A stretch of DNA of 59,479 nucleotides from the NCBI RefSeq assembly GCF_001687335.1, contig NZ_MAGO01000013.1:1-59479 (forward strand), read 5' to 3'. The stretch's first letter is position 1. Each line of letters starts with the position of its first letter. A model generated the notes under the pieces. The model saw nothing but the letters and a program-made list of their open reading frames with translations. It was not told where the DNA came from and searched no databases. Origin of the DNA: Dissulfuribacter thermophilus (GTDB lineage: Bacteria > Desulfobacterota > Dissulfuribacteria > Dissulfuribacterales > Dissulfuribacteraceae). The translations under genes were made by a program, and so were the position numbers. Of this stretch, positions 1 through 59,479 are shown piece after piece.

Positions 1-1019
1 CCCAAAGATATTTCAATTACCGCGAACTCGAACTTGAGAACGTACGCCTGAGGGAAACCATAAAAGAACAGGCCCAGTTCGATAATTTTATTGGCAAAAG
101 TTCTGCCATGAAGGCGGTTTTTGATCTGATAAATACAGTGGCCCCAACAGATGTCCCAGTGCTTATTCGCGGTGAGAGTGGAACCGGTAAAGAGCTGGTA
201 GCCAATGCGCTTCACAACCTGAGTGAGAGGAAGGATAAGCCATTTATAAAGATAAATTGTGCAGCCATCCCTGAAAATCTTCTTGAATCAGAGCTATTTG
301 GTCATGAAAAGGGGGCCTTTACAGGAGCAGTGCAGGCCCGTAAAGGAAAATTTGAGGCTGCGGATGGTGGGACGATCTTCTTTGATGAAATTGGAGACAT
401 GCCACTTAGCCTGCAGGCAAAGCTTTTGAGGGTGTTAGAAGACCAGGAAATAACTAGGCTTGGAGGATATAAGAGCATAAAGGTAGACGTCAGGACGATA
501 TTCGCTACTGCCAAGGACCTGAAAGAGGCTATCAAAGAGGGGACTTTTAGGGAGGATTTGTTTTACAGGATAAATGTAGTGCCAATACACCTGCCTCCTC
601 TAAGAGAGAGGGGTGAAGACATAACCGCTCTGATCGAACATTTTTTAAAGATATTTTCTCAGAAATACGGTAAGCAGGGGCTAGACATTTCTCCTGATGC
701 ATATAAGAGCCTTCTGGCCTACGATTATCCTGGAAACGTGAGGGAACTCAAGAATGCCATAGAGAGGGCGGTATTATTATCCACTGGAAGTCATATTCAC
801 GTAACCCATCTTCCCTCTGTATTTAGAAAGATGGCCGAGGACCTTCCCTGCATATCTGAAGATCTTCCATTGGAAGAGGGGGTAAAATGTTATGAAAGGC
901 AGAGGATCCTCAAGGCCCTGGAGCAGACCAAAGGGAAAAAGATAGAGGCAGCTGCAAAGCTGGGAATAAGTCGTAAGGTCCTATGGAAAAAATTAAAAGA
1001 ACTCAATATTGATATTTAG
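1..1019 (+). CDS. Sigma-54-dependent transcriptional activator (NtrC family), 5' partial
   Basis: The reading frame is open to the window edge (first full codon at 3), so the N-terminal receiver or sensor part lies outside. What is visible is a full AAA+ sigma-54 interaction domain followed by a DNA-binding tail. Motifs: FIGKSSAM at the domain start, Walker A GESGTGKE, the sigma-54 contact loop GAFTGA, Walker [11 protein letters not shown], and an arginine-rich sensor region (PPLRERGED). The last 40 or so residues form a Fis-type helix-turn-helix ([19 protein letters not shown]). Such proteins use ATP to open promoters bound by RpoN polymerase. The preceding coiled region ([13 protein letters not shown]) is typical of a response-regulator linker. 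An internal ATG at 108 would remove part of the AAA+ domain, so it is not the start. Its target is not shown by the sequence. Confidence 0.93.
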
Positions 1020-1545
1020 TAACAGCGCTGGAAGAAGATATAAACCTAAAATTTCATGACGAAATAAAATCCTCTAGCCTTCCTCCTTAACCATCGCCAA
1101 GGGGTGTGGTTACGCTCCCCATCTTTGGGTGAGTTAGAAGGTGCTCTCTCGGCCCTGCATAGGATGAGAGAGGTATTTTCACGGTAAATTATGCGCTTTA
1201 AATGCCTGAGAAAAGGATTTTTAAGGCGCTGCTCAATACGAGCGTTTATATCTCAGACATTTGAAGTCACAACGGGCTCGCAAGTTTACCGAATGGGCTT
1301 GTATTGTCGGGTACTTGAGCTACCTAAGTAAGTCTCTATGTACCATCCGCCTTGCATCTTCGACAAAGCTTTCGACCTGCATACTTTGGGATAAAAAGTC
1401 CTTTTATGTTCAGCTAGATTTCGCTAATAGCGTATCTTTTTTTATTAACTTCTCCCTAGTACTACCCCACTTATATATTAAAATCTTTTGGTTAAAAAAG
1501 AAAAAATTTTTCTTGTAATTTTTAAAAAAAGAAATATAACTTCAT
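1020..1545. other. Intergenic region without convincing gene
   Basis: About 590 bases separate the activator from the DUF3365 gene. An 85-codon frame at 1261-1518 has no ribosome-binding site, poor codon texture, and lies partly over a degenerate copy of the palindromic repeat family (1185-1390), so I do not call it a gene. The last 150 bases are A+T-rich and probably hold the promoter of the downstream gene. Confidence 0.6.
1185..1390. repeat. Degenerate copy of the palindromic intergenic element
   Basis: The left edge reads TAAATTATGCGC and the right edge TGCATACTTTGGG, matching the ends of the better copies at 51258-51515 and 55192-55450. The right half keeps the family core: a TTGT-TCGGG stretch, a GAGCTACCTAAGTA hairpin-like segment, CCGCCTTGCATCTT, then CGACAAAGC. 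The match is imperfect throughout, so I read it as an old, decayed copy. Confidence 0.5.
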
Positions 1546-1563
1546 CATCTTAAAAATAAGATG
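1546..1563. promoter_or_regulatory. Dyad CATCTTA-N4-TAAGATG, candidate operator
   Basis: A perfect 7-bp inverted repeat around AAAA sits 50 bases upstream of the DUF3365 start. The string CTTAAAAATAAGA inside it recurs at 5028-5040 upstream of the TorF porin, and close variants occur at 3497-3509 and 6036-6046. It could be a binding site for the LysR regulator encoded nearby. This is inferred from position and recurrence only, and A+T-rich strings can recur by chance. Confidence 0.4.
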
Positions 1564-1612
1564 TTTCTAAGACTAATCTCTTTGGGCCTTAATTTACAAT
1601 AGGGAGGATGAA

Positions 1613-2374
1613 ATGTTTTTAAGACTCTTGTTCATTATGGCTTTGCTCTGTTCAAATTTTTCTTTGGCCTTTGCTGAACAAAACGTTCAAAATACCGAAG
1701 GTGGTCTTCCTGAGTACTGTTTTGTAAAGAAGGTTTCTAAAAATGAAGCTCCTCTATTGGCTGAACTTTTAGTCAAGGCCACACTTACAGGCCGAAGGAT
1801 TGTCTTTAAAAGTTTGGGTAAGATCAATAATCCAGAGCTTGGGGATAAAGGTTTTACCCCTGAATACTTCGAGAAGGAATTGCGAAAAAGTCTTTCTGCA
1901 TTTGAGGCAAAATTGACCCAGGCACAGAAGGAAATATGGGAAGATTATATCGATGCCTCCAAAGAGGCGATATCTATCAATCAAGATAGAATCAATCTGA
2001 AGGGAGTAAAGTTTAAGTATTTTTTACCAGCTACGTGGGCTAGGCAGACAGCGTCTATCTTTCAGGCAAAAACAGGGATAATCATCAAGCAGGTAGCCTT
2101 AAAATACAGGCATCCATGTAACCGTCCAGATCCTTTTGAAATAAAGGCCTTATCGAAAATGAAAAAAAATGGGCTTAGTGAGTTTTCTGCTTGGTCTTCT
2201 TTGGGTTCTCAACTAGTTTATCGTTACATGGTTGCCATCAAAACAAAGGCCTTTTGTATGAAATGTCATGGTGGGCCCAAGGCTACAACAGATATTTTAG
2301 GTTTTAAAAAAGAAGGATACCAAATAGGCGAATTGCGTGGGGCAGTTAGTGTGGTAATTCCAGTAACAGCTTAG
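1613..2374 (+). CDS. Secreted DUF3365 (Tll0287-like) haem-binding protein
   Basis: The 253-aa product has an N-terminal signal peptide (hydrophobic residues 4-20, cleavage likely near AFAEQ) and one c-type haem motif CMKCH at residues 215-219 followed by GGP. The downstream GYQIGELRGAVSVV segment is typical of the DUF3365/Tll0287-like domain, a PAS-like fold seen in periplasmic redox sensors and small cytochromes. It should act in the periplasm as an electron carrier or redox/ligand sensor. A strong GGGAGG ribosome-binding site seven bases before ATG sets the start. The gene stands alone, convergent with the LysR gene, beside rhodanese and porin genes, which suggests a role in sulfur redox chemistry (inference). 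No kinase or cyclase output domain is fused to it. Confidence 0.85.
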   Translation: MFLRLLFIMALLCSNFSLAFAEQNVQNTEGGLPEYCFVKKVSKNEAPLLAELLVKATLTGRRIVFKSLGKINNPELGDKGFTPEYFEKELRKSLSAFEAKLTQAQKEIWEDYIDASKEAISINQDRINLKGVKFKYFLPATWARQTASIFQAKTGIIIKQVALKYRHPCNRPDPFEIKALSKMKKNGLSEFSAWSSLGSQLVYRYMVAIKTKAFCMKCHGGPKATTDILGFKKEGYQIGELRGAVSVVIPVTA

Positions 2375-2392
2375 AATGTAGATAAAAACGGG

Positions 2393-2449
2393 GGCCGGAG
2401 TATTTCAATTTTGAGGTCACAAAACAAATAGCAATCTTTATCTCCGGCC
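2393..2449. terminator. Possible bidirectional terminator between convergent genes
   Basis: GGCCGGAG at 2393-2400 pairs with CTCCGGCC at 2442-2449 across a long loop of about 40 bases. Its position between the convergent DUF3365 and LysR genes fits a terminator, but there is no clear T-run and the loop is long, so this is weak. Confidence 0.3.
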
Positions 2450-2504
2450 TCTCAAGGGTGTACCTTTATTGAATTGAAAATCAAAAAATCTATGCAATTT
2501 TTAA

Positions 2505-3404
2505 TTAACTGCTTCCAGATTTCCACTGTTCACAAAAGCTTAAGAATTCGTTCAATAGGGCTGTTCTGTTTTTTTTGCGATGCAGGACTATAAGTAACTT
2601 GCGTTGTAGCTTTAGAAAGGGGACTGGCAGACGAACTAACCATCCTTCCTCGATCTCTCTCCCAACGCTCAATGAGGAAAGGCATCCGATTCCTAGTCCA
2701 GACTCCACAGCCTTTTTTATGGCCTCGGTGTGTCCTAGTCTCATGAGAACATTAAACTGTCTTATTTGTTTGGTGATTTCTGACTCAAATATCTCTTCAG
2801 TACCTGAACCCTGTTCGCGTACTATCCATTTGGCCTCTTCCAAATCCCGCTTGGTAAGCTCGCTTTTCTTGCACAGTGGGTCACGAGGACCTGCGATCAC
2901 CACTAGTTCGTCATCGAGCCATGGAATGGTTTCTATTTCTTTATGATGGGAATAGCCCTCTATGAAACCAATGTCATAGTCACCTGAAAGGATGCCCTTC
3001 TCAACCTGCTCTGTGTTGCCCACCTGAAGGGTAGGCACAATATTAGGATACTTATTAACAAAGGCTCCCAGTAAATATGGCAATAGGTAGTTGCCAATGG
3101 TAGTGCTTGCAGACACCTTTAGTTCTCCGGCTATGGAACCGCCTGTTTCTGTTAGCAATGTTTCGACGTTCTTGACCTGCCGAAGTATCTCAGTAGCATG
3201 GGGTAATAGGAGTCTTCCCCTGTCATTTAGGACTAATCGTCGACCAAGCCGGTCAAAAAGTGGCGTTCCAAACTGATGTTCCAGTTCTGATATTGCCATA
3301 CTAATTGCTGATTGGGTGAGAAAGAGTCTCTTACTGGCCTTAGTAACATGTTGAGTCTGTGCTACTGCCAAGAAGATTTCCAACTGTCTTAGGGTAATTG
3401 CCAT
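2505..3404 (-). CDS. LysR-family transcriptional regulator (YeiE/CbbR-like)
   Basis: This 299-aa protein has the standard LysR layout. A winged helix-turn-helix occupies residues 1-60 (AVAQTQHVTKASKRLFLTQS, then AISMAISELEHQFGTPLFDR). A linker helix follows, and then a two-lobed effector-binding domain from about residue 90 (GELKVSASTTIGNYLLPYLL, DIGFIEGY). The gene is divergent from the rhodanese gene with a 186-base shared upstream region containing a dyad at 3502-3521, the usual arrangement for a LysR protein controlling its neighbour and itself. In E. coli the related YeiE gene sits near the putative exporter gene yeiH. A YeiH homologue lies 4 kb away here, so control of sulfur-anion handling is a reasonable inference. 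The effector cannot be read from sequence. Confidence 0.92.
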   Translation of the reverse strand: MAITLRQLEIFLAVAQTQHVTKASKRLFLTQSAISMAISELEHQFGTPLFDRLGRRLVLNDRGRLLLPHATEILRQVKNVETLLTETGGSIAGELKVSASTTIGNYLLPYLLGAFVNKYPNIVPTLQVGNTEQVEKGILSGDYDIGFIEGYSHHKEIETIPWLDDELVVIAGPRDPLCKKSELTKRDLEEAKWIVREQGSGTEEIFESEITKQIRQFNVLMRLGHTEAIKKAVESGLGIGCLSSLSVGREIEEGWLVRLPVPFLKLQRKLLIVLHRKKNRTALLNEFLSFCEQWKSGSS

Positions 3405-3501
3405 AATTTAAACTCCATTATCAAATGAATTGAATGAAAAAATAGAAATTATAAATTGGACTTTTTGATCTGTGCAACATATTTTGTTTTTAGAGACTAA
3501 A

Positions 3502-3521
3502 AAAATAAGATTACTTATTTT
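3502..3521. promoter_or_regulatory. Dyad AAAATAAG-ATTA-CTTATTTT in lysR/rhodanese divergent region
   Basis: A perfect 8-bp inverted repeat around ATTA lies between the divergent LysR and rhodanese genes, about 70 bases before the rhodanese start. LysR proteins normally bind A+T-rich interrupted dyads in such regions. It overlaps the family motif CTAAAAAAATAAG at 3497-3509. Binding is not demonstrated. Confidence 0.45.
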
Positions 3522-3590
3522 AGTACCCCGGGGGAGACAAGACAACACTAAAGGCATGACATATAAATACAATGAATAGAGGTGAAGAAA

Positions 3591-4607
3591 ATGGCTACAA
3601 TTAATAAGATTCTGTTTGTTTGTCTCCTGTCAATTATTTTGACGTGTAGTCGATCTGTTGCACAGAATCTTAATGTTGACAGTAAAATATTGTCAACAGC
3701 TCAAGTGGAGAATGCCATTAAAAAAGGCATAGTTACTGTTATTGATGCTCGAAATATTTCAGAAGAAGATTACTTGGACGAGCATCTTCCTGGTGCAATA
3801 AGATTGAACAACCATATGCTCACTCGGGTGGAGGGAAATGTCCCTGGGATGCTTCTTCCAGATCGAGAACTGGAAAAGGTCATTGCTAACGCAGGCCTGT
3901 CAGAGGATTCAAATGTGGTGGTTTATTCAGCAGGAGAGACTCCTAAGGACTGGGTAGATGCCGCACGTGTTATAGCAATACTTAACTATTCAGGTATTAA
4001 GAATACATTTTATATGGACGGAGGATTGGCCAAGTGGGATGCTGAGGAACGGCCGCTTGAAGAAGGTGCTGTTAGAGTGAACAGGACTAATTTCAAGATT
4101 CATCGTTTGGAAGATCAGCCGATATTCTGTGATTTGATCAAAGTAAAAGAAATTCTTGATGGAAAGGAGAGCGCCTATTTTATAGATGCTCGCAATCTGG
4201 ATTACTTTAAAGGAAAAGATGCTGATCCCCGTCTTGTAAGGCATGGTCATATACCTGGTGCTATATTAATTCCTGTTTCGCTATTTGCTAAAAATGAAGG
4301 GGATTACTATACACTTAAACCTATGTCAGAGATTAAAGAGATTCTCAGGTCACATGGGCTCAGTCTTGATGATGGACGTCCGTGGATCAGTTACTGCAAT
4401 ACCGGACACCTGGCCTCTGGAATTTGGTTTGTTGCCAATTACTATCTTCGTAAGGGATCGGTGTGGATTTATGATGGCTCCATGGCTCAGTATGCTAGGA
4501 CTAAATTAGCCGTTCTAAAGGATAGTGCCTGGAGCGGTCATCAAAGATTGGCAAAGTGTAATATAGAGTTACACGATAAAAAGATAGGAGTATTGAGTAG
4601 ATATTAA
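3591..4607 (+). CDS. Secreted tandem-rhodanese sulfurtransferase
   Basis: Two rhodanese domains follow an N-terminal hydrophobic export signal. The first (IDARNISEEDYLDEHLPGAIRL) has VVYSAGE where the active loop should be, so it lacks the catalytic cysteine and is probably structural. The second has YCNTGH with Cys269 as the sulfur-carrying residue. Such enzymes move sulfane sulfur, for example from thiosulfate, to an acceptor. Export suggests work in the periplasm. I prefer ATG 3591: the GAGGTGA ribosome-binding site (3579-3585) overlaps the in-frame GTG at 3582, which would otherwise be the start. It is divergent from the LysR gene and near the YeiH-type exporter, consistent with a sulfur-compound pathway. 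The physiological donor and acceptor are unknown. The CNTGH loop could also fit a polysulfide- or thiosulfate-specific variant. Confidence 0.88.
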   Translation: MATINKILFVCLLSIILTCSRSVAQNLNVDSKILSTAQVENAIKKGIVTVIDARNISEEDYLDEHLPGAIRLNNHMLTRVEGNVPGMLLPDRELEKVIANAGLSEDSNVVVYSAGETPKDWVDAARVIAILNYSGIKNTFYMDGGLAKWDAEERPLEEGAVRVNRTNFKIHRLEDQPIFCDLIKVKEILDGKESAYFIDARNLDYFKGKDADPRLVRHGHIPGAILIPVSLFAKNEGDYYTLKPMSEIKEILRSHGLSLDDGRPWISYCNTGHLASGIWFVANYYLRKGSVWIYDGSMAQYARTKLAVLKDSAWSGHQRLAKCNIELHDKKIGVLSRY

Positions 4608-4758
4608 AGTGCCTGAGGCTAGTCGCTGTATTCGAGTGGAGTAGCATTGTACATAATGCTAAATTAAGCAGTTCATGTAAAGCTCTCCGAATTTTTAGAC
4701 ACAATTTTCGACAAATATTATTGATAGTATCAAAAGGTAGTTGTCTGTAACCCACTTC

Positions 4759-4818
4759 AAAGGGCTGTCAAGGGCAAGCCCTCAGGGTGCGTCCTTGGCG
4801 CATCCTTGACAGCCCTTT
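4759..4818 (+). terminator. Long perfect hairpin, probable terminator or structured RNA
   Basis: AAAGGGCTGTCAAGG (4759-4773) pairs perfectly with CCTTGACAGCCCTTT (4804-4818), a 15-bp stem. The 30-base loop itself contains GGTGCG/CGCATCC complementarity. A second structured stretch follows at 4828-4870 and repeats words such as GAGGGTGC before a TTTTT run. It sits 150 bases past the rhodanese gene, so termination is the plain reading. The nested design could also be a small RNA. Confidence 0.55.
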
Positions 4819-4869
4819 TACATATATATTGAACCTGAGGGTGCTGACGGCGAAGGGATGCCGACGTTT

Positions 4870-5184
4870 TTCACCCCCTGCAAAGGGACTGTAGATGAGT
4901 ATGAGGAAGAGAATTTAAGTAGATCCTATTCCAAAGGCAAAAAAAGATAGTAGTTGCCATTAGGCAGACTCCAAGGATTCGTTAAATAGAGGACCGAAAG
5001 ACTTTTACCTGATCCGGTAGTAAATGCCTTAAAAATAAGAAGTGGCGAAATAGGAGAAAGGGCTATCTAGATAAATGTGCCAAACAATAATTTAATAAAG
5101 AAAGGAGGTGATATAGGTGGAGAGATAGGGGAGAAGATTAAAAAAAGAATAAAGAAATTAAAAACATGTAAAGGAGGATAATTC
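4870..5184. promoter_or_regulatory. Leader region of the TorF porin gene
   Basis: This gap holds no convincing gene. It contains CTTAAAAATAAGA (5028-5040), identical to the motif before the DUF3365 gene. It also has a strong GGAGGTG ribosome-binding site (5104-5110) that leads only to the 3-codon frame GTG GAG AGA TAG (5117-5128). The true site GGAGG (5173-5177) precedes the porin ATG. I recognise no known riboswitch. Confidence 0.4.
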
Positions 5185-5973
5185 ATGAAAAACTGCAAAA
5201 GTATTAATATATTAGTCTTATGCATAATGATGTGTGCAACTGTCTTTACACCGAGATTTGTAAGGGCTGAAGAGGCAAAACCTAGTGTAGATGCCTCTCT
5301 TACCCTAACAAGCCAATATATATGGAGAGGCTATGAACGCTCAAAAGACAGTCTTGTGGTACAACCCTATTTTGGATTGAACTACAAGGGCTTTGGGGCA
5401 AGTATATGGCAAAATATAGACACTAATCCCTATGATACAACCCTTGAGAATCTGAATGAAACAGACTTTAAACTATCATATGATACTGAAATTAATGGTG
5501 TTTCTGTTGGTGCAGGGTGGATTTGGTATGCACTTCCCGGCACTGACGATAGCCATGAAGTGTACGTAACCGCTGGGTTAAATATGTTCTTAAACCCAAG
5601 ACTTACTATTTACAGGGAAGTTGCCCACGCACCCAGCACATATATTACACTTGGCATCTCCCATTCTTTTGCATTGCCATGGAGAAATGCCAGCCTGGAT
5701 ATGGGGTTGCAGGGAAGCTATCTCATCTCAAGTGACAATGGCGTTTATGCAGACCCCAATGATCCTAGGGATGAGTACAATAATTTCCATGATGGTCTTG
5801 CATCCATATCACTAAATATTCCTGTGGCAAAATATATATCGGTTTCCCCAGAACTTTACTGGTCTTTTCCTCTCAGTAGTGATGCTGCAGATGATATGCA
5901 AGCACACAATGCAGATCACGCAGGAAAGGACAATTTTGTTTATGGGGGCATAACAGTAAATCTCTCTTTTTAA
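5185..5973 (+). CDS. TorF-family putative outer-membrane porin
   Basis: A 262-aa beta-barrel-type protein with a cleavable signal peptide (cut likely after FVRA, about residue 28). The mature start, with SLTLTSQYIWRGYERS followed by PYFGLNYKGFGASIW, is diagnostic of the Gcw_chp/TorF family of small outer-membrane proteins. Alternating polar and hydrophobic strands continue to the end, and the terminal VNLSF closes with phenylalanine as expected for recognition by the barrel-insertion machinery. Length agrees with the family. It should form a channel of unknown substrate. Its place between rhodanese and YeiH genes suggests passage of small anions (inference). The start is fixed by AAAGGAGG eight bases upstream. 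A strong hairpin terminator follows at 5995. Confidence 0.85.
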   Translation: MKNCKSINILVLCIMMCATVFTPRFVRAEEAKPSVDASLTLTSQYIWRGYERSKDSLVVQPYFGLNYKGFGASIWQNIDTNPYDTTLENLNETDFKLSYDTEINGVSVGAGWIWYALPGTDDSHEVYVTAGLNMFLNPRLTIYREVAHAPSTYITLGISHSFALPWRNASLDMGLQGSYLISSDNGVYADPNDPRDEYNNFHDGLASISLNIPVAKYISVSPELYWSFPLSSDAADDMQAHNADHAGKDNFVYGGITVNLSF

Positions 5974-5994
5974 GCTAGGGATATTCAACTTAAT

Positions 5995-6030
5995 TCTTTG
6001 GGCGCCTGAGGCGCCCAAAGATACATTTTT
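5995..6030 (+). terminator. Rho-independent-type terminator after the porin gene
   Basis: TCTTTGGGCGCC (5995-6006) and GGCGCCCAAAGA (6010-6021) form a perfect 12-bp stem with a TGA loop, followed by TACATTTTT. It begins 22 bases after the porin stop codon. Confidence 0.8.
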
Positions 6031-6549
6031 GTAAACTAAAAATAAGTCAGCTTTTAAAAATTCCTCTCCAACTAACTCGAATCCTACCAATTTTAAATTT
6101 ATTTCCTTAAGAGTCTCACTATCATACCAGCAATGACTTTTAGATTGTTTGACAATGAGTCCCAAAGACCGGAGGGAGTCGTTATTTAAAAAGTGTCTTA
6201 TATTGTTCCTAGTATGTTCCTATTTCGGAACAAAAAAAGGTAAAAACGTTCCTATTTGGTAACATAAAAAAATCCACAGCTCCGATTTTTTTGAATAACA
6301 CTTTTTGTTTATTCTCTTATAAAGGGGAGGATGAACTCCTATTTTTTTTGTCGTTTCTGTAAATGCATAAAATCACAAGTAGTTATTTATGAAATTCGAG
6401 TTCTTTTTTGCTCAAAAGTCCTGTTCCCTAATTTGTAATTAGTCTTTCTCATTAGATTGAATCTTTGGGCACATGTTTTGCACTCGTCTTTATCAAAAAT
6501 ATTGATTATAAAATTCAAAAAAATTTTAAATTGAGCTGTGGAGGTGTTT
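6031..6549. other. A+T-rich intergenic region with operator-like boxes
   Basis: No convincing intact gene. It contains the motif CTAAAAATAAG at 6036-6046, the GTTCCTA boxes at 6205-6263, and a hairpin-poor A+T-rich stretch. On the minus strand, about 40 codons near 6045-6150 look weakly protein-like but have no start signal and read through the porin terminator, so they may be a gene remnant at most. Confidence 0.4.
6205..6263. promoter_or_regulatory. Three GTTCCTA boxes, operator-like array
   Basis: GTTCCTA occurs at 6205, 6216 and 6248. The second extends to the dyad GTTCC-TATTTC-GGAAC and the third to GTTCCTATTTGGTAAC. Start-to-start spacings of 11 and 32 bases are close to one and three helical turns, placing the boxes on one face of the DNA. 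This resembles a repressor or activator array for the downstream unit. The protein is unknown. Confidence 0.4.
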
Positions 6550-6657
6550 ATGATGAGTGGAAAATTAGGGCACAAATTGAGACAGATTTTGTAGTTAATC
6601 ATCTAAAATATTTAATGATAAAAGTAAGTTATAGGTTAAATCTTCTGTTCCTTAAAA

Positions 6658-7029
6658 ATGAAGACAAACCTAATGCTGTTTTTTAGTTATATGGTCAAAT
6701 TAATTACGTCCTTCTTTATATCTTTTAGGCAGCTGCTGGACGAGGTTAGGGTGGGAGGGTTGTTTGTTGATGGTGCGAGATTTCGTTTTTTAAAGGCCAT
6801 ATTAGAAGATGAGCAGCTACTTAGGACATATAACGACCCAATACTATTTTACAAAGATGTCTTAATTACAAATCCTCGGCGTCACAAGGGGAGGCACTAC
6901 CTTCAGCTGGTGGACTGGCCTCTGTTAGGGGGCGGTACTTATTCAGAGATAATGGCCAACATGGCTTTTTATTCGCTGGTTCTTACTCATCCCATTAGGA
7001 CTAGTTTTAAAAAAATGATTAGGAGGTGA
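6658..7029 (+). CDS. Hypothetical protein, probably an interrupted small gene
   Basis: The frame encodes 123 aa, but only the part from about 6727 onward (RQLLDEVRVGGLFVDGARF to the terminal KKMIRR) has the codon texture of the surrounding genes, and the ATG at 6658 has no ribosome-binding site. At 6550, in the same frame, a good GGAGGTG site precedes ATG for MMSGKLGHKLRQIL and then stops. The words AGACAG (6580-6585) and AGGCAG (6727-6732), both encoding Arg-Gln, flank 147 bases of A+T-rich, stop-laden sequence. Removing that block gives a seamless frame of about 110 codons. I recognise no family. Its TGA stop lies inside the ribosome-binding site of the next minigene. It may be a pseudogene, or the downstream part may be made independently. 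Confidence 0.4.
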   Translation: MKTNLMLFFSYMVKLITSFFISFRQLLDEVRVGGLFVDGARFRFLKAILEDEQLLRTYNDPILFYKDVLITNPRRHKGRHYLQLVDWPLLGGGTYSEIMANMAFYSLVLTHPIRTSFKKMIRR

Positions 7030-7130
7030 ACTATGGAAGAGATCTAAAAAGAAAAAAGGGTTTGGCGAAAACACCATCACAAGAGGTGAATAAAATAAAA
7101 AAAAGGAGGTAACTCATGGAATACCTGTAA
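7021..7130 (+). other. Tandem ribosome-binding sites with 4-codon minigenes
   Basis: AGGAGGTGAACT precedes ATG GAA GAG ATC TAA at 7033-7047, and AAGGAGGTAACTC precedes ATG GAA TAC CTG TAA at 7116-7130. The same module (AAGGAGGTGAACT, ATG GAA) then starts the real 50-codon gene at 7202. All three begin Met-Glu. They may be decayed duplicates of the gene start, or leader minigenes that tune translation of the exporter unit. Confidence 0.45.
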
Positions 7131-7201
7131 AAAAATGGAATTGATGATTTGGTAAAGATCTATCGTACCAATAGGTAGACGAAAAAATAAGGAGGTGAAC
7201 T

Positions 7202-7354
7202 ATGGAAAAGCTGAATAAGGAAATGACAGAAGGTATGGAAGAAACTCAACCTTGGGATCCTATTGAGGGAAAGTTGGTAAAATATTCTGTGATTTCGGGA
7301 GTAATCTCATTGGTTGTCTTAGGCATACTGATAAACACCTTTTTATTAAAATAG
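7202..7354 (+). CDS. Small single-span membrane protein upstream of YeiH exporter
   Basis: A 50-codon gene starting at ATG 7202 with a strong AAGGAGGTG ribosome-binding site. The product has a charged N-terminal half (MEKLNKEMTEGMEETQPWD) and one transmembrane segment at residues 28-47 (YSVISGVISLVVLGILINTF). It ends 15 bases before the YeiH gene, so the two are probably co-transcribed, and it could be a small partner or stabiliser of the exporter. I know no named family for it. Confidence comes from the ribosome-binding site, clear membrane helix, normal codon use and tight spacing. Confidence 0.7.
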   Translation: MEKLNKEMTEGMEETQPWDPIEGKLVKYSVISGVISLVVLGILINTFLLK

Positions 7355-7369
7355 AAGGGGAGTGATAGC

Positions 7370-8845
7370 ATGACTGACAAACGCAAATGGTATGACGGTA
7401 TGTTCAGTACCGAGGATTGGTGGGCCTTTTGGTTGGGGGGCTTTTTTGTAATTTTAGGGATTTTGGCCGCAGTTACCCACTTACCTTTGACAGGATGGAT
7501 TGTAAAATTCAAAGGCTGGGTGGATATTTCACATGCTTTCGGCTCAGCACAAAAAGGGCTCATGGGGCCTTGGGCCAGTCTTATTGTATCCTACATAATT
7601 TTTACCGCTGTCACAGCGGCTGCAGCCGCTATTATGAAATGGAATGTTAAGGATTATATAGCGGCATGGACTATTATTTTTGTATTGACAGTTGTTGCAT
7701 ACATAATTGGTAAACACGCTTATATCAGTGCGCCCGCCACCAAATGGCACAAATTTGGCCTAGAAAGTGGACTTCAGCTCGGAGGAGCTTATTACATCTT
7801 TGCTTTGGTAATTGGTCTCATTATCGGAAACTTTGCTCCAAAAAGTTTTATAGATTTCATGAAGAAAGGAGCAAGGCCAGAATGGTTTATCAAGATAGCT
7901 ATTGTCTGTTTGGGAGCCAAGCTTGGAGTTAAGGCCTTGGAGAGTGCCCACTTTGCAGCTCACCTTATTATCTCCGGTATTTGTGCCACGATCGCAGGCT
8001 ATCTCCTTTACTGGCCCCTCGCTTATTTGCTGTTGCGTCGGGGATTTGGCTATTCACGCGAATGGTCGGCCTGTTTTGCTTCTGCAAGCTCCATCTGTGG
8101 AGTCTCGGCTGCTATCGCAACTGCCGGTGCTGTTAGAGCTAAGCCGATTATCCCAGTTCTGCTTTCCACCTTGGTAGTAGTTTACGCTACAGTTCAGCTC
8201 ATTCTCTATCCCCCCATTCTCACCAAATTTTTACTTCATGAGCCTATTGTAGCAGGGTCTAGCCTAGGATTGGCAATTAAAACTGACGGTGCCGATGCGG
8301 CTTCTGGAGCTATTTTAGATGAACTTATGCGTTCTGCGGCCCAACTCAAACTAGGCGTGATCTGGGAAGAAGGGTGGATTACCCTTTCGTCCATCATGAC
8401 CAAGATTTGGATAGATATGTTTATCGGTCTTTGGGCCTTTATCCTGGCTGTTATTTGGGTGGCCTACTTTGAAAAACGTAAGGCCGGGGAAAAGATTCCT
8501 AAGATTGAAATCTGGTTCCGCTTTCCAAAGTTTGTCTTGGGTTACTTCTTTGCAATGTTGATCGTAATGATTCTGGGCTTTGGAAATATTGTACCAGTTA
8601 AAGATCTCATTGCCGGTGTAAAGCCGGTTGAGGGCGCTCTTAGGCATCTTTTCTTCTTACTTACCTTTACAAGTATTGGTATTGTGACAGACTTCCGCGA
8701 ACTTAGGAAAGCCGGTTTAGGTAAACTTGCTGTTGCTTATGGTCTGGTGATTTTCTGTATTGTTACCCCGTTGGCACTCCTTATTGCCTGGGTGTTCCAT
8801 CACGGCATGATGCCTCCAGTAGTTAAAAACATGATAGGAGGGTAG
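7370..8845 (+). CDS. YeiH-family putative sulfate exporter
   Basis: A 491-aa integral membrane protein with about 12 hydrophobic segments. Family signatures are KIAIVCLGAKLGVKALES, ASASSICGVSAAIATAGAVRAK and FTSIGIVTDFRELRKAG near the C terminus, matching the conserved-hypothetical-698 (YeiH) family annotated as putative sulfate exporters. It is longer than E. coli YeiH (about 350 aa), with an N-terminal extension containing additional membrane segments (residues 20-150). A GGGGAGTG ribosome-binding site precedes ATG 7370. Gene order is small membrane protein, YeiH, then a small soluble protein, with gaps of 15 bases and 1 base, so they form an operon. In an organism producing sulfate by sulfur oxidation or disproportionation, sulfate export is a sensible role. 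Transport has not been shown for most family members. Confidence 0.9.
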   Translation: MTDKRKWYDGMFSTEDWWAFWLGGFFVILGILAAVTHLPLTGWIVKFKGWVDISHAFGSAQKGLMGPWASLIVSYIIFTAVTAAAAAIMKWNVKDYIAAWTIIFVLTVVAYIIGKHAYISAPATKWHKFGLESGLQLGGAYYIFALVIGLIIGNFAPKSFIDFMKKGARPEWFIKIAIVCLGAKLGVKALESAHFAAHLIISGICATIAGYLLYWPLAYLLLRRGFGYSREWSACFASASSICGVSAAIATAGAVRAKPIIPVLLSTLVVVYATVQLILYPPILTKFLLHEPIVAGSSLGLAIKTDGADAASGAILDELMRSAAQLKLGVIWEEGWITLSSIMTKIWIDMFIGLWAFILAVIWVAYFEKRKAGEKIPKIEIWFRFPKFVLGYFFAMLIVMILGFGNIVPVKDLIAGVKPVEGALRHLFFLLTFTSIGIVTDFRELRKAGLGKLAVAYGLVIFCIVTPLALLIAWVFHHGMMPPVVKNMIGG

Positions 8846-8846
8846 A

Positions 8847-9092
8847 GTGCAAAAAAGAATAGCCGTAGCCCTTGACTTCAAGGAAGGTCTCTGGCGGGCA
8901 AGGCTAGGGAAAGAGGAAATATGTTCCAAAAGTCTGGATGGGCTTAAAAATGGTCTTGCCCACCATTTTCAAAAAACTGGACTTCGGGGCAATGTTGAAG
9001 TAACGGTGAGTTACGACTGGCAAAAATTGCCTCAATGGTTATGGCAATATCAGAGTTATTATTTTGAAAGGGTTTGGAGCTTACAAGTCTAA
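8847..9092 (+). CDS. Small conserved-type protein, likely frameshifted (DUF5395-like?)
   Basis: Starts at GTG 8847, one base after the YeiH stop, with ATAGGAGGG as ribosome-binding site. The 81-aa product (AVALDFKEGLWRARLGKEEI and so on) ends abruptly as FERVWSLQV. In the +1 frame, coding-like sequence continues as GAYKSKKDDGSRVIEVIDK to a TAA at 9181-9183, directly before a strong terminator. Deleting one T in GTTTGG near 9075 would join both parts into one protein of about 111 aa. So the gene is either recently broken, has a sequencing error, or is read by frameshifting. It may belong to the DUF5395 group of small proteins; that assignment is from memory and unsure. It probably shares the operon function with YeiH. 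Confidence 0.6.
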   Translation: MQKRIAVALDFKEGLWRARLGKEEICSKSLDGLKNGLAHHFQKTGLRGNVEVTVSYDWQKLPQWLWQYQSYYFERVWSLQV

Positions 9093-9183
9093 AAAAGATG
9101 ATGGAAGTAGGGTGATTGAGGTCATCGATAAACAAAGAGATCAATCCAGTAAATGGGATTTTAAGGATCTCTTGAAGAGCTAA

Positions 9184-9227
9184 ATAATAGTTGGAGGCGA
9201 GCCAAAGTGCCCGCCTCCAACTATTAT
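9184..9227 (+). terminator. Strong hairpin terminator of the YeiH operon
   Basis: ATAATAGTTGGAGGCG (9184-9199) pairs perfectly with CGCCTCCAACTATTAT (9212-9227), a 16-bp stem with a 12-base loop. It starts at the TAA of the extended small frame, supporting that frame's end as the true gene end. T-runs follow only further on (9260-9267). Confidence 0.7.
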
Positions 9228-9663
9228 CTGCTTAATCCCTCCTCATTTAGTTAGTTGGTCTTTTTTTAGAGTATTTTTTCAGGTCTTTTCTTCAAGGTTC
9301 AACCACACAACTTTTATAATCCAGATTTTTATTTCAGATGGAAGATTTGTCGGTTATCTTTATCCCAAATTATGCATTTTGACTACCTGCTTGCATCTTC
9401 GGCAAGGCTTTGGAGCATCATAATCTGGATTAATGGAGTCCATACTGAGAGGGATAGTCAGTCATTCTAATCCCTTTTTCAGGCGAATTTTTCCGATAAA
9501 ACTGTATTTTATGTAAAAGATAGTTTTCTATACAGTAAAGGTAGATCCAAATTGGAGACTCTAACTACTTGTTATTGTCTAATTTTAAGTTATTTACAAA
9601 CGAATAAAAAAGAACTATTAAAGACGATTTCAAAAAAAATAAAAAATATTATAGAGGAATCTA
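9228..9663. other. Intergenic region with decayed palindromic repeat
   Basis: No gene seen. CCCAAATTATGCA at 9364-9376 matches the left terminus of the palindromic element family. It is followed by GCTTGCATCTTCGGCAAGGC and TAATCTGGATTA, which mirrors ATAATCCAGATT at 9316. The remaining bases are A+T-rich and likely contain the promoter of the DUF202 gene. Confidence 0.4.
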
Positions 9664-10038
9664 ATGAGAGATATAAATCCAAGAGATTTGTGGGCCTTAA
9701 ATAGGACTATTTTGGCACTTTGTAGAACTTCTATCTCAATGATAGTATTGGGATTTGTAATAAAAAAATTTGATTTTTTTCTTGAGGAAATTTCATCAAA
9801 TTTACTGAAGATTTCATCAAAAGATATTTATCAAAGTGAGGCTTTATACCACTATATGGGTTTATCGACAACGCTGGCAGGTATTGTATTATGTATCTAT
9901 ACGATTTTTTATTATAAGAGGCAGCTAAAACTATTAAAAGAAGGTAAGGCACATGACGATGAATATTTGTTTTATGCTATTAGTTTATTCATCATGGTAT
10001 TGGGTGTAGCGTTATTTGGAGGAATGCTTTTTCTATAA
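9664..10038 (+). CDS. DUF202-family inner-membrane protein
   Basis: A 124-aa protein with three predicted membrane segments (about residues 20-40, 66-86 and 104-124). The N-terminal DLWALNRTILALCRTSISMIVLGFVIKKF matches the DUF202 (YidH-type) signature of an asparagine/arginine pair followed by RTs and a hydrophobic glycine-rich helix. Function of the family is unknown. In this copy the loop between helices one and two (SSNLLKISSKDIYQSEALYHY) is longer than usual. ATAGAGGA precedes the ATG. It opens an A+T-rich block leading to the HlyD/TolC/TDT genes but is 400 bases away from them, so co-transcription is uncertain. Confidence 0.75.
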   Translation: MRDINPRDLWALNRTILALCRTSISMIVLGFVIKKFDFFLEEISSNLLKISSKDIYQSEALYHYMGLSTTLAGIVLCIYTIFYYKRQLKLLKEGKAHDDEYLFYAISLFIMVLGVALFGGMLFL

Positions 10039-10445
10039 GGAGAAGATGATGGATATTAAATCATTGGGGAATAAAAATATAACTGAAGTAGTCAGGATTT
10101 TTTACATCTAACTGGTTTACTCTAAATATGACTACCAGGACTTTTTGTGTTATATTTTGACGCATACAAAAGTGAATACATTAGTTGTACCATTAGCTAT
10201 TTATAAAATTAATAGCCATGATTGGTTTTACTTTTTAAGGTGTTAATACTAAATTTTGGTAAGTTTTAAAGGACATTGCTATCTGTTTTACGGATACCAG
10301 TGGTTGAAAAAGACTGTAATTTTGTATAATCTGAAGAGGATATAATGAAACAAACTAGAAAAATAAAATTAGGATAAACTAACAAAATACATTAGAGGTA
10401 GATCCATTTTTAAATATACGCACTCAAGTTATTTAAGGACAAAAA
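10039..10445. other. A+T-rich gap with two ribosome-site-led short frames
   Basis: AAGGAGAAG leads ATG at 10046 into a 21-codon frame (MMDIKSLGNKNITEVVRIFY) ending at 10111. GAAGAGGATAT leads ATG at 10345 into a 10-codon frame (MKQTRKIKLG) ending at 10377. Neither is recognisable. They could be truncated gene starts or leader peptides. Notably, a secretion ATPase that would be expected next to HlyD is not here. Confidence 0.35.
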
Positions 10446-11714
10446 ATGAAGGGAACAACAATGAAAGATCAGAATAGCACCATTCCATCTAAAGAACAGT
10501 CCAAAAAAAACAGTGATCATCATACATTAAAGTGGCTAATCTTTGTAATGCTTTTTGGTTTTATTAGTATCTATTCCTTTTTCATTAAGGATCTTACAGT
10601 GGTTGTAGCTAAAGGAAAAATCGTTTCTCAGAATTACGATAAGATTATTGAACATCCAAAAGGTGGATTTGTTGCCAAACTTTACGTTAAGGAAGGAGAA
10701 TTTGTTAAAAAGGATACTCCACTTATCGTACTAGATCATACAGAAACTGATAAGCAACTGCAAACTGCCATTAATGAATATGATGAGTATTTTATAAAAA
10801 AAGTACGATATGAAGCAGAAGCTAAACTGTCAAGAACGGTAGATTTTCAAGATATAAAAAATAAATTTATGGATAAGTCGCGAGCTGATGCTTTAATAGC
10901 AAAGGAACGCAAACTTTTTGAAACAGAAAAAAAATTACTTAAGGCGAAGATTAGATCTATAAAAGATCAAAACCATGCACTAGAAGAAAAAATTCAAGGA
11001 TTGCAACAAGTTGTTTTATCTGATCATCATCAATTGCAGTCTTACAAAGAAGAGTTGGCAAAATATAAAAAGCTTTATAAAAAAAATATGGTAAGTCAGT
11101 TGGTTATATTTGATCTTGAGCGAAAAATTAATAAATTTGAAGCATCAATTGCTAAAGCACAATCTCAGATTGATGAAGCTTCAAAAAAAATTCAGGCCAA
11201 TAATAGTTTAATTAAATTTTATAAACTTGAGTATATTCATCGTGCACAGGAAGAAGTTAAAAAGATTGGTATCAAACTTGTCGCACTACGAAGTAAGATA
11301 GAAGCTTTGCGTCATATTAACGAATTGGCCATTCTCAAGGCGCCAGAAGATGGTATTGTAATGGATATGCGCGTCCATGCTATCGGTGAAGTGGTCGATC
11401 CTCATCAACCAATTATGACTATTGCATCAACACAATTTGTTATGGTTGAAGCTTATATTCAACCAATTGATATCGATAAAGTTCAAATCGGACAAAAAGC
11501 TTCTATTCTTTTCCCAACTTATGCTGTTCATTCACATGTACCTATAGAAGGAAAGATAGTCTACATATCACCAGACGTCTTACCTAAGAAAAACTTATAT
11601 AAAATTCTTGTAGAAATCACGGGTAAAGGAATGGAAACAATCAAAAAGAACAACATGCATATTGTTCCAGGCTTACAGCCAGCAGTAGTCTATATAAATA
11701 CATATAAACATTAA
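10446..11714 (+). CDS. HlyD-family membrane fusion (periplasmic adaptor) protein
   Basis: A 422-aa adaptor with an N-terminal membrane anchor (about residues 28-48), a first lipoyl half-motif (IIEHPKGGFVAKLYVKEGEFVKKDTPLIVLD), long coiled coils (about residues 95-300, including the tip-like KLYKKNMVSQLVIFDLERKI) and a second lipoyl half (AILKAPEDGIVMDMRVHAIGEVV). A beta-barrel part follows (IQPIDIDKVQIGQKASILFP). This matches type I secretion adaptors of the HlyD/PrtE class. It stops at AVVYINTYKH and lacks the usual final ERT-type C-terminal segment. Start is ATG 10446 or ATG 10461. The next genes encode TolC and a TDT transporter and no ABC ATPase is present. Arginine codons are mostly CGA/CGT/CGC, with AGG absent, unlike the flanking genes, which suggests foreign origin. 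Confidence 0.88.
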   Translation: MKGTTMKDQNSTIPSKEQSKKNSDHHTLKWLIFVMLFGFISIYSFFIKDLTVVVAKGKIVSQNYDKIIEHPKGGFVAKLYVKEGEFVKKDTPLIVLDHTETDKQLQTAINEYDEYFIKKVRYEAEAKLSRTVDFQDIKNKFMDKSRADALIAKERKLFETEKKLLKAKIRSIKDQNHALEEKIQGLQQVVLSDHHQLQSYKEELAKYKKLYKKNMVSQLVIFDLERKINKFEASIAKAQSQIDEASKKIQANNSLIKFYKLEYIHRAQEEVKKIGIKLVALRSKIEALRHINELAILKAPEDGIVMDMRVHAIGEVVDPHQPIMTIASTQFVMVEAYIQPIDIDKVQIGQKASILFPTYAVHSHVPIEGKIVYISPDVLPKKNLYKILVEITGKGMETIKKNNMHIVPGLQPAVVYINTYKH

Positions 11715-11742
11715 TTTTTAGAAAATATTAAAGGGGTATTCA

Positions 11743-13071
11743 ATGAATATTAAATTCATCATTGTATTAGTAGTTGTGTTGTTTTCTCATCCAGCTTTGG
11801 CACAACAATCGTTATTTAGTTTGAAATCTTTGTGTGAAATGGGTTCTCAAAAAAATCCTAGTATTAAGGCATTAGACTATCGTATTCTTGCAAGTAAATA
11901 TCATTATAAACAAGCTACTGATAAATATAAGCCCCATATTACTTTTAGAGGAAACGTAGGATATGAACAATATGACAATAAATTTTCGTCTCAAACACTT
12001 TCATATAAAAGAGGATTGTATGAATACTTTGTTGATCTAAAACAACCAATTTATGAACCTCAAATTATAAACTCTATTACTGATGCAAAATTGAAGCTGA
12101 AACTTTCTCGATTGGAAAAAGAAGATAGAAGGGCAAAGCTAATTGTCCAGATTGCTAAAACAGCTATTGAATTGATTCGGCTAAATCAAATTAAAGTTAT
12201 CACAGAAAAGAAGAAAAAAATGTATCAAAATTTGTTAGAGATTACTCAAGCAAAGTACGATATTAGATATTCCGATAAACCAACTCTATTTCAGGCAAAG
12301 GCGCAATTAAAGAAAGTGCAGAGTGATTTAGTTAATATTAATCAAATATACCGATTTACATTAAATCAATTAAAATCTCTTGTGAATACCTCAGAAATAT
12401 CCGAAAAATACTTTAAAAAGTCATTTCATATTAATCCTGAAGAACTTGTAGAATACTTTAATCCTGATTTGTATAACTCGCAAAAAAAGAAAATTGATCA
12501 AAATACTCAAATTGGTATTTATAAACTTTACTTGGATATTGCAAAAAATAACATTCAAAAACAAAAAATTAAACACTATCCAACAGTTAATTTGGATCTG
12601 AGCTATGGAAATTCTCAAGAAGAAAGTGCTATTAAACGTCGAAATTCTTACACATTTATGTTCCAATTACAGTTCCCAATTTATCAAGGTGGAGAGATAT
12701 CTGATCAGGTTCATAAAGCAAGATGGCTTTATGAGGCAGCAAAAGAAGACTATAAAAATGTTCGCTTAAAAAGTAATGTTTCCTTCGAAACCGATTGGAA
12801 GCAAATTATCTCAAGTATCAGTACGATTAATTCAACAATTGCTGCAGTAAAAGCTGCGAAAGTATATCTTGATACAACAATAGAATCATTCCGAAATGGA
12901 ATTAAAAATTTGACAGACGTTCAGCTTGCAGAAGCAAGTTATTATAACGCCAAAGTGCAGCTAATCAATGCAGAAGCAACTATGCTTCAATCGCTTACCG
13001 ATCTTTATTACTATATTGCCATGGCAAATTGTGACACAATTGGCAAATTCGAATCAAAATATCTTCAATAA
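11743..13071 (+). CDS. TolC-family outer-membrane efflux protein
   Basis: A 442-aa TolC-type channel with a signal peptide (residues 1-20, SHPALA-QQ) followed by two repeats of long helices and short barrel strands. Signatures include LCEMGSQKNPSIKALDYRI at the start, TFRGNVGYEQYDN and VDLKQPIYEP for the first barrel hairpin, and YTFMFQLQFPIYQGGEISDQ with the helix NSTIAAVKAAKVYLDTTIE for the second. It should trimerise to form the outer-membrane duct joined to the HlyD-type adaptor encoded 28 bases upstream. AAAGGGG lies before the ATG. The gene shares the A+T-rich composition of its neighbours. C-terminal DTIGKFESKYLQ is short. Specific cargo is unknown. Confidence 0.88.
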   Translation: MNIKFIIVLVVVLFSHPALAQQSLFSLKSLCEMGSQKNPSIKALDYRILASKYHYKQATDKYKPHITFRGNVGYEQYDNKFSSQTLSYKRGLYEYFVDLKQPIYEPQIINSITDAKLKLKLSRLEKEDRRAKLIVQIAKTAIELIRLNQIKVITEKKKKMYQNLLEITQAKYDIRYSDKPTLFQAKAQLKKVQSDLVNINQIYRFTLNQLKSLVNTSEISEKYFKKSFHINPEELVEYFNPDLYNSQKKKIDQNTQIGIYKLYLDIAKNNIQKQKIKHYPTVNLDLSYGNSQEESAIKRRNSYTFMFQLQFPIYQGGEISDQVHKARWLYEAAKEDYKNVRLKSNVSFETDWKQIISSISTINSTIAAVKAAKVYLDTTIESFRNGIKNLTDVQLAEASYYNAKVQLINAEATMLQSLTDLYYYIAMANCDTIGKFESKYLQ

Positions 13072-13098
13072 GGTATGTGTTAACGTAGAGGAGTAACT

Positions 13099-14265
13099 AT
13101 GAGTTTAAAACCTTTCGCTAACAAAGAGTTAAAGAAAATCATTCGCAACTTTACTCCTAACTGGTTTACTGTAAACATGGGAACGGGGATATCCTTTCTG
13201 ACATTATTCAACATCAGAGCTGATCTATTTCCGGGGGAATTGCTATTGGGCCAAGTTATTTGGTTTGTAGATATCTTTTTCTTCGTACTATTTTCCTTCT
13301 TATTTATATATAGAATGATACTTTTCCCTGATACTATAAAACCTATGCTTCAACATCCTGTTCAATCTATGTTTTTAGGAGCCATTCCCATGGCACTGGT
13401 ACCGGTTCTCGAGGGCTTCGCTATTTTTGGACCGTCGTTTTTGGGAGAACAAGCAATCAATATTGCATTATTTCTATGGTGGATTGATGTAATTCTCGCC
13501 GTTGGAGTTGGTTGGCTTTTACCTTATTTAATGTCTACTACACAAGAAAAGCATAAACTTGAAAATATGACAGCAGTATGGCTTTTGCCAATTGTAGCTT
13601 CAGAGGTTACTGCTTCAGCCGGAGGGGTACTTGCTCCATATTTTAGCGGAGAGACTGCCAAAACTATTATAATTGTCAGTTATGTTTTATGGACATTTTC
13701 TGTACCATTAGCATTTTCTATTTTAGTTATTTTGTTTTTGAGACTTGCCACACATAAACTTCCGCATAGAGCAATGGCAACTACTAGCTGGCTACCACTG
13801 GGACCACTTGGAACAGGTTCATTGGGAATGCTTCTCTTAGGTAGTGCAACTAAAGCAACATATATAGGTATTTATATTTCTCAAATTTCTGATTTCTTGG
13901 CTTCCTTCGGGTTTATTACAGGACTCTTGCTATGGGGTTATGGTTTATGGTGGTACGTTATGGCTTGGCTTTTTACTATTAAGTACTTTAATGAAGGATT
14001 ACCTTTTAATATGGGGTGGTGGGGGTTTACTTTCCCAGTTGGTGTATTTACAGCTGCAACATTTCAACTTTGGAGAGTAACTGATTATACAATATTTGAA
14101 ATTCTTGGACTAATTTTCTCCTTCCAGTTAATTATCTTTTGGATACTTGTTTTTACTAAAACGCTTAAAGGAATGTGGTCTGGATATCTTTTCCAAGCAC
14201 CATGTTTATCTAAAGAAACTGGATTACCGAAACCTCTAGAAGATTGTAATAAGGTAAATAATTAA
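13099..14265 (+). CDS. TDT/SLAC1-family anion transporter (TehA/Ssu1-like)
   Basis: A 388-aa polytopic membrane protein with about ten hydrophobic segments. The start (FTPNWFTVNMGTGISFLTLF), the middle SWLPLGPLGTGSLGMLLLG and GYGLWWYVMAWLFTIKYF-type helices are typical of the tellurite-resistance/dicarboxylate (TDT) family. That family includes fungal sulfite exporter Ssu1, malate transporter Mae1 and bacterial TehA. In this sulfur-rich setting sulfite export is attractive, but the sequence alone cannot separate sulfite from other anions. GAGGAG precedes ATG 13099, 27 bases after tolC, so the three genes look like one operon (adaptor, outer channel, inner-membrane anion channel). The pairing is unusual because adaptor/TolC normally serve an ABC, RND or MFS pump. 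Confidence 0.85.
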   Translation: MSLKPFANKELKKIIRNFTPNWFTVNMGTGISFLTLFNIRADLFPGELLLGQVIWFVDIFFFVLFSFLFIYRMILFPDTIKPMLQHPVQSMFLGAIPMALVPVLEGFAIFGPSFLGEQAINIALFLWWIDVILAVGVGWLLPYLMSTTQEKHKLENMTAVWLLPIVASEVTASAGGVLAPYFSGETAKTIIIVSYVLWTFSVPLAFSILVILFLRLATHKLPHRAMATTSWLPLGPLGTGSLGMLLLGSATKATYIGIYISQISDFLASFGFITGLLLWGYGLWWYVMAWLFTIKYFNEGLPFNMGWWGFTFPVGVFTAATFQLWRVTDYTIFEILGLIFSFQLIIFWILVFTKTLKGMWSGYLFQAPCLSKETGLPKPLEDCNKVNN

Positions 14266-14816
14266 CCCAAATTATGCAGTTCTCAAGTTTGCCGAAATGA
14301 TATCTTCATTGAAGATAAAGTCTGTACCATGAAGACCGCATCAAGTTTGATGCAAGTCAGTTGCAATGGTTGGTCAGAGCGCTAAGAGGGTAGGAGCCAA
14401 GTCAACTAGATTTTCCATTTGAACTTTGGATGTTGACAATGGTGAAAGAACTGATTTTTTTGGAAGTTTGGTGCGCGTTTAAGCGAGGTATCAGTAGGTC
14501 GCATTTTAAAGCCCCTCGGTTTTAGTCCTCAGAGATCTCTTATTTGAAGCCAGATGAGTAAGTTTGGAACCATGTAAAGCGCAAAGTCAGTCGGTCATTG
14601 GCGGTATCAAAAGAGCATTTGAAGGATAGAGCAATGGGAGTCCTCAGATCGTTGCAGAAGAAGGCGGTATTGATTCGTCCATTCTTCAAACCTTCCTTAT
14701 ATTGTTATACAATGGCATAATCACTGGCTTTACTTTTATAGATATTAATAAATACTAGATTTTTGCATTGAATTTTTAGAGGTATGCACAAATTTTTTAC
14801 TAAGTAGGGGGACAGC
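14264..14816. other. Intergenic region beginning with a decayed palindromic repeat end
   Basis: AACCCAAATTATGCA at 14264-14278 is identical to the left terminus of the copy at 51258 and begins inside the TDT stop region. Further inside only fragments of the element are recognisable (AAGTTTGCCGAAATG, GCATCAAGTTTGATGC hairpin). The rest to mazG shows no gene. GGGGGA six bases before 14817 is the mazG ribosome-binding site. Confidence 0.45.
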
Positions 14817-15584
14817 ATGATCAATAAACTGTGGGAAATTATAAGGACATTAAGGGCACCAGATGGTTGCCCTTGGGACAGAGAACAGACTCCTCAGTCC
14901 GTAAAAAAATACCTCTTGGAAGAGACTTGTGAATTACTAGATGCCATTGATAGCGGGAGTTCACACGAGGTCAAGGAGGAACTTGGAGACCTCCTCTTTA
15001 TGCTTCTTTTTTTGGCATTTATGTATGAAGAACAGGAAGAGGGATTTCTTGAGGGGGCCGTTAGTCATGTAAGAGATAAAATGATCAGGAGACACCCTCA
15101 TATCTTTGGTGTGACAACCGTATCCAGTGCCAATGAAGTCAAACAGAATTGGCAGGCCATAAAGGCTGAGGAGGCAAAGTCAAAAGGAAAGAGACCAAGT
15201 GTTCTCGGAGAAATTCCCAGGTCACTTCCCTCCCTACAACGTGCGTACAGGTTGGGAGAGAGGGCTTCGAGGGTAGGGTTTGACTGGAAAGATGTAAAAG
15301 GAGTCATGGAAAAATTTGAGGAGGAAAGACTCGAATTTGAGAAGGCCCTAGCCACTGCCAATCGAGACCATGTGGAAGAGGAGCTTGGAGACATTCTTTT
15401 TACAATTGCTAATCTTGCCAGGCACCTTGGCATCAATCCAGAAGAGGCCCTTTTTAAGACCACACGCCGCTTTGAAGATCGTTTTAAACGTATGGAAGAT
15501 GAATTTAGAAAGAAAGATATTGACTTAGAAGATGCAGATATTGAGCTTATGGACGAGGTGTGGGCAAGAGTCAAGAAAGATTAA
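14817..15584 (+). CDS. mazG: Nucleoside triphosphate pyrophosphohydrolase MazG
   Basis: A 255-aa protein with two MazG domains. The first carries CPWDREQT, then KYLLEETCELLDAID and EELGDLLFMLLF; the second FEEERLEFEKAL and EELGDILFTIANLARHL. The EExxE and ExxD clusters bind magnesium. The enzyme hydrolyses NTPs to NMP and pyrophosphate, cleaning altered nucleotides and, in some bacteria, lowering ppGpp levels. Length agrees with the E. coli type (263 aa). The start at ATG 14817 fits the domain, which begins at residue 2. The 3' end overlaps the convergent pncB gene by 14 bases. Confidence 0.95.
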   Translation: MINKLWEIIRTLRAPDGCPWDREQTPQSVKKYLLEETCELLDAIDSGSSHEVKEELGDLLFMLLFLAFMYEEQEEGFLEGAVSHVRDKMIRRHPHIFGVTTVSSANEVKQNWQAIKAEEAKSKGKRPSVLGEIPRSLPSLQRAYRLGERASRVGFDWKDVKGVMEKFEEERLEFEKALATANRDHVEEELGDILFTIANLARHLGINPEEALFKTTRRFEDRFKRMEDEFRKKDIDLEDADIELMDEVWARVKKD

Positions 15585-16902
15585 AATGTTTTGGATTGAT
15601 ACGTACCTCATAGACAGGGGCTTTGTGAAGGGCCTTTAAGTGATTCGGAAGCATATTCAAGGATGTCCTAAGTCGTTGCCTTGCATCTTCAATGGCGAAG
15701 GCACTATTAACTACTTTCCCCTGTTCGACGATAGGCTTGAGTAGGCACTTGGCAGTGGCTGATGTGTTCATAGTCTTATCACAAAGGACTAGTTCGTCGA
15801 AGATCATGCCTCCATTTTCGTCAAAGTGCCTTATTACCTGTTTTTGGCCAGGAAGGGTTGCCTTGCCCTTGGAGCGTTTAAAGGTCTTTTTACCCGAATA
15901 TTCAACGAGTTTGTAGGCACAGTTTAAATAAGGTACATCTACTGAAGTGACCACTCTTGTCCCTACTCCAAAACCGTCAATTGGGGCATTGGATTCTACC
16001 AATCTTGCCACTGAATATTCGTCGAGGTCACCGCTGGCAATTATTTTGATGTCGTTATAACCGGCTTCATCAAGAAGCAGTCTTGCCATGCGTGATTCCT
16101 CAGAAAGGTCTCCGCTATCTATCCTAATTCCAAAGGGATTAATGCCTTCCTTTTTTAGTATTTGAGTGGCCTTAATAGCAGTCTCTACTCCCTGTTTCAC
16201 ATCGTATGTATCTACAAGGAAAATTGGCCTCTGGGGGTAGGTCCTTGCAAAGTTTAAGAATGCCTCAAGCTCGTTTCTATGGGCCTGAATATATGAGTGT
16301 GCCATGGTCCCAAATATTGGGATACCGTAGAGTTTTCCAGCAAGTACTGTAGACGTGCCATTAAAGCCGCCTATGTATGATGACTTGGCTGCCAAAAGTC
16401 CTGCCTCGCCTCCGTGGGCACGTCTGAGTCCAAAATCTACAACGGTTTTTCCTCTTGAAGCCAATGAAACTCTGGCCGCTTTACTGGTGATGAGGATCGA
16501 GTACTGTAGGACATTTATTATCCTTGTCTCAAGGAGTTGTGCTAGTGGAAGAGGGGCTTTTACCTGGAGAACTGGTTCCATGGGGAAGAAGACAGTACCT
16601 TCGTCCATGGCATAAACGTCACCTTTAAATTGTAGTTCGGAGAGATATTCAAGAAAATCTTTGTTAAATAGGCCTGTTGATTCCAGGAATTTTAGGTCTT
16701 CTGAGGAAAAACTGAAATTTTTTAAAAAATTGATGATTTCTTGAATCCCAGAGGCTACAAGAAAATTTCTTTCCGCAGGTAATTCTCTGACAAAAAACTC
16801 AAAGCAGGCCGTACCCGTAAGGCCCTTCTCTACATATACCTGGGCCATTGTGAGCTGATAGAGATCTGTTAATAGGGGAGAATCAAATGAATTCTGCACC
16901 AT
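15571..16902 (-). CDS. pncB: Nicotinate phosphoribosyltransferase
   Basis: A 443-aa enzyme that joins nicotinate to PRPP, with ATP hydrolysis, to give nicotinate mononucleotide in NAD salvage. The N-terminal LLTDLYQLTMAQVYVEKG and FEFFVRELPAERNFLVASG are family hallmarks. GTMAHSY contains the histidine that is phosphorylated during the cycle. DSGDLSEESRMARLLLD and GFGVGTRVVTSVDVPYLN form the phosphate and PRPP sites. It follows pncA with a 20-base overlap, so nicotinamidase and this enzyme are translated from one transcript, completing conversion of nicotinamide to NaMN. The 3' end overlaps mazG convergently. Confidence 0.95.
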   Translation of the reverse strand: MVQNSFDSPLLTDLYQLTMAQVYVEKGLTGTACFEFFVRELPAERNFLVASGIQEIINFLKNFSFSSEDLKFLESTGLFNKDFLEYLSELQFKGDVYAMDEGTVFFPMEPVLQVKAPLPLAQLLETRIINVLQYSILITSKAARVSLASRGKTVVDFGLRRAHGGEAGLLAAKSSYIGGFNGTSTVLAGKLYGIPIFGTMAHSYIQAHRNELEAFLNFARTYPQRPIFLVDTYDVKQGVETAIKATQILKKEGINPFGIRIDSGDLSEESRMARLLLDEAGYNDIKIIASGDLDEYSVARLVESNAPIDGFGVGTRVVTSVDVPYLNCAYKLVEYSGKKTFKRSKGKATLPGQKQVIRHFDENGGMIFDELVLCDKTMNTSATAKCLLKPIVEQGKVVNSAFAIEDARQRLRTSLNMLPNHLKALHKAPVYEVRINPKHFNLS

Positions 16903-17449
16903 TTTTTTCCATTTCTTCTATGGCCTTTTTTGAATCCCCGGGGTTTACATCAACCCCCCTTATTGCTGATCTAATCACTACGACTTCAAACCCAAGTTTA
17001 AGGGCATCGATTACAGTGGCTTTAACACAATAGTCAGTGGCAAGTCCTCCAATATAAAGTCGGTTTATAGACATCTTTGTGAGCAGAGGACCGAGATCTG
17101 TTCCCTCAAATCCTGAATAGGCATCTTTGTTGGGATCAGTTCCCTTGGATATGATTATGGCTGATTTGGGCAATGCCAGGGTGTTTGGAAACTCTGCCCC
17201 ATGGGATTCCTGGATGCAGTGGGGCGGCCAAATCCCACCGTAATCCTTAAAAGATGTATGATTTGGGGGATGCCAGTCCCTCGTGGCAAATATGGGTAAA
17301 TCCTTGGCAGACACTCTTTCAATCCACTGATTTAATTCTGGGATCACCTTGTTACCTTCTGGGACCGGAAGGGCTCCAGAATCAAGAAAGTCGTTTTGAA
17401 CGTCTACTATTAAAAGGGCATCGTGATCTTTTATGGCTAAATGAGACAC
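16883..17449 (-). CDS. pncA: Nicotinamidase
   Basis: A 188-aa isochorismatase-fold amidase that deaminates nicotinamide to nicotinate. The catalytic triad is visible: Asp16 in IVDVQNDF, Lys102 in SKGTD, and Cys141 in GLATDYCVKATVIDA. The metal site is Asp58, His60 and His64 in TRDWHPPNHTSF, and PPHCIQESHGAEF follows as usual. It overlaps pncB by 20 bases on the same strand, forming a NAD salvage operon. No promoter is certain in the 350 bases upstream. Confidence 0.94.
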   Translation of the reverse strand: MSHLAIKDHDALLIVDVQNDFLDSGALPVPEGNKVIPELNQWIERVSAKDLPIFATRDWHPPNHTSFKDYGGIWPPHCIQESHGAEFPNTLALPKSAIIISKGTDPNKDAYSGFEGTDLGPLLTKMSINRLYIGGLATDYCVKATVIDALKLGFEVVVIRSAIRGVDVNPGDSKKAIEEMEKNGAEFI

Positions 17450-17800
17450 TAAAAAACTCCTTTTCTCTTATTTTTGTGTACCTAAGTTAAACTAATGATC
17501 CACAGACCTATTAAGATGGATACAGATATATTACTCTCTGGCCAATGGGCCGAAAAAAGTGCCTCGTTTAAAGATCCAAATGAATCCTTAGGTTCCAAAA
17601 TGATATATATAGTCTTATGAGTCTGCAAGAGTGTATTTGTATATTCATGTTTCGATCTAGCTAACAAAACAATCTGATGTCTCATTCATTAAATCCGGTC
17701 CAGGGTTGGCCTATTAAGATTTAATTTTCAAATGGGGCTTTACTTGATCAGAATATTCATTTATACTATTGATAATAGTTCTTAAAAAGGAGTTTTTATC
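17450..17800. other. Divergent intergenic region between pncA and the CpXC gene
   Basis: No gene seen. A 67-codon minus-strand frame here lacks a ribosome-binding site and protein-like texture. A+T-rich sequence at 17745-17780 (including ACTATTGATAATAGT, a small dyad) probably carries the promoter of the rightward gene, which has AAAAAGGAG before its ATG. Confidence 0.4.
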
Positions 17801-18244
17801 ATGTGTGTGGAAATTAAGATAACCTGTCAATGCGGTAAAAGAGATGCATTCTTTAATCTCAGGGACAATATACTGATTCCAGAAAGTATCAGTGCCTTAT
17901 ATTGTCCAGACTGTTCACAAGATATTCACTTTGATCCTATGACGATGTTAAACGATAATGGTTGGGTCATTCATTATGACATGGTACTTTCCCATGCACT
18001 CATTAAAGAAAAACTCGGTATTGATCCAGAAGAAGTGACTCCTGAATTTATTTTTGATAACGGGTACGCAACCTGGAGAGAAATGTATCCTGGAGAACAG
18101 GATGATATAAAAGAGGAGAAAGAAAAGATAGTAGCTATTTTAAAAGATGATCCAAAACGCTATTTCAAGGAGATGAGTCGGTGGGCAAATGCACGTATTG
18201 AAAGGCTCAAGAAAGAAGGGTGGAGAAGGGCGTTAATTGCCTAA
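17801..18244 (+). CDS. CpXC-type zinc-ribbon protein
   Basis: A 147-aa protein whose N-terminal half carries CQCGK (residues 10-14) and CPDCSQDI (around residues 46-53), a two-knuckle metal site typical of CpXC-domain proteins. After it come an acidic helical part (EEVTPEFIFDNGYATWREM) and a basic C-terminal helix (MSRWANARIERLKKEGWRRA). Function is not established; a role in RNA or protein binding through the zinc ribbon is a guess. A strong AAAAAGGAG site precedes the ATG. It converges with the DUF3108 gene, leaving nine bases between stops. Confidence 0.7.
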   Translation: MCVEIKITCQCGKRDAFFNLRDNILIPESISALYCPDCSQDIHFDPMTMLNDNGWVIHYDMVLSHALIKEKLGIDPEEVTPEFIFDNGYATWREMYPGEQDDIKEEKEKIVAILKDDPKRYFKEMSRWANARIERLKKEGWRRALIA

Positions 18245-18253
18245 AAATCTAGA

Positions 18254-19180
18254 TTAATGAGACTCATAATCTATTAAAACTGCTACTACTTTTCCAATAA
18301 ATATTTCTGCTTCCATCTTCAAAGGAATAAAAGGAGGTCGCGAATCAAACCATACATATATGTGGCCTCCTTTCTTCTTTCTAAACACTCCATGCATTCT
18401 TTCCCAGATGGGTTGAACCTTTATTGAGTCAAAAGATCCAAAGGGCACTTCTAATTTTTCTCGTTTTATCTTTTTAATTATTACCTTATCGAGGTGTTTT
18501 CCGTCTGTTGCACTAAGGGTGCACGACTCATGATTCTTGTCGCATGTAAAGCGATAGGCAAAAAGGATAGAGAATGGGTCAAAGACAGGAGGAGACGCAT
18601 GCAGTTCTGGCATGGGTTCTGAATTCTTTTTGTAGGTGACTTTTTCTTCTTGTGGAGAATAATATACTAGGTCATGACGTTTATAGCGGCCTTCTCTGAT
18701 TCTTTTTTCATAGATGGAAAAAGATGAGAAATCTTCTGGTACAACGGACTTAAAATAATCGCGTACCTTAAAAAAAAGATCAAAGGCGCGAATGCTTTTT
18801 GCGGTCATTTCAAGTAGATATGATTTGGTTTTGTGTTGGAGAGAAATTGTTCCTTCACCAACCTTTAAAAGCCCTTGCCACGAGATCCTGTATTTTAATC
18901 TTTCAAACTCAGGAGGTGAGGTTATAGTCTTAGTCGTGGTGGTGCTCGCATTTAAGATTGATGGGACAAAAAGGCCTATTAAAATAATGAGCAATACCAC
19001 ATAGTTTTGTAAGTGTTTATATGGAACCCCGTCGGCTTTGTTGTCTGGGCCCCGCCCAACAGAACTGCATCCATCAGGCCATATGAGCAGTATTGAGGGT
19101 GCCATGCGAGCGCTTACTGGTACGAGCTTTAGGATAAAGGAGCTTTGTCTGAGTTTAAGAGCAGTCAAAAAATTTTTCAT
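18254..19180 (-). CDS. DUF3108 domain-containing exported protein
   Basis: The DUF3108 domain fills the C-terminal two thirds (from LKYRISWQGLLKVGEGTISL through FDPFSILFAYRF to HIYVWFDSRPPFIPLKMEAEIFIG), a periplasmic fold of unknown role with a typical repeated WFD/PL pattern. It is preceded by a hydrophobic export segment (VVLLIILIGLFVPSIL). The first 58 residues of the longest frame are unlike the family and contain a locally G+C-rich stretch. The ATG at 19180 has no ribosome-binding site, so the true start may be a GTG near 19009. The gene is divergent from the phosphorylase gene with only 17 bases between longest frames, another reason to suspect a later start. Confidence 0.75.
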   Translation of the reverse strand: MKNFLTALKLRQSSFILKLVPVSARMAPSILLIWPDGCSSVGRGPDNKADGVPYKHLQNYVVLLIILIGLFVPSILNASTTTTKTITSPPEFERLKYRISWQGLLKVGEGTISLQHKTKSYLLEMTAKSIRAFDLFFKVRDYFKSVVPEDFSSFSIYEKRIREGRYKRHDLVYYSPQEEKVTYKKNSEPMPELHASPPVFDPFSILFAYRFTCDKNHESCTLSATDGKHLDKVIIKKIKREKLEVPFGSFDSIKVQPIWERMHGVFRKKKGGHIYVWFDSRPPFIPLKMEAEIFIGKVVAVLIDYESH

Positions 19181-19197
19181 TTGGTGGTTCTCTTTAT

Positions 19198-20085
19198 ATG
19201 ATCGTAATTATATGTGCACTCTATAAGGAAGCAGCTCCCCTTGTAAAGGCCTTGGGACTCAGATCTTCGGAAAATTGGGGTAGGTTTAAGGTCTATGCCT
19301 CAGATGACATCCTTTTGGGTGTGACTGGTGTGGGTAGTCTGGCCTCTGCAATATTTACCTCAAAGCTCCTGGAGAGACTGGATGGAACCGTTGACTTCCT
19401 TATAAATGTGGGAAGTTGCGGGGTGACACCAATCGGTCAAGAACGATTTGCAATAGGGGATCTCATCCTCTGTCACACAGTGTCGGGTATAATGGGGAAA
19501 CGTACATTTCATCCAGATATCTTCTTTCAACACCCATTTCAGGAGGGGAGCCTCATATCAAGCATCCAACCTGTAGCAAAGGGAGGAGAATCTCCATTTA
19601 AATTCCATGATTTAGTGGATATGGAGGCATATGGGATGTTAAGTGCATCAGAATATTTCCTCCCTCCTTCCAGAACCCATGTCCTTAAAGTGGTATTGGA
19701 TGCCCTTTCACCGTCGAGCGTTACAGGAGATCAACTGACCCGACTTATAGAAGACAGGGTCAGAGAGCTCTTCGTCTTTTTAGAGAATATTCGGTGTGTC
19801 CTTTCAAAAATGCCTTTTCAAAAGAATCTTGGCGAAGAAATCAAAGGGCCTTTTACATCAATTATTCATAAAGCTGAAGAGCTTGGTTTTTCCAAGACCA
19901 TGATTTCCCAATTAAAGGGGCTTTTGAGGTATGGACAATTAAATGACACAGCAAAAAGATATATTATAGAGACGTTTGAGGCAGAATCCATTGAGTCATT
20001 GCGCTCCAAGCGTCTTCAAAAACGCCTATTAAGAGAATTGAAAGATAGGCTTCAGACAATTCCAATCATTTTGAGTAGTAACTAA
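19198..20085 (+). CDS. Nucleoside phosphorylase/nucleosidase-like protein
   Basis: A 295-aa protein whose first 180 residues match the PNP/MTA-nucleosidase fold: MIVIICALYKEAAPLVKALG at the start, GVTGVGSLASA, FLINVGSCGV, and the purine/ribose-binding VDMEAYGML followed by VLKVVLDALSP with the catalytic aspartate. It is shorter between the core strands than classic MtnN. The C-terminal 100 residues (helical, basic, FSKTMISQLKGLLRYGQ) are not part of the enzyme fold and may bind nucleic acid or the partner. Its stop codon is immediately followed by the ATG of the SPL radical SAM gene, so both are co-translated. It may process 5'-deoxyadenosine or methylthioadenosine made by radical SAM chemistry (inference). 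Confidence 0.75.
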   Translation: MIVIICALYKEAAPLVKALGLRSSENWGRFKVYASDDILLGVTGVGSLASAIFTSKLLERLDGTVDFLINVGSCGVTPIGQERFAIGDLILCHTVSGIMGKRTFHPDIFFQHPFQEGSLISSIQPVAKGGESPFKFHDLVDMEAYGMLSASEYFLPPSRTHVLKVVLDALSPSSVTGDQLTRLIEDRVRELFVFLENIRCVLSKMPFQKNLGEEIKGPFTSIIHKAEELGFSKTMISQLKGLLRYGQLNDTAKRYIIETFEAESIESLRSKRLQKRLLRELKDRLQTIPIILSSN

Positions 20086-21096
20086 ATGTTTAAGCGAATA
20101 TATGTGGAAAAGGCTTTAGAGGATCACTCCTACGTGAAAGATTTGCTTGAAAAGAGGCGAGATAGTACGCCAAGTGTGATCATAAGCCACTATAAAGACG
20201 TCTTTTCAAGAGAAAGGCAAGAATATCATCTTCAAAAGGAGAGTCCCAGCCTCATACTCGCTGCCAAACGTCCTCCTTTTCTTTATAAGGGGTCAAAGAG
20301 GTGTAAGGCTCTAACAGATACCAATGGAGTCCAAAGAGATTTCTACGCCCTTCCTTTGATGAATTGCCCAATGAATTGTGAATATTGTTTTCTAAGGGGG
20401 ATGTATCCCACTGGAAATATCGTATTTTTTGTGAATTTCAAAGAGATGTTTGAAGGTTTGCAGCATGATATTGACGAATATGAGGCACACTTTGTGGCCC
20501 TCTCCTATGAATCAGACCTCATTTTCTTAGACCCTGTACTGCACTGCCTTGATCCATGGCTTGACTTTGTAAGTGAGTGCCCTAGTACACTTTTTGAACT
20601 CAGGACCAAGGCAGGTATCTTAGGAAGTCTGTCGAATAGACCTCCATTGAAAAACCTCATTTTATCTTGGACCATTACTCCAAATGCAATTCAAAAGGCA
20701 TTTGAAAGGGGTGCACCTCCTTTAAAGGCCCGTCTGAATGCTGCTAAAAGGGCTATTGAAATGGGGTGGAGGGTCAGACTCTGTATCGATCCAATCTTAT
20801 ATGTAGATGCCTGGGATAGGCATTATAGGGCGTGTATTGATGATGCATTTTCGCTCTTAGATCCAAAAGGCGTGGAAGAGGTCCAAGTCGGTATCTTTAG
20901 GATGGCAAAGGGGCATCTAAAAAAGGCCAGACAGCGATTTCCGTCATCCGCTCTTTTACACTATCCTTATGAATTAATAGATGATACCTTTTCATATCCT
21001 GAGGCCATTACATCCAAGTTGATTGAGGAAGTGAGAAGAATGCTTTTTCATTATGTAGATAAGAAAAAAATAAAAATTGTCGGCATGCAGGGATAA
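20086..21096 (+). CDS. Spore photoproduct lyase-family radical SAM protein
   Basis: A 336-aa radical SAM enzyme with the SPL-family layout: N-terminal FKRIYVEKALEDHSYVKDLL, then LPLMNCPMNCEYCFLRGMYP, where Cys-X3-Cys-X2-Cys holds the 4Fe-4S cluster. Further signatures are LSYESDLIFLDPVLH, LFELRTKAG and RLCIDPIL with GIFRM. True SPL splits the thymine dimer lesion of spore DNA. Homologues are also found in bacteria not known to sporulate, where the substrate is undefined. Nothing in this window indicates sporulation. It is coupled directly to the nucleosidase-like gene and followed by an SDR gene 18 bases later, so the three probably form an operon. Confidence 0.85.
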   Translation: MFKRIYVEKALEDHSYVKDLLEKRRDSTPSVIISHYKDVFSRERQEYHLQKESPSLILAAKRPPFLYKGSKRCKALTDTNGVQRDFYALPLMNCPMNCEYCFLRGMYPTGNIVFFVNFKEMFEGLQHDIDEYEAHFVALSYESDLIFLDPVLHCLDPWLDFVSECPSTLFELRTKAGILGSLSNRPPLKNLILSWTITPNAIQKAFERGAPPLKARLNAAKRAIEMGWRVRLCIDPILYVDAWDRHYRACIDDAFSLLDPKGVEEVQVGIFRMAKGHLKKARQRFPSSALLHYPYELIDDTFSYPEAITSKLIEEVRRMLFHYVDKKKIKIVGMQG

Positions 21097-21114
21097 GGAG
21101 CATAGTGGGCCATA

Positions 21115-21819
21115 ATGAAGGCATGTGTGATCACTGGTGCATCATCCGGAATAGGTCTTGAGCTGGCGAATCGTTTTTTAAAAAGGGGCTTTAAAGTCTA
21201 CGGACTCTCTAGAGAACCTGATAAAGCCCCTATTAAAGATCAATCAAATTATGAACCTATAGCATGTGACCTAAGAAATAGAGAAGACATTCTAAGGGCC
21301 TCCAGGCGTGTACTTGAAGGAGAAAAGAGGGTTAAGGTGCTTATAAACAATGCGGGTATTGGCCATTTTGGCCATCATGACTCCCTTAGCCCTCTTCAAA
21401 TAGAAGAGATGATAAACGTAAATCTCCTTGCCCCATGTTTGCTCACTCGGCTCTTTCTTGGAACTCTTCGTGCAAACAGAGGGCATATAGTCTTCATTTC
21501 CTCTGTAGCTGGCACTGGTCCAAGCCCAATGGGAGCCGTATATGGCGCAACAAAGGCGGGGCTCAGCCACTTTGCAAAGAGCATCTTTGAAGAAAATCGT
21601 AGGTCAGGTCTAAAGGTTCACACTATAACCCCAGATATTACCAATACCGCCTTTTTTGATTCCCTATCCTTTGGCCCCTTTATTAAAGACCCAGAATCCT
21701 ATCTCGAGCCAGGGGACGTAGCCGATGCAGTGGAATTTGCATGTTTTTCAAGGGAACCTGTAGTGGTACAGGAGATTGTAATAAAACCACAGGTTTTCAA
21801 AATAGAAAAGAGACCTTAA
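21115..21819 (+). CDS. Short-chain dehydrogenase/reductase
   Basis: A 234-aa classical SDR. TGASSGIGLELA at residues 7-18 is the dinucleotide-binding loop, CDLRNRED the adenine-ring aspartate region, NNAGIG (about residue 80) stabilises the sheet. The catalytic Ser-Tyr-Lys set is ISSVAG and VYGATKAG. An arginine after the second strand (SREPDK) favours NADP(H). The substrate cannot be deduced. It lies 18 bases after the SPL-family gene on the same strand. No strong ribosome-binding site is seen (AAGGAG at 21095-21100 is rather distant), so translation may be coupled. A heptamer-type repeat follows. Confidence 0.9.
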   Translation: MKACVITGASSGIGLELANRFLKRGFKVYGLSREPDKAPIKDQSNYEPIACDLRNREDILRASRRVLEGEKRVKVLINNAGIGHFGHHDSLSPLQIEEMINVNLLAPCLLTRLFLGTLRANRGHIVFISSVAGTGPSPMGAVYGATKAGLSHFAKSIFEENRRSGLKVHTITPDITNTAFFDSLSFGPFIKDPESYLEPGDVADAVEFACFSREPVVVQEIVIKPQVFKIEKRP

Positions 21820-21827
21820 AAAAGTTT

Positions 21828-21853
21828 TGAGTGTTGAGTTTTGAGTTGAAGGG
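21828..21853. repeat. Heptamer-type repeat (TTTTGAG/TGTTGAG units)
   Basis: Three to four tandem 7-base units of the TTTTGAG type follow the SDR stop, then TTGAAGG and AGCGTTTGGAAG. The same units and the word AGCGTTTGGAAG recur at 48470-48600, and their complements fill 33545-33907. It is the smallest member of the family in this window. Confidence 0.7.
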
Positions 21854-21941
21854 GAAAAGCGTTTGGAAGAAGACTTGCCATTGTGCAACACGGATTTGGT
21901 AGCGACATGGGGGGCCACAAAGGCAATTAATGATCATGTGA

Positions 21942-23120
21942 GTGGTTGAACCAATGGATCTTTTTTACTATTCGAAGCGACCAATAATAGGTGCATATTA
22001 TTATACTGGTTGGCATCCATTAAAAGAAAGGGAAAAACACCTTGGTCCAAATTGGACAGAATGGGAGCTCGTTCTCAATGCCCCACCTCGATTTGATGGC
22101 CACGACCAACCAAAGATCCCTCTTTTAGGGCCATACGATGATAGACGGCCTGAGACCCTTAGGTTACAACAGTCTCTTGCTAGGAGCTTTGGCATAGATT
22201 TTTTTTGCTTTGGGGCCTTTTGGTCAAGAGGAGAACGTTTTTTTGAAGCTCCTCTTGATGACGCCTTTTTGAAAAATGGGGGGGCAGAAGGCTTTCCCTT
22301 TTGCGTAATGTGGGCAAACAGGCTCCCTAGAAAGGTCCTTCCTGTAAAGATCAGGCCTAAAGAGGTCATCGAGGAATCGAGGAGGGTTACCACCGATATT
22401 GACGATTTTCTAAACCTCATAAAAACATTTGAAAAATTGTATTTCAGAAGACGAAATTATGTTAAATTTAAAGGGGCACCTCTTTTCCTCATCTTTGACA
22501 GCACTTTTTTCTTGAGAGAACTCGGAATAGACAGCGCAAGGACTGCCATACTAGAAGCAAAGAGGTATCTTGCTGCCTGTGGCTATGAAGGTGGGCTCTA
22601 TATCATTGCTGTAAACCCTGTGCTCAATTCGTCAAAGGGCCAACCAGATTTTATGGCCTTATATAAGGAGGCAGGATTCGATGCCATAACCCATTATGTA
22701 TTTCTTCCCCACTGGAAAGGGCCATATGTACAAGACTATGAAGAACTTATGATAGAAAGGTCCAGCCAGTGGCAGCTTTTTAGGGAGAGGTCAAACATGC
22801 CATATTTTCCAAGTGTTGCTACTGGATGGGATGCCACTCCAAGGGGCGCCATTTTTGAAAAGAAGCGTCCTAAACGTTATCCCTGGTGGCCTATAGTTTT
22901 AGGAAATAGCCCAGAACTCTTTTCAAAGTACCTTGTTAAGGCCTTAAAATTTTCTTTAAAGGAAAATCCTATTGGTCTTAGTTTCGTGGCCTCAATGAAT
23001 GAATGGAGTGAAGGGCATTATCTTGAACCCTGTTCAAGATTTGGTTTTGGTTGGCTAAGAGGAGTTCTGGAGGCAAAACAGAGAATTGAAGGAGTTCATA
23101 CCTCACTCAATAGATCTTGA
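21942..23120 (+). CDS. Glycoside hydrolase 99-like / WbsX-type protein
   Basis: A 392-aa protein matching the WbsX/GH99-like family: IGAYYYTGWHP at the start, LGPNWTEWELV with FDGHDQPKIPLLGPYD, FGIDFFCFGAFWSRGERFFEAPL, then FPFCVMWANRLPRK. The acidic catalytic region of true GH99 enzymes (endo-mannosidase) is near the C-terminal SFVASMNEWSEGHYLEP, where NEWxEG is conserved. Members occur in polysaccharide and O-antigen clusters. Start is GTG 21942 or ATG 21954, neither with a strong ribosome-binding site. The 3' end overlaps the next radical SAM gene by 35 bases in another frame, indicating coupled expression. Substrate unknown; a surface glycan is likely. Confidence 0.8.
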   Translation: MVEPMDLFYYSKRPIIGAYYYTGWHPLKEREKHLGPNWTEWELVLNAPPRFDGHDQPKIPLLGPYDDRRPETLRLQQSLARSFGIDFFCFGAFWSRGERFFEAPLDDAFLKNGGAEGFPFCVMWANRLPRKVLPVKIRPKEVIEESRRVTTDIDDFLNLIKTFEKLYFRRRNYVKFKGAPLFLIFDSTFFLRELGIDSARTAILEAKRYLAACGYEGGLYIIAVNPVLNSSKGQPDFMALYKEAGFDAITHYVFLPHWKGPYVQDYEELMIERSSQWQLFRERSNMPYFPSVATGWDATPRGAIFEKKRPKRYPWWPIVLGNSPELFSKYLVKALKFSLKENPIGLSFVASMNEWSEGHYLEPCSRFGFGWLRGVLEAKQRIEGVHTSLNRS

Positions 23121-23955
23121 GATAACAAATTATTGTGAAAATAATTGCCTGATGTGCCCAAGAGATGCAATTTTGCGTCCTAAGGGCATGATGGATAGAG
23201 TGGTCTTTGATCAAATAAAGGATTTTATACGGACATGGGATGCACTGGTCACTATTTCTGGTATGGGAGATCCCCTGTTACACCCAAGTTTATTTGAATA
23301 TATTGAAAAATTGAATGATGAAGGCATTAAGAATGGCATTGTAATAAATCCACTGAGTCTCATAAAAAGAAAGGGCGCTTTAGAGGACTTAGCCAGGGTC
23401 AAACCAGGTGTAATCACTGTTTCATTTCCTAGCATAGTAAAGACAGTCTTTGAGTCACTGATACCAGGGGCATCTTTTGAAGACTCTGTAGAGCTGGTCA
23501 AGATATTACATGAACTTTCAAAGGCCAAGAGATTTGGTCTCAGGGTGTCTGGACTCCTTACAAGTATGAATTCCTCGGAACGAGGAGAATTTATTTCGTT
23601 TTGGAAGAAAAGAGGAATAAATGTTTGGGTAAGGAGGTGTCATTCAAGAGGAGGAAATTTAAAAAATGGACTCCCCTTGCGAGTAGCTTCAGAGCCCAAT
23701 GGTATGTGTTGGCTCTTTAAAGTACATGCATTTTTTTCCTGGAACGGCGATATGCTTTCGTGCTGTCACGATTTAAAAGGGGAGACATCCATGATCAATG
23801 TACTTGAATCCAGGCAAGATGAGATCTTCAAGGTGAGGAGAATGGCTTTTTCAAGAAGGCCACACTTTGAGCTTTGCTCAAGATGTGATGAAGAACTAAA
23901 AAGTCCATCGGGTTCTCTCCTAAGGTCTTTTCAAAGGTTGAGTTTAGAAAAATGA
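23086..23955 (+). CDS. Radical SAM/SPASM-type protein
   Basis: A 289-aa radical SAM protein. The cluster motif is YCENNCLMCPRD (Cys-X3-Cys-X2-Cys) at about residues 17-24, followed by SGMGDPLLHPSLFEYI, the usual SAM-binding strand. The C-terminal cysteines (GMCWLFKVHAFFSWNGDMLSCCHD and ELCSRCDEE) suggest a SPASM/twitch region for auxiliary iron-sulfur clusters. The only workable start is TTG 23086, inside the end of the WbsX-like gene with GGAGG 12 bases before it. Methionines come only after the cluster motif. The 35-base overlap implies the two act together, perhaps in modifying a peptide or sugar at the cell surface (inference). Confidence 0.82.
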   Translation: MKEFIPHSIDLEITNYCENNCLMCPRDAILRPKGMMDRVVFDQIKDFIRTWDALVTISGMGDPLLHPSLFEYIEKLNDEGIKNGIVINPLSLIKRKGALEDLARVKPGVITVSFPSIVKTVFESLIPGASFEDSVELVKILHELSKAKRFGLRVSGLLTSMNSSERGEFISFWKKRGINVWVRRCHSRGGNLKNGLPLRVASEPNGMCWLFKVHAFFSWNGDMLSCCHDLKGETSMINVLESRQDEIFKVRRMAFSRRPHFELCSRCDEELKSPSGSLLRSFQRLSLEK

Positions 23956-23974
23956 CCAGGACTCGGAGTATAAA

Positions 23975-24385
23975 ATGAAGATATGGTTTTTTTATGCGGT
24001 GCTCTCATTGTTGTTATATGGTTTTTGGGGGTTTTTCCCAAAATTGGCGGTAAAAGAAATAAGCCCAGAAAGTGCCCTTGTCTATGAAATTGTAGGTGCC
24101 TTATGTGTTGGGATCACTACCATCCTTTTTATGGGATTTAAGGTCGATTTTAGCCCAAAAGGATTTTTGTTTGCGTTTCTTACAGGCATCTCTGGAATGG
24201 TAGGGACCCTATTTTTCTTTAAAGCCACTAAGGGAGGACCTGTCTCAGTTGTGGTGAGTCTAACAGCCCTCTATCCCCTCATCACAATAATCCTTGGTGC
24301 CATTTTTTTAAAAGAGCCCATAACATTTCGTCAGTTCGTGGGAATGGCAATAGCCCTTTTTGCAATTTATCTAATGAGCTCGTGA
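23975..24385 (+). CDS. Half-size EamA/DMT-family membrane protein
   Basis: A 136-aa protein with four to five membrane helices. It matches one EamA repeat: LYGFWGFFPKLAVKEISPESALVYE at the start and SLTALYPLITIILGAIFLKEPITFRQ (the conserved ALYP...EP motif) near the end. Full-length DMT transporters have two such repeats in about 300 aa, so this is a single-repeat form that would work as a dimer. It follows the radical SAM gene by 19 bases and may be the last gene of that unit. The stop is six bases from the convergent mnmG stop. Confidence 0.82.
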   Translation: MKIWFFYAVLSLLLYGFWGFFPKLAVKEISPESALVYEIVGALCVGITTILFMGFKVDFSPKGFLFAFLTGISGMVGTLFFFKATKGGPVSVVVSLTALYPLITIILGAIFLKEPITFRQFVGMAIALFAIYLMSS

Positions 24386-24390
24386 ACGGA

Positions 24391-26265
24391 CTATCCAATC
24401 CCTTGTTTTTTAAGATATATCCTAATAACTGAGAGGGCAGCTGGGGTAATCCCTGAAATCCTGGATGCCATTCCAAGAGTCTCTGGCCTGGCCTTTGAGA
24501 GTTTTTCCTTTACCTCTGTGGAAAGCCCTGGAATAGTCGAATAATCAAAGTCTGAGGGTATCTTAAGGGCTTCTAACTGTCTCAATTGTTCGATTTCGTG
24601 GATCTGGCGCTGTATGTATCCAGCATATTTTATCTCTGTCTCTACTTGGGAGAGGACTTCTTCATGAGAATCCTTAAGAAAAGTATATCTTTCCTTTACC
24701 TGATCGAGTCCGATTTCAGGCCTTTTTAGAAGTTCTCTTAGGCTAAGAGGTGTCTTAATTGGAGAGGAACCTAGGGATTCAATCCAGACATTTGTGTCGT
24801 GATCAGGATATAGACGTATTGAAGAGAGCTCTTTTAAAATTTTTTCGATGGCTTCCTTTTTCCTCTCAAATTTTCTCCAGGCATCATCGCCAACTAGACC
24901 AAGCTTTCTTCCTATTGGCATGAGCCTCAAATCAGCATTGTCTTCCCTTAAAAGGAGCCTATATTCAGCACGCGATGTGAACATCCTGTAGGGCTCTTTG
25001 GTCCCTTTGGTAACAAGGTCGTCAATAAGCACACCAATGTAGCCCTCTGAGCGTTTGATAACGAGTGGAGGCTCTTCTTTAACCTTTAGTGCGGCGTTTA
25101 TACCGGCGATCAGGCCCTGTGCTCCTGCCTCTTCATAACCACTTGTGCCATTAATTTGGCCGGCAAAATAGAGTCCTTCCACAAGATGAGTCTCTAGGGT
25201 TGAACGAAGTTGCACTGGATCACTATAATCATATTCAATAGCATATCCTGGCCTCAGTATGACTGCATTTTCGAGTCCAGGGATAGAACGCACCATTTCA
25301 ATCTGTATGTCAATTGGTAGGCTTGTGGAAATGCCGTTGGGGTAAACCTCTACAGTATCTCTTCCCTCAGGCTCCAAGAATATCTGGTGCCTTGGCCTCT
25401 CAGGGAAACGGTGTACCTTGTCCTCTATTGATGGACAATACCTTGCTCCAACCCCTTCTATAATCCCTGTAAATAGTGGAGAACGCTCAATTCCCTTTTT
25501 TATGATTGCGTGGGTCTTCTCTGTTGTGTATGTGATGTGACATGGGACCTGATCAACTGGTTTGGGATCTGAGCTAAATGAAAACAAGGGAGGAGGTGTA
25601 TCCCCTGGCTGCATCTCGAGGTTCGTGTAGTCTATTGTATTTGCATGTAGCCTAGGGGTCGTCCCCGTCTTCAAACGGCCCATCTCAAAACCCAGATCTT
25701 TAATAGACTGTGAGAGCTTGTTTGAGGGTGGGTCGCCGAGCCTGCCAGCAGGAAAGTTGTGTAGTCCAATGTGAATGAGGCCTCTTAAAAATGTTCCTGT
25801 AGTGACAACAACGGTCTTGCCATGGATTTCTTGGCCAATGGTGGTTGTCACTCCATACACACGGCCTTCTTTTACCAGAAGGTGCGCCACCATTGCCTGA
25901 ATGATGTCCAGATTCTCTTGTTGCTCTAGGACCTGTTTCATCCTAAGTCTATATAAAAGTCTATCTGCCTGGGCCCTCCTTGCCCTTACTGCAGGTCCCT
26001 TGGACATATTTAAGCGCCTGAACTGGATGCCGGTTTCATCGATATTTTTAGCCATCTCCCCTCCAAGGGCATCTATCTCCCGGACAAGATGCCCCTTGGC
26101 AAGACCACCAATAGCGGGATTACAGCTCATGGCACCGATTGCATCGAGGTTGATTGTGAGGATACAGGTCTTTACGCCGAGTCTGCTAGCAGCTAAAGCG
26201 GCTTCGCATCCGGCATGTCCAGCCCCGACTACTATTACATCATATTCCTTTGGATATATACTCAT
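24391..26265 (-). CDS. mnmG: tRNA uridine-5-carboxymethylaminomethyl modification enzyme MnmG
   Basis: A 624-aa FAD protein that, with MnmE, installs the carboxymethylaminomethyl group on the wobble uridine of certain tRNAs. FAD-binding motif [16 protein letters not shown] at residues 10-25, followed by [25 protein letters not shown]. The region [11 protein letters not shown] with [10 protein letters not shown] and the middle [11 protein letters not shown], then [17 protein letters not shown], are all diagnostic. The C-terminal helical domain ends [21 protein letters not shown]. Length is normal. No mnmE is in the window. A tRNA-Leu(UAA) gene, one of the substrate types, lies just upstream. 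Confidence 0.97.
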
Positions 26266-26428
26266 TGCTAAGTTTGAAGTCCGTTAAGAGTCTGTGAGAA
26301 GAAAGTTTTAATCCATTCTTAAAAAGACCGTCCTATGGTTTCTATGGAACCAAAGAAACTGAATCATTTTTACTCAAGAGAAAAGCGGCCGTATTCTCTA
26401 ATTTAAAGAAATGGATTTCAAATAAAAT

Positions 26429-26516
26429 TGGTGCCCGGGGCGAGACTCGAACTCGCACGGAGCAAAGCTCCAAGGGATTTTAAGTCCCTTGTGTCTACCA
26501 ATTCCACCACCCGGGC
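26429..26516 (-). tRNA. tRNA-Leu (UAA anticodon)
   Basis: Read on the minus strand the gene starts GCCCGGG and ends CCCGGGCA followed by an encoded CCA. The acceptor stem GCCCGGG/CCCGGGC pairs fully. The anticodon stem AGGGA/UCCCU encloses the loop CUUAAAA, giving anticodon UAA. A long variable arm (GGAGCUUUGCUCC) and the T arm GCGAGUUCGAGUCUCGC are present, as expected for a class II leucine tRNA of 88 bases including CCA. Confidence 0.96.
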
Positions 26517-26583
26517 TTGTGGGTTCCATAAATTACCCTAAAAAATTGTGTCTGAAAAGGCCCTCTTATAGGCTTTTAGAAAA

Positions 26584-26841
26584 TTATTTGTAACCTGGTA
26601 GATTAAAACTGGTGCAGCTTCCTGTATCGCAGGAATGTTGTTTTACATTGGGACCTGTGGATTCAGCACGGGAAGAACCTTGTCCTCCACCAGCAACGGA
26701 AAAATTTGACGCACTCATAAGTTTATTACATTCAGGGCTCTGACACTTTGGGCACCGTACAGCCTCTAGTTCTTCTTTATTCATTATAAGGAGTTCAAAC
26801 TCATAGTCGCAACTTTCACACTTAAATTCATGTATTGGCAT
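26584..26841 (-). CDS. FmdB-family zinc-ribbon protein
   Basis: An 85-aa protein starting MPIHEFKCESCDYEFELL, with Cys-X2-Cys at residues 8-11 and CPKCQSPECNKL at 30-41, forming the FmdB-type regulatory zinc ribbon. A flexible glycine/serine-rich stretch (SVAGGGQGSSRAEST) and two further cysteines near the end (HSCDTGSC) follow. FmdB-like proteins are widespread, and few have a known role; some are transcriptional regulators. AGGAGG eight bases before ATG supports the start. It is monocistronic beside the tRNA gene. Confidence 0.85.
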   Translation of the reverse strand: MPIHEFKCESCDYEFELLIMNKEELEAVRCPKCQSPECNKLMSASNFSVAGGGQGSSRAESTGPNVKQHSCDTGSCTSFNLPGYK

Positions 26842-27063
26842 TTTACATCCTCCTGAAAAGAAAATGTCTTTAGGATCAATGTTGTATTTAAGGATAAAAT
26901 TGAACTTTACCTAAATTTTGCAAGGGGTTAAAGCTATGGTATTCGACTTTTTAAGTTTTGTCATGTCTTATTAGTCACATTGGTCCAAGGCTTTTGGTTA
27001 TCTGGAGGGAGCGTAATTACATTTTCCTATAGGGGATTGCACTGGCCTGAGAGTGGAAATGAA

Positions 27064-27102
27064 CAAAAAAAGGGAGGTGGTCAAGCCCCCTCCCTTTTTT
27101 TT
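27064..27102. terminator. Terminator of the DUF3373 porin gene
   Basis: A run of A then GGGAGG (27071-27076) pairs with CCTCCC (27089-27094) followed by eight T, giving a stem of about 13 bp with an 11-base loop. It is symmetric, so it could end transcripts from both strands. It starts 24 bases past the porin stop codon on the minus strand. Confidence 0.8.
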
Positions 27103-27125
27103 ATTTGCTATTATTTATACACCAA

Positions 27126-28967
27126 TTAGAAGTAAACTTCAAAGGTCATGTAGAAGTTATCCATTCTATCCACAGGGGCAAACTGCTGGGCATTGAGCAT
27201 ATTGTCGAGGTCATCCATATCCACTGGTTTACCCATCCAGTTGCCGCTTCCTGTGTAGTCGATCCAGTAGTACTGATAGCCGAATCTCATGAAGGCCTTG
27301 CCGTATTTGCTAAGAGGTGTATCTGGTATATCCCAAATCCAGTAAACCTCAGCAACATCACCCCTTGTGGCAAGCTTGGACAAATACAGGTCATCAGCTG
27401 CAGGGGTAAAATTGATCCAGTAACGGGATCCATGGTTGTATTCAAGTCCGATCTTGCTGTTGAGCTGTTCAACTGGAATTCTGACTCCCACGTATGCAGC
27501 CCAGCCCCAGTGATTGTCATTTTCGCCAGGAGCATTCAAAAGACCTGGGAATAGGCCGGTTGGATCAACAAAATTGCTGTCAGTACGGCTGAGACCAGCA
27601 CTGATGAAGTAATCAATTCCTCTGAATTTGTGCATAAAGACACCGCTTGCGTGGTAAATGTCTCCTACCTGATAGCCTTTAAAAAGGCCGTTTGTGAGGA
27701 AATCCATGTTGTTGAGGGCATTGTTTGGATCAGCGGGATTTACCACTAACAGTGAATAAAATTCCATATAATTGGGCACATCAGCTGCTCTGAAGAGCTG
27801 AATATTTGCAAACATTTCGCGGTCAGGATCGTTGATCACATCCCAGCTAATTCCATAGAGATCAGTATCATCTAAGCGATTGCCGCCGAACAAGTCATAT
27901 GCATCACCGAATCCTGATTCATAACCTCTTCCGTAGCATACACGGATCTTACCAGGCCATGGATCGGTGTACATATATCCAATGGTAGCGCCGTCAAAGG
28001 TCCAGTCAACACCGAGGGCAACAGGTGTTGCATACCTCTTGTCATAGTTGTACTTGAGCTGAAGTGGTGGGCCATCAACTGTAGGCCTACGTCCTACTGA
28101 AATCCACATAGGTAGGCCAAATATGTTGGTGAAGTTGACATATGCCATTTCTACTCTGAGGGTGTTGTCATTTGGACGTCTAGAGATATTGGGATCCCAG
28201 ATAAAGCCGTTCATCCCAAAGGGCACTGCTGTAACACTTGAAGTCTCCATGCCCCAGACCTTGTACATGGCAAGGCGACCTTTGAATTTAATGTTTTCAG
28301 TGGCCTTTACTTGGATGTTAAAGCGGAGTCTATTGGTATAGAGTGTATCATTTCTAATGTCTCTGCTGGAAAATTTTGCAGCATTGACGTCATTTGGATC
28401 GATTCCGGCTAGTTGAAATAGTCCGATTCTCGCCTCATCATTGAGGGCTCCCAGCATACTGAAGAGCGCTGCCTTTCTGGCCTCTTCGCCCAGCTGGTCC
28501 CATACGCCCATGAGTTGACCTAACTGGACCTGGAGATCCTGTGGCAGTGAAGCAAGAGCAGGTTGCATAGTGGTACCGAGGGTCTGAGCATCCATTGCTG
28601 AAAAGGTGTTCAAGGCAGAGCTGATTGGACTAAAGAGTAACTTACCATCCCAAAAGCCTTTTATATGTGCCCTTGTTGAATCCAGTCTAAATCTATAATC
28701 CCCAGAAAGATCAAAGCGGCCAGTACCATCTACTGCTACGCTTTCCATTTTCTCGGCAAGTTCTTCAACTGTATCTGCAACCTCTTCCTGTTCGTCCTGC
28801 TTTGCCTTTACTTCCTTGAGTTGTTGCTTTACCCTTTGGAGTTCTTTGCTAAGTTCCTCAATTCTTTGGAGCAATTCGTCTGTACTAGGAGCTGCAGCCC
28901 CTCCTCCAAAGGCCATTTGGGGAATGACTAAGCAGAAAAACAATACCCCAATGAGAAAATGTTTCAT
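27126..28967 (-). CDS. DUF3373-type outer-membrane porin-like protein
   Basis: A 613-aa protein from ATG 28967, chosen because GGAGGGG precedes it and a signal peptide (MKHFLIGVLFFCLVIPQMAFGG) begins there; the longer frame adds 19 residues with no support. After the signal comes a coiled coil (about residues 30-75, ELLQRIEELSKELQRVKQQ), then a long beta-barrel. The barrel contains DLSGDYRFRLDSTRA, TLYTNRLRFNIQVKA, MAYVNFTNIFGLPMWISVGRRP and LGVDWTFDGATIGYMYTDPW, and it ends with FYMTFEVYF. The terminal Phe and alternating strands fit an outer-membrane protein, and the coiled coil may anchor to peptidoglycan. The family occurs widely in deltaproteobacteria and its substrate is unknown. An inserted helical block (LNTFSAMDAQ to FQLAGIDPND) lies between early strands. 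Confidence 0.85.
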   Translation of the reverse strand: MKHFLIGVLFFCLVIPQMAFGGGAAAPSTDELLQRIEELSKELQRVKQQLKEVKAKQDEQEEVADTVEELAEKMESVAVDGTGRFDLSGDYRFRLDSTRAHIKGFWDGKLLFSPISSALNTFSAMDAQTLGTTMQPALASLPQDLQVQLGQLMGVWDQLGEEARKAALFSMLGALNDEARIGLFQLAGIDPNDVNAAKFSSRDIRNDTLYTNRLRFNIQVKATENIKFKGRLAMYKVWGMETSSVTAVPFGMNGFIWDPNISRRPNDNTLRVEMAYVNFTNIFGLPMWISVGRRPTVDGPPLQLKYNYDKRYATPVALGVDWTFDGATIGYMYTDPWPGKIRVCYGRGYESGFGDAYDLFGGNRLDDTDLYGISWDVINDPDREMFANIQLFRAADVPNYMEFYSLLVVNPADPNNALNNMDFLTNGLFKGYQVGDIYHASGVFMHKFRGIDYFISAGLSRTDSNFVDPTGLFPGLLNAPGENDNHWGWAAYVGVRIPVEQLNSKIGLEYNHGSRYWINFTPAADDLYLSKLATRGDVAEVYWIWDIPDTPLSKYGKAFMRFGYQYYWIDYTGSGNWMGKPVDMDDLDNMLNAQQFAPVDRMDNFYMTFEVYF

Positions 28968-29189
28968 AAGTAACCCCTCCGTTTGATTTTGTTTTTTTGC
29001 AAGGAGTGACCTTGCATTTTTCACCCCAATGATCTAAAAGATTTTATGAAATCTTTCTCAAAGAAAGCTTAATTTAAAACTTTTATCTGTCAAGCATCTT
29101 TTTTTTTGATATTTGGCTATTTACATAGTGATAACGATAAGTTAGGTTTCATTAGTGTACTAATGAAAGTCTTTAGGTTTTTGAGGGAA

Positions 29190-29810
29190 ATGGACTATAT
29201 TTCAGTAAGAAAAAAGATTTGCAAAATATCTCAGTTACTTTACCACAGAGGCTTAATTTCAGGCGGCGATGGAAATGTGAGTATAAGAATAAAGGGTGTT
29301 GATAGAATTATCGTAACACCCAGTGGATACCATAAGGGACTCATGGAGCCTAATGACCTTGTAGTAGTAGATCATGAAGGACGTGTGTTATCTGGTCCTA
29401 AGCCAACCTCTGAATTGGAGCTTCACCTTAGGGTTTATGAAAGGCGTCCAGATGTGTTTGGTATAGTTCATGCTCATCCCCCATGGACGACTGCACTGTA
29501 TCTCGCTGGAAAAGAGGTGAATGATCCTCCAATTCTAACCGAGGCACATGAGGTTATTGGCAAGGTCAGTGTAATTCCTTATGCTGCTCCTGGTTCCAAA
29601 GATCTTGCTGACAAGGTGGCTGATGCCCTCATGGATTCACGTGTGTGCGTTTTAATGAATCACGGGGTTGTAACATGTGGCTGTGATCTGATGGAAGCCT
29701 TTATGCTCATGGAGTCCCTAGAGAACTGTTCTAAGGTGACGGTTTTTACTCATCTTCTTGGAGGGCCTCAAAGTTTCATCAGTATACCTGAATCACCGTC
29801 CAAGAAATAG
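29190..29810 (+). CDS. Class II aldolase/adducin-family protein
   Basis: A 206-aa member of the class II aldolase family (fuculose-phosphate aldolase type). It has YHRGLISGGDGNVSIRI near the start, VTPSGYHKG for the phosphate or substrate loop, GPKPTSELELHLRVYERRPD, the metal ligands HAHPPWTTAL, and MNHGVVTCGCDLMEAFM with the third histidine. Such enzymes cleave or make phosphorylated sugars through a zinc enediolate. The substrate could be fuculose-, rhamnulose- or ribulose-phosphate-like. The frame is open back to 29106 with ATGs at 29106 and 29163, but the family domain begins near the ATG at 29190, preceded by GAGGG. The 3' end overlaps the convergent LD-carboxypeptidase gene by 43 bases. 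Confidence 0.85.
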   Translation: MDYISVRKKICKISQLLYHRGLISGGDGNVSIRIKGVDRIIVTPSGYHKGLMEPNDLVVVDHEGRVLSGPKPTSELELHLRVYERRPDVFGIVHAHPPWTTALYLAGKEVNDPPILTEAHEVIGKVSVIPYAAPGSKDLADKVADALMDSRVCVLMNHGVVTCGCDLMEAFMLMESLENCSKVTVFTHLLGGPQSFISIPESPSKK

Positions 29811-30673
29811 TCGCCATTGACTAGAAGGGGCATATTCATGCTGCCATGACCAAATGGAAGGTCAAAAACTACTGGGCAACTGAGAGAAGATAATCTATCT
29901 CTAAGTACGAACTTCATTGTCTCTACATCTTTATTGTCATTTCTTTTTCTTGGGGTAATGGTCCCAATTGCTACCCCATTGACTCTTTCAAAAATTCCCG
30001 CGTGTAAGAATTGAGAGAGAATTCTGTCTATTCTGTATGGGTCTTCATTGTGGTCTTCAAAGGCAATAATGGCATTGTCCCATTGTGGTTCAAGGGGTGT
30101 TCCAATAGATGTGCCAAGACATGTGAGATTGCCAACCACTAACTTCCCCTGTGATTTTCCTCCCTTAAGCGATTCACCATAAAGCTTTGGAAATTTATTA
30201 GAATGAAGGGCTAGACCAAGTGCCTTAATGGAATTCGTGTCGGTGTTTTTTAGGGTCGTTATAAGGGGACCATGTATTGATTGATATCCAAGTCTTGTTA
30301 AGGCTAAATGGAGGAACGTTAGATCACTGAAACCAACCACCATTGGTATGTTTTGGGGCAATTTCTCTTTAAGGAGTTTGGGTGTCCACCTTATAGCTCC
30401 ATATCCTCCCCGTACTGCCCACAGCACGCTAATTCCATTTTTGGATATCAGTCTTAAAAAGGATTTGAATTGAAAATCTTCTTCATGGGCTAGAAAGGGA
30501 AGGCCTTTTGGTGGATATGGTAAAAGATCTTTGTGAACACAGAGTTCCACATATGGCAGGTATGTTTTTATAAGGTCGAGTTCCTCTTCAAGTAAATCTG
30601 ATGGGCTAGATGGCCAAAATGGGATGGTCCTAAGGGTCCTTGACTCTGTCATTTTCAGCATTAGATTCTTCAC
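29768..30673 (-). CDS. LD-carboxypeptidase (peptidase S66 family)
   Basis: A 301-aa serine peptidase that removes the terminal D-alanine from murein tetrapeptides during cell-wall recycling. The nucleophile is Ser116 in VVGFSDLTFLH. LWAVRGGYGAIR is the conserved glycine loop, IIAFEDHNEDPYRIDR carries the catalytic glutamate, and DLPFGHGSMNMPLLVNG the histidine. No signal peptide is visible, so it should act in the cytoplasm on recycled muropeptides. Some S66 members instead inactivate microcin C. The gene overlaps the aldolase gene tail by 43 bases and is divergent from the DnaJ gene with 37 bases between starts. Confidence 0.9.
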   Translation of the reverse strand: MKNLMLKMTESRTLRTIPFWPSSPSDLLEEELDLIKTYLPYVELCVHKDLLPYPPKGLPFLAHEEDFQFKSFLRLISKNGISVLWAVRGGYGAIRWTPKLLKEKLPQNIPMVVGFSDLTFLHLALTRLGYQSIHGPLITTLKNTDTNSIKALGLALHSNKFPKLYGESLKGGKSQGKLVVGNLTCLGTSIGTPLEPQWDNAIIAFEDHNEDPYRIDRILSQFLHAGIFERVNGVAIGTITPRKRNDNKDVETMKFVLRDRLSSLSCPVVFDLPFGHGSMNMPLLVNGDYFLDGDSGILMKL

Positions 30674-30710
30674 AGCAAAATTCCTTTTTGGAGGTTGAAC
30701 AAAAAGGACT

Positions 30711-31664
30711 ATGACGCAAGGAAAAGATTATTACAAGATACTAGGTGTTTCAAAGGACGCTTCGCCAGAAGAAATAAAAAAGGCCTTTAGAAAGTTGGCT
30801 TTAAAATATCATCCCGACAGGCATAAAGGTGATAAGGAAGCAGAAGAAAGGTTTAAGGAAATCAATGAGGCCTACGCCGTCTTGAGTGATCCTGAAAAGA
30901 GGCGTCAGTATGATACCTTTGGAACCAATGAGTTCCACCAGCATTTTTCAAGGGAAGATATATTTAAAGACTTTGATTTTACCAACCTCTTTAAGGACCT
31001 AGGTATTGGCGGGGTAGGCTTTAGCAGGATTTTTTTCGGCGGAACAGGCCATGGATTTGGCCTTGATGACGTGTTCAGTCAGATCTTCGAAACCAATAGG
31101 GAAGGGGGATATGGCTTTACAGGGGATCCTTCATTTAAGTATGCAAACCCTAAAGGCCAGGACGTAGTCCTTGAACTCCCTTTGACTATTATGGAAATGG
31201 TCAGTGGCGGCAAGAAGATTATATCTCTTAGGACTGGAAACGCCCCAGAAAAGATTGCCGTCACAATACCAAAGGGCATTCAGCCTGGGAAGAAGATCAG
31301 GATCCCTGGAAAAGGTGCTGTTGGACCTGGAGGCAGAGGGGACCTATACCTGTTAGTTAAGCATGATCCCAATGAGCCGTACAAATTAGAAGGCCTTGAT
31401 TGGGAACTTGAAAAGACCATTCCATTCTCAGAGGCGTGTCTTGGTACCAAAATAGAGGTCCCACTTTATGATGGATCAATTGTAAAACTAAAGGTGCCTC
31501 CTGGAACTCAATGCGGACAAAGATTAAGGATTAGAGGTAAGGGACTTCCTGGCAAATTTGGCGTAAAGGGTGATGGTTACGTAAAGATCAAAGTAGATGT
31601 ACCAAAGCGACTGACTAGAGAACAAAAACGAGTTTTAGAAGAGTTGAAAAATGTTGGTCTATAG
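30711..31664 (+). CDS. DnaJ-type co-chaperone without zinc finger (CbpA-like)
   Basis: A 317-aa J-domain protein. Residues 5-70 are the J domain with HPD at 34-36 ([11 protein letters not shown]) that triggers DnaK ATPase. A glycine/phenylalanine-rich linker follows ([20 protein letters not shown]). The two C-terminal substrate-binding beta domains follow ([43 protein letters not shown], and [10 protein letters not shown]). The CXXCXGXG zinc-finger repeats of DnaJ are absent, so this is a class II protein like CbpA. No dnaK is nearby. The start ATG 30711 has only a weak purine-rich stretch upstream (AACAAAAAGG). A perfect 14-bp hairpin terminator follows. Confidence 0.92.
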
Positions 31665-31721
31665 AGACGTAAACTGAATGTAGCCTATCTGAGTTTACCC
31701 CTACTGAGTTTAGACAGATCC

Positions 31722-31754
31722 ATTATGCCCTGACAGAGCTTGTCAGGGCATAAT
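31722..31754. terminator. Bidirectional hairpin terminator between dnaJ-type gene and thrC
   Basis: ATTATGCCCTGACA (31722-31735) pairs perfectly with TGTCAGGGCATAAT (31741-31754) around GAGCT. It sits between two convergent genes. No long T-run follows, but the A+T-rich ends would suit both directions. Confidence 0.65.
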
Positions 31755-31775
31755 CCTAGAATCTGCAGTGCAGCT

Positions 31776-31806
31776 TTGCCCCCTTTGTAGTGCATAATTT
31801 GGGGTT
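31776..31806. repeat. End fragment of the palindromic element family
   Basis: TTTGCCCCCTTTGTAG followed by TGCATAATTTGGGGTT joins two parts that are well separated in the full copies: the inner TTTTGCCCC arm and the terminal TGCATAATTTAGGTT. It therefore looks like an internally deleted derivative. It ends just inside the thrC stop region. Confidence 0.5.
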
Positions 31807-33211
31807 AAAGGTCTTTGAGACCCACTGACTTTATATATTTTTTTACTTCATCGACATTTGGAGGCAAAACCTTATATCTCTGCTTTTTACCTTCAAGCCC
31901 CTGGAGTCCATATGGTCTTTGAGGCTCCCTCCCTATTGCCTTTCTAACTGCCCCTGGGAATTTGGCAGGATGAGCAGTGGCAAGACACACAATTGGTCCA
32001 GGAGGTAGTTCAGCCCTTAGCCTCTGGGCTGCTGCTACGCCTACAGCTGTGTGTGGATCTATGACATAGGAATAACGTTTATAGAATCGTCTAATAGTAT
32101 CAACGGTTTCATCCTGATTGATTGATGCGCTTGAAAAGGTCTTTCTAACTAAACACAGTTGTTCCTTGTCAATGGTAATAATCCCAGTTCTAGAAAATTC
32201 GTCCATGGTCAATTTTACTATTTTACCATCTCTACCGAAGAGATAATAAAGGTATCTTTCAAAGTTACTTGCCACCTGTATATCCATAGAGGGGCTTAAA
32301 GTGGGGACTACTTTGCCCTTTTGGTATCTGCCCTCAAGGACGAAGCGTGTAAGGATATTGTTTTCATTTGTGGCAAGAATTAGTCTTCCGATGAGATCTC
32401 CTGTAATCTCCCTTGCCACAAACCCTGCAAAGATATCTCCAAAGTTCCCAGTAGGTACTGAGAAGTGAATAGGATCTTCAGTGCCTGCCTCTCTGAGCTT
32501 TAGTGCTGCGTATATGTAGTAGACCACCTGGGCAAGGACCCTGGCCCAGTTAATAGAATTGACCGCCCCAAGTCTATATGTATTTTTAAAATCAAGGTCA
32601 TTAAAAATGGTCTTAACCACTGTCTGGCAGTCGTCAAAGTTCCCCTCTATAGCGAGATTGAAGACATTTTCGTCTTCAACTGTAGTCATTTGAAGGGCCT
32701 GTATAGGGCTTACCCTTCCATGGGGGTGGAGTATAAAGATATCTATGTTGTCTTTTCCCTTTACCCCATAGATTGCAGCACTTCCTGTATCTCCAGAGGT
32801 GGCCCCAAGGATATTCATAAAAGAACCTTTTTGGGAAAGTAGATGAGAAAAGAGATTTCCCAAAAACTGGAGGGCTACATCTTTAAATGCATACGTTGGA
32901 CCGTGAAAGAGTTCTAGTATGTAAAGATCTCCAAATTCGACTACAGGTGTTACCTCTGCATGGTCAAAAGTGCTGTAGGATCTTTTAATAAGATCTTCAA
33001 GCAGTTCTTCGGAAATGTCTGAGGCAAATAGTTTCATTACTTCCAAGGCCAAATCTTGGTATGGAAGCCGTGCCCAGTGTTTAAGGGTATCCTCAGAAAC
33101 TGTAGGTATGTTCTCCGGTAAAATAAGGCCTCCATCTGTTGCAAGGCCCATCATTACTGAATCACTAAAGTCAATAGGATCTATGCCGCCTCTTGTACTT
33201 ATGTATTTCAT
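31805..33211 (-). CDS. thrC: Threonine synthase
   Basis: A 468-aa PLP enzyme making threonine from O-phosphohomoserine. MKYISTRGG and FSDSVMMGLATDGGLILPE are the usual N-terminal lid. FHGPTYAFKDVALQF carries the PLP lysine (Lys110), GATSGDTGSAAIYG binds the cofactor phosphate, and FSVPTGNFGDIFAGFVA is a further signature. Length is that of the long, E. coli/yeast-like class II enzyme. The start overlaps the stop of the small CooT-like gene by four bases, so the two are translationally coupled. The link between a nickel-binding-type protein and threonine synthesis is probably only operon position. Confidence 0.95.
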   Translation of the reverse strand: MKYISTRGGIDPIDFSDSVMMGLATDGGLILPENIPTVSEDTLKHWARLPYQDLALEVMKLFASDISEELLEDLIKRSYSTFDHAEVTPVVEFGDLYILELFHGPTYAFKDVALQFLGNLFSHLLSQKGSFMNILGATSGDTGSAAIYGVKGKDNIDIFILHPHGRVSPIQALQMTTVEDENVFNLAIEGNFDDCQTVVKTIFNDLDFKNTYRLGAVNSINWARVLAQVVYYIYAALKLREAGTEDPIHFSVPTGNFGDIFAGFVAREITGDLIGRLILATNENNILTRFVLEGRYQKGKVVPTLSPSMDIQVASNFERYLYYLFGRDGKIVKLTMDEFSRTGIITIDKEQLCLVRKTFSSASINQDETVDTIRRFYKRYSYVIDPHTAVGVAAAQRLRAELPPGPIVCLATAHPAKFPGAVRKAIGREPQRPYGLQGLEGKKQRYKVLPPNVDEVKKYIKSVGLKDL

Positions 33212-33399
33212 GGGACCTCTTTTAATATTATTTTGTGTTTCAAAAGATCGATCTTTTCAATTTTTGCCTTTACCACTTGCGGTGCCTCAAAAAGGGCCTG
33301 AATCTTAACACCATCTTCTACTGGTTCAACCAGTATGGCGTCTTTGAGGATTTCTTGTTCATTGCCATCTTTAATCAAAAATACACTTGACTGACACAT
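33208..33399 (-). CDS. CooT-like small metal-binding protein
   Basis: A 63-aa protein starting MCQSSVFLIKDGNEQEILKDAILVEP and ending KIEKIDLLKHKIILKEV, the pattern of the CooT family. In Rhodospirillum rubrum CooT binds nickel at the N-terminal cysteine and assists CO dehydrogenase maturation. The key Cys2 is present here. Many members exist in organisms with nickel enzymes, so a carbon-monoxide or hydrogenase role elsewhere in the genome is possible. The stop overlaps the thrC ATG by four bases. A promoter-like TTGACT/TAATCT pair lies 58 bases upstream. Confidence 0.8.
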   Translation of the reverse strand: MCQSSVFLIKDGNEQEILKDAILVEPVEDGVKIQALFEAPQVVKAKIEKIDLLKHKIILKEVP

Positions 33400-33456
33400 C
33401 TATGCTGCCTCTTTTTGTCTCTAATTTTTTTGAAGAACTCAAACTCTTTTTAAAGA

Positions 33457-33485
33457 AGATTAAGCCAAGTTGACATTATAGTCAA
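33457..33485 (-). promoter_or_regulatory. Candidate promoter for cooT-like/thrC operon
   Basis: On the minus strand TTGACT (33485-33480) and TAATCT (33462-33457) are separated by exactly 17 bases, resembling -35 and -10 boxes of a primary sigma factor promoter. The start codon at 33399 is 57 bases downstream. The -35 overlaps the small dyad TTGAC-N6-GTCAA. Confidence 0.4.
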
Positions 33486-33517
33486 TTCCACTAGAAATAC
33501 CCCAGGGACGTGTCAAA

Positions 33518-33907
33518 GTAAAAAGTTCAAGGTTCAATGTTCCTTCAACTCAAAACTCAACACTCAACGCTCAAAACTAATAATGGATTGTTCCTTCAAC
33601 TCAAAACTCAAAACTCAACACTCAAAACTCTATAAGAAAGTGGGGCCTAAGCCCCAAATAGGTAGAAGGTAGAAGGCAGAAGGTAGAAGCTTCTGAACCC
33701 TGCTACGTTTTTCCTTTTACTCAACACTCAAAACTTCTATAAAGGTCTTTTTTCCTTCAATTCAAAACTCAAAACTCAACACTCAAAACTCCATAAGAAA
33801 GCGGGGCCAAAGCCCCAAATAGGTAGAAGGTAGAAGGTAGAAGCTACTGAGGCCTGCTAAGTTTTTCCTTCCCCTGAAAACTCAACACTCAAAACTCAAA
33901 ACTTCCA
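33518..33907. repeat. Compound heptamer repeat array
   Basis: The stretch is made of 7-base units: AACTCAA/CACTCAA and GGTAGAA. A composite unit occurs twice (33591-33716 and 33752-33870): TTCCTTCAA, five ACTCAAA-type heptamers, ATAAGAAAG, the hairpin GGGGC-N4-GCCCC, CAAATA, a GGTAGAA array, then GCTNCTGA to GTTTTTCCTT. The first copy has four GGTAGAA-type units, the second three, and the copies are otherwise nearly equal in length. Partial arrays precede and follow. It lies in the 815-base gap between the cooT-like gene and eno. Confidence 0.9.
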
Positions 33908-34067
33908 AAGTGCATGTTTTTGAATTTCGATATTCGGATTTATATGAAATATTCAGAGAAATATTTAGAGGATTGACTGCACTAATGGAGACAAGTATAA
34001 CAATAACCACAAATTTCATAATTGGTTCCAGGATAAGTTCTGTAAATAAGGGGTAAAGTGCTGATTT

Positions 34068-34176
34068 GTATTTGCTTACAGGGTACCGTAGATGCAAGGC
34101 GGAGGGCACGAAGTCGTACTCCCTGTACGTCGAGTGGCCAACAACGCAGTAGATGCGGTACCCTGTGAGCAAATAC
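34068..34176. repeat. 109-bp palindromic element upstream of eno
   Basis: The ends form a 21-base inverted repeat with one mismatch (GTATTTGC-TTACAGGGTACCG on the left, its complement CGGTACCCTGTGAGCAAATA and C on the right). The interior, GATGCAAGGCGGAGG then CGTACTCCCTGTACG then AACAACGCAG, is the reverse complement of the core of the 258-bp elements (CTGCGTTGT, GTACCCTAGTACG, CCGCCTTGCAT). The central CGTAC-TCCCT-GTACG can form its own hairpin. It ends 39 bases before the eno start codon and could affect eno expression. Confidence 0.75.
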
Positions 34177-34202
34177 CAAATTTCAAAATTGTCCTTTTAT
34201 AA

Positions 34203-35489
<1,287 letters not shown>

Positions 35490-35559
35490 GCGTTCTAGTT
35501 CCTTAGGCACTGTATGTATGTCCAGTGCAATATAGTACTGGCTTTGATCGCTTATGGGA

Positions 35560-36084
35560 TTAGGCCTCCTTGGGTTTGGGAAGATCTCTTAAATCCTTAA
35601 GTCCAAACAGTTCCAAAAATTTCCCGGACGTCCTGTAGAGAAGCGGGCGTCCGGGGCATTCTTTTCTCCCTGAAATACGTATTAAACCTTTTTCCAATAG
35701 AAACCTCAATGGAGCGCTTGAGTCCACGCCTCTGATTTCCTCGAGTTCGGCCTTTGTAATAGGTTGCTTATAGGCAATAATGGAAAGGGTTTCAATAGAG
35801 GCCTTGCTTAGTCTTGGGGCTTCGAGGTGTCTTATCTCCTGAATCCAGTCTTTGAGTTCTGGTTTTGTCTGTAGCCTGAATCCGCCCTTGACCTCTATTA
35901 ATTCAATTCCTCGATTTTGAGATTCAAGATTTCTAGACAGTGATGAAAAAGCCTGTCGAATTTGTTCATTTGTTATTTGTGGATCCCTACTCTTTAAGAT
36001 GGTTGCTAGGTCATTAAAGGACAATACCTCCCCTTTGGCAAATAATAATGCCTCGATTATTGCCTCAAGACTATAATTACTCAT
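35560..36084 (-). CDS. scpB: Segregation and condensation protein B
   Basis: A 174-aa winged-helix protein that joins ScpA and SMC in the condensin complex. The pattern LEAIIEALLFAKGEVLSFNDLATIL at the start, GIELIEVKGGFRLQTKPELKDWI, then LSKASIETLSIIAYKQPITKAELEEIRGVDS is diagnostic of ScpB. The ending (YRTSGKFLELFGLKDLRDLP) is the second wing. scpA, often directly upstream, is not in the window. The gene is convergent with eno; the short spacer between them contains paired words such as ATAAGCG/CGCTTAT that could form a weak terminator. Confidence 0.93.
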   Translation of the reverse strand: MSNYSLEAIIEALLFAKGEVLSFNDLATILKSRDPQITNEQIRQAFSSLSRNLESQNRGIELIEVKGGFRLQTKPELKDWIQEIRHLEAPRLSKASIETLSIIAYKQPITKAELEEIRGVDSSAPLRFLLEKGLIRISGRKECPGRPLLYRTSGKFLELFGLKDLRDLPKPKEA

Positions 36085-36163
36085 AGGGATAACAATAATA
36101 AATAGACTCTAAGATAGCGTCTTTTAATAGCTGGAATTCGGTCCTCACAGTTTTTATTCGAGA

Positions 36164-36448
36164 CTAAAGCTCTTCCACCACAACTGTTCCGCTTATTTTC
36201 ACATCCTTACCGTTATCGTCTATAAAAGAGATGTAGTTGCCCTGGATTTCAATTTTAAATCTTCCCTGCCACTGTCTAATGATCTTGCCCTGAGCATCAT
36301 AGAGTGTGACTTTTCTTTTTAGACCAATAATATCGGATTTGAAGTGCTTGAGATTCTTTCGTTGCCTTTCGGTGCACCCAGATGTTGTGATCAAGGCAAT
36401 AACTAAAATGAACAGAAAGAAGCCCCGTTTAAAAAATAATGAATTCAC
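36164..36448 (-). CDS. Small lipoprotein of unknown function
   Basis: A 94-aa protein with a basic/hydrophobic N terminus and lipobox TTSGC (cysteine at about residue 25), so it should be lipidated after export. The mature part has KRKVTLYDAQGKIIRQWQGRFKIEI and a C-terminal SGTVVVEEL, a short beta-rich fold. The phrase VTLYDAQGKIIRQWQG resembles small periplasmic lipoproteins of deltaproteobacteria, but I do not know a named family. GGAGGT lies nine bases before the ATG. It follows a divergent non-coding region of about 330 bases. Confidence 0.75.
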   Translation of the reverse strand: MNSLFFKRGFFLFILVIALITTSGCTERQRKNLKHFKSDIIGLKRKVTLYDAQGKIIRQWQGRFKIEIQGNYISFIDDNGKDVKISGTVVVEEL

Positions 36449-36777
36449 GCTAATGACCTCCTAAGTGTAGTTTTTTCTGGATGCCAATTATTTTTTGTAA
36501 AAAGCAGGACAGTCCCTTTTTAACTGGATTATTTGTTAAAGAGATCCTGTCCTGCTCAAGATATTAATAAATGTTTTTTGATCAACGAGCTTGAATATGG
36601 TGTTGATCAAACTCAAAAGAAATTTAGTCAAATAATTCGCTTCTCACTCAGACTCCAAAATTTTCTCAATTCAGAAAAAGAGCCTCCAAAGGCTGTTATG
36701 ATCGCTACTATAGTCATGGCCAGAAAAGATGTCTGTCCATGACTATAGGCGAGCGAGTTGGCAAAGCAACCGTGTAG
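36449..36777. other. Non-coding gap with two hairpins
   Basis: AGCAGGACAG (36503-36512) pairs with CTGTCCTGCT (36547-36556), and the inner CCCTTTTTAAC/GTTAAAGAGA adds weaker pairing. CTATAGTCATGG (36708-36719) pairs perfectly with CCATGACTATAG (36737-36748). The second hairpin, and GTGTAGCTACAC around 36770-36781, lie just after the iorB stop and may terminate the iorAB transcript. A 69-codon plus-strand frame here starts in the first hairpin and looks spurious. Confidence 0.45.
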
Positions 36778-37374
36778 CTACACAGCACTGAATCCAAGCT
36801 CAAACGCCTTGAGATTTGCCTCTATGAACTTGGGCTTCACCCTTTGCTGGATAGTGGCCTTCATGGAATCCGGTGATATTGGCACAAGGCCTGTTCCAAG
36901 TAGCACTCCCAATAGCACGACATTTACTGCCCTTTGAGTCCCTGCTTCCTTGGCCAGGTCATCTGCATTAATGGCTATGACGTTTTTGAAGACTGTCCTC
37001 ATTTTCTCGATATTTTTTTCAACGTCTGGGTAGGATGGGCCTCCTAATTCCACAGTGAAAGGTACTATTGGAGTGATATTTGTAATAATAGTTGCATCGC
37101 TGTGACATTTATTAAGGGCCCTTATAGCTTCGAGTGGTTCGAAACTAACTAGTATATCTGCTTCTCCTTGTGATATCAGGGGGCTTTTTAGCCCTCCCAA
37201 CATTACAGTGGATTCTACGACACCTCCCCTTTGGGCCATTCCATGTACCTCACTTAAAATGGCCTCTTTACCTTCGATAAGAGCAGCTTGAGCAAGAAGA
37301 CTCGATGCAGTCAGGGTGCCTTGGCCGCCAACTCCGGTAAATAATATGCGTAAAGGATTCATTTTTCCCTCCAT
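36778..37374 (-). CDS. iorB: Indolepyruvate ferredoxin oxidoreductase, beta subunit
   Basis: A 198-aa gamma-type 2-oxoacid oxidoreductase domain protein. RILFTGVGGQGTLTASSLLAQAA is the N-terminal signature, EAILSEVHGMAQRGGVVESTVMLG the second, then DILVSFEPLEAIRAL. With IorA it oxidatively decarboxylates aryl pyruvates (indolepyruvate, phenylpyruvate) to aryl-acetyl-CoA with reduction of ferredoxin, or runs in reverse. It starts 17 bases after iorA ends on the same strand, so they form an operon. GGAGGG precedes the ATG. Confidence 0.93.
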   Translation of the reverse strand: MEGKMNPLRILFTGVGGQGTLTASSLLAQAALIEGKEAILSEVHGMAQRGGVVESTVMLGGLKSPLISQGEADILVSFEPLEAIRALNKCHSDATIITNITPIVPFTVELGGPSYPDVEKNIEKMRTVFKNVIAINADDLAKEAGTQRAVNVVLLGVLLGTGLVPISPDSMKATIQQRVKPKFIEANLKAFELGFSAV

Positions 37375-37390
37375 TGTTGAGAATTACTTT

Positions 37391-39073
37391 TTAACTCTTT
37401 TTAAATACAAGGCACACAGGGGATTCTGAGATCACTACAGAGAGTTCATCCTTTTGAAGGACTTCTTTAAGGATTTCCACTGCCTCGTTCTTCTTATATG
37501 GATTGATCTTTTTGACAGTCTTTACCCCGCATCCCCTTACTACGTCTTCGATAGGGACCGTTGGATTGTCAAAACCCTGTGGCTTGAGCTGGATACCAGG
37601 ATTGGGCTGGTGTCCAGTCATAGCAGTTGTGCTATTGTCCAGAATTACGAGGCAGAATTTATGACCATTGTGTACTGCATTTACTAATGGAGAGATACCT
37701 GAGTGGAAGAAGGTGGAATCTCCAATAAATGACACAATTTTTTGTTCCGTTGCCACAGAGAAGCCACAAGAACTCCCTACGCTTGAACCCATGCAAATGA
37801 GATAATCTGCCATATTTATGGGTGGTAGTAATCCAAGGGTATAGCAACCAATATCAGTAGGATAAATAGTTATCTCTTCTTTACCAATGGCCTTTAGGGC
37901 TTCCTTTACTGCGTTGTAGGTTTCCCTGTGGGGACAGCCCTTACACAGTGATGGTGGGCGCATGGGGAGTTCAGGCACCCATGAAAGATCAGGGAGTGTC
38001 TTTTGGTCAGGTTCGTCTAATTCAAGTACATCTAAAATGGCCTTTTTTACCATCTTTGGGTCAAACTCATAACACCTTGAAAAGTGTGAGCTTGCCTTTC
38101 CAAAGATCTCTTTCTGTATCCCTTCTTCAACCATTATGCATTTTATGGCATCTTCAATAAAAGGTTCGAGTTCCTCAACAACGAGTACTTTTTCAACTGA
38201 ATTCAAAAAGTTGATTATCGTTTTCCTTGGATGTGGAAAGGTAAAGCCCAGGTTAAGAAAACGAACCTTATCTTCTAGACCAAGCTCCATTATGCAGTCT
38301 GCCACATAATTTGAGGCAACACCTGAACTCACTATGCCGAGTTTACCATTGCCTATTACATGATTAAATCTGCTTTCTTCACAGAGTGAACTCGCAATAT
38401 CCATGCGCTCCAAAAGTACCTTGTGTCTAACCCTGGCAACGGCAGGTACTGGTACCCATCTCCTAGGATCTTTTTCAAACTTTCCTATAGATGCAGTATC
38501 CTTGGAAAGTTCCCCAAAGGTTACAGGCCCTCTTACGTGGGCAGTTCTAGTAGTAGTTCGCAGGATTACGGGCAGTTCAAGGCGCTCAGAAAGCTCGAAG
38601 GCCTCTATGGTCATATCCTTTGCCTCTTGAGGAGATCTTGGCTCGAGCATTGGCAGGTTTGCAAATTTGGCAAAAATCCTGTTGTCTTGTTCATTTTGGC
38701 TTGAATGCATCGAAGGATCATCTGCTGTAACGATGACCATTCCGCCCTTTGTCGCTATGTATGAAAGGGTCATGAGCGCATCTGATGCTACGTTTAGCCC
38801 TACGTGTTTCATACATACTAGACTTCTAAGGCCAGCTGCCGAAGCAGAAGCTGCCACTTCCATTGCAACCTTTTCGTTTGTGGAAAATTCAAAGTAAAAT
38901 CCTGCGTTCTCATCCTGTGAGGCCAAAAAAAGGTTGTTGCCAATCTCTGACGACGGGGTTCCAGGGTATGTGGACCCCACCTTAAGGCCTGCTTCAATGG
39001 CTCCTCTAACGATTGCCTCGTTTCCAAGAAGGAGCATCTTGTGGCCGGGATTGTCCTGGAGTAATGGATGCAT
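37391..39073 (-). CDS. iorA: Indolepyruvate ferredoxin oxidoreductase, alpha subunit (no C-terminal ferredoxin domain)
   Basis: A 560-aa thiamine-diphosphate enzyme. KMLLLGNEAIVRGAIEAGLKVGSTYPGTPSSEI opens the pyrimidine-binding half; MKHVGLNVASDALMTLSY and VIVTADDPSMHSSQNEQDNR follow. The pyrophosphate half has LCKGCPHRETYNAVKEAL, YPTDIGCYTLG and FIGDSTFFHSGISPLVNAVHNG with LVILDNSTTAMTGHQPNPG. Typical IorA proteins continue for about 60-80 residues with a two-cluster ferredoxin domain. Here the protein ends ISESPVCLVFKKS and iorB follows 17 bases later, so that domain is absent. Electrons must pass another way or through a separate ferredoxin. It follows a lipoprotein gene by 17 bases. Confidence 0.93.
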   Translation of the reverse strand: MHPLLQDNPGHKMLLLGNEAIVRGAIEAGLKVGSTYPGTPSSEIGNNLFLASQDENAGFYFEFSTNEKVAMEVAASASAAGLRSLVCMKHVGLNVASDALMTLSYIATKGGMVIVTADDPSMHSSQNEQDNRIFAKFANLPMLEPRSPQEAKDMTIEAFELSERLELPVILRTTTRTAHVRGPVTFGELSKDTASIGKFEKDPRRWVPVPAVARVRHKVLLERMDIASSLCEESRFNHVIGNGKLGIVSSGVASNYVADCIMELGLEDKVRFLNLGFTFPHPRKTIINFLNSVEKVLVVEELEPFIEDAIKCIMVEEGIQKEIFGKASSHFSRCYEFDPKMVKKAILDVLELDEPDQKTLPDLSWVPELPMRPPSLCKGCPHRETYNAVKEALKAIGKEEITIYPTDIGCYTLGLLPPINMADYLICMGSSVGSSCGFSVATEQKIVSFIGDSTFFHSGISPLVNAVHNGHKFCLVILDNSTTAMTGHQPNPGIQLKPQGFDNPTVPIEDVVRGCGVKTVKKINPYKKNEAVEILKEVLQKDELSVVISESPVCLVFKKS

Positions 39074-39090
39074 CTTTATTTCCCCTCCCT

Positions 39091-40116
39091 TTATGAAAGT
39101 TCCAGTATCTTTACCTGATCTCCAACTTTAAATCCACCCCCAGAAATAATCTTTGCTCTGGAGGCATCTGATCCAAACAGGGTTTCCACTTCAATTACCC
39201 CTTTAAAATTGCCTGGTGCAAATCCCAGAGATCTCTTGGTCACGGGGTCGAAGATCTCTGCGCCTTTACCATAAACTTGGAATCTATCACCAGGTTGAAC
39301 TCCTGAAAGTCGTCCTGCATTCAAATAAATTGAATTTTCGTCAATTTTTATGATCCTACAAGACCATTCTGTAGCCTGTACAATGTCTCGGGAGATCTTG
39401 GGTGCGACTTTGTCAAAATCATCTATAGTGGCTAGGTAGGAACCTATTAGCACGCTTTCCACTGCATGAATTACATCTATTCTGAGTAAAGACTTTTTCC
39501 CTTGAATCGGCTTTCCGCTTGGGAACGAGACGAGAATATATGCCTGGATACCTGCAAGGTTTGCGACCTCGCGCCTTACAGATGTCTTTACCAGGTCTCC
39601 AACACTAAGGCCTTGGGATTCCAGAAGACGTGATAGGCGAGATGTATCCACAGGTATTACTCCGTCGGTGGATCGCAGGGCCTGGGGAAGACGGGTTAGG
39701 ACCTCAAGGCCCAGATCTCCAAGGAGTGAAAGGAGCACTACCTTTCTCCTTAAAACAGGCATTCCATTTGAATCCTTGGTTCTATAGGGGAGTCCTTTCA
39801 TCCTTTGCTCTAGGCGGAGAAGACGTTCTTCGAGTTCCTTGTCCTTTTTTGTCGGCCCGAACAGCTTTATATTATCCCCTTTGCCAGCGGTCTTCCTAAA
39901 GTATTCAGCAGTTATGAGAAAAGGAGAATCCTGAATTTCCTGCTCCATTCTCTCAAGTTCTTTATCCTCTGAGACAGTCCTTTGTTCTTTGGCATTAGCG
40001 GATTTTTGGGCGGTTACTCCAGTTTTCTTTGCGCAACCTGAAAAAAGAAATGCAAAGAGGATAACTGTAAAACATATTGTTATTATTGTATAATTTGTGT
40101 GTTTAAACTCAGCCAT
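39091..40116 (-). CDS. Lipoprotein with FlgT/CsgG-like C-terminal part
   Basis: A 341-aa protein with a signal segment and lipobox LFSGC (cysteine near residue 28). A helical, charged stretch (residues 35-110) precedes a domain with DGVIPVDTSRLSRLLESQGLSVGDL, then AYILVSFPSGKP. The end of the protein carries IYLNAGRLSGVQPGDRFQVYGKG and FDPVTKRSLGF, the pattern of the C-terminal region of FlgT and related CsgG-like outer-membrane assembly lipoproteins. It may be a periplasmic outer-membrane-anchored protein linked to an envelope complex. It overlaps the 3' end of recD2 by 34 bases and precedes iorA by 17 bases. Confidence 0.72.
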   Translation of the reverse strand: MAEFKHTNYTIITICFTVILFAFLFSGCAKKTGVTAQKSANAKEQRTVSEDKELERMEQEIQDSPFLITAEYFRKTAGKGDNIKLFGPTKKDKELEERLLRLEQRMKGLPYRTKDSNGMPVLRRKVVLLSLLGDLGLEVLTRLPQALRSTDGVIPVDTSRLSRLLESQGLSVGDLVKTSVRREVANLAGIQAYILVSFPSGKPIQGKKSLLRIDVIHAVESVLIGSYLATIDDFDKVAPKISRDIVQATEWSCRIIKIDENSIYLNAGRLSGVQPGDRFQVYGKGAEIFDPVTKRSLGFAPGNFKGVIEVETLFGSDASRAKIISGGGFKVGDQVKILELS

Positions 40117-42455
40117 GTTTTTCTCCTTATGCTAGATTTGTTTGTACATGCCCGCTTGAGTGCATACTCTTGTCCTATTATGTATACCTTTTCCTCTGCT
40201 CTCGTAATGGCAGTATAAAACCATTTGTTATTTAACATTATAAAGTGCGAGTTTGTAAGGGGAATTGCCACTATTCGGTACTGACTTCCCTGTGCCTTGT
40301 GGACTGTTAGGGCGTAAGCAAGTTCTACGATGTCCCCCAGGTGGTCAAAATCATAGCAGACCACGATTTTTTCAGGATAGACTACATAAAATTCCTCTAA
40401 ATCTGGTTTGATGTCAACTACAAGTCCTACGTTGCCATTAAATATCCTCTGAAATTCATATGAATTGAATTCGCCCTTGGCCTCTTGCCATTTTCCCCAA
40501 GGCATTACAGGCATATCTCTATTCTGAAGGTGGACCACCTTGTCTCCTTTTCTGAGTTCGATTCCCCGTACCTTTATGCTTGGCTTGTCCCCTTTGGGGT
40601 TGAGGACATTCTGTAGAGCCAAGTTTAGAGTCTCTGTACCCAACTGGCCAACACGCATGGGGGTAAGGACCTGAAATTCCCACACAGGGTGTGTAAGGGC
40701 GCTTTTGTAGAATCTGGCAAGCTGAAGTATCCGTTTAAAAATCGCCTCATTGTTTTCTTCTCTCAGGCGTTTCAGCGTCTTGTCATCTGCCTTTTTGGCC
40801 TTGGCAACAAAAATGTTGTGTGGCTCGATGCGTTCATAGGAAAAGTCTTTCCAGCCAGGCTGCTCTATGCCATTGGGCACCTTTCCCATGCGAATTTCGT
40901 TTGCAAACACCGTCAATACACTGTCTTCACTCTGCCTATAAATGCGTTTTAGGGTAACAGATGGAATGAGCCCTGTTTGAAGGGCATCTCCAAAGCAATT
41001 TCCCGCTCCTATAGGCGGAAGCTGGGCAGGATCCCCCACGAGTATAAAAAGTGTGTCCTCTTTGAGGGCCTTACAGAGTCTGTACATGAGGGTGAGATTT
41101 ACCATTGATGCCTCATCTAGGAGGACTACTTTATGGGGGAGTGGATTTTTTTCATGGTGCTCAAACTGGCCTTCACCTTTAAATTTTAACAGACTATGAA
41201 TTGTCATGGCATCGAAGCCCGTGATCTTTCTCAGCCTTGATGATGCCATGCCAGTGAAGGCGCATGAGATGATATCCTGGGCGCTGGCATAAAAGCGAGA
41301 AAGGAGTTCAAGGATTGCTCTGGAAACAGTTGTCTTTCCAGTTCCTGCATAGCCAGCTAGCCCAAATAGGAGTCTTGGTTCAGTGGCAATCCTTTGAAGG
41401 GCCTCTTTTTGTTCCTGGGAAAGCTCAATCCCCTCTCTATCCTCATATTCTTGAATAAATTCGTTGAGATCATCTTCTGGGATGATAGTTCGTTTTGTTT
41501 CTTTACTCTTTTCAAGAAAAAAGTCTCTGAGCCACTCTTCCATGAACCTATAGGAATAGAGTCCTACTTTATCATCGTCTATGACTATTTTCCCTTTTGA
41601 TATCAGAGTATTGAATGCTTTTTCAATATCTTTGCCTGGGATTGGGGTGCTGCTTTCATCTTGGGGATTCTGATAGTTTTGATTTAAGAGTTCCTTTACC
41701 TCTTTTTCTACTATTTCCTTTTCAAGAAAGGAGTGTCCATTTTGCTCTGCGTTATCTGCGAGCACATGTTCTATTGCTGCTCCGATCCGTTCAATGGACG
41801 TCGGCCCGATCCCAAGCCCCATGGCAACCTTGTCTGCAGTCTTGAATCCTATCCCCCGTATTTCTGTTAGGTTATAGGGATTGTCTCTAAGGATCTTTAC
41901 TGCCTCTTCTCCAAAGTGATTGTAAATCCTGATGAGGAGGTTAGGTGTAAGCTTTACTCCACTAGAGGCTAGATAATTCGACAGTTCTCTCAGACTCTTA
42001 TGTTTTTGCCAGGATTTCATTATCATGGAAAGGCGTTTTTCTTTTATTCCCTTAACATTTAGGAGTTCCTCTGGACGCCTTTCCATAATGTCGATTAGAG
42101 CTTTTTCCCCATACTTTCTGATGAGATCCTTTGCTAGCCGCTCTCCAAGGCCTTTTACTACCTTTGTCAGGAAAAAAAGGAGTTCGCTTCCAACGAGTTG
42201 GGCTGAATGAAATTCAAATTGCCTGCCGTACTTTGACGTGTTCCAAAAGCCTGTAAAGGCAAATTCAGTCCCTTCAAGTCCTGCCTGGTTCGCTAATTCT
42301 TGAATATAACCTACAGCGGTGAAAAGACTCCCCCGTTTGGGTCTTACTTTAAGTACAGCGTAACCATTTTCAGGATTCTGGTAGGTAACACGCTCTACCC
42401 TGGCATTTATTGTAATATGTTTCATAGAGTCTTCGGTAATCCTTTTCATGGTCAA
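40083..42455 (-). CDS. recD2: RecD2-type ATP-dependent DNA helicase
   Basis: A 790-aa superfamily 1 helicase of the RecD2 type, which acts without RecBC. An N-terminal OB-like domain (ITINARVERVTYQNPENGYAV) and helix-hairpin-helix motifs (VVKGLGERLAKDLIRKYG and LTEIRGIGFKTADKVA) precede the motor. Walker A is GYAGTGKTT at residues 369-376, motif II VLLDEASMV, motif III FILVGDPAQLPPIGAG, and VHKAQGSQYRIV and AITRAEEKVYIIG are motifs V and VI. It unwinds DNA 5' to 3'. The frame starts at 42455, overlapping the pseudouridine synthase stop by four bases; ATG 42425 is an alternative start closer to the domain. Confidence 0.95.
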   Translation of the reverse strand: MTMKRITEDSMKHITINARVERVTYQNPENGYAVLKVRPKRGSLFTAVGYIQELANQAGLEGTEFAFTGFWNTSKYGRQFEFHSAQLVGSELLFFLTKVVKGLGERLAKDLIRKYGEKALIDIMERRPEELLNVKGIKEKRLSMIMKSWQKHKSLRELSNYLASSGVKLTPNLLIRIYNHFGEEAVKILRDNPYNLTEIRGIGFKTADKVAMGLGIGPTSIERIGAAIEHVLADNAEQNGHSFLEKEIVEKEVKELLNQNYQNPQDESSTPIPGKDIEKAFNTLISKGKIVIDDDKVGLYSYRFMEEWLRDFFLEKSKETKRTIIPEDDLNEFIQEYEDREGIELSQEQKEALQRIATEPRLLFGLAGYAGTGKTTVSRAILELLSRFYASAQDIISCAFTGMASSRLRKITGFDAMTIHSLLKFKGEGQFEHHEKNPLPHKVVLLDEASMVNLTLMYRLCKALKEDTLFILVGDPAQLPPIGAGNCFGDALQTGLIPSVTLKRIYRQSEDSVLTVFANEIRMGKVPNGIEQPGWKDFSYERIEPHNIFVAKAKKADDKTLKRLREENNEAIFKRILQLARFYKSALTHPVWEFQVLTPMRVGQLGTETLNLALQNVLNPKGDKPSIKVRGIELRKGDKVVHLQNRDMPVMPWGKWQEAKGEFNSYEFQRIFNGNVGLVVDIKPDLEEFYVVYPEKIVVCYDFDHLGDIVELAYALTVHKAQGSQYRIVAIPLTNSHFIMLNNKWFYTAITRAEEKVYIIGQEYALKRACTNKSSIRRKTWLSLNTQIIQ

Positions 42456-43174
42456 AAGCTGACCTCATCTTCCTTGATTTTTGGAAATGGTGATCTGTAG
42501 GGAAGGGCTGTAAAAGTCATTAGCTCTTTTCGGGTTGGATGAGGAAAAGAGAGCCTTGTGGCATGGAGTGCAATGGAACGATCCCGTAGCGGAGCACTTG
42601 CCCCATATTTAACGTCTCCAAGAATGGGGCAACCAAGATGTGAGAGTGTAACCCTTATCTGATGGGGTCTGCCAGTCTTTGGTTCTACTAAGAAAAGGGT
42701 CTTTTTATTCTTGATATTAAGCACCTTCCACTTTGTCACAGCACGTTGTCCATTTCCATTCCGACCAATAGTTACCACATTTTTTCGACGATCTTTTTTT
42801 AACCAGAGGGTTTCTTCACCTTCAGTCTTTTTAGGCGTACCCTCTGTTAGAGCTAAATATTGCTTTTTTATAAGGCCCTTTTTCATGGCATCTGTCATCC
42901 TCTTAGAGGACTTTGAAGTCTTTGAAAAGGCAAGTATCCCTGATGCAGGTCTATCAAGCCTCTGAAATATTCCAAGATACACGTTTCCCGGCTTTTTTTT
43001 AATATCTTTGATATAGGTCTTAACCCATTCATAGGCTGAAAGATCTTCTGAAATGTCTGGTACAGAAGGCATACAAGGCGGTTTTATTATTACTATTAGG
43101 TGATTATCTTCATAAATAATGCGTAAAAGATCGCAGAGAACCGAATTATGTTCGCCAGTGTTTACTTGTTGCAT
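42452..43174 (-). CDS. RluA-family RNA pseudouridine synthase
   Basis: A 240-aa protein lacking an S4 domain. LLRIIYEDNHLIVIIKPPCMPS is the N-terminal strand pair, LGIFQRLDRPASGILAFSKTS carries the catalytic Asp74, and KQYLALTEG and VEPKTGRPHQIRVTLSHLGCPILGD complete the family pattern, ending ALHATRLSFPHP. It isomerises uridine in rRNA or tRNA; the target position is not predictable. It overlaps recD2 by four bases and the pair reads as a unit with the downstream lipoprotein and iorAB. A 13-bp hairpin lies 70 bases upstream. Confidence 0.92.
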   Translation of the reverse strand: MQQVNTGEHNSVLCDLLRIIYEDNHLIVIIKPPCMPSVPDISEDLSAYEWVKTYIKDIKKKPGNVYLGIFQRLDRPASGILAFSKTSKSSKRMTDAMKKGLIKKQYLALTEGTPKKTEGEETLWLKKDRRKNVVTIGRNGNGQRAVTKWKVLNIKNKKTLFLVEPKTGRPHQIRVTLSHLGCPILGDVKYGASAPLRDRSIALHATRLSFPHPTRKELMTFTALPYRSPFPKIKEDEVSF

Positions 43175-43243
43175 CTTTTAAATAGCCACTCACTTGTTTG
43201 GGGTTTTTTATATATATAAAGAAAGCCTCAGATTAATGTACTA

Positions 43244-43277
43244 TTTCCCTCTCTGGCCAGAGGACCAGAGAGGGAAA
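43244..43277. terminator. Hairpin terminator upstream of the pseudouridine synthase gene
   Basis: TTTCCCTCTCTGG (43244-43256) and CCAGAGAGGGAAA (43265-43277) form a perfect 13-bp stem with an eight-base loop. It lies about 95 bases past the stop of the flavoprotein gene (43371) and so terminates that transcript on the minus strand. Confidence 0.7.
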
Positions 43278-43370
43278 TTGGTGTTTTGGACTGAGGGGTA
43301 TTTTGAAAAAAATGAAATATTTTTCTACTGGTTAATTTGACTCCACAGACATGCTGATTGCAAACCTCAT

Positions 43371-44345
43371 TTAAGTTGTAAGTCCTACAACATCTTTGTA
43401 TTTTTTGACTATTCCATCAATAGTCTTTTTCCCAGTGTTAAATGCCGCCATGATGCTGCCTTTTAAGAGTGCAAGATCTCCAACTAGAAAAAGCCTTGGA
43501 ATATTGGTCTCTCCATACTCATCGATCTTGGGCTTATTGCCCTCAAATTCCACCCCAACCCCCTCGAGGAATGTCCTTGGAGTCATTCCGCCTAAACAGT
43601 AAAAGACAGCGTCATATTCTTGGCCTTTTCCATCTTTGAAATGTACTAAAATCCTGTCTCCTTTCCCTTCTAATCCCTCAATGTCTGTCCCCATCAAGAG
43701 GTTGATCTTTCCTGCATCGCAACATCCTTCCAGGCTACACATGTTGGTGGGATTGATTCTGAAGAATTTTTCTCTTCTGTAGGATAGATCAACGGAATTG
43801 TCATTTGACAAGAAGCAAGCGGTTTCAGCCGCAGTGTCTCCTCCCCCTACAACTAGTATCTTCTTTCCTTTTAGGGGTTCTTTTGGAAGGGCAAAGAAGA
43901 CCTTGTTTTTTATCTCTTTTGGAATTGGATAACTTGGCTTTACAGGTTTACCAAAAACCCCAATAGCAACTACTACTATTGGGGCCTTAACTTCAAGCTC
44001 ACCGCCTGTTTGGACTATGAACGAATCCTCTAGTATCTTTATTTTCTGGGCCTCGTTCCAGTAGCGTATATCGAGTTTATGGTCTTCGACCACTTTTTTC
44101 ATACGCTCTAAGAATTCTTCTCTACATTCTGTTTCAAAAGAGAGTTTTCCTAGAGGTTCTACCTTCACTTTTCTATAGACTGGATCCACCCTTTTCCCCT
44201 CGTGGTATAGGCTTACCACTGTATCACAAATGTGTCCCTTTTTTTCTAAAAGGATTACGTTTTCAATCCCAACCTCTTTAGCCTCAACTGCAGTGGCAAT
44301 GCCTGCAGGTCCAGCTCCGATTATCACCAAATTCGCCTGTTCCAT
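43371..44345 (-). CDS. FAD/NAD(P)-dependent oxidoreductase (thioredoxin reductase-like fold)
   Basis: A 324-aa protein from ATG 44345, chosen because AAAGGAGGT lies nine bases before it and the FAD motif NLVIIGAGPAGIATA begins at once; 29 extra residues in the longer frame have no support. A second dinucleotide motif KILVVGGGDTAAETACFL binds NAD(P)H, and the C-terminal GETNIPRLFLVGDLALLKGSI is the FAD-closing motif. The redox CxxC of thioredoxin reductase is not at its usual place. Three cysteines occur later as MCSLEGCCDAG, which may be a different disulfide or metal site. It resembles YpdA/bacillithiol-type reductases and glutamate synthase-like flavoproteins. Monocistronic. Confidence 0.85.
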   Translation of the reverse strand: MEQANLVIIGAGPAGIATAVEAKEVGIENVILLEKKGHICDTVVSLYHEGKRVDPVYRKVKVEPLGKLSFETECREEFLERMKKVVEDHKLDIRYWNEAQKIKILEDSFIVQTGGELEVKAPIVVVAIGVFGKPVKPSYPIPKEIKNKVFFALPKEPLKGKKILVVGGGDTAAETACFLSNDNSVDLSYRREKFFRINPTNMCSLEGCCDAGKINLLMGTDIEGLEGKGDRILVHFKDGKGQEYDAVFYCLGGMTPRTFLEGVGVEFEGNKPKIDEYGETNIPRLFLVGDLALLKGSIMAAFNTGKKTIDGIVKKYKDVVGLTT

Positions 44346-44726
44346 AAATTTTTTACCTCCTTTCAAAAAAAGCTTGTTCCCTAAATCCTTCAATTGTCGA
44401 AATGCCCGCCCCCATAGAACTAAAAGGTGCATAGATATCGCATTGGCATTTAACTAATTGATAACATGAGAAATTCGGCAAAATCGACAACCCATGATGG
44501 CGCGGAAGGGGAGAGTGTGTGACAAAGACCATTTCTTTTAAAAGAGAGAATTTTCTTTTTAAGACTTGATTGTTTAACGTTCTGTTATTAATATTAAAAT
44601 CCATATTCTATCCCGTTCAGCGTGGAGGATTTAGGTTTTTCACTTTACTCTCCTAATACTAGGTGCTATCTATTGATTCAAAATTAACACTCCTAATCTT
44701 ACACTATTTAACCTACGGAGTGAGAA

Positions 44727-44888
44727 ATGCAAGAAATAGGGTTTTGTCAAAAAGACAATTGTGATGCTCAAATTTCAAAAGGCTGTAGGCATCCACATGA
44801 TTATTGTCAGTTTAGACAGTCATGTATCATATATTTTTTAGAAAAAGAGGAATCAAAGAAAAAGGGAAACAGTCAAAGTAGTCAATGA
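44727..44888 (+). CDS. Small cysteine-rich protein coupled to surE
   Basis: A 53-codon gene from ATG 44727 with CGGAG upstream. The product (MQEIGFCQKDNCDAQISKGC then RHPHDYCQFRQSC) has cysteines at 7, 12, 20, 27 and 33 and histidines at 22 and 24, a pattern that could bind zinc or an iron-sulfur cluster. A basic tail KKKGN follows. Its TGA overlaps the surE ATG as ATGA, so the genes are translationally coupled. It is unknown to me and easily missed because of its size. It reads like a short cousin of the PxxKW-type cysteine-rich protein encoded 1.3 kb away, but the match is not strong. Confidence 0.7.
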   Translation: MQEIGFCQKDNCDAQISKGCRHPHDYCQFRQSCIIYFLEKEESKKKGNSQSSQ

Positions 44889-45670
44889 ACATACTTCTAA
44901 CGAATGATGATGGCATTCATGCCCATGGATTATGTGCCCTTTATGAGGCATTAAGAGAAGATTTCAATTTATATGTAATTGCCCCCGACGCTGAAAGAAG
45001 CGCAGTCGGACATGCCATAACCCTTGTAGACCCATTACGAGTACGGAAAATTAAGAGAAACGGTCATCACTTTGGTTGGGCTATCAATGGTACACCTGCT
45101 GACTGCGTAAAATTGGGCATACATGAGATTATAAGAGAGGATATTGATTTTGTTGTATCTGGTATCAATATTGGTGCAAATGTTGGTATAAATATTTTAT
45201 ATTCAGGAACTGTTTCTGCCGCCACAGAAGCGGCCATACTCGGAATACCATCCATGGCTATTTCTTTAAATACATTGAAAGATCCTGATTTTTGTACTGC
45301 AGCATTTGTTTCACTAAAACTCGTGAAATGGGCAACAGCTATTTCATTTCCAAAAGGCATAGCATTAAATGTAAATATACCAGCTGTGCCACCAAATAAA
45401 ATACGTGGTTTCAAATGGGTAAAGCAAGGCCTTTCGCCATATAAAGAAGAATTTGATAAGAGAATAGATCCAAGAGGAAATGTTTATTATTGGCAAGCCA
45501 GTCAAAAAATTGCAGTAATTGAAGGAGAGGATGTTGATAGTATTGCTCTAAATAATGGATTTATTACTATCACTCCATTAAAATATGATCTAACATCCTA
45601 TGAACATTTAGGAAATTTTGAGCTTCCAAATACTTTTGATTCTCTTGATGAAACAGAATTGTTAATCTAG
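44885..45670 (+). CDS. surE: 5'/3'-nucleotidase SurE
   Basis: A 261-aa metal-dependent nucleotidase that removes phosphate from nucleoside monophosphates and short polyphosphate. MNILLTNDDGIHAHGL gives the Asp-Asp metal pair at residues 8-9, VIAPDAERSAVGHAITL the serine ligand, and VSGINIGANVGINILYSGTVSAATEA the asparagine site and GTV loop; WAINGTPADCVKLGIH is a further signature. Length is normal. It is translationally coupled to the small Cys-rich gene upstream by the ATGA overlap. Its A+T content is higher than neighbouring genes, but codon texture is consistent. Confidence 0.95.
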   Translation: MNILLTNDDGIHAHGLCALYEALREDFNLYVIAPDAERSAVGHAITLVDPLRVRKIKRNGHHFGWAINGTPADCVKLGIHEIIREDIDFVVSGINIGANVGINILYSGTVSAATEAAILGIPSMAISLNTLKDPDFCTAAFVSLKLVKWATAISFPKGIALNVNIPAVPPNKIRGFKWVKQGLSPYKEEFDKRIDPRGNVYYWQASQKIAVIEGEDVDSIALNNGFITITPLKYDLTSYEHLGNFELPNTFDSLDETELLI

Positions 45671-45683
45671 TAAAATCTAATCC

Positions 45684-45712
45684 TTGACAAATAAATTTTG
45701 AAACATTATCAC
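45684..45712 (+). promoter_or_regulatory. Candidate sigma-70-type promoter
   Basis: TTGACA at 45684-45689 is a consensus -35 box. Exactly 17 bases later TATCAC (45707-45712) is an acceptable -10. It precedes the small helix-turn-helix gene by about 50 bases and lies after the surE stop, so it should drive that gene and the PxxKW gene. Confidence 0.5.
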
Positions 45713-45763
45713 TAAAATAATAACTTATCCAATTTAAAATTAAATAAAAAAGAGAGGTGTATT

Positions 45764-46003
45764 ATGGCAAGAAAAAGGAACAGACCTTATAATGTTGAAG
45801 ATGTTAAATTTGTCTATGAAAATTATGCTGAAATGACTGCTCAGGAAATTGCTGAAGAGAGAGGACTCAGCAAGTTTCAAGTCGCAAAGATTGTCTCAGA
45901 ACTTCGAAAGAAAGGTATTCCAATACCTAAGAAGACAGCAAAACGCAAAAATCCAGTGGATGCCTTTATAGAGCAGTTAAAGGGAAAAAAAGGGAAAAAA
46001 TAG
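45764..46003 (+). CDS. Small predicted helix-turn-helix protein
   Basis: A 79-aa basic protein. Residues 10-50 (VEDVKFVYENYAEMTAQEIAEERGLSKFQVAKIVSELRKKG, split here as a three-helix unit) have the spacing of a helix-turn-helix in which EIAEERGLSKFQV forms the recognition pair. The rest, IPIPKKTAKRKNPVDAFIEQLKGKKGKK, is lysine-rich and could bind nucleic acid non-specifically. Such small proteins occur in deltaproteobacteria; function unknown. GAGAGG precedes the ATG and a consensus-like promoter lies 50 bases upstream. The neighbouring PxxKW gene starts 89 bases after its stop. Confidence 0.75.
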   Translation: MARKRNRPYNVEDVKFVYENYAEMTAQEIAEERGLSKFQVAKIVSELRKKGIPIPKKTAKRKNPVDAFIEQLKGKKGKK

Positions 46004-46091
46004 TCACCCCCCTCTATAAAGCTCCTTGAAGATTTTGCTTATTTCGTGTAATTAGCTGAGAAAATCACATCAAGTTAGGAGGAGCATTGAC

Positions 46092-46382
46092 GTGGAATGT
46101 CAGACCAATAAACCTGGAGTTAATTGTAATTTTATGACTAGGCATGGCTGCAGTTTTGAGGGTGGCGCATGCTACACAATAGTGGAACAGTGTGAAGGCT
46201 GTGCCAAGGTGGTTGAGTATGAGACTGGTAAATTTTGTTCAGTTTACCCCCATCCAGAGATGAAATGGCGTAAGGGGCCCTGTAATTTTGCCACCCACGT
46301 TAAACGCGAAGTAGAAAAAGACGAGTCAGGAAAGAAGATAAACCCATTGAAGGCTGCCAAGAGGGCTGCAAGAATGAGATAA
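46092..46382 (+). CDS. PxxKW-family cysteine-rich protein
   Basis: A 96-aa protein with nine cysteines in a fixed pattern (CNFMTRHGCSFEGGACY, QCEGCAKV, KFCSVYPHPEMKW, GPCNFATHVK). PEMKW is the PxxKW signature that gives the family its name, and the basic tail KINPLKAAKRAARMR matches as well. The family occurs mainly in sulfate reducers and relatives, and the cysteines probably bind a metal or cluster. Start is GTG 46092 with AGGAGGA 11 bases before. It lies between the small HTH gene and the convergent aminotransferase. Function unknown. Confidence 0.85.
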   Translation: MECQTNKPGVNCNFMTRHGCSFEGGACYTIVEQCEGCAKVVEYETGKFCSVYPHPEMKWRKGPCNFATHVKREVEKDESGKKINPLKAAKRAARMR

Positions 46383-46432
46383 TAATTTCAGACTGGGCTA
46401 GTACTGACTTTTTAAGGCTGAATATCAGGGTC

Positions 46433-46466
46433 GAGTGCGGAGTGACATACATCAGACTCCGCACTC
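46433..46466. terminator. Hairpin between PxxKW gene and aminotransferase gene
   Basis: GAGTGCGGAGT (46433-46443) pairs perfectly with ACTCCGCACTC (46456-46466) around a 12-base loop. The position, 50 bases past one stop and 10 bases from the convergent stop, suits a shared terminator, although there is no long T-run. Confidence 0.6.
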
Positions 46467-46476
46467 CAAACTCCAG

Positions 46477-47685
46477 TTAAGAAAGTTTTTCCAGTGCGTT
46501 TTTAATTCGTTCCAACCCCTTATTCAGAGTCTGCAGATCTGTTGCAAAGGAGAATCTTATACACCTGTCGTCTCCAAAGGCTATTCCAGGGATACAGGCT
46601 ACTCTGGCATGTTCTAAGAGGTAATCTCCTAAGTCTAATGAGCCCTTGATAATATTGCCCTCTGGGGTCTTTTTCCCATAAAATGCGCTCATGTCAGGGA
46701 AACAATAAAATGCGCCGTCTGGCATTGGGCAGCTGATCCCTGGAATATTTCTTAAGCTCTCTACGAATGCATGGCAGCGCTCTTTAAATGCCTTCTGCAT
46801 CTCAAAAACGCAATCCTGTGGCCCTGTGAGAGCTGCCACCGCTGCTTTTTGGGCAACAGAGGTGGGGTTTGAGGTGCTTTGACTCTGAATCTTTGTGCAT
46901 GCTTTTACTACGTTTTCTGGTCCAGCAAGATAACCAATTCGCCAACCGGTCATGGCATATGCCTTTGAAACACCATTTACTATAAGGCAATTTTGTCGTG
47001 CTTCTGGAACTAGGCTAGCACAGTTATAAGGTTCTTTTCCGTCAAATCTTATTCGATCATAGATATCATCAGTTATGATATAGATGCCCTTTTCTACAGA
47101 AAGTAATGCTATCTTTTTCACGGTCTCTTGATCATAGATCGCACCAGTTGGATTTGATGGCGAATTCAAGATTATAGCTTTTGTTTTTGAAGTAATGAGA
47201 TCAGCTAATTTGTCTATGTTTATTGCAAAGTTATCTGAAGGTTCAGTTGGAAGTATTACAGGAACACCTCCAGCAAGTTCAACGATTGGTGGATAGGATA
47301 CCCAATAGGGTGCAGGTATGATGACTTCGTCACCTGGGTCCAAAATTGCCTGAGCTAAATTGTAAAGTACCTGTTTCCCACCAGTAGAGACCATGACTTC
47401 TGTTTCGTTGTATTTTAGGCCATAGTCTTGTTCAAGTCTCATGCAAATGGCAGCTTTAAGTTCAGGGATACCACCTACAGGAGTATAGCGAGTAAAGCCA
47501 GAATCTATTGCCTCTTTGGCAGCCTCTCTAATATGGGTGGGAGTATCAAAGTCTGGCTCTCCAGCACTCAGATTTACGATATCTACTCCTTGGGCCTTAA
47601 GTGTCTTGGCCTTGGCATCAGTAGCGAGTGTTGGGCTTGGTTTTAGGGCTTTTACCCTCTGTGATAGCTCTAAATTCGAACTCAT
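46477..47685 (-). CDS. Pyridoxal-phosphate aminotransferase (aspartate aminotransferase-type)
   Basis: A 402-aa fold-type I aminotransferase of the Igamma/AspC-thermophile group. INLSAGEPDFDTP-like start (VDIVNLSAGEPDFDTPTHI), VSTGGKQVLYNLAQAILDPGDEVIIPAPYWVSYP, LNSPSNPTGAIYD and VNGVSKAYAMTGWRIGYLAGP with PLP-binding Lys241. C-terminal PGIAFGDDRCIRFSFA carries the substrate-binding arginine. It most likely transfers between aspartate and 2-oxoglutarate, possibly also prephenate. GGAGG is visible before the ATG. It is followed upstream by truA 22 bases away, so both can be read from one transcript. Confidence 0.93.
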   Translation of the reverse strand: MSSNLELSQRVKALKPSPTLATDAKAKTLKAQGVDIVNLSAGEPDFDTPTHIREAAKEAIDSGFTRYTPVGGIPELKAAICMRLEQDYGLKYNETEVMVSTGGKQVLYNLAQAILDPGDEVIIPAPYWVSYPPIVELAGGVPVILPTEPSDNFAINIDKLADLITSKTKAIILNSPSNPTGAIYDQETVKKIALLSVEKGIYIITDDIYDRIRFDGKEPYNCASLVPEARQNCLIVNGVSKAYAMTGWRIGYLAGPENVVKACTKIQSQSTSNPTSVAQKAAVAALTGPQDCVFEMQKAFKERCHAFVESLRNIPGISCPMPDGAFYCFPDMSAFYGKKTPEGNIIKGSLDLGDYLLEHARVACIPGIAFGDDRCIRFSFATDLQTLNKGLERIKNALEKLS

Positions 47686-47706
47686 TTTCTGTTGGCCTCC
47701 TTTTTC

Positions 47707-48465
47707 TCAATAATAGACCTTTTTTAAATAGAGTCCATATGGTGGAGCCGTTTGCCAGTGAAAAAGACGAATACCTGCATCAAGAACATCCTTGACATCA
47801 TGCGGTGATCTCTTTCCTCTCCCGATTTCCACCAAAAGTCCCACAATATTTCGGACCATATAGCGCAGAAAACCATTTGCAGCAACTCGTATTTCTAGAA
47901 ATCTTTCTTCTCCCACTGTTGAGTCAATAATTTCGCACTTTGTTACGGTTCTTACAGTTGTTTTTACCGAACTACCAGTCTTTTGAAAGCCCTTAAAGTC
48001 ATGAGTACCAAGAAAGAAGTGACATGCCTCAATCATTGCGTCCCTGTTTAGAGGTGGCCGGACCATCCAGGCCCTATTGAGTAGCATTGGAAGCCTGATT
48101 TCAGATTCATAAATGCGGTATAGATAGAGTTTTTTCTTAGCATGTTTTCTCGCATGGAAATCAAGGGCTACTTCCTCTACATGGACAATGGCAATATCTT
48201 CAGGAAGAATGCTATTGAGACCCTTTAAAAAACCTGTGATAGGAATGGTAGAGTTAGTTTTAAAATTTGCTACCTGACAAATGGCATGGACTCCGGCATC
48301 GGTACGGCCAGAGCCGATAATATTACAATCTTCCTTTGTAAGTCGTTTTAACGCCTTTTCCAGTTCTCCCTGGATTGTTCTCTTATCTGACTGTCTTTGC
48401 CACCCAAAATAGTTTGTACCAAGGTACTGGATGTGGAGCCGTATGTTTCGAGTGTACGAGCCCAT
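47707..48465 (-). CDS. truA: tRNA pseudouridine(38-40) synthase TruA
   Basis: A 252-aa enzyme forming pseudouridine in the anticodon stem-loop of tRNA. RLHIQYLGTNYFGWQRQSDKRTIQGELEKAL at the start, IGSGRTDAGVHAICQVANF with catalytic Asp56, LDFHARKHAKKKLYLYRIYE, and FLRYMVRNIVGLLVEIGRGK near the end are all family motifs. Length is normal. It is followed downstream by the aminotransferase gene 21 bases away. The ATG is next to a repeat array (48470-48600), so its ribosome-binding site (AAGAGAAG-like at best on that strand) is not strong. Confidence 0.95.
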   Translation of the reverse strand: MGSYTRNIRLHIQYLGTNYFGWQRQSDKRTIQGELEKALKRLTKEDCNIIGSGRTDAGVHAICQVANFKTNSTIPITGFLKGLNSILPEDIAIVHVEEVALDFHARKHAKKKLYLYRIYESEIRLPMLLNRAWMVRPPLNRDAMIEACHFFLGTHDFKGFQKTGSSVKTTVRTVTKCEIIDSTVGEERFLEIRVAANGFLRYMVRNIVGLLVEIGRGKRSPHDVKDVLDAGIRLFHWQTAPPYGLYLKKVYY

Positions 48466-48469
48466 TTAA

Positions 48470-48610
48470 GAGAAGTTTTGAGTTTTGAGTTTTGAGTTTT
48501 GAGTTGGCGGAAGAAAGAGCGTTTGGAAGTTTTGAGTGTTGAGCATTTCAGAGGTTTTGAGTTTTGAGTTGAAGGAACATAGAACGTAGAACATAGAACC
48601 CTCAACATGG
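48470..48610. repeat. Heptamer repeats (TTTTGAG and GAACATA units)
   Basis: Four TTTTGAG units (48475-48503), then AGCGTTTGGAAG, then TTTTGAG/TGTTGAG, further TTTTGAG units (48553-48570), and GAACATA-type units (48573-48600) fill the gap between truA and argC. The first type is the complement of the array at 33545-33907 and matches the short copy at 21828. The truA start codon is immediately next to the array. Confidence 0.85.
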
Positions 48611-49651
48611 TTATGGGAAAAGAGGTGGGCTCTGTAGACCAATGGTCTCATCAAGGCCTTCCATTATGTTCATGTTTTGGACTGCCTGGCCTGATGCACC
48701 TTTAACCAGATTGTCTATTGCAGAAATGAGTATGAGTGTATTGGTCCTCTTACATACCCTTACCCCAATGTCACAGAAATTGCTTCCGCGCACATTATGA
48801 CAGTCTGGGAAGAGGCCTTGATCAAGTACCCTTACAAAGGGACTTTCATTATAAAAATCCCTCAGGATATCAATTAGCTCCTGTTCGTCCACATCCTCTT
48901 TAAGTTTAGAATAGCTGGTTGTTAGGATCCCCCTTGTCATTGGCACAAGGTGAGGCGTAAAATTGAGGGTCAAGGGGGCGCCACATGCCATGGAAAGTTC
49001 TTGCTCTATCTCTGGTGTGTGCCTGTGTTCGCAGACCTTATAGGCCTTGAAGCCTTCATTGACCTCAGAATAGCCGAATGCGGAAGAACTTGTCCGTCCA
49101 GCTCCGCTTACTCCTGATTTGGAGTCTATAATTATGCCGTTAGAATCTACAATGCCTCTTTTCAGAATGGGGTAGAGTGGAAGAATAGCGCTTGTGGGGT
49201 AACAACCTGGATTTGCCACAAGCTCTGCTGCTTTTATTTTTTCTCTATAGATTTCAGGAAGACCGTAAACTGCGCGTTCTAATAATTCTTTTTGACTATG
49301 TTCACCGTACCAATTTTCGTATACGTCGGCATCGTGCAATCTAAAGTCTGCAGAAAGATCAATGACCTTTAGGCCAGCATCCAGTAACTCCCTCACAACA
49401 GGCATTGCTGCCTGATGGGGAACTGCCGTAAACGCTATCTGTGCCCTCTCTTTTAAAGACTCTGGTGAATAGTCTTCAAAATTTATATCAACAATCCCTC
49501 GAAGACTGGGAAAAAGAGCAGATATCGGCATCCCCGCGTATTTCCGCGAGGTTACACATGTAATTTCCACTCCTGGATGAGTGGAAAGAATACGAAGCAG
49601 TTCCCCTCCGGTATAGCCAGAGCCGCCAATTATGGCACACTGAATAGCCAC
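48611..49651 (-). CDS. argC: N-acetyl-gamma-glutamyl-phosphate reductase
   Basis: A 346-aa NADPH enzyme of arginine synthesis reducing N-acetylglutamyl phosphate to the semialdehyde. The dinucleotide loop is IGGSGYTGGELLRIL at residues 8-22, VIDLSADFRLHD is conserved, NPGCYPTSA holds catalytic Cys150, GVSGAGRTSSSAFGYSEVN and CEHRHTPEIEQEL complete the pattern. The size is normal. The next gene upstream on the same strand is rpsI seven bases away, so argC is probably transcribed with the ribosomal operon rplM-rpsI, a seen arrangement in related bacteria (from memory). Confidence 0.95.
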   Translation of the reverse strand: MAIQCAIIGGSGYTGGELLRILSTHPGVEITCVTSRKYAGMPISALFPSLRGIVDINFEDYSPESLKERAQIAFTAVPHQAAMPVVRELLDAGLKVIDLSADFRLHDADVYENWYGEHSQKELLERAVYGLPEIYREKIKAAELVANPGCYPTSAILPLYPILKRGIVDSNGIIIDSKSGVSGAGRTSSSAFGYSEVNEGFKAYKVCEHRHTPEIEQELSMACGAPLTLNFTPHLVPMTRGILTTSYSKLKEDVDEQELIDILRDFYNESPFVRVLDQGLFPDCHNVRGSNFCDIGVRVCKRTNTLILISAIDNLVKGASGQAVQNMNIMEGLDETIGLQSPPLFP

Positions 49652-49657
49652 TGTTCT

Positions 49658-50050
49658 TTAACGCTTGGAGTACTGATACCTCTTTCTGGCACCAGCAAGA
49701 CCGTATTTTTTCCTCTCCTTGACCCTGGCATCTCTGGTAAGCAAACCGGCCTTTTTGAGAGGAAGCCTGAATTCCTCATTTGCCTGCAAGAGTGCCCTGG
49801 CAATTCCATGTCTTAGGGCTTCACACTGGCCGTTTTTCCCGCCGCCTTTGATGTTTGCCAAGACATCATATTTGCCCAGGGTACCAGTTACTACAAATGG
49901 CTGCTGTGCAATAATCCTTGCGGTATCAACGTCAAAGTACTCGTCAAAGTCCTTGCCATTGATAACCATTTTGCCGTCACCTGGAAAGATCCAGACTCTT
50001 GCTATTGCACTCTTTCTTTTCCCAGTTGCGTAATAGCGTATATCTGCCAT
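49658..50050 (-). CDS. rpsI: 30S ribosomal protein uS9
   Basis: A 130-aa ribosomal protein. [35 protein letters not shown] is the classic start and [16 protein letters not shown] the ending whose basic tail reaches the P site of the small subunit. [20 protein letters not shown] is the central signature. It lies 19 bases after rplM on the same strand, the usual L13-S9 operon order. argC follows after seven bases. Confidence 0.98.
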
Positions 50051-50069
50051 TTACTCTTCCTCTCGTAAT

Positions 50070-50498
50070 TTATATATTTAATGGTTGAGGTTTTTGTGCT
50101 GCATGAGGATGATTTGGACCGCTATAGATCTTGAGCTTCTTGAGCTGCTTTCTTCCCAAACGATTCTTGGGAAGCATTCTCTTTACAGCAAGCCTAATTA
50201 CCTCTTCCGGCTTTCTTTTAAGCATTTCCTTGGCAGTAAAAGATTTTAAACCTCCGATGTAGCCAGTATGCTTGTAATACATTTTCTTCTCAAGCTTTTT
50301 GCCGGTGAGGCGCACCTTTTCTGCATTGACGACTATGACAAAGTCGCCAGTATCGAGGTGAGGTGTAAAGATGGGTTTGTGTTTACCCCTCAGTCTCATT
50401 GCAATTTGAGTTGCGAGTCGACCCAAAACTTTATTTTGGGCATCAACTACGTACCAATTTCTCTCTATCTTATCTACCTGTGGTAATGGCGTTTTCAT
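50070..50498 (-). CDS. rplM: 50S ribosomal protein uL13
   Basis: A 142-aa large-subunit protein required early in assembly. [69 protein letters not shown] and [30 protein letters not shown] are all conserved. It is first in the rplM-rpsI-argC unit. AGGAGAG precedes the start; the 86 bases upstream to the divergent-looking ykgJ stop hold the likely promoter. Confidence 0.98.
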
Positions 50499-50584
50499 TG
50501 GGCTCTCCTGCCTCTAATGTAAAATTACATTTTGTTCCTAAATTTATCAGGGACAAAGTCTTCTAAATGAAAACTGATGAAATG

Positions 50585-51241
50585 TCAAGGGGTTTGAAGC
50601 ATCAATTCTATTCCAGTCCTTTTTTTGAGTCTTCTTGTGAAGGCCAAGAATCTTCCTCTCTCCTGTGGAGGGACGAGAAATCCAGGAAATGGCCTATTTC
50701 TTATAAGATTAAGGGTAGCTTTGGTCTCGTGGTAATTGACGACATCCCATAGGTTTCCTGTAAAGCCTTTTGAGTCGACATGTTCAATAATTTGCTGAAT
50801 AGAAAGGTTGACAGTAATGAGAAATGGATCCATTTCAGCCCCCTCTCCTGGATCGCACGGCTTGGTCGACGTCATGGCCCTGCACGAAAAAGGCCTAAAT
50901 TGGTATACACTGCACAATCCCTCTTGGGAGAGTAGGGGGCAGATGCCCTTTGTGTGAACTCCAGTATCTTCTGGTGGATATTGTTCCTTAAGATAATAAC
51001 TAGCACTTTCGTTGATGGAGATAGATGGCCTGTAACCAAATGTATCATCTAAATCAATTTCTCTTAAGGCATCTCTAACGCGGTTACCAGCTTTTTCCAT
51101 TAGATAATCTACTTCCATGGTTGTGGTCACTACATTTGTCGTGCAGCAGGTACTGCAGCCTGCCGCACATGAAAAGGCATATCCTTTTAAAAAATCATCA
51201 TAAAATTCATATAATGCTTCAATGAAGTTGGTCATCAGCAT
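50585..51241 (-). CDS. YkgJ-family cysteine cluster protein
   Basis: A 218-aa protein with CAAGCSTCCTT (Cys25, 29, 32, 33) near the start and CPLLSQEGLCSVYQFRPFSCRAM in the middle, followed by CDPGEG. These clustered cysteines define the YkgJ (CxxCxxCC) family, which binds zinc or an iron-sulfur centre and whose enzyme role is unclear. The start may be ATG 51241 or the second ATG at 51235. A full copy of the palindromic element (51258-51515) begins 17 bases upstream of the start codon, so the element may contain its promoter or leader. Confidence 0.85.
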   Translation of the reverse strand: MLMTNFIEALYEFYDDFLKGYAFSCAAGCSTCCTTNVVTTTMEVDYLMEKAGNRVRDALREIDLDDTFGYRPSISINESASYYLKEQYPPEDTGVHTKGICPLLSQEGLCSVYQFRPFSCRAMTSTKPCDPGEGAEMDPFLITVNLSIQQIIEHVDSKGFTGNLWDVVNYHETKATLNLIRNRPFPGFLVPPQERGRFLAFTRRLKKRTGIELMLQTP

Positions 51242-51257
51242 TCAGTCCCCATTTTTA

Positions 51258-51515
51258 AACCCAAATTATGCACGGCAAAAGGGGGTAAAAATGATTTTTT
51301 CTATTGAGCAAAGTTGTTGCTCGCTCATAGCGTATCGGGAAACTTTCACCTTTTGGGTGAAACAAAATCATGTATTTTTTCCCCCTTTTGCAGCCCTTAG
51401 GGATTGGCGATTTTAACCGGGGCTCTGCGTTGTCAGGGGCTTGAAGTACCCTAGTACGTCTGCTTCCGGTCCGCCTTGCATTTTAGGCAAACTCGCCAAT
51501 TGCATAATTTAGGTT
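51258..51515. repeat. 258-bp palindromic intergenic element, copy 1
   Basis: Ends are AACCCAAATTATGCA and TGCATAATTTAGGTT, a 15-bp inverted repeat with one mismatch. Next inside, CGGCAAAAGGGGGTAAAAAT pairs with TTTTTTCCCCCTTTTGCAG (51372-51390 region), enclosing smaller hairpins such as GAGCAA-AGTTG-TTGCTC. The right half has GGGATTGGCGATTTT, CTGCGTTGTCAGGGGC, GTACCCTAGTAC and ACTCGCCAATTGCA, where TTGGCGA and TCGCCAA pair. It fills the gap between the cytochrome b stop and the YkgJ start. No reading frame is present. Confidence 0.85.
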
Positions 51516-51562
51516 AAATTTTTGACTACACAAAGTACAAAGGGCAAAGTCTATTATCAATA

Positions 51563-52399
51563 TTACCGTAGAATAGCAATAACTGTCAAAAGCATATAAG
51601 AGATTAACCAAGAAATCAGTATAAAGGCTGCAACTTTTTTTGCCCTTCGTATGCATAGTGCGCCAAATGATATTATTGAAACACCGGGAAATACAACTCC
51701 TGCCCAAAAGGGAGGAAGATATCTGAGTAGTTCTTGAATGCCTAAAAAGAACCACGGCCCTTTTACCAAATCCATTGTGATATCTTTTGGATCAAGTGGG
51801 GCAGGAACAAGGGATGAAAAAAGGATAGTGAGCGAAAAAGTGATGAAGAGTACATCGGCTCTAAGTATTGTCCTTCCCAAATGGTACCATGTGCCCAATA
51901 GCCAGAGTACAAAGGTAAAAAAGATGTGTACTACGTAGACCCTGTTGACTCCTTCATCGGCTAGGGCTAGAAGGAACCTGTCAATTGCATTTCCGATTCC
52001 TGGAATGGTCAAAAAGAGGTGCTCGGCAATGCGAGCAGCATCCTGTCCGGTTTGATCAAATCTCAAGATGTATCCAGAAAACAGGGCATATACCCCAAAA
52101 AAGAGGGTGGAGGTCAGGACCATCCAATAAAGAATTCCCTTTGAAGTTTTGCCAATTCTGTCGGTCTCTGGGATGTTTTTGTAGGCATGCCAGATGAGAA
52201 GGAGAAAAAAGCTCTGACTGGACCAAAAATGAAGGGATCTTAGAAATCGTCCAAAGGGTAGAAGAGCATCTATTGATACCGTAGAGACAAAGGGTGTAGA
52301 TGGATCGTATTGAAAGGCGAGAATAAAGCCACTAAGTCCTGACACAAATAGTGCTGCTAGGCACAGTTCGCCAGATCTTTTTGTTAGGGTTTGGATCAT
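51563..52399 (-). CDS. Cytochrome b (bc1/b6f-type) membrane subunit
   Basis: A 278-aa membrane protein with haem ligand histidines at 57 and 71 (SLHFWSSQSF, LIWHAYKN) and 158 and 173 (YVVHIFFTF, WYHLGRT). Spacing of 14 and 15 residues is the cytochrome b6 pattern, not the 14/14 of bc1. PAPLDPKDITMDLVKGPWFFLGIQELLRYLPP is a subunit IV-like start, so b6 and part of subunit IV are fused. The usual Qo-site PEWY is not seen (KGPW instead). With the Rieske protein it should oxidise menaquinol and pass electrons outward, but no cytochrome c1/f gene is adjacent. The start overlaps the Rieske stop by four bases. Confidence 0.9.
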   Translation of the reverse strand: MIQTLTKRSGELCLAALFVSGLSGFILAFQYDPSTPFVSTVSIDALLPFGRFLRSLHFWSSQSFFLLLIWHAYKNIPETDRIGKTSKGILYWMVLTSTLFFGVYALFSGYILRFDQTGQDAARIAEHLFLTIPGIGNAIDRFLLALADEGVNRVYVVHIFFTFVLWLLGTWYHLGRTILRADVLFITFSLTILFSSLVPAPLDPKDITMDLVKGPWFFLGIQELLRYLPPFWAGVVFPGVSIISFGALCIRRAKKVAAFILISWLISYMLLTVIAILR

Positions 52400-52809
52400 A
52401 CGTGCTTTGACCTCGGGATGATGATCTCATAGCCGCCTTCATTCCCAGTCAATTTATTGACTTCAAAGGTTTCTAGATCTCTTTTTGCAGGTCCCTTTAT
52501 GTATTTTCCATCCCATTCAAACATGCTTTGATGGCATGGGCACAGGAATTTTTTATTTGACTCTGAATATTTCAAGATACATCCAAGATGCGTACAGCGC
52601 CTTGAGACCGCAATTGGCCCAGTAGGTGTTTCGAAGAGAACGAATGCATCCTGTATGAGTGAATCTCCAGGCTTTAACTTCTTGAATATTCGGATCTTAA
52701 ACGGCGGTCTGTATCTTTTCTTTTCAATGAAAGCAAAGACAGGATATCCAAGTAGTGCAAATATGCCTGTTTTTAGGAGGACTCTTCTATTCATTTTCTT
52801 AATAGCCAC
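52396..52809 (-). CDS. Rieske 2Fe-2S protein
   Basis: A 137-aa protein with a twin-arginine-type N terminus (NRRVLLKTGIFALLGYPVFAF) serving as a membrane anchor and export signal. The Rieske ligands are CTHLGC (Cys72, His74, disulfide Cys77) and CPCHQS (Cys90, disulfide Cys92, His93). Short form compared with bc1 Rieske proteins. It overlaps cytochrome b by four bases and the DUF2905 gene by 19 bases, so all are translated from one message. It forms the iron-sulfur part of a cytochrome bc-type complex in the membrane with the periplasmic head outside. Confidence 0.92.
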   Translation of the reverse strand: MAIKKMNRRVLLKTGIFALLGYPVFAFIEKKRYRPPFKIRIFKKLKPGDSLIQDAFVLFETPTGPIAVSRRCTHLGCILKYSESNKKFLCPCHQSMFEWDGKYIKGPAKRDLETFEVNKLTGNEGGYEIIIPRSKHV

Positions 52810-53012
52810 ATAATTAGAGTGAGAACAACGCTTAAAAGAATACTGGTGCCCAGGGGAAAGTAAAAGTGAAAGTTGCCCCTATGATATGCTATGTCTCCTG
52901 GTAGTCTACCAAGGAAAGGGATCTTAGCGCCAAAAGAGAAAATAAGCCCAACAACGACTAGTATGATACCCAAAAAAATGAGTACTTTTCCCATTTCAAA
53001 CAATGGATTCAT
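52791..53012 (-). CDS. DUF2905 small membrane protein
   Basis: A 73-aa protein with two membrane segments (LIFLGIILVVVGLIFSFG at residues 10-27 and PLGTSILLSVVLTLIMWLL near the end). GRLPGDIAYHRGNFHFYFPLG between them is diagnostic of DUF2905, a family of unknown role common in bacteria. It is embedded in an overlapping gene row: 17 bases over the queH end and 19 bases over the Rieske start. The overlap suggests constant co-expression but no functional link is known. Confidence 0.88.
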   Translation of the reverse strand: MNPLFEMGKVLIFLGIILVVVGLIFSFGAKIPFLGRLPGDIAYHRGNFHFYFPLGTSILLSVVLTLIMWLLRK

Positions 53013-53604
53013 ATGCCTCGTATTCCTCCTTAAAGCGCTTTTTCATCCTATCTATTCTTTTTTGGTATCGTTCTTTTTCACTTATAATACATCCACAATA
53101 TGGTTGCATGTAGATGCCTATCCGTCTTGCCTCATCCTTTCCCTCTTTCCAGCCCTCTCTAAAATCCTCATAGAAGAATTCAATTCCAATTTCTTCAGAT
53201 ATCTTCTCTGAAATTTGTTTTATTGCTTGGTGATCCTGGTATACAGAGTAAAGCAGAGTAGTGGAAAAAACCTTAAAACCAAGCCTCTTTGCCTCCAGGG
53301 CAGTTACTATAAGTCTCATTGAATAGCATGCATGACACCTCTTGGGACGCTCAAGCCCAGCACTGGTCACCTCTTTTAGCCATTCTTCGAAGTCATAGCC
53401 CTTTGGGTGAAATACTACAGAGAAATTAAGGATTTCTTTAATTTCTTCAAGGGCCTGAACTCTCTGCTCATATTCCCTGAACGGATGGATGTTTGGATTG
53501 AAAAAGAAACCTGTAAATTGAATTCCTTTTTCTCTCAATACCTTAACAGGATAAATAGCACATGGACCACAACATATATGAAGTAAGATCTTGTTCGAAG
53601 TCAT
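52996..53604 (-). CDS. queH: Epoxyqueuosine reductase QueH
   Basis: A 202-aa non-B12 enzyme that performs the last step of queuosine synthesis in tRNA. ILLHICCGPCAIYPVKVLREKG holds the paired cysteines, RPKRCHACYSMRL the second pair, and YMQPYCGCIISEKERYQKR the last, all of the QueH (DUF208) pattern for iron-sulfur and metal binding. I choose ATG 53604: it lies just past the nnr stop, matches the family start, and has TAGGA upstream. The longer frame to 53631 adds nine unusual residues overlapping nnr. It is the second gene of the nnr-queH-DUF2905-Rieske-cytochrome b row. Confidence 0.9.
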   Translation of the reverse strand: MTSNKILLHICCGPCAIYPVKVLREKGIQFTGFFFNPNIHPFREYEQRVQALEEIKEILNFSVVFHPKGYDFEEWLKEVTSAGLERPKRCHACYSMRLIVTALEAKRLGFKVFSTTLLYSVYQDHQAIKQISEKISEEIGIEFFYEDFREGWKEGKDEARRIGIYMQPYCGCIISEKERYQKRIDRMKKRFKEEYEAYESIV

Positions 53605-53606
53605 CT

Positions 53607-55163
53607 TTAGCATCCTACCAATTGTTTCCAAACTGTTGGGAGTATTTCACACAGTTCTGTTGCAGTGAATCCAAAAGGACCTTTAACCTTTTTTAGGATG
53701 TCGGCACAAAGGCCGTGCACGTATACACCGATTCGCGCTGCATCATAAGGGGTGTAACCCTGGGCTAGAAGACCACCAATAATTCCAGATAAAGCATCTC
53801 CCATGCCTCCCTGGCCCATTCCTGAATTACCCGTTGGATTGACAGAGAATCTCCCTGAAGGCTCTGCTATTATGGTCCTCGCACCCTTAAGGACGACTAT
53901 TGAGTCTGTATCTTTTGAAAGGCTGGTGGCCATATGTAATCTGTTTTCCTGTACTTCACTGGTGGAACAACCCATTAGCCTTGCCATCTCTCCTGGATGC
54001 GGTGTTAGGACTCTAGGTGCTTTTTTCTCTTTCAATATAGAAAGGTCTTCTGAAAGGGTGGTGAGGGCATCTGCATCTATAACCATTGGAAGTCTACATT
54101 CAGTTATGAGCCATTTTTGAAGCTCTTTTGAGGCAAGGCTCAGTCCTATACCAGGGCCAAGTACCACTGATTTCTTTTTCTCGAGGAATTCAATGAGTTC
54201 GTCCCTGGCCTTTTCGCTGACTTCTCCAGTTTGAGCCGCATCAGAGAGCCATAAGGTCATGACTTCAGGGGGAATTATTTTTGAAATGGTATCTTGTGCA
54301 CACTTTGGAGACGCAACAGTGACTAGGCCGGACCCGGCCCTGAGGGCGCCGTGAGCTGCAAGTGCTGCCGCACCTGTCTTTCCCCTGGAGCCAGCTACTA
54401 TTACGGCGTGTCCAAAGGTGCCTTTGTGCCCCCATGGCGGCCTTTCTTTCATCAGTCCCTTTATAGTGTCTTTGTCTAGAAGTTCTCCTTTAATATCAGC
54501 ATCTTTTATTGCTTTAACAGGGATTCCGATATCCACTATCTCAAGCTCTCCTGTGTAAAAAGCACCAGGAGAAAGGATGTGTCCGATCTTGGGAAGGGCC
54601 ATGGTAATAGTCAGGTCTGCTTTTACAGCGGTACCAAGGGGGAGCCCCGTGTCTGATGAAAGACCAGAGGGGATATCTACAGAAGCAGTGGCAATTTGAG
54701 CCTCGTTTATTGCATTGATTATGGCCTTAAATCTTCCTTCAACTGGTCTTTTAAGGCCTGTTCCAAATATGGCGTCAATGATCAAGCCGAATCTATTTAG
54801 TTCTTTAGTAGCACTGGCCACATCTTCATCCAGAATATATCGTATGGTGAGATCCAGTTTTTCAATAATCTTCAGATTTACAAGGGCATCACCTTTAAAT
54901 TTTTCTCTGCTCGATAGGATCCAGACCTCGAGGGGATATCCCTTTTGATGGAGTTTCCGTGCAACTACGAAACCATCCCCTCCGTTGTTGCCTGGGCCAG
55001 CGACAATGAGCGTGCCTTTTTTGAGCTCACTGGGATAGTGTCGCTGGATAGCCTCGAACACACCTGTTCCCGCGTTTTCCATGAGTATGAGGCCAGCAAT
55101 TCCATAGTCCTCTATGGCTTCTCGATCAAGACGTTGCATCTGGCTTGTATTTACGGCCTTCAT
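53607..55163 (-). CDS. nnr: Bifunctional NAD(P)H-hydrate epimerase/dehydratase
   Basis: A 518-aa fusion that repairs hydrated NAD(P)H. The N-terminal YjeF domain has EDYGIAGLILMENAGTGVFEA and VAGPGNNGGDGFVVARKL; VSLDIPSGLSSDTG-type sequence appears as ASVDIPSGLSSDTGLPLG. The C-terminal carbohydrate-kinase-like dehydratase has GHAVIVAGSRGKTGAAALAAHGALRAGSGLV, LTPHPGEMARLMG and GNSGMGQGGMGDALSGIIGGLLAQG. I use ATG 55163 because AAGGAGA precedes it and the YjeF domain starts there; 40 residues further upstream in the longest frame run into the palindromic element and are not real. First gene of the overlapping row ending with cytochrome b. Confidence 0.94.
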   Translation of the reverse strand: MKAVNTSQMQRLDREAIEDYGIAGLILMENAGTGVFEAIQRHYPSELKKGTLIVAGPGNNGGDGFVVARKLHQKGYPLEVWILSSREKFKGDALVNLKIIEKLDLTIRYILDEDVASATKELNRFGLIIDAIFGTGLKRPVEGRFKAIINAINEAQIATASVDIPSGLSSDTGLPLGTAVKADLTITMALPKIGHILSPGAFYTGELEIVDIGIPVKAIKDADIKGELLDKDTIKGLMKERPPWGHKGTFGHAVIVAGSRGKTGAAALAAHGALRAGSGLVTVASPKCAQDTISKIIPPEVMTLWLSDAAQTGEVSEKARDELIEFLEKKKSVVLGPGIGLSLASKELQKWLITECRLPMVIDADALTTLSEDLSILKEKKAPRVLTPHPGEMARLMGCSTSEVQENRLHMATSLSKDTDSIVVLKGARTIIAEPSGRFSVNPTGNSGMGQGGMGDALSGIIGGLLAQGYTPYDAARIGVYVHGLCADILKKVKGPFGFTATELCEILPTVWKQLVGC

Positions 55164-55191
55164 AGCGATCTCCTTAACAAATATTGTATTT

Positions 55192-55450
55192 AACCTAAAT
55201 CCTGCACGGCAAAAGGGGGCAAAAATTTTTTTAAGCATTATATCAGCCAGTTGCTTGACAAAAACCATAGCTTTAAACTTCACTGTTTAAATGAGTATGG
55301 AACCCATTTGGTTTTGCCCCTTTTGCCGCCCTTCGGGATTGGCGATTTTGCCCAATCTTCTTTGTTGCTCGGGGCTCGTAGTACCAAAGTACGCCTTCGC
55401 CCCTCGCGCCTCGAATCTTGGGCAAACTCGCCAATTGCAGGATTTAGGTT
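55192..55450. repeat. 259-bp palindromic intergenic element, copy 2
   Basis: Ends are AACCTAAATCCTGCA and TGCAGGATTTAGGTT, a perfect 15-bp inverted repeat. Compared with copy 1, two bases differ on the left end (TA to CC) and the matching two differ on the right (TA to GG), so pairing is kept. The inner arms GGCAAAAGGGGGCAAAA and TTTTGCCCCTTTTGCC, the block GGGATTGGCGATTTT, the hairpin GTAC-CAAA-GTAC and ACTCGCCAATTGCA correspond to copy 1, while the centre is unrelated. It lies between nnr and the comF remnant. Confidence 0.85.
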
Positions 55451-56203
55451 TAAACTTTACTCAATGTCCGTGCATAGGTTACTACGTGGACCGAGGCTGC
55501 ACCAGCCTTTCTCAAGGCAAGAGTGGCTTCTTTTGAGGTTGCCCCAGTGGTAAGGACATCATCAAATAAGAGCACACTTTTTCCCTTTATCCTTTTGGGA
55601 TCTGCCCAAAAGACTCCTTTGACATTTTTGAGTCTATCTTTTCGAGAAAGTTCAGATTGTGCAGGGGTATCTTTGATCTTTTTGAGGCAAAAAGGATCAA
55701 TTTTGTCCTGTTGAACTGCGTTGATCCCATAGATGAGTTCAAGACACTGGTTAAAGCCGCGTTCTCTGAGTTTTTTTTAGAAAGGGGCATCGGACAAACG
55801 ATATCTGCCTCTAAGTTGAGATTCTTAAAGGAATCTTGAGCCAGATATTGAAGACCCCGTAGGGCCTGGCACTTTCCATTGAACTTAAAAGCATGGATAA
55901 GACTCTTTATGGTATCAGAATAGAGGAAAAGGCTTCTAAGGCTATCCCAAGGCGGCGGATTTTTTATGCAATTTCCGCAGATCCTGTTTGGTCCTTTCGG
56001 GGATCTAAAAGGTATTCCGCATACAAGGCACACAGGGGAGGGGCAATTGAATGAATGGCCCCTTTGCATTTACTGCAAAGGGGCTCATTACAAAAGACAT
56101 CTAGATACTTACCGCAGTTTGCACACCGTGGCGGTATAATTAAGTTTAAAACTACTTTTTTTAAATACTTATTGGTCCATGGACTCCACAATTGAGCTTG
56201 CAA
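55450..56203 (-). pseudogene. comF: comF-family gene split by two frameshifts
   Basis: Three pieces in different frames together make a ComF phosphoribosyltransferase. Piece 1 (from TTG 56203) has PRCANCGKYLDVFCNEPLCSKC, a zinc ribbon. Piece 2 has VCLVCGIPFRSP, then LFLYSDTIKSLIHAFKFNG and ADIVCPMPLSKK. Piece 3, reading LRERGFNQCLELI then GKSVLLFDDVLTTGATSKEAT, is the PRPP-binding end and stops at 55450. The first shift lies at CCTCCCCTG near 56034, the second at an A8 run near 55775. Both need a -1 change to restore the frame. ComF normally aids DNA uptake. The gene may be dead, or one site may be translated by -1 slippage. It overlaps the icd end. Confidence 0.8.
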
Positions 56204-57392
56204 ATTCAGAGCATTTTACCTCTGTTGCCCCTTCAATCTGACGAGCTAAGTCATAGGTCACACGCTTTTTGGCAATTGCTGCCTCCAGGGCGTTGTGTAC
56301 AAGATCCCTTGCCTCGGTCCAACCAAGGTATTCGAGCATCATGGCCCCAGACAAGATTAGAGAGCCTGGATTGACCTTGTCTAGCCCTGTATATTTGGGC
56401 GCAGTCCCATGGGTGGCTTCAAATAGGGCGTATCCGTCTCCGATATTTGCCCCAGGAGCCATCCCAAGACCGCCTACCTGTGCTGCCAATGCATCACTCA
56501 TGTAATCACCATTTAGATTTGGCATGGCAAGGACGTCGTATTCTCTGGGTCGTAAGAGTATCTGCTGGAACATGGCGTCTGCAATTCGGTCCTTGATAAC
56601 TATCTTTCCCTCTGGGAGGTTGCCATCGAATTTTTCCCATAGATCCTGCTCTGTGATTACGGTGTCGGCAAACTCTTCCTTTGCCAGTTCATATCCCCAG
56701 TTCCTGAATGCTCCCTCTGTGTACTTCATGATATTGCCCTTGTGGACCAGGGTAACACTCTTTCTACCATTGCTGAGGGCATAATTTATGGCCTTTCTTA
56801 CAAGCCTTTTTGTGCCAAATATGCTTATTGGCTTAATGCCAATACCAGAATCTTCCCTGACATTTGCCCTCATTGTATCCTTTAAAAACTCTATTACTTT
56901 TTTTGCCTCATCACTTCCCTGAGGCCATTCGATCCCGGCATATACGTCTTCAGTGTTTTCCCTGAAGATGACCATGTCCACTGCCTCAGGGTGCTTTACA
57001 GGACTGGGAACCCCTTTGAAGTACCTTACTGGCCTTACGCAGGCGTAAAGATCGAGTTCTTGGCGCAAGGTGACATTGAGACTCCTGATGCCCTCTCCAA
57101 CAGGTGTTGTAAGAGGTCCTTTAATGGCAACTACATATTCCTTGATGGCATCTAGGGTCTCTTTTGGGAGCCATTCACCAGTCTTGTCCTTGGCCTTTTC
57201 TCCAGCGTAGATCTCGAGCCACTGGATCTTTCTCTTTCCGCCATATGCCTTTTCTACAGCGGCATCAATGACCATTTGGGTGGCCCTCCATATGTCAGGG
57301 CCGATACCGTCTCCTTCAATAAAGGGTATGATTGGATTGTCTGGGCAAACAATGCTTCCATCATTGTTAAGGGTAATCTTTTGTGCTTCCAT
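56169..57392 (-). CDS. icd: Isocitrate dehydrogenase (NADP+-type)
   Basis: A 407-aa TCA-cycle enzyme converting isocitrate to 2-oxoglutarate. [36 protein letters not shown] with Ser104 at the site phosphorylated in E. coli, [36 protein letters not shown] and [21 protein letters not shown] are all present. Lys and Tyr in [10 protein letters not shown] fit NADP specificity. The length is that of the bacterial homodimeric type. A TTGACT/TAGTTT pair lies 33 bases or more upstream. Kinase/phosphatase aceK is not in the window. Confidence 0.96.
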
Positions 57393-57424
57393 GGCCTCAC
57401 TCCTTATGAATTTGGATTCGGCAG

Positions 57425-57453
57425 AAACTAAAACAAGTCCTGGCTTTAGTCAA
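57425..57453 (-). promoter_or_regulatory. Candidate icd promoter
   Basis: On the minus strand TTGACT (57453-57448) and TAGTTT (57430-57425) are 17 bases apart, 33 bases before the icd start. The -10 box is a poor match to consensus, so this is tentative. Confidence 0.3.
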
Positions 57454-57940
57454 ATTCAAATTAGCCTTTTTTGAGGCCCAAAATTATACCTGTCTAATAC
57501 TTAGTTAGTGTTTTTACAGGTATTTTAATAGCCTCAAATAGAGAGAGTGAATCTCTTAACCGCTTGTTAGATAATATTTAAAATCCTCAAGGATGTCAAA
57601 AAAATATAAATTTTCAGCCTGATTCCTTTCTGGAAATCTATTCCCCTCAAAAAATCTAGTTACAGGAAAATAGTGGGAGGCGTTCGGTGGATCTTTTCGA
57701 TATCGTGCACCTTGCAGTAAAAAGAAGCCACTGGGGGGTAGCTTGCGCTTGTCTTGGAGGATAAAACGGTTAAGACCAAGCATTGAATGGATGATGGCAA
57801 AAGGGACACTAAGACAAGTAGATGTGCGTAGTCAATTCTTGGTGGATTCTAGCCAACTGCTCAGTGCGGACTCGCATGCTGGGTGGTGTGGGGAGGGCGG
57901 GGAAAACCCCGCCTTTACCCGATTTATACTTTCTTTTATT
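57454..57940. other. Intergenic region with a G+C-rich hairpin
   Basis: No convincing gene. A 75-codon minus-strand frame (57556-57783) reads somewhat protein-like near its end (PPNASHYFPVTRFFEGNRFP) but has no ribosome-binding site and may be a remnant. GGCGGGG-AAAA-CCCCGCC (57896-57913) with flanking GGGTGGTGTGG and TTTACCCGATT forms a strong hairpin. It recalls conserved sequence I associate with the 3' part of some mobile elements, possibly group II introns; this is from memory. Confidence 0.4.
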
Positions 57941-58246
57941 TCATAATAATGCCTCTAAACCCTTTCGTTCCATGATATCTAGTAACTTACGGGCTGCTCC
58001 TGTTGGCCTCTTAAGACCTTGCTCCCACTTTTGAACTGTAGATGGACTTATGTTAAATAAACTTGCCAGTGCAGCTTGGCTTAACTTGAACCTCTTTCTA
58101 ATAGAAATAATCTTTTCTGGAGGATAGTCTTTCACCTCTGGTAGACAAAGCTTCTCAATATTTTTCATTGTTATATCATCCACTAAACCACTTTTATTGA
58201 GATCCTTAACTGTATTCATTATTGATTTAGTTATCGATTCTCTCAT
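57941..58246 (-). CDS. HigA/NadS-type antitoxin with HTH domain
   Basis: A 101-aa protein. The N-terminal half is helical (SIMNTVKDLNKSGLVDDITM, then LCLPEV) and the C-terminal half is a Cro/C1-type helix-turn-helix (IISIRKRFKLSQAALASLFNISPSTVQKWEQGLKRPTGAARKLL). This arrangement is that of HigA-like antitoxins whose gene follows the toxin gene. It begins two bases after the toxin stop, so the pair is one transcription unit and the antitoxin should repress it by binding the palindrome at 58621-58641. The WEQG-rich end is typical of NadS-type proteins. Confidence 0.88.
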   Translation of the reverse strand: MRESITKSIMNTVKDLNKSGLVDDITMKNIEKLCLPEVKDYPPEKIISIRKRFKLSQAALASLFNISPSTVQKWEQGLKRPTGAARKLLDIMERKGLEALL

Positions 58247-58248
58247 TT

Positions 58249-58611
58249 TTACACCTCTATGAAATCCCCATTTTTAATGGCTATCCTTATTTGTTCGGAG
58301 GTTAACCCGAGAAGTATCTTCGAAAATTCTCTCAACGCATGAAGTTCTCTTTTGGATAAAGAAGATTTTTCATTTTTTGCAAATCCATGTATAAAAATGG
58401 CTCTATCCCCTTTTTTATAGCAAATTATCATTCTGGCACTGCCTCTTTTACCTTTGCCTATAAATCGAACTCGCTTCTTGTAAAGATTACCACCTAAGCT
58501 AGCTTCGTATTTTCCTTTTTCTATTTCATCCAAAGCGCCCTTCAATGCTTCATCAAGCAATTGTTGTTTGGATGCCCATTTTGCAAAAGTTTTTGTCATT
58601 AATCTGAACAT
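58249..58611 (-). CDS. RelE/HigB-like toxin
   Basis: A 120-aa protein of the HigB-like group of RelE-fold mRNA interferases: MTKTFAKWASKQQLLDEALKGALDEIEKGKYEASLGGNLYKKRV at the start, then GKRGSARMIICYKKGDRAIFIHGFAKNEKSSLSKREL. This pattern (GGxxYKKR, YxKGDRAxFxxGFAKNE) is characteristic of the toxin of the toxin-first pairs in many proteobacteria. It cuts mRNA at the ribosome. Start is ATG 58611 or ATG 58599. The antitoxin follows by two bases. A perfect palindrome lies 9 bases upstream of 58611, the likely operator. Confidence 0.88.
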   Translation of the reverse strand: MFRLMTKTFAKWASKQQLLDEALKGALDEIEKGKYEASLGGNLYKKRVRFIGKGKRGSARMIICYKKGDRAIFIHGFAKNEKSSLSKRELHALREFSKILLGLTSEQIRIAIKNGDFIEV

Positions 58612-58620
58612 ATACTATAT

Positions 58621-58641
58621 GTATATCACTGAGTGATATAC
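58621..58641. promoter_or_regulatory. Perfect palindrome, likely toxin-antitoxin operator
   Basis: GTATATCACT (58621-58630) and AGTGATATAC (58632-58641) are perfect inverted repeats around a single G. Being directly upstream of the toxin start, it fits an operator bound by the antitoxin HTH. A related TATACTATATGTATA stretch overlaps its left side. Confidence 0.6.
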
Positions 58642-58737
58642 TTGGCAACATATTTCCTTGGCCTTAGATATTGGCCTGTAATCAAATATAATTTAGCTGT
58701 CCATGAGGTCCGGCTAAATGCCCTTTTTTAGCACAAT

Positions 58738-58865
58738 GTTGTGGCTCAGGGGCGGCAAACAGTGCGGGGCAACCAACTGCGAATTACCACCAGACCATAT
58801 GCGGGACACTGGCTTGGAAAAAAACGCCACGCTGTTTGCCGTCCATTGCAGCCGATTGTTATGTT
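58738..58865 (-). other. attC-like imperfect palindrome
   Basis: On the minus strand the HEPN-like gene stops within ACATAACAATCGG, like the end of an integron cassette where the stop overlaps the R-type box. CGGCAAACAG (58753-58762) and CTGTTTGCCG (58832-58841) form the large stem about 70 bases apart, with further partial pairing toward GCCGCC...GAGCC. The opposite box is not a clean match to the canonical GTTRRRY, so this may be a decayed or divergent attC, or an unrelated palindrome. Confidence 0.35.
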
Positions 58866-59479
58866 CGGCAGTTACGAAAGTGTTCTATCAGTCCCTCCTC
58901 AAAAAAGTACATAGTGTCTTTGATAGATAGCCTACAGATCACCAATTTTTTCTTTTTACAGCTCACCGTTGTTCCATATGACATATGAAGGACTAACTCT
59001 GCTTCGTGAACAAACTTCGACCGGAGTTCGTAAAGGTACTTGGCTAAATTTTCAATAGACGCCTCAGTCCCCCTGATCTCAAGACGAGACACGAGATCAT
59101 GTTGCCGATCAGGAGGCAACGTTTTGAAGAATGATATGCACCGCTTGATCGAACCGAATTTTTCCTTGTATTTCCTGTAAACTTCATCAAGTTTGATCTT
59201 ATCGCTTATGGGAAACTGAATGCCGTACTTCTTACTTACGATGAACTGGTAGAAATCGATGAATTTTTCTTCTGATAGAGACTCTATAAGTGAAAAAATT
59301 GCAATGTATTTGAATGTATTTGTAAAATAGTCAATTCTATTGTTTGAATCTGGAACGTCTACAAGCCAATCGCCTCTCTTAACCATAAAGAGGTAAAAGG
59401 ATGCTGTCCTCAAAAAGAGACTTTTTTGGTCTGTTAAAGGCCCTGTCAATTCCCCAGGTAAGGGTACTAAAAATTCCTC
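58859..59479 (-). CDS. HEPN-like protein, 5' partial
   Basis: The frame continues to the window edge (EEFLVPLPGELTGPLTDQKS before the apparent TTG at 59449), so the start lies outside. The visible 206 aa are helical. KYLYELRSKFVHEAELVLH carries Arg-X4-His, the RNase-type motif of HEPN domains, with FLRTASFYLF and YIAIFSLIESLSEEKFIDF as preceding helices. HEPN proteins occur in defence, toxin and RNA-cleavage contexts. It stands next to a toxin-antitoxin pair and its stop merges with an attC-like palindrome, so it may be a mobile cassette. I cannot name the family; ApeA-like HEPN is a guess. Confidence 0.6.
   Translation of the reverse strand, partial: EEFLVPLPGELTGPLTDQKSLFLRTASFYLFMVKRGDWLVDVPDSNNRIDYFTNTFKYIAIFSLIESLSEEKFIDFYQFIVSKKYGIQFPISDKIKLDEVYRKYKEKFGSIKRCISFFKTLPPDRQHDLVSRLEIRGTEASIENLAKYLYELRSKFVHEAELVLHMSYGTTVSCKKKKLVICRLSIKDTMYFFEEGLIEHFRNCRT

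Follow-up and report, generated by a model that had tools for sequence, protein, structure and literature searches.

Which inner-membrane protein serves a HlyD-type adaptor and a TolC-family channel whose genes stand beside a TDT/SLAC1 anion transporter and no ABC gene? The question is raised by a locus of Dissulfuribacter thermophilus, in a stretch of 59,479 nucleotides (contig NZ_MAGO01000013.1, referred to here as the window). A sequence-only reading of this DNA had described an adaptor, a channel and a TDT anion transporter without an ABC ATPase between positions 9664 and 14265. It had suggested either that the anion transporter is coupled to TolC or that the ATPase gene was lost, leaving a system that is broken or uses a distant pump.

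Organization of the gene block

The description of an ABC-free set held. Three intact genes in the order HlyD-TolC-TDT occupy positions 10446-14265 on the + strand, with intergenic gaps of 28 bp (HlyD-TolC) and 27 bp (TolC-TDT), and there is no ABC gene within this block. The first gene (10446-11714) encodes a HlyD-type periplasmic adaptor of 422 amino acids that scored 222.6 bits on TIGR01843 (cut-off 208.65) and covered model positions 4-397 of 422. The protein has an N-terminal membrane anchor and a long alpha-helical hairpin (about residues 144-296), and the type I C-terminal tail is missing. When its structure was modelled with two sequences as input, the hairpin was obtained with high confidence and the remainder was poor. 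The second gene (11743-13071) encodes a TolC-family outer-membrane channel of 442 amino acids (PF02321, 2.8e-45), which at 146.9 bits fell under the cut-off of the type I model TIGR01844 (225.15). The third (13099-14265) encodes a TDT/SLAC1-family anion transporter of 388 amino acids with about 10 transmembrane helices, matching PF03595 over its full length (positions 1-331 of 331; 2.3e-83, 280.6 bits).

The upstream border had to be moved. The DNA beginning at 9664, which had been counted as the start of the block, is a separate + strand gene (9664-10038) for a DUF202 small membrane protein of 124 amino acids (PF02656) and no part of the adaptor. Directly behind it and ahead of HlyD, at 10046-10136 on the same strand, is a remnant of a second TDT gene consisting of the N-terminal ~30 codons, frameshifted. 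By tblastn the remnant matched the TDT N-termini of two other loci, L006 and L007, in two adjoining pieces and two frames (E about 1e-5), and it forms a 30-nt direct repeat of the start of the intact TDT gene (87% DNA match). An intact DUF202-TDT pair, with the DUF202 homologue immediately in front of TDT, was found in a Hydrogenothermus MAG (L008) at 60% and 71% identity to the window genes and with similarly tight spacing. The region is thus composed of a decayed DUF202-TDT pair and, behind it, the HlyD-TolC-TDT operon.

The G+C content of the block is 27-37%, lower than the 43-45% of the flanking genes, and TDT was absent from the 59 nearest relatives that were searched. The block was therefore probably acquired.

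Several repeats and neighbouring genes were recorded in the surrounding DNA. The motif CCCAAATTATGCA is present in six copies in the window when one mismatch is allowed (0.14 expected by chance), at 51260-51513 (a pair), 9364, 14266, 31791 and 1378, and again at 2948-3230 of locus L126. The window pair and the L126 pair are each inverted and ~250-280 bp apart, like a MITE, and the HlyD-TolC-TDT block is bordered by two single ends. By eye, frame +2 of positions 14266-14816 resembles the end of an IS630-type transposase (VWNHVKRKVSRSLAVSKEHLKDRAMGVLRSLQKKAVLIRPFF); a Pfam search of this reading downstream of TDT gave no match, and the reading was rejected on that ground. On the other side, at 7370-9092, is a divergent YeiH-like PF03601 transporter (69.7 bits; TIGR00698, 27.1 of 232.6) with a DUF5395 gene directly after it. 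A 19-bp inverted repeat (95%) with a 6-nt loop lies behind this pair at 9184-9227 and is possibly a terminator. A 20-nt repeat (90%), present ahead of DUF202 (9530-9549) and ahead of HlyD (10387-10406), is perhaps a duplicated control region.

Recurrence of the operon in a second phylum

The neighbourhoods of 79 loci with related TDT genes were compared, and the HlyD-TolC-TDT order recurred in one of them, L005, from a MAG labelled Helicobacteraceae (Campylobacterota). Identities between the window and L005 proteins are 44% for HlyD, 43% for TolC and 74% for TDT. In L005 the end of the TolC gene overlaps the beginning of TDT, and the upstream ABC genes are oppositely oriented and have their own adaptor. 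Window and L005 proteins were sisters in the HlyD tree (support 100/100), the TolC tree (100/99) and the TDT tree (100/99). These three trees indicate that the association most likely had a single origin, before the window and L005 lineages parted. A chance neighbourhood was rejected because another phylum has the same order and the trees agree.

The adaptor of L005 scored 164.6 bits on TIGR01843, below the cut-off of 208.65. No third member of the adaptor pair was found in 397 Campylobacterota genomes, 228 genomes of the L005 family or 395 genomes of the window phylum, and about 1,600 genome searches together with the scanned collections returned only two instances of HlyD-TolC-TDT. Among viral contigs there was no relative of the window adaptor; plasmids held only distant adaptors (best 28.5%) and TDT proteins below 60% identity.

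The comparison of the two genomes bears on the possibility that the block is a broken relic, a type I system decaying after the loss of its ABC gene, in which TDT is the only working gene. A truncated adaptor tail, the TDT remnant and the possible mobile-element ends at the borders of the block are what such decay could leave. Both the adaptor and the channel gene, however, are full and open in the two genomes, with pN at 0.37 against a near-saturated pS of 0.73, a pattern which suggests that purifying selection kept them intact down to 43-44% identity. Since a functionless relic would lose its frame over such divergence, we consider decay very improbable, and the earlier suggestion of a broken system accordingly unlikely.

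Ancestry among type I operons and the search for a pump

The five nearest relatives of the HlyD-TolC pair (35-39% identity) are ABC-HlyD-TolC type I operons. The ABC proteins of four of those five operons were scored and reached 695-735 bits, compared with a PrtD cut-off of 510. Conservation of the three-gene order, which the sequence-only reading had proposed as a check, gave a divided result. The order is free of an ABC gene in another phylum, as L005 shows; in the wider adaptor family the ABC gene is directly upstream in 31 of 31 other type I adaptors, a position in which neither the window nor L005 has one.

The second proposed check was for an orphan ATPase elsewhere in the genome. In the host genome, which is 99.97% complete, only two proteins carry the ABC-exporter domain PF00664, a count outside which MacB-type and other ABC pumps fall. 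Both are MsbA-like and stand beside LPS/glycan genes, with scores of 490-529 bits on MsbA but 279-283 on PrtD, for which the cut-off is 510. No PrtD/HlyB-type ABC ATPase was thus found in the window operon or the host genome. The L005 genome has one PF00664 protein, also MsbA-like. Seven other HlyD_3 proteins are encoded by the host and all adjoin RND or EmrB (MFS) pumps (RND genes read by eye), which leaves the window adaptor as the host's only HlyD without a conventional pump.

These results have to be weighed against simple co-regulation, in which TDT would export its anion to the periplasm alone and the co-induced HlyD-TolC would serve another pump, for example an MsbA-like, MacB-like or RND protein. 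A MacB-type pump would have gone uncounted in the PF00664 search, and TDT proteins elsewhere in the family apparently function without HlyD-TolC: 78 of the 79 TDT loci, some of which reach contig ends, had no match to the window adaptor or channel, and the L005 genome itself has a second TDT without HlyD-TolC. Co-regulation is harder to reconcile with the lack of a type I ABC gene in both the host and L005 genomes, with the dedicated pump that each of the seven other HlyD proteins of the host has, and with a tie between HlyD-TolC and TDT that spans two phyla. In the window, moreover, the second TDT copy decayed and the copy linked to HlyD-TolC was kept. We regard co-regulation as unlikely.

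Changes in the adaptor

The 31 type I adaptors all extend into a further conserved tail, some 20-30 residues long, that includes a Tyr and an invariant Pro. It is absent from the window adaptor, as had been noticed from the sequence, and short and altered in L005. Of the 48 positions at which at least 80% of type I adaptors agree, 14 were changed in the window/L005 pair. All of the tail positions (3/3) are among them, as is the invariant Trp in the membrane anchor (1/1; Trp to Tyr in both proteins). Nine control sister pairs were changed at 0-6 of 44-49 conserved positions, and the anchor Trp was unchanged in every one. When the comparison was made with Campylobacterota type I adaptors, 6 of 9 positions were changed through the end of the anchor (one residue before the anchor included) and 9 of 60 in the lipoyl and hairpin regions (Fisher p 0.002 for the anchor versus these, tail excluded). 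Three of the five hairpin changes are near the tip (207, 217 and 220), where the adaptors of known systems make contact with TolC.

A switch to another inner-membrane partner would be expected to leave such a trace, but an adaptor released from the ABC pump in some other way would show much the same, and a new role of any other kind would also account for the lost conserved positions. One such role is a HlyD-TolC pair acting alone, without a pump, for example on the permeability or stability of the envelope, with TDT a mere operon neighbour. The disappearance of the tail and of the anchor residues suits this proposal, but it does not account for the pair being inherited together with TDT in the two phyla, and we judge it improbable.

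The TDT protein and its likely cargo

At E < 0.001 the predicted structure of the window TDT protein (pLDDT 83.6) had matches to entries for TehA and SLAC1 and to no others, with TM-scores against TehA of 0.66 (query) and 0.83 (target). No extra docking part was seen on it. The changes shared by the window and L005 TDT proteins fall on the predicted periplasmic side in 7 of 11 cases, and in one control pair the figure was 9 of 14, so this comparison did not set the window/L005 pair apart.

Clues to the cargo were sought in the TDT neighbourhoods of twelve close relatives (L005-L010, L013, L107-L110, and the near-identical L111/L112, counted once). In nine of the twelve, sulfur genes lay at most about 7 kb from TDT, namely TauE, YeiH, DsrE (in L006 the match falls just below the cut-off), rhodanese, SoxA/TsdA-type cytochrome c or YeeE. 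None was found by Pfam in L008, L107 and L111/L112. Behind the TDT gene of L005 are genes for DsrE, a sulfate/molybdate-type binding protein, a SoxA/TsdA-type cytochrome and rhodanese. The host carries dsrA (587.9 bits), which makes sulfite a cytoplasmic intermediate. The TDT family also includes Ssu1. This is the sulfite efflux protein of yeast (PMC6883346), and together with the sulfur neighbours and the host dsrA it makes sulfite or a related sulfur oxyanion our best guess for the cargo, by analogy.

A real unit with some other cargo (a dicarboxylate, tellurite/selenite, bicarbonate or another anion) appears rather unlikely, although it overlaps with the explanation we prefer and differs from it in the cargo only. 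Malate carriage (Mae1), tellurite resistance (TehA) and other anions are known for TDT proteins, and a Paraburkholderia relative (L022) adjoins a malate dehydrogenase gene, as read by eye. What argues the other way is that sulfur genes surround most of the close relatives, L005 included.

Two further features of TDT loci were observed. In Acidithiobacillus, Acidocella and relatives (L011, L021, L026, L037, L052 and many others, by eye), TDT is divergent from a LysR-type regulator, likely a regulatory pair. Two long ORFs are found downstream of TDT in both L012 (9129-12180) and L014 (9162-12220).

Proposed exporter

On these comparisons of genes and trees, we give an even chance to a coupled exporter in which the HlyD-TolC of a former type I operon now serves TDT. 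A type I secretion operon would have lost its PrtD-type ABC pump, and a TDT/SLAC1 anion transporter would have replaced it. TDT would be the entry or gate in the inner membrane, and HlyD and TolC would continue the path as a duct through the periplasm and the outer membrane. Membrane potential or ion coupling would drive the anion, most likely sulfite or a related sulfur oxyanion, out of the cytoplasm by way of the TDT pore, and HlyD-TolC would then conduct it to the cell exterior. As the cell interior is negative, ATP would not be needed for this exit. We infer the exchange of partners from the evolution of the sequences; the docking of the TDT protein on HlyD-TolC in a physical complex is proposed, as are the direction, driving force and substrate of transport.

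TolC-type channels are trimeric and adaptors hexameric. TehA is a trimer as well (PMC11050165), so the symmetry of such an exporter fits. The weak points of the proposal are that TDT proteins are nearly without a periplasmic part, TehA having no sizeable periplasmic domain (PMC11050165), and that an ion as small as sulfite could leave by ordinary porins, which makes the need for a TolC duct less than obvious.

More tentatively, and at somewhat less than even confidence, the two operons may represent a new tripartite class that arose by exchange of a type I ABC pump, in which an ATP-independent TDT/SLAC1 channel docked on HlyD and TolC exports a small sulfur oxyanion straight out of the Gram-negative cell. 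If this is true, channel-type anion transporters would be a further class of tripartite inner-membrane component, and a type I adaptor would be able to swap its inner-membrane partner in evolution. Sulfur bacteria would gain an ATP-free removal of a toxic intermediate that bypasses the periplasm.

Comparison with known systems

Reviews name ABC, RND and MFS proteins as the inner-membrane partners in tripartite systems (PMC8277102, PMC13328181), and according to one of them there is no report of tripartite exporters with PACE, MATE or SMR proteins (PMC8277102). A literature search for TDT proteins with an adaptor plus outer-membrane channel or with TolC, or for sulfite export in sulfur bacteria, found nothing relevant. 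As in tripartite efflux systems, the adaptor, channel and inner-membrane transporter are encoded together in the window and in L005; the transporter is a TDT/SLAC1 protein instead of an ABC, RND or MFS protein.

The PrtD-HlyD-TolC type I systems of Campylobacterota (L169-L173) are the nearest relatives by tree, and the window block shares with them a TIGR01843-family adaptor, a TolC-family channel and the HlyD-TolC order. It differs in that a PrtD/HlyB-type ABC ATPase is missing from both operon and genome and that the conserved adaptor tail has been lost. The ABC gene stands in front in the type I systems, whereas the window has TDT behind TolC.

The MFS tripartite pump EmrAB-TolC resembles the proposed exporter in combining a membrane-anchored adaptor with a secondary transporter. 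EmrA is described as being without a membrane-proximal domain (PMC4158417). The inner-membrane component is an MFS antiporter in EmrAB-TolC and a TDT protein here, and the window adaptor scored 65.1 on the EmrA model, compared with a cut-off of 390.8. With Ssu1, TehA and SLAC1 the window TDT protein shares a full-length PF03595 match and a predicted TehA-like fold; unlike the arrangement proposed here, the known members of that family work alone, in one membrane.
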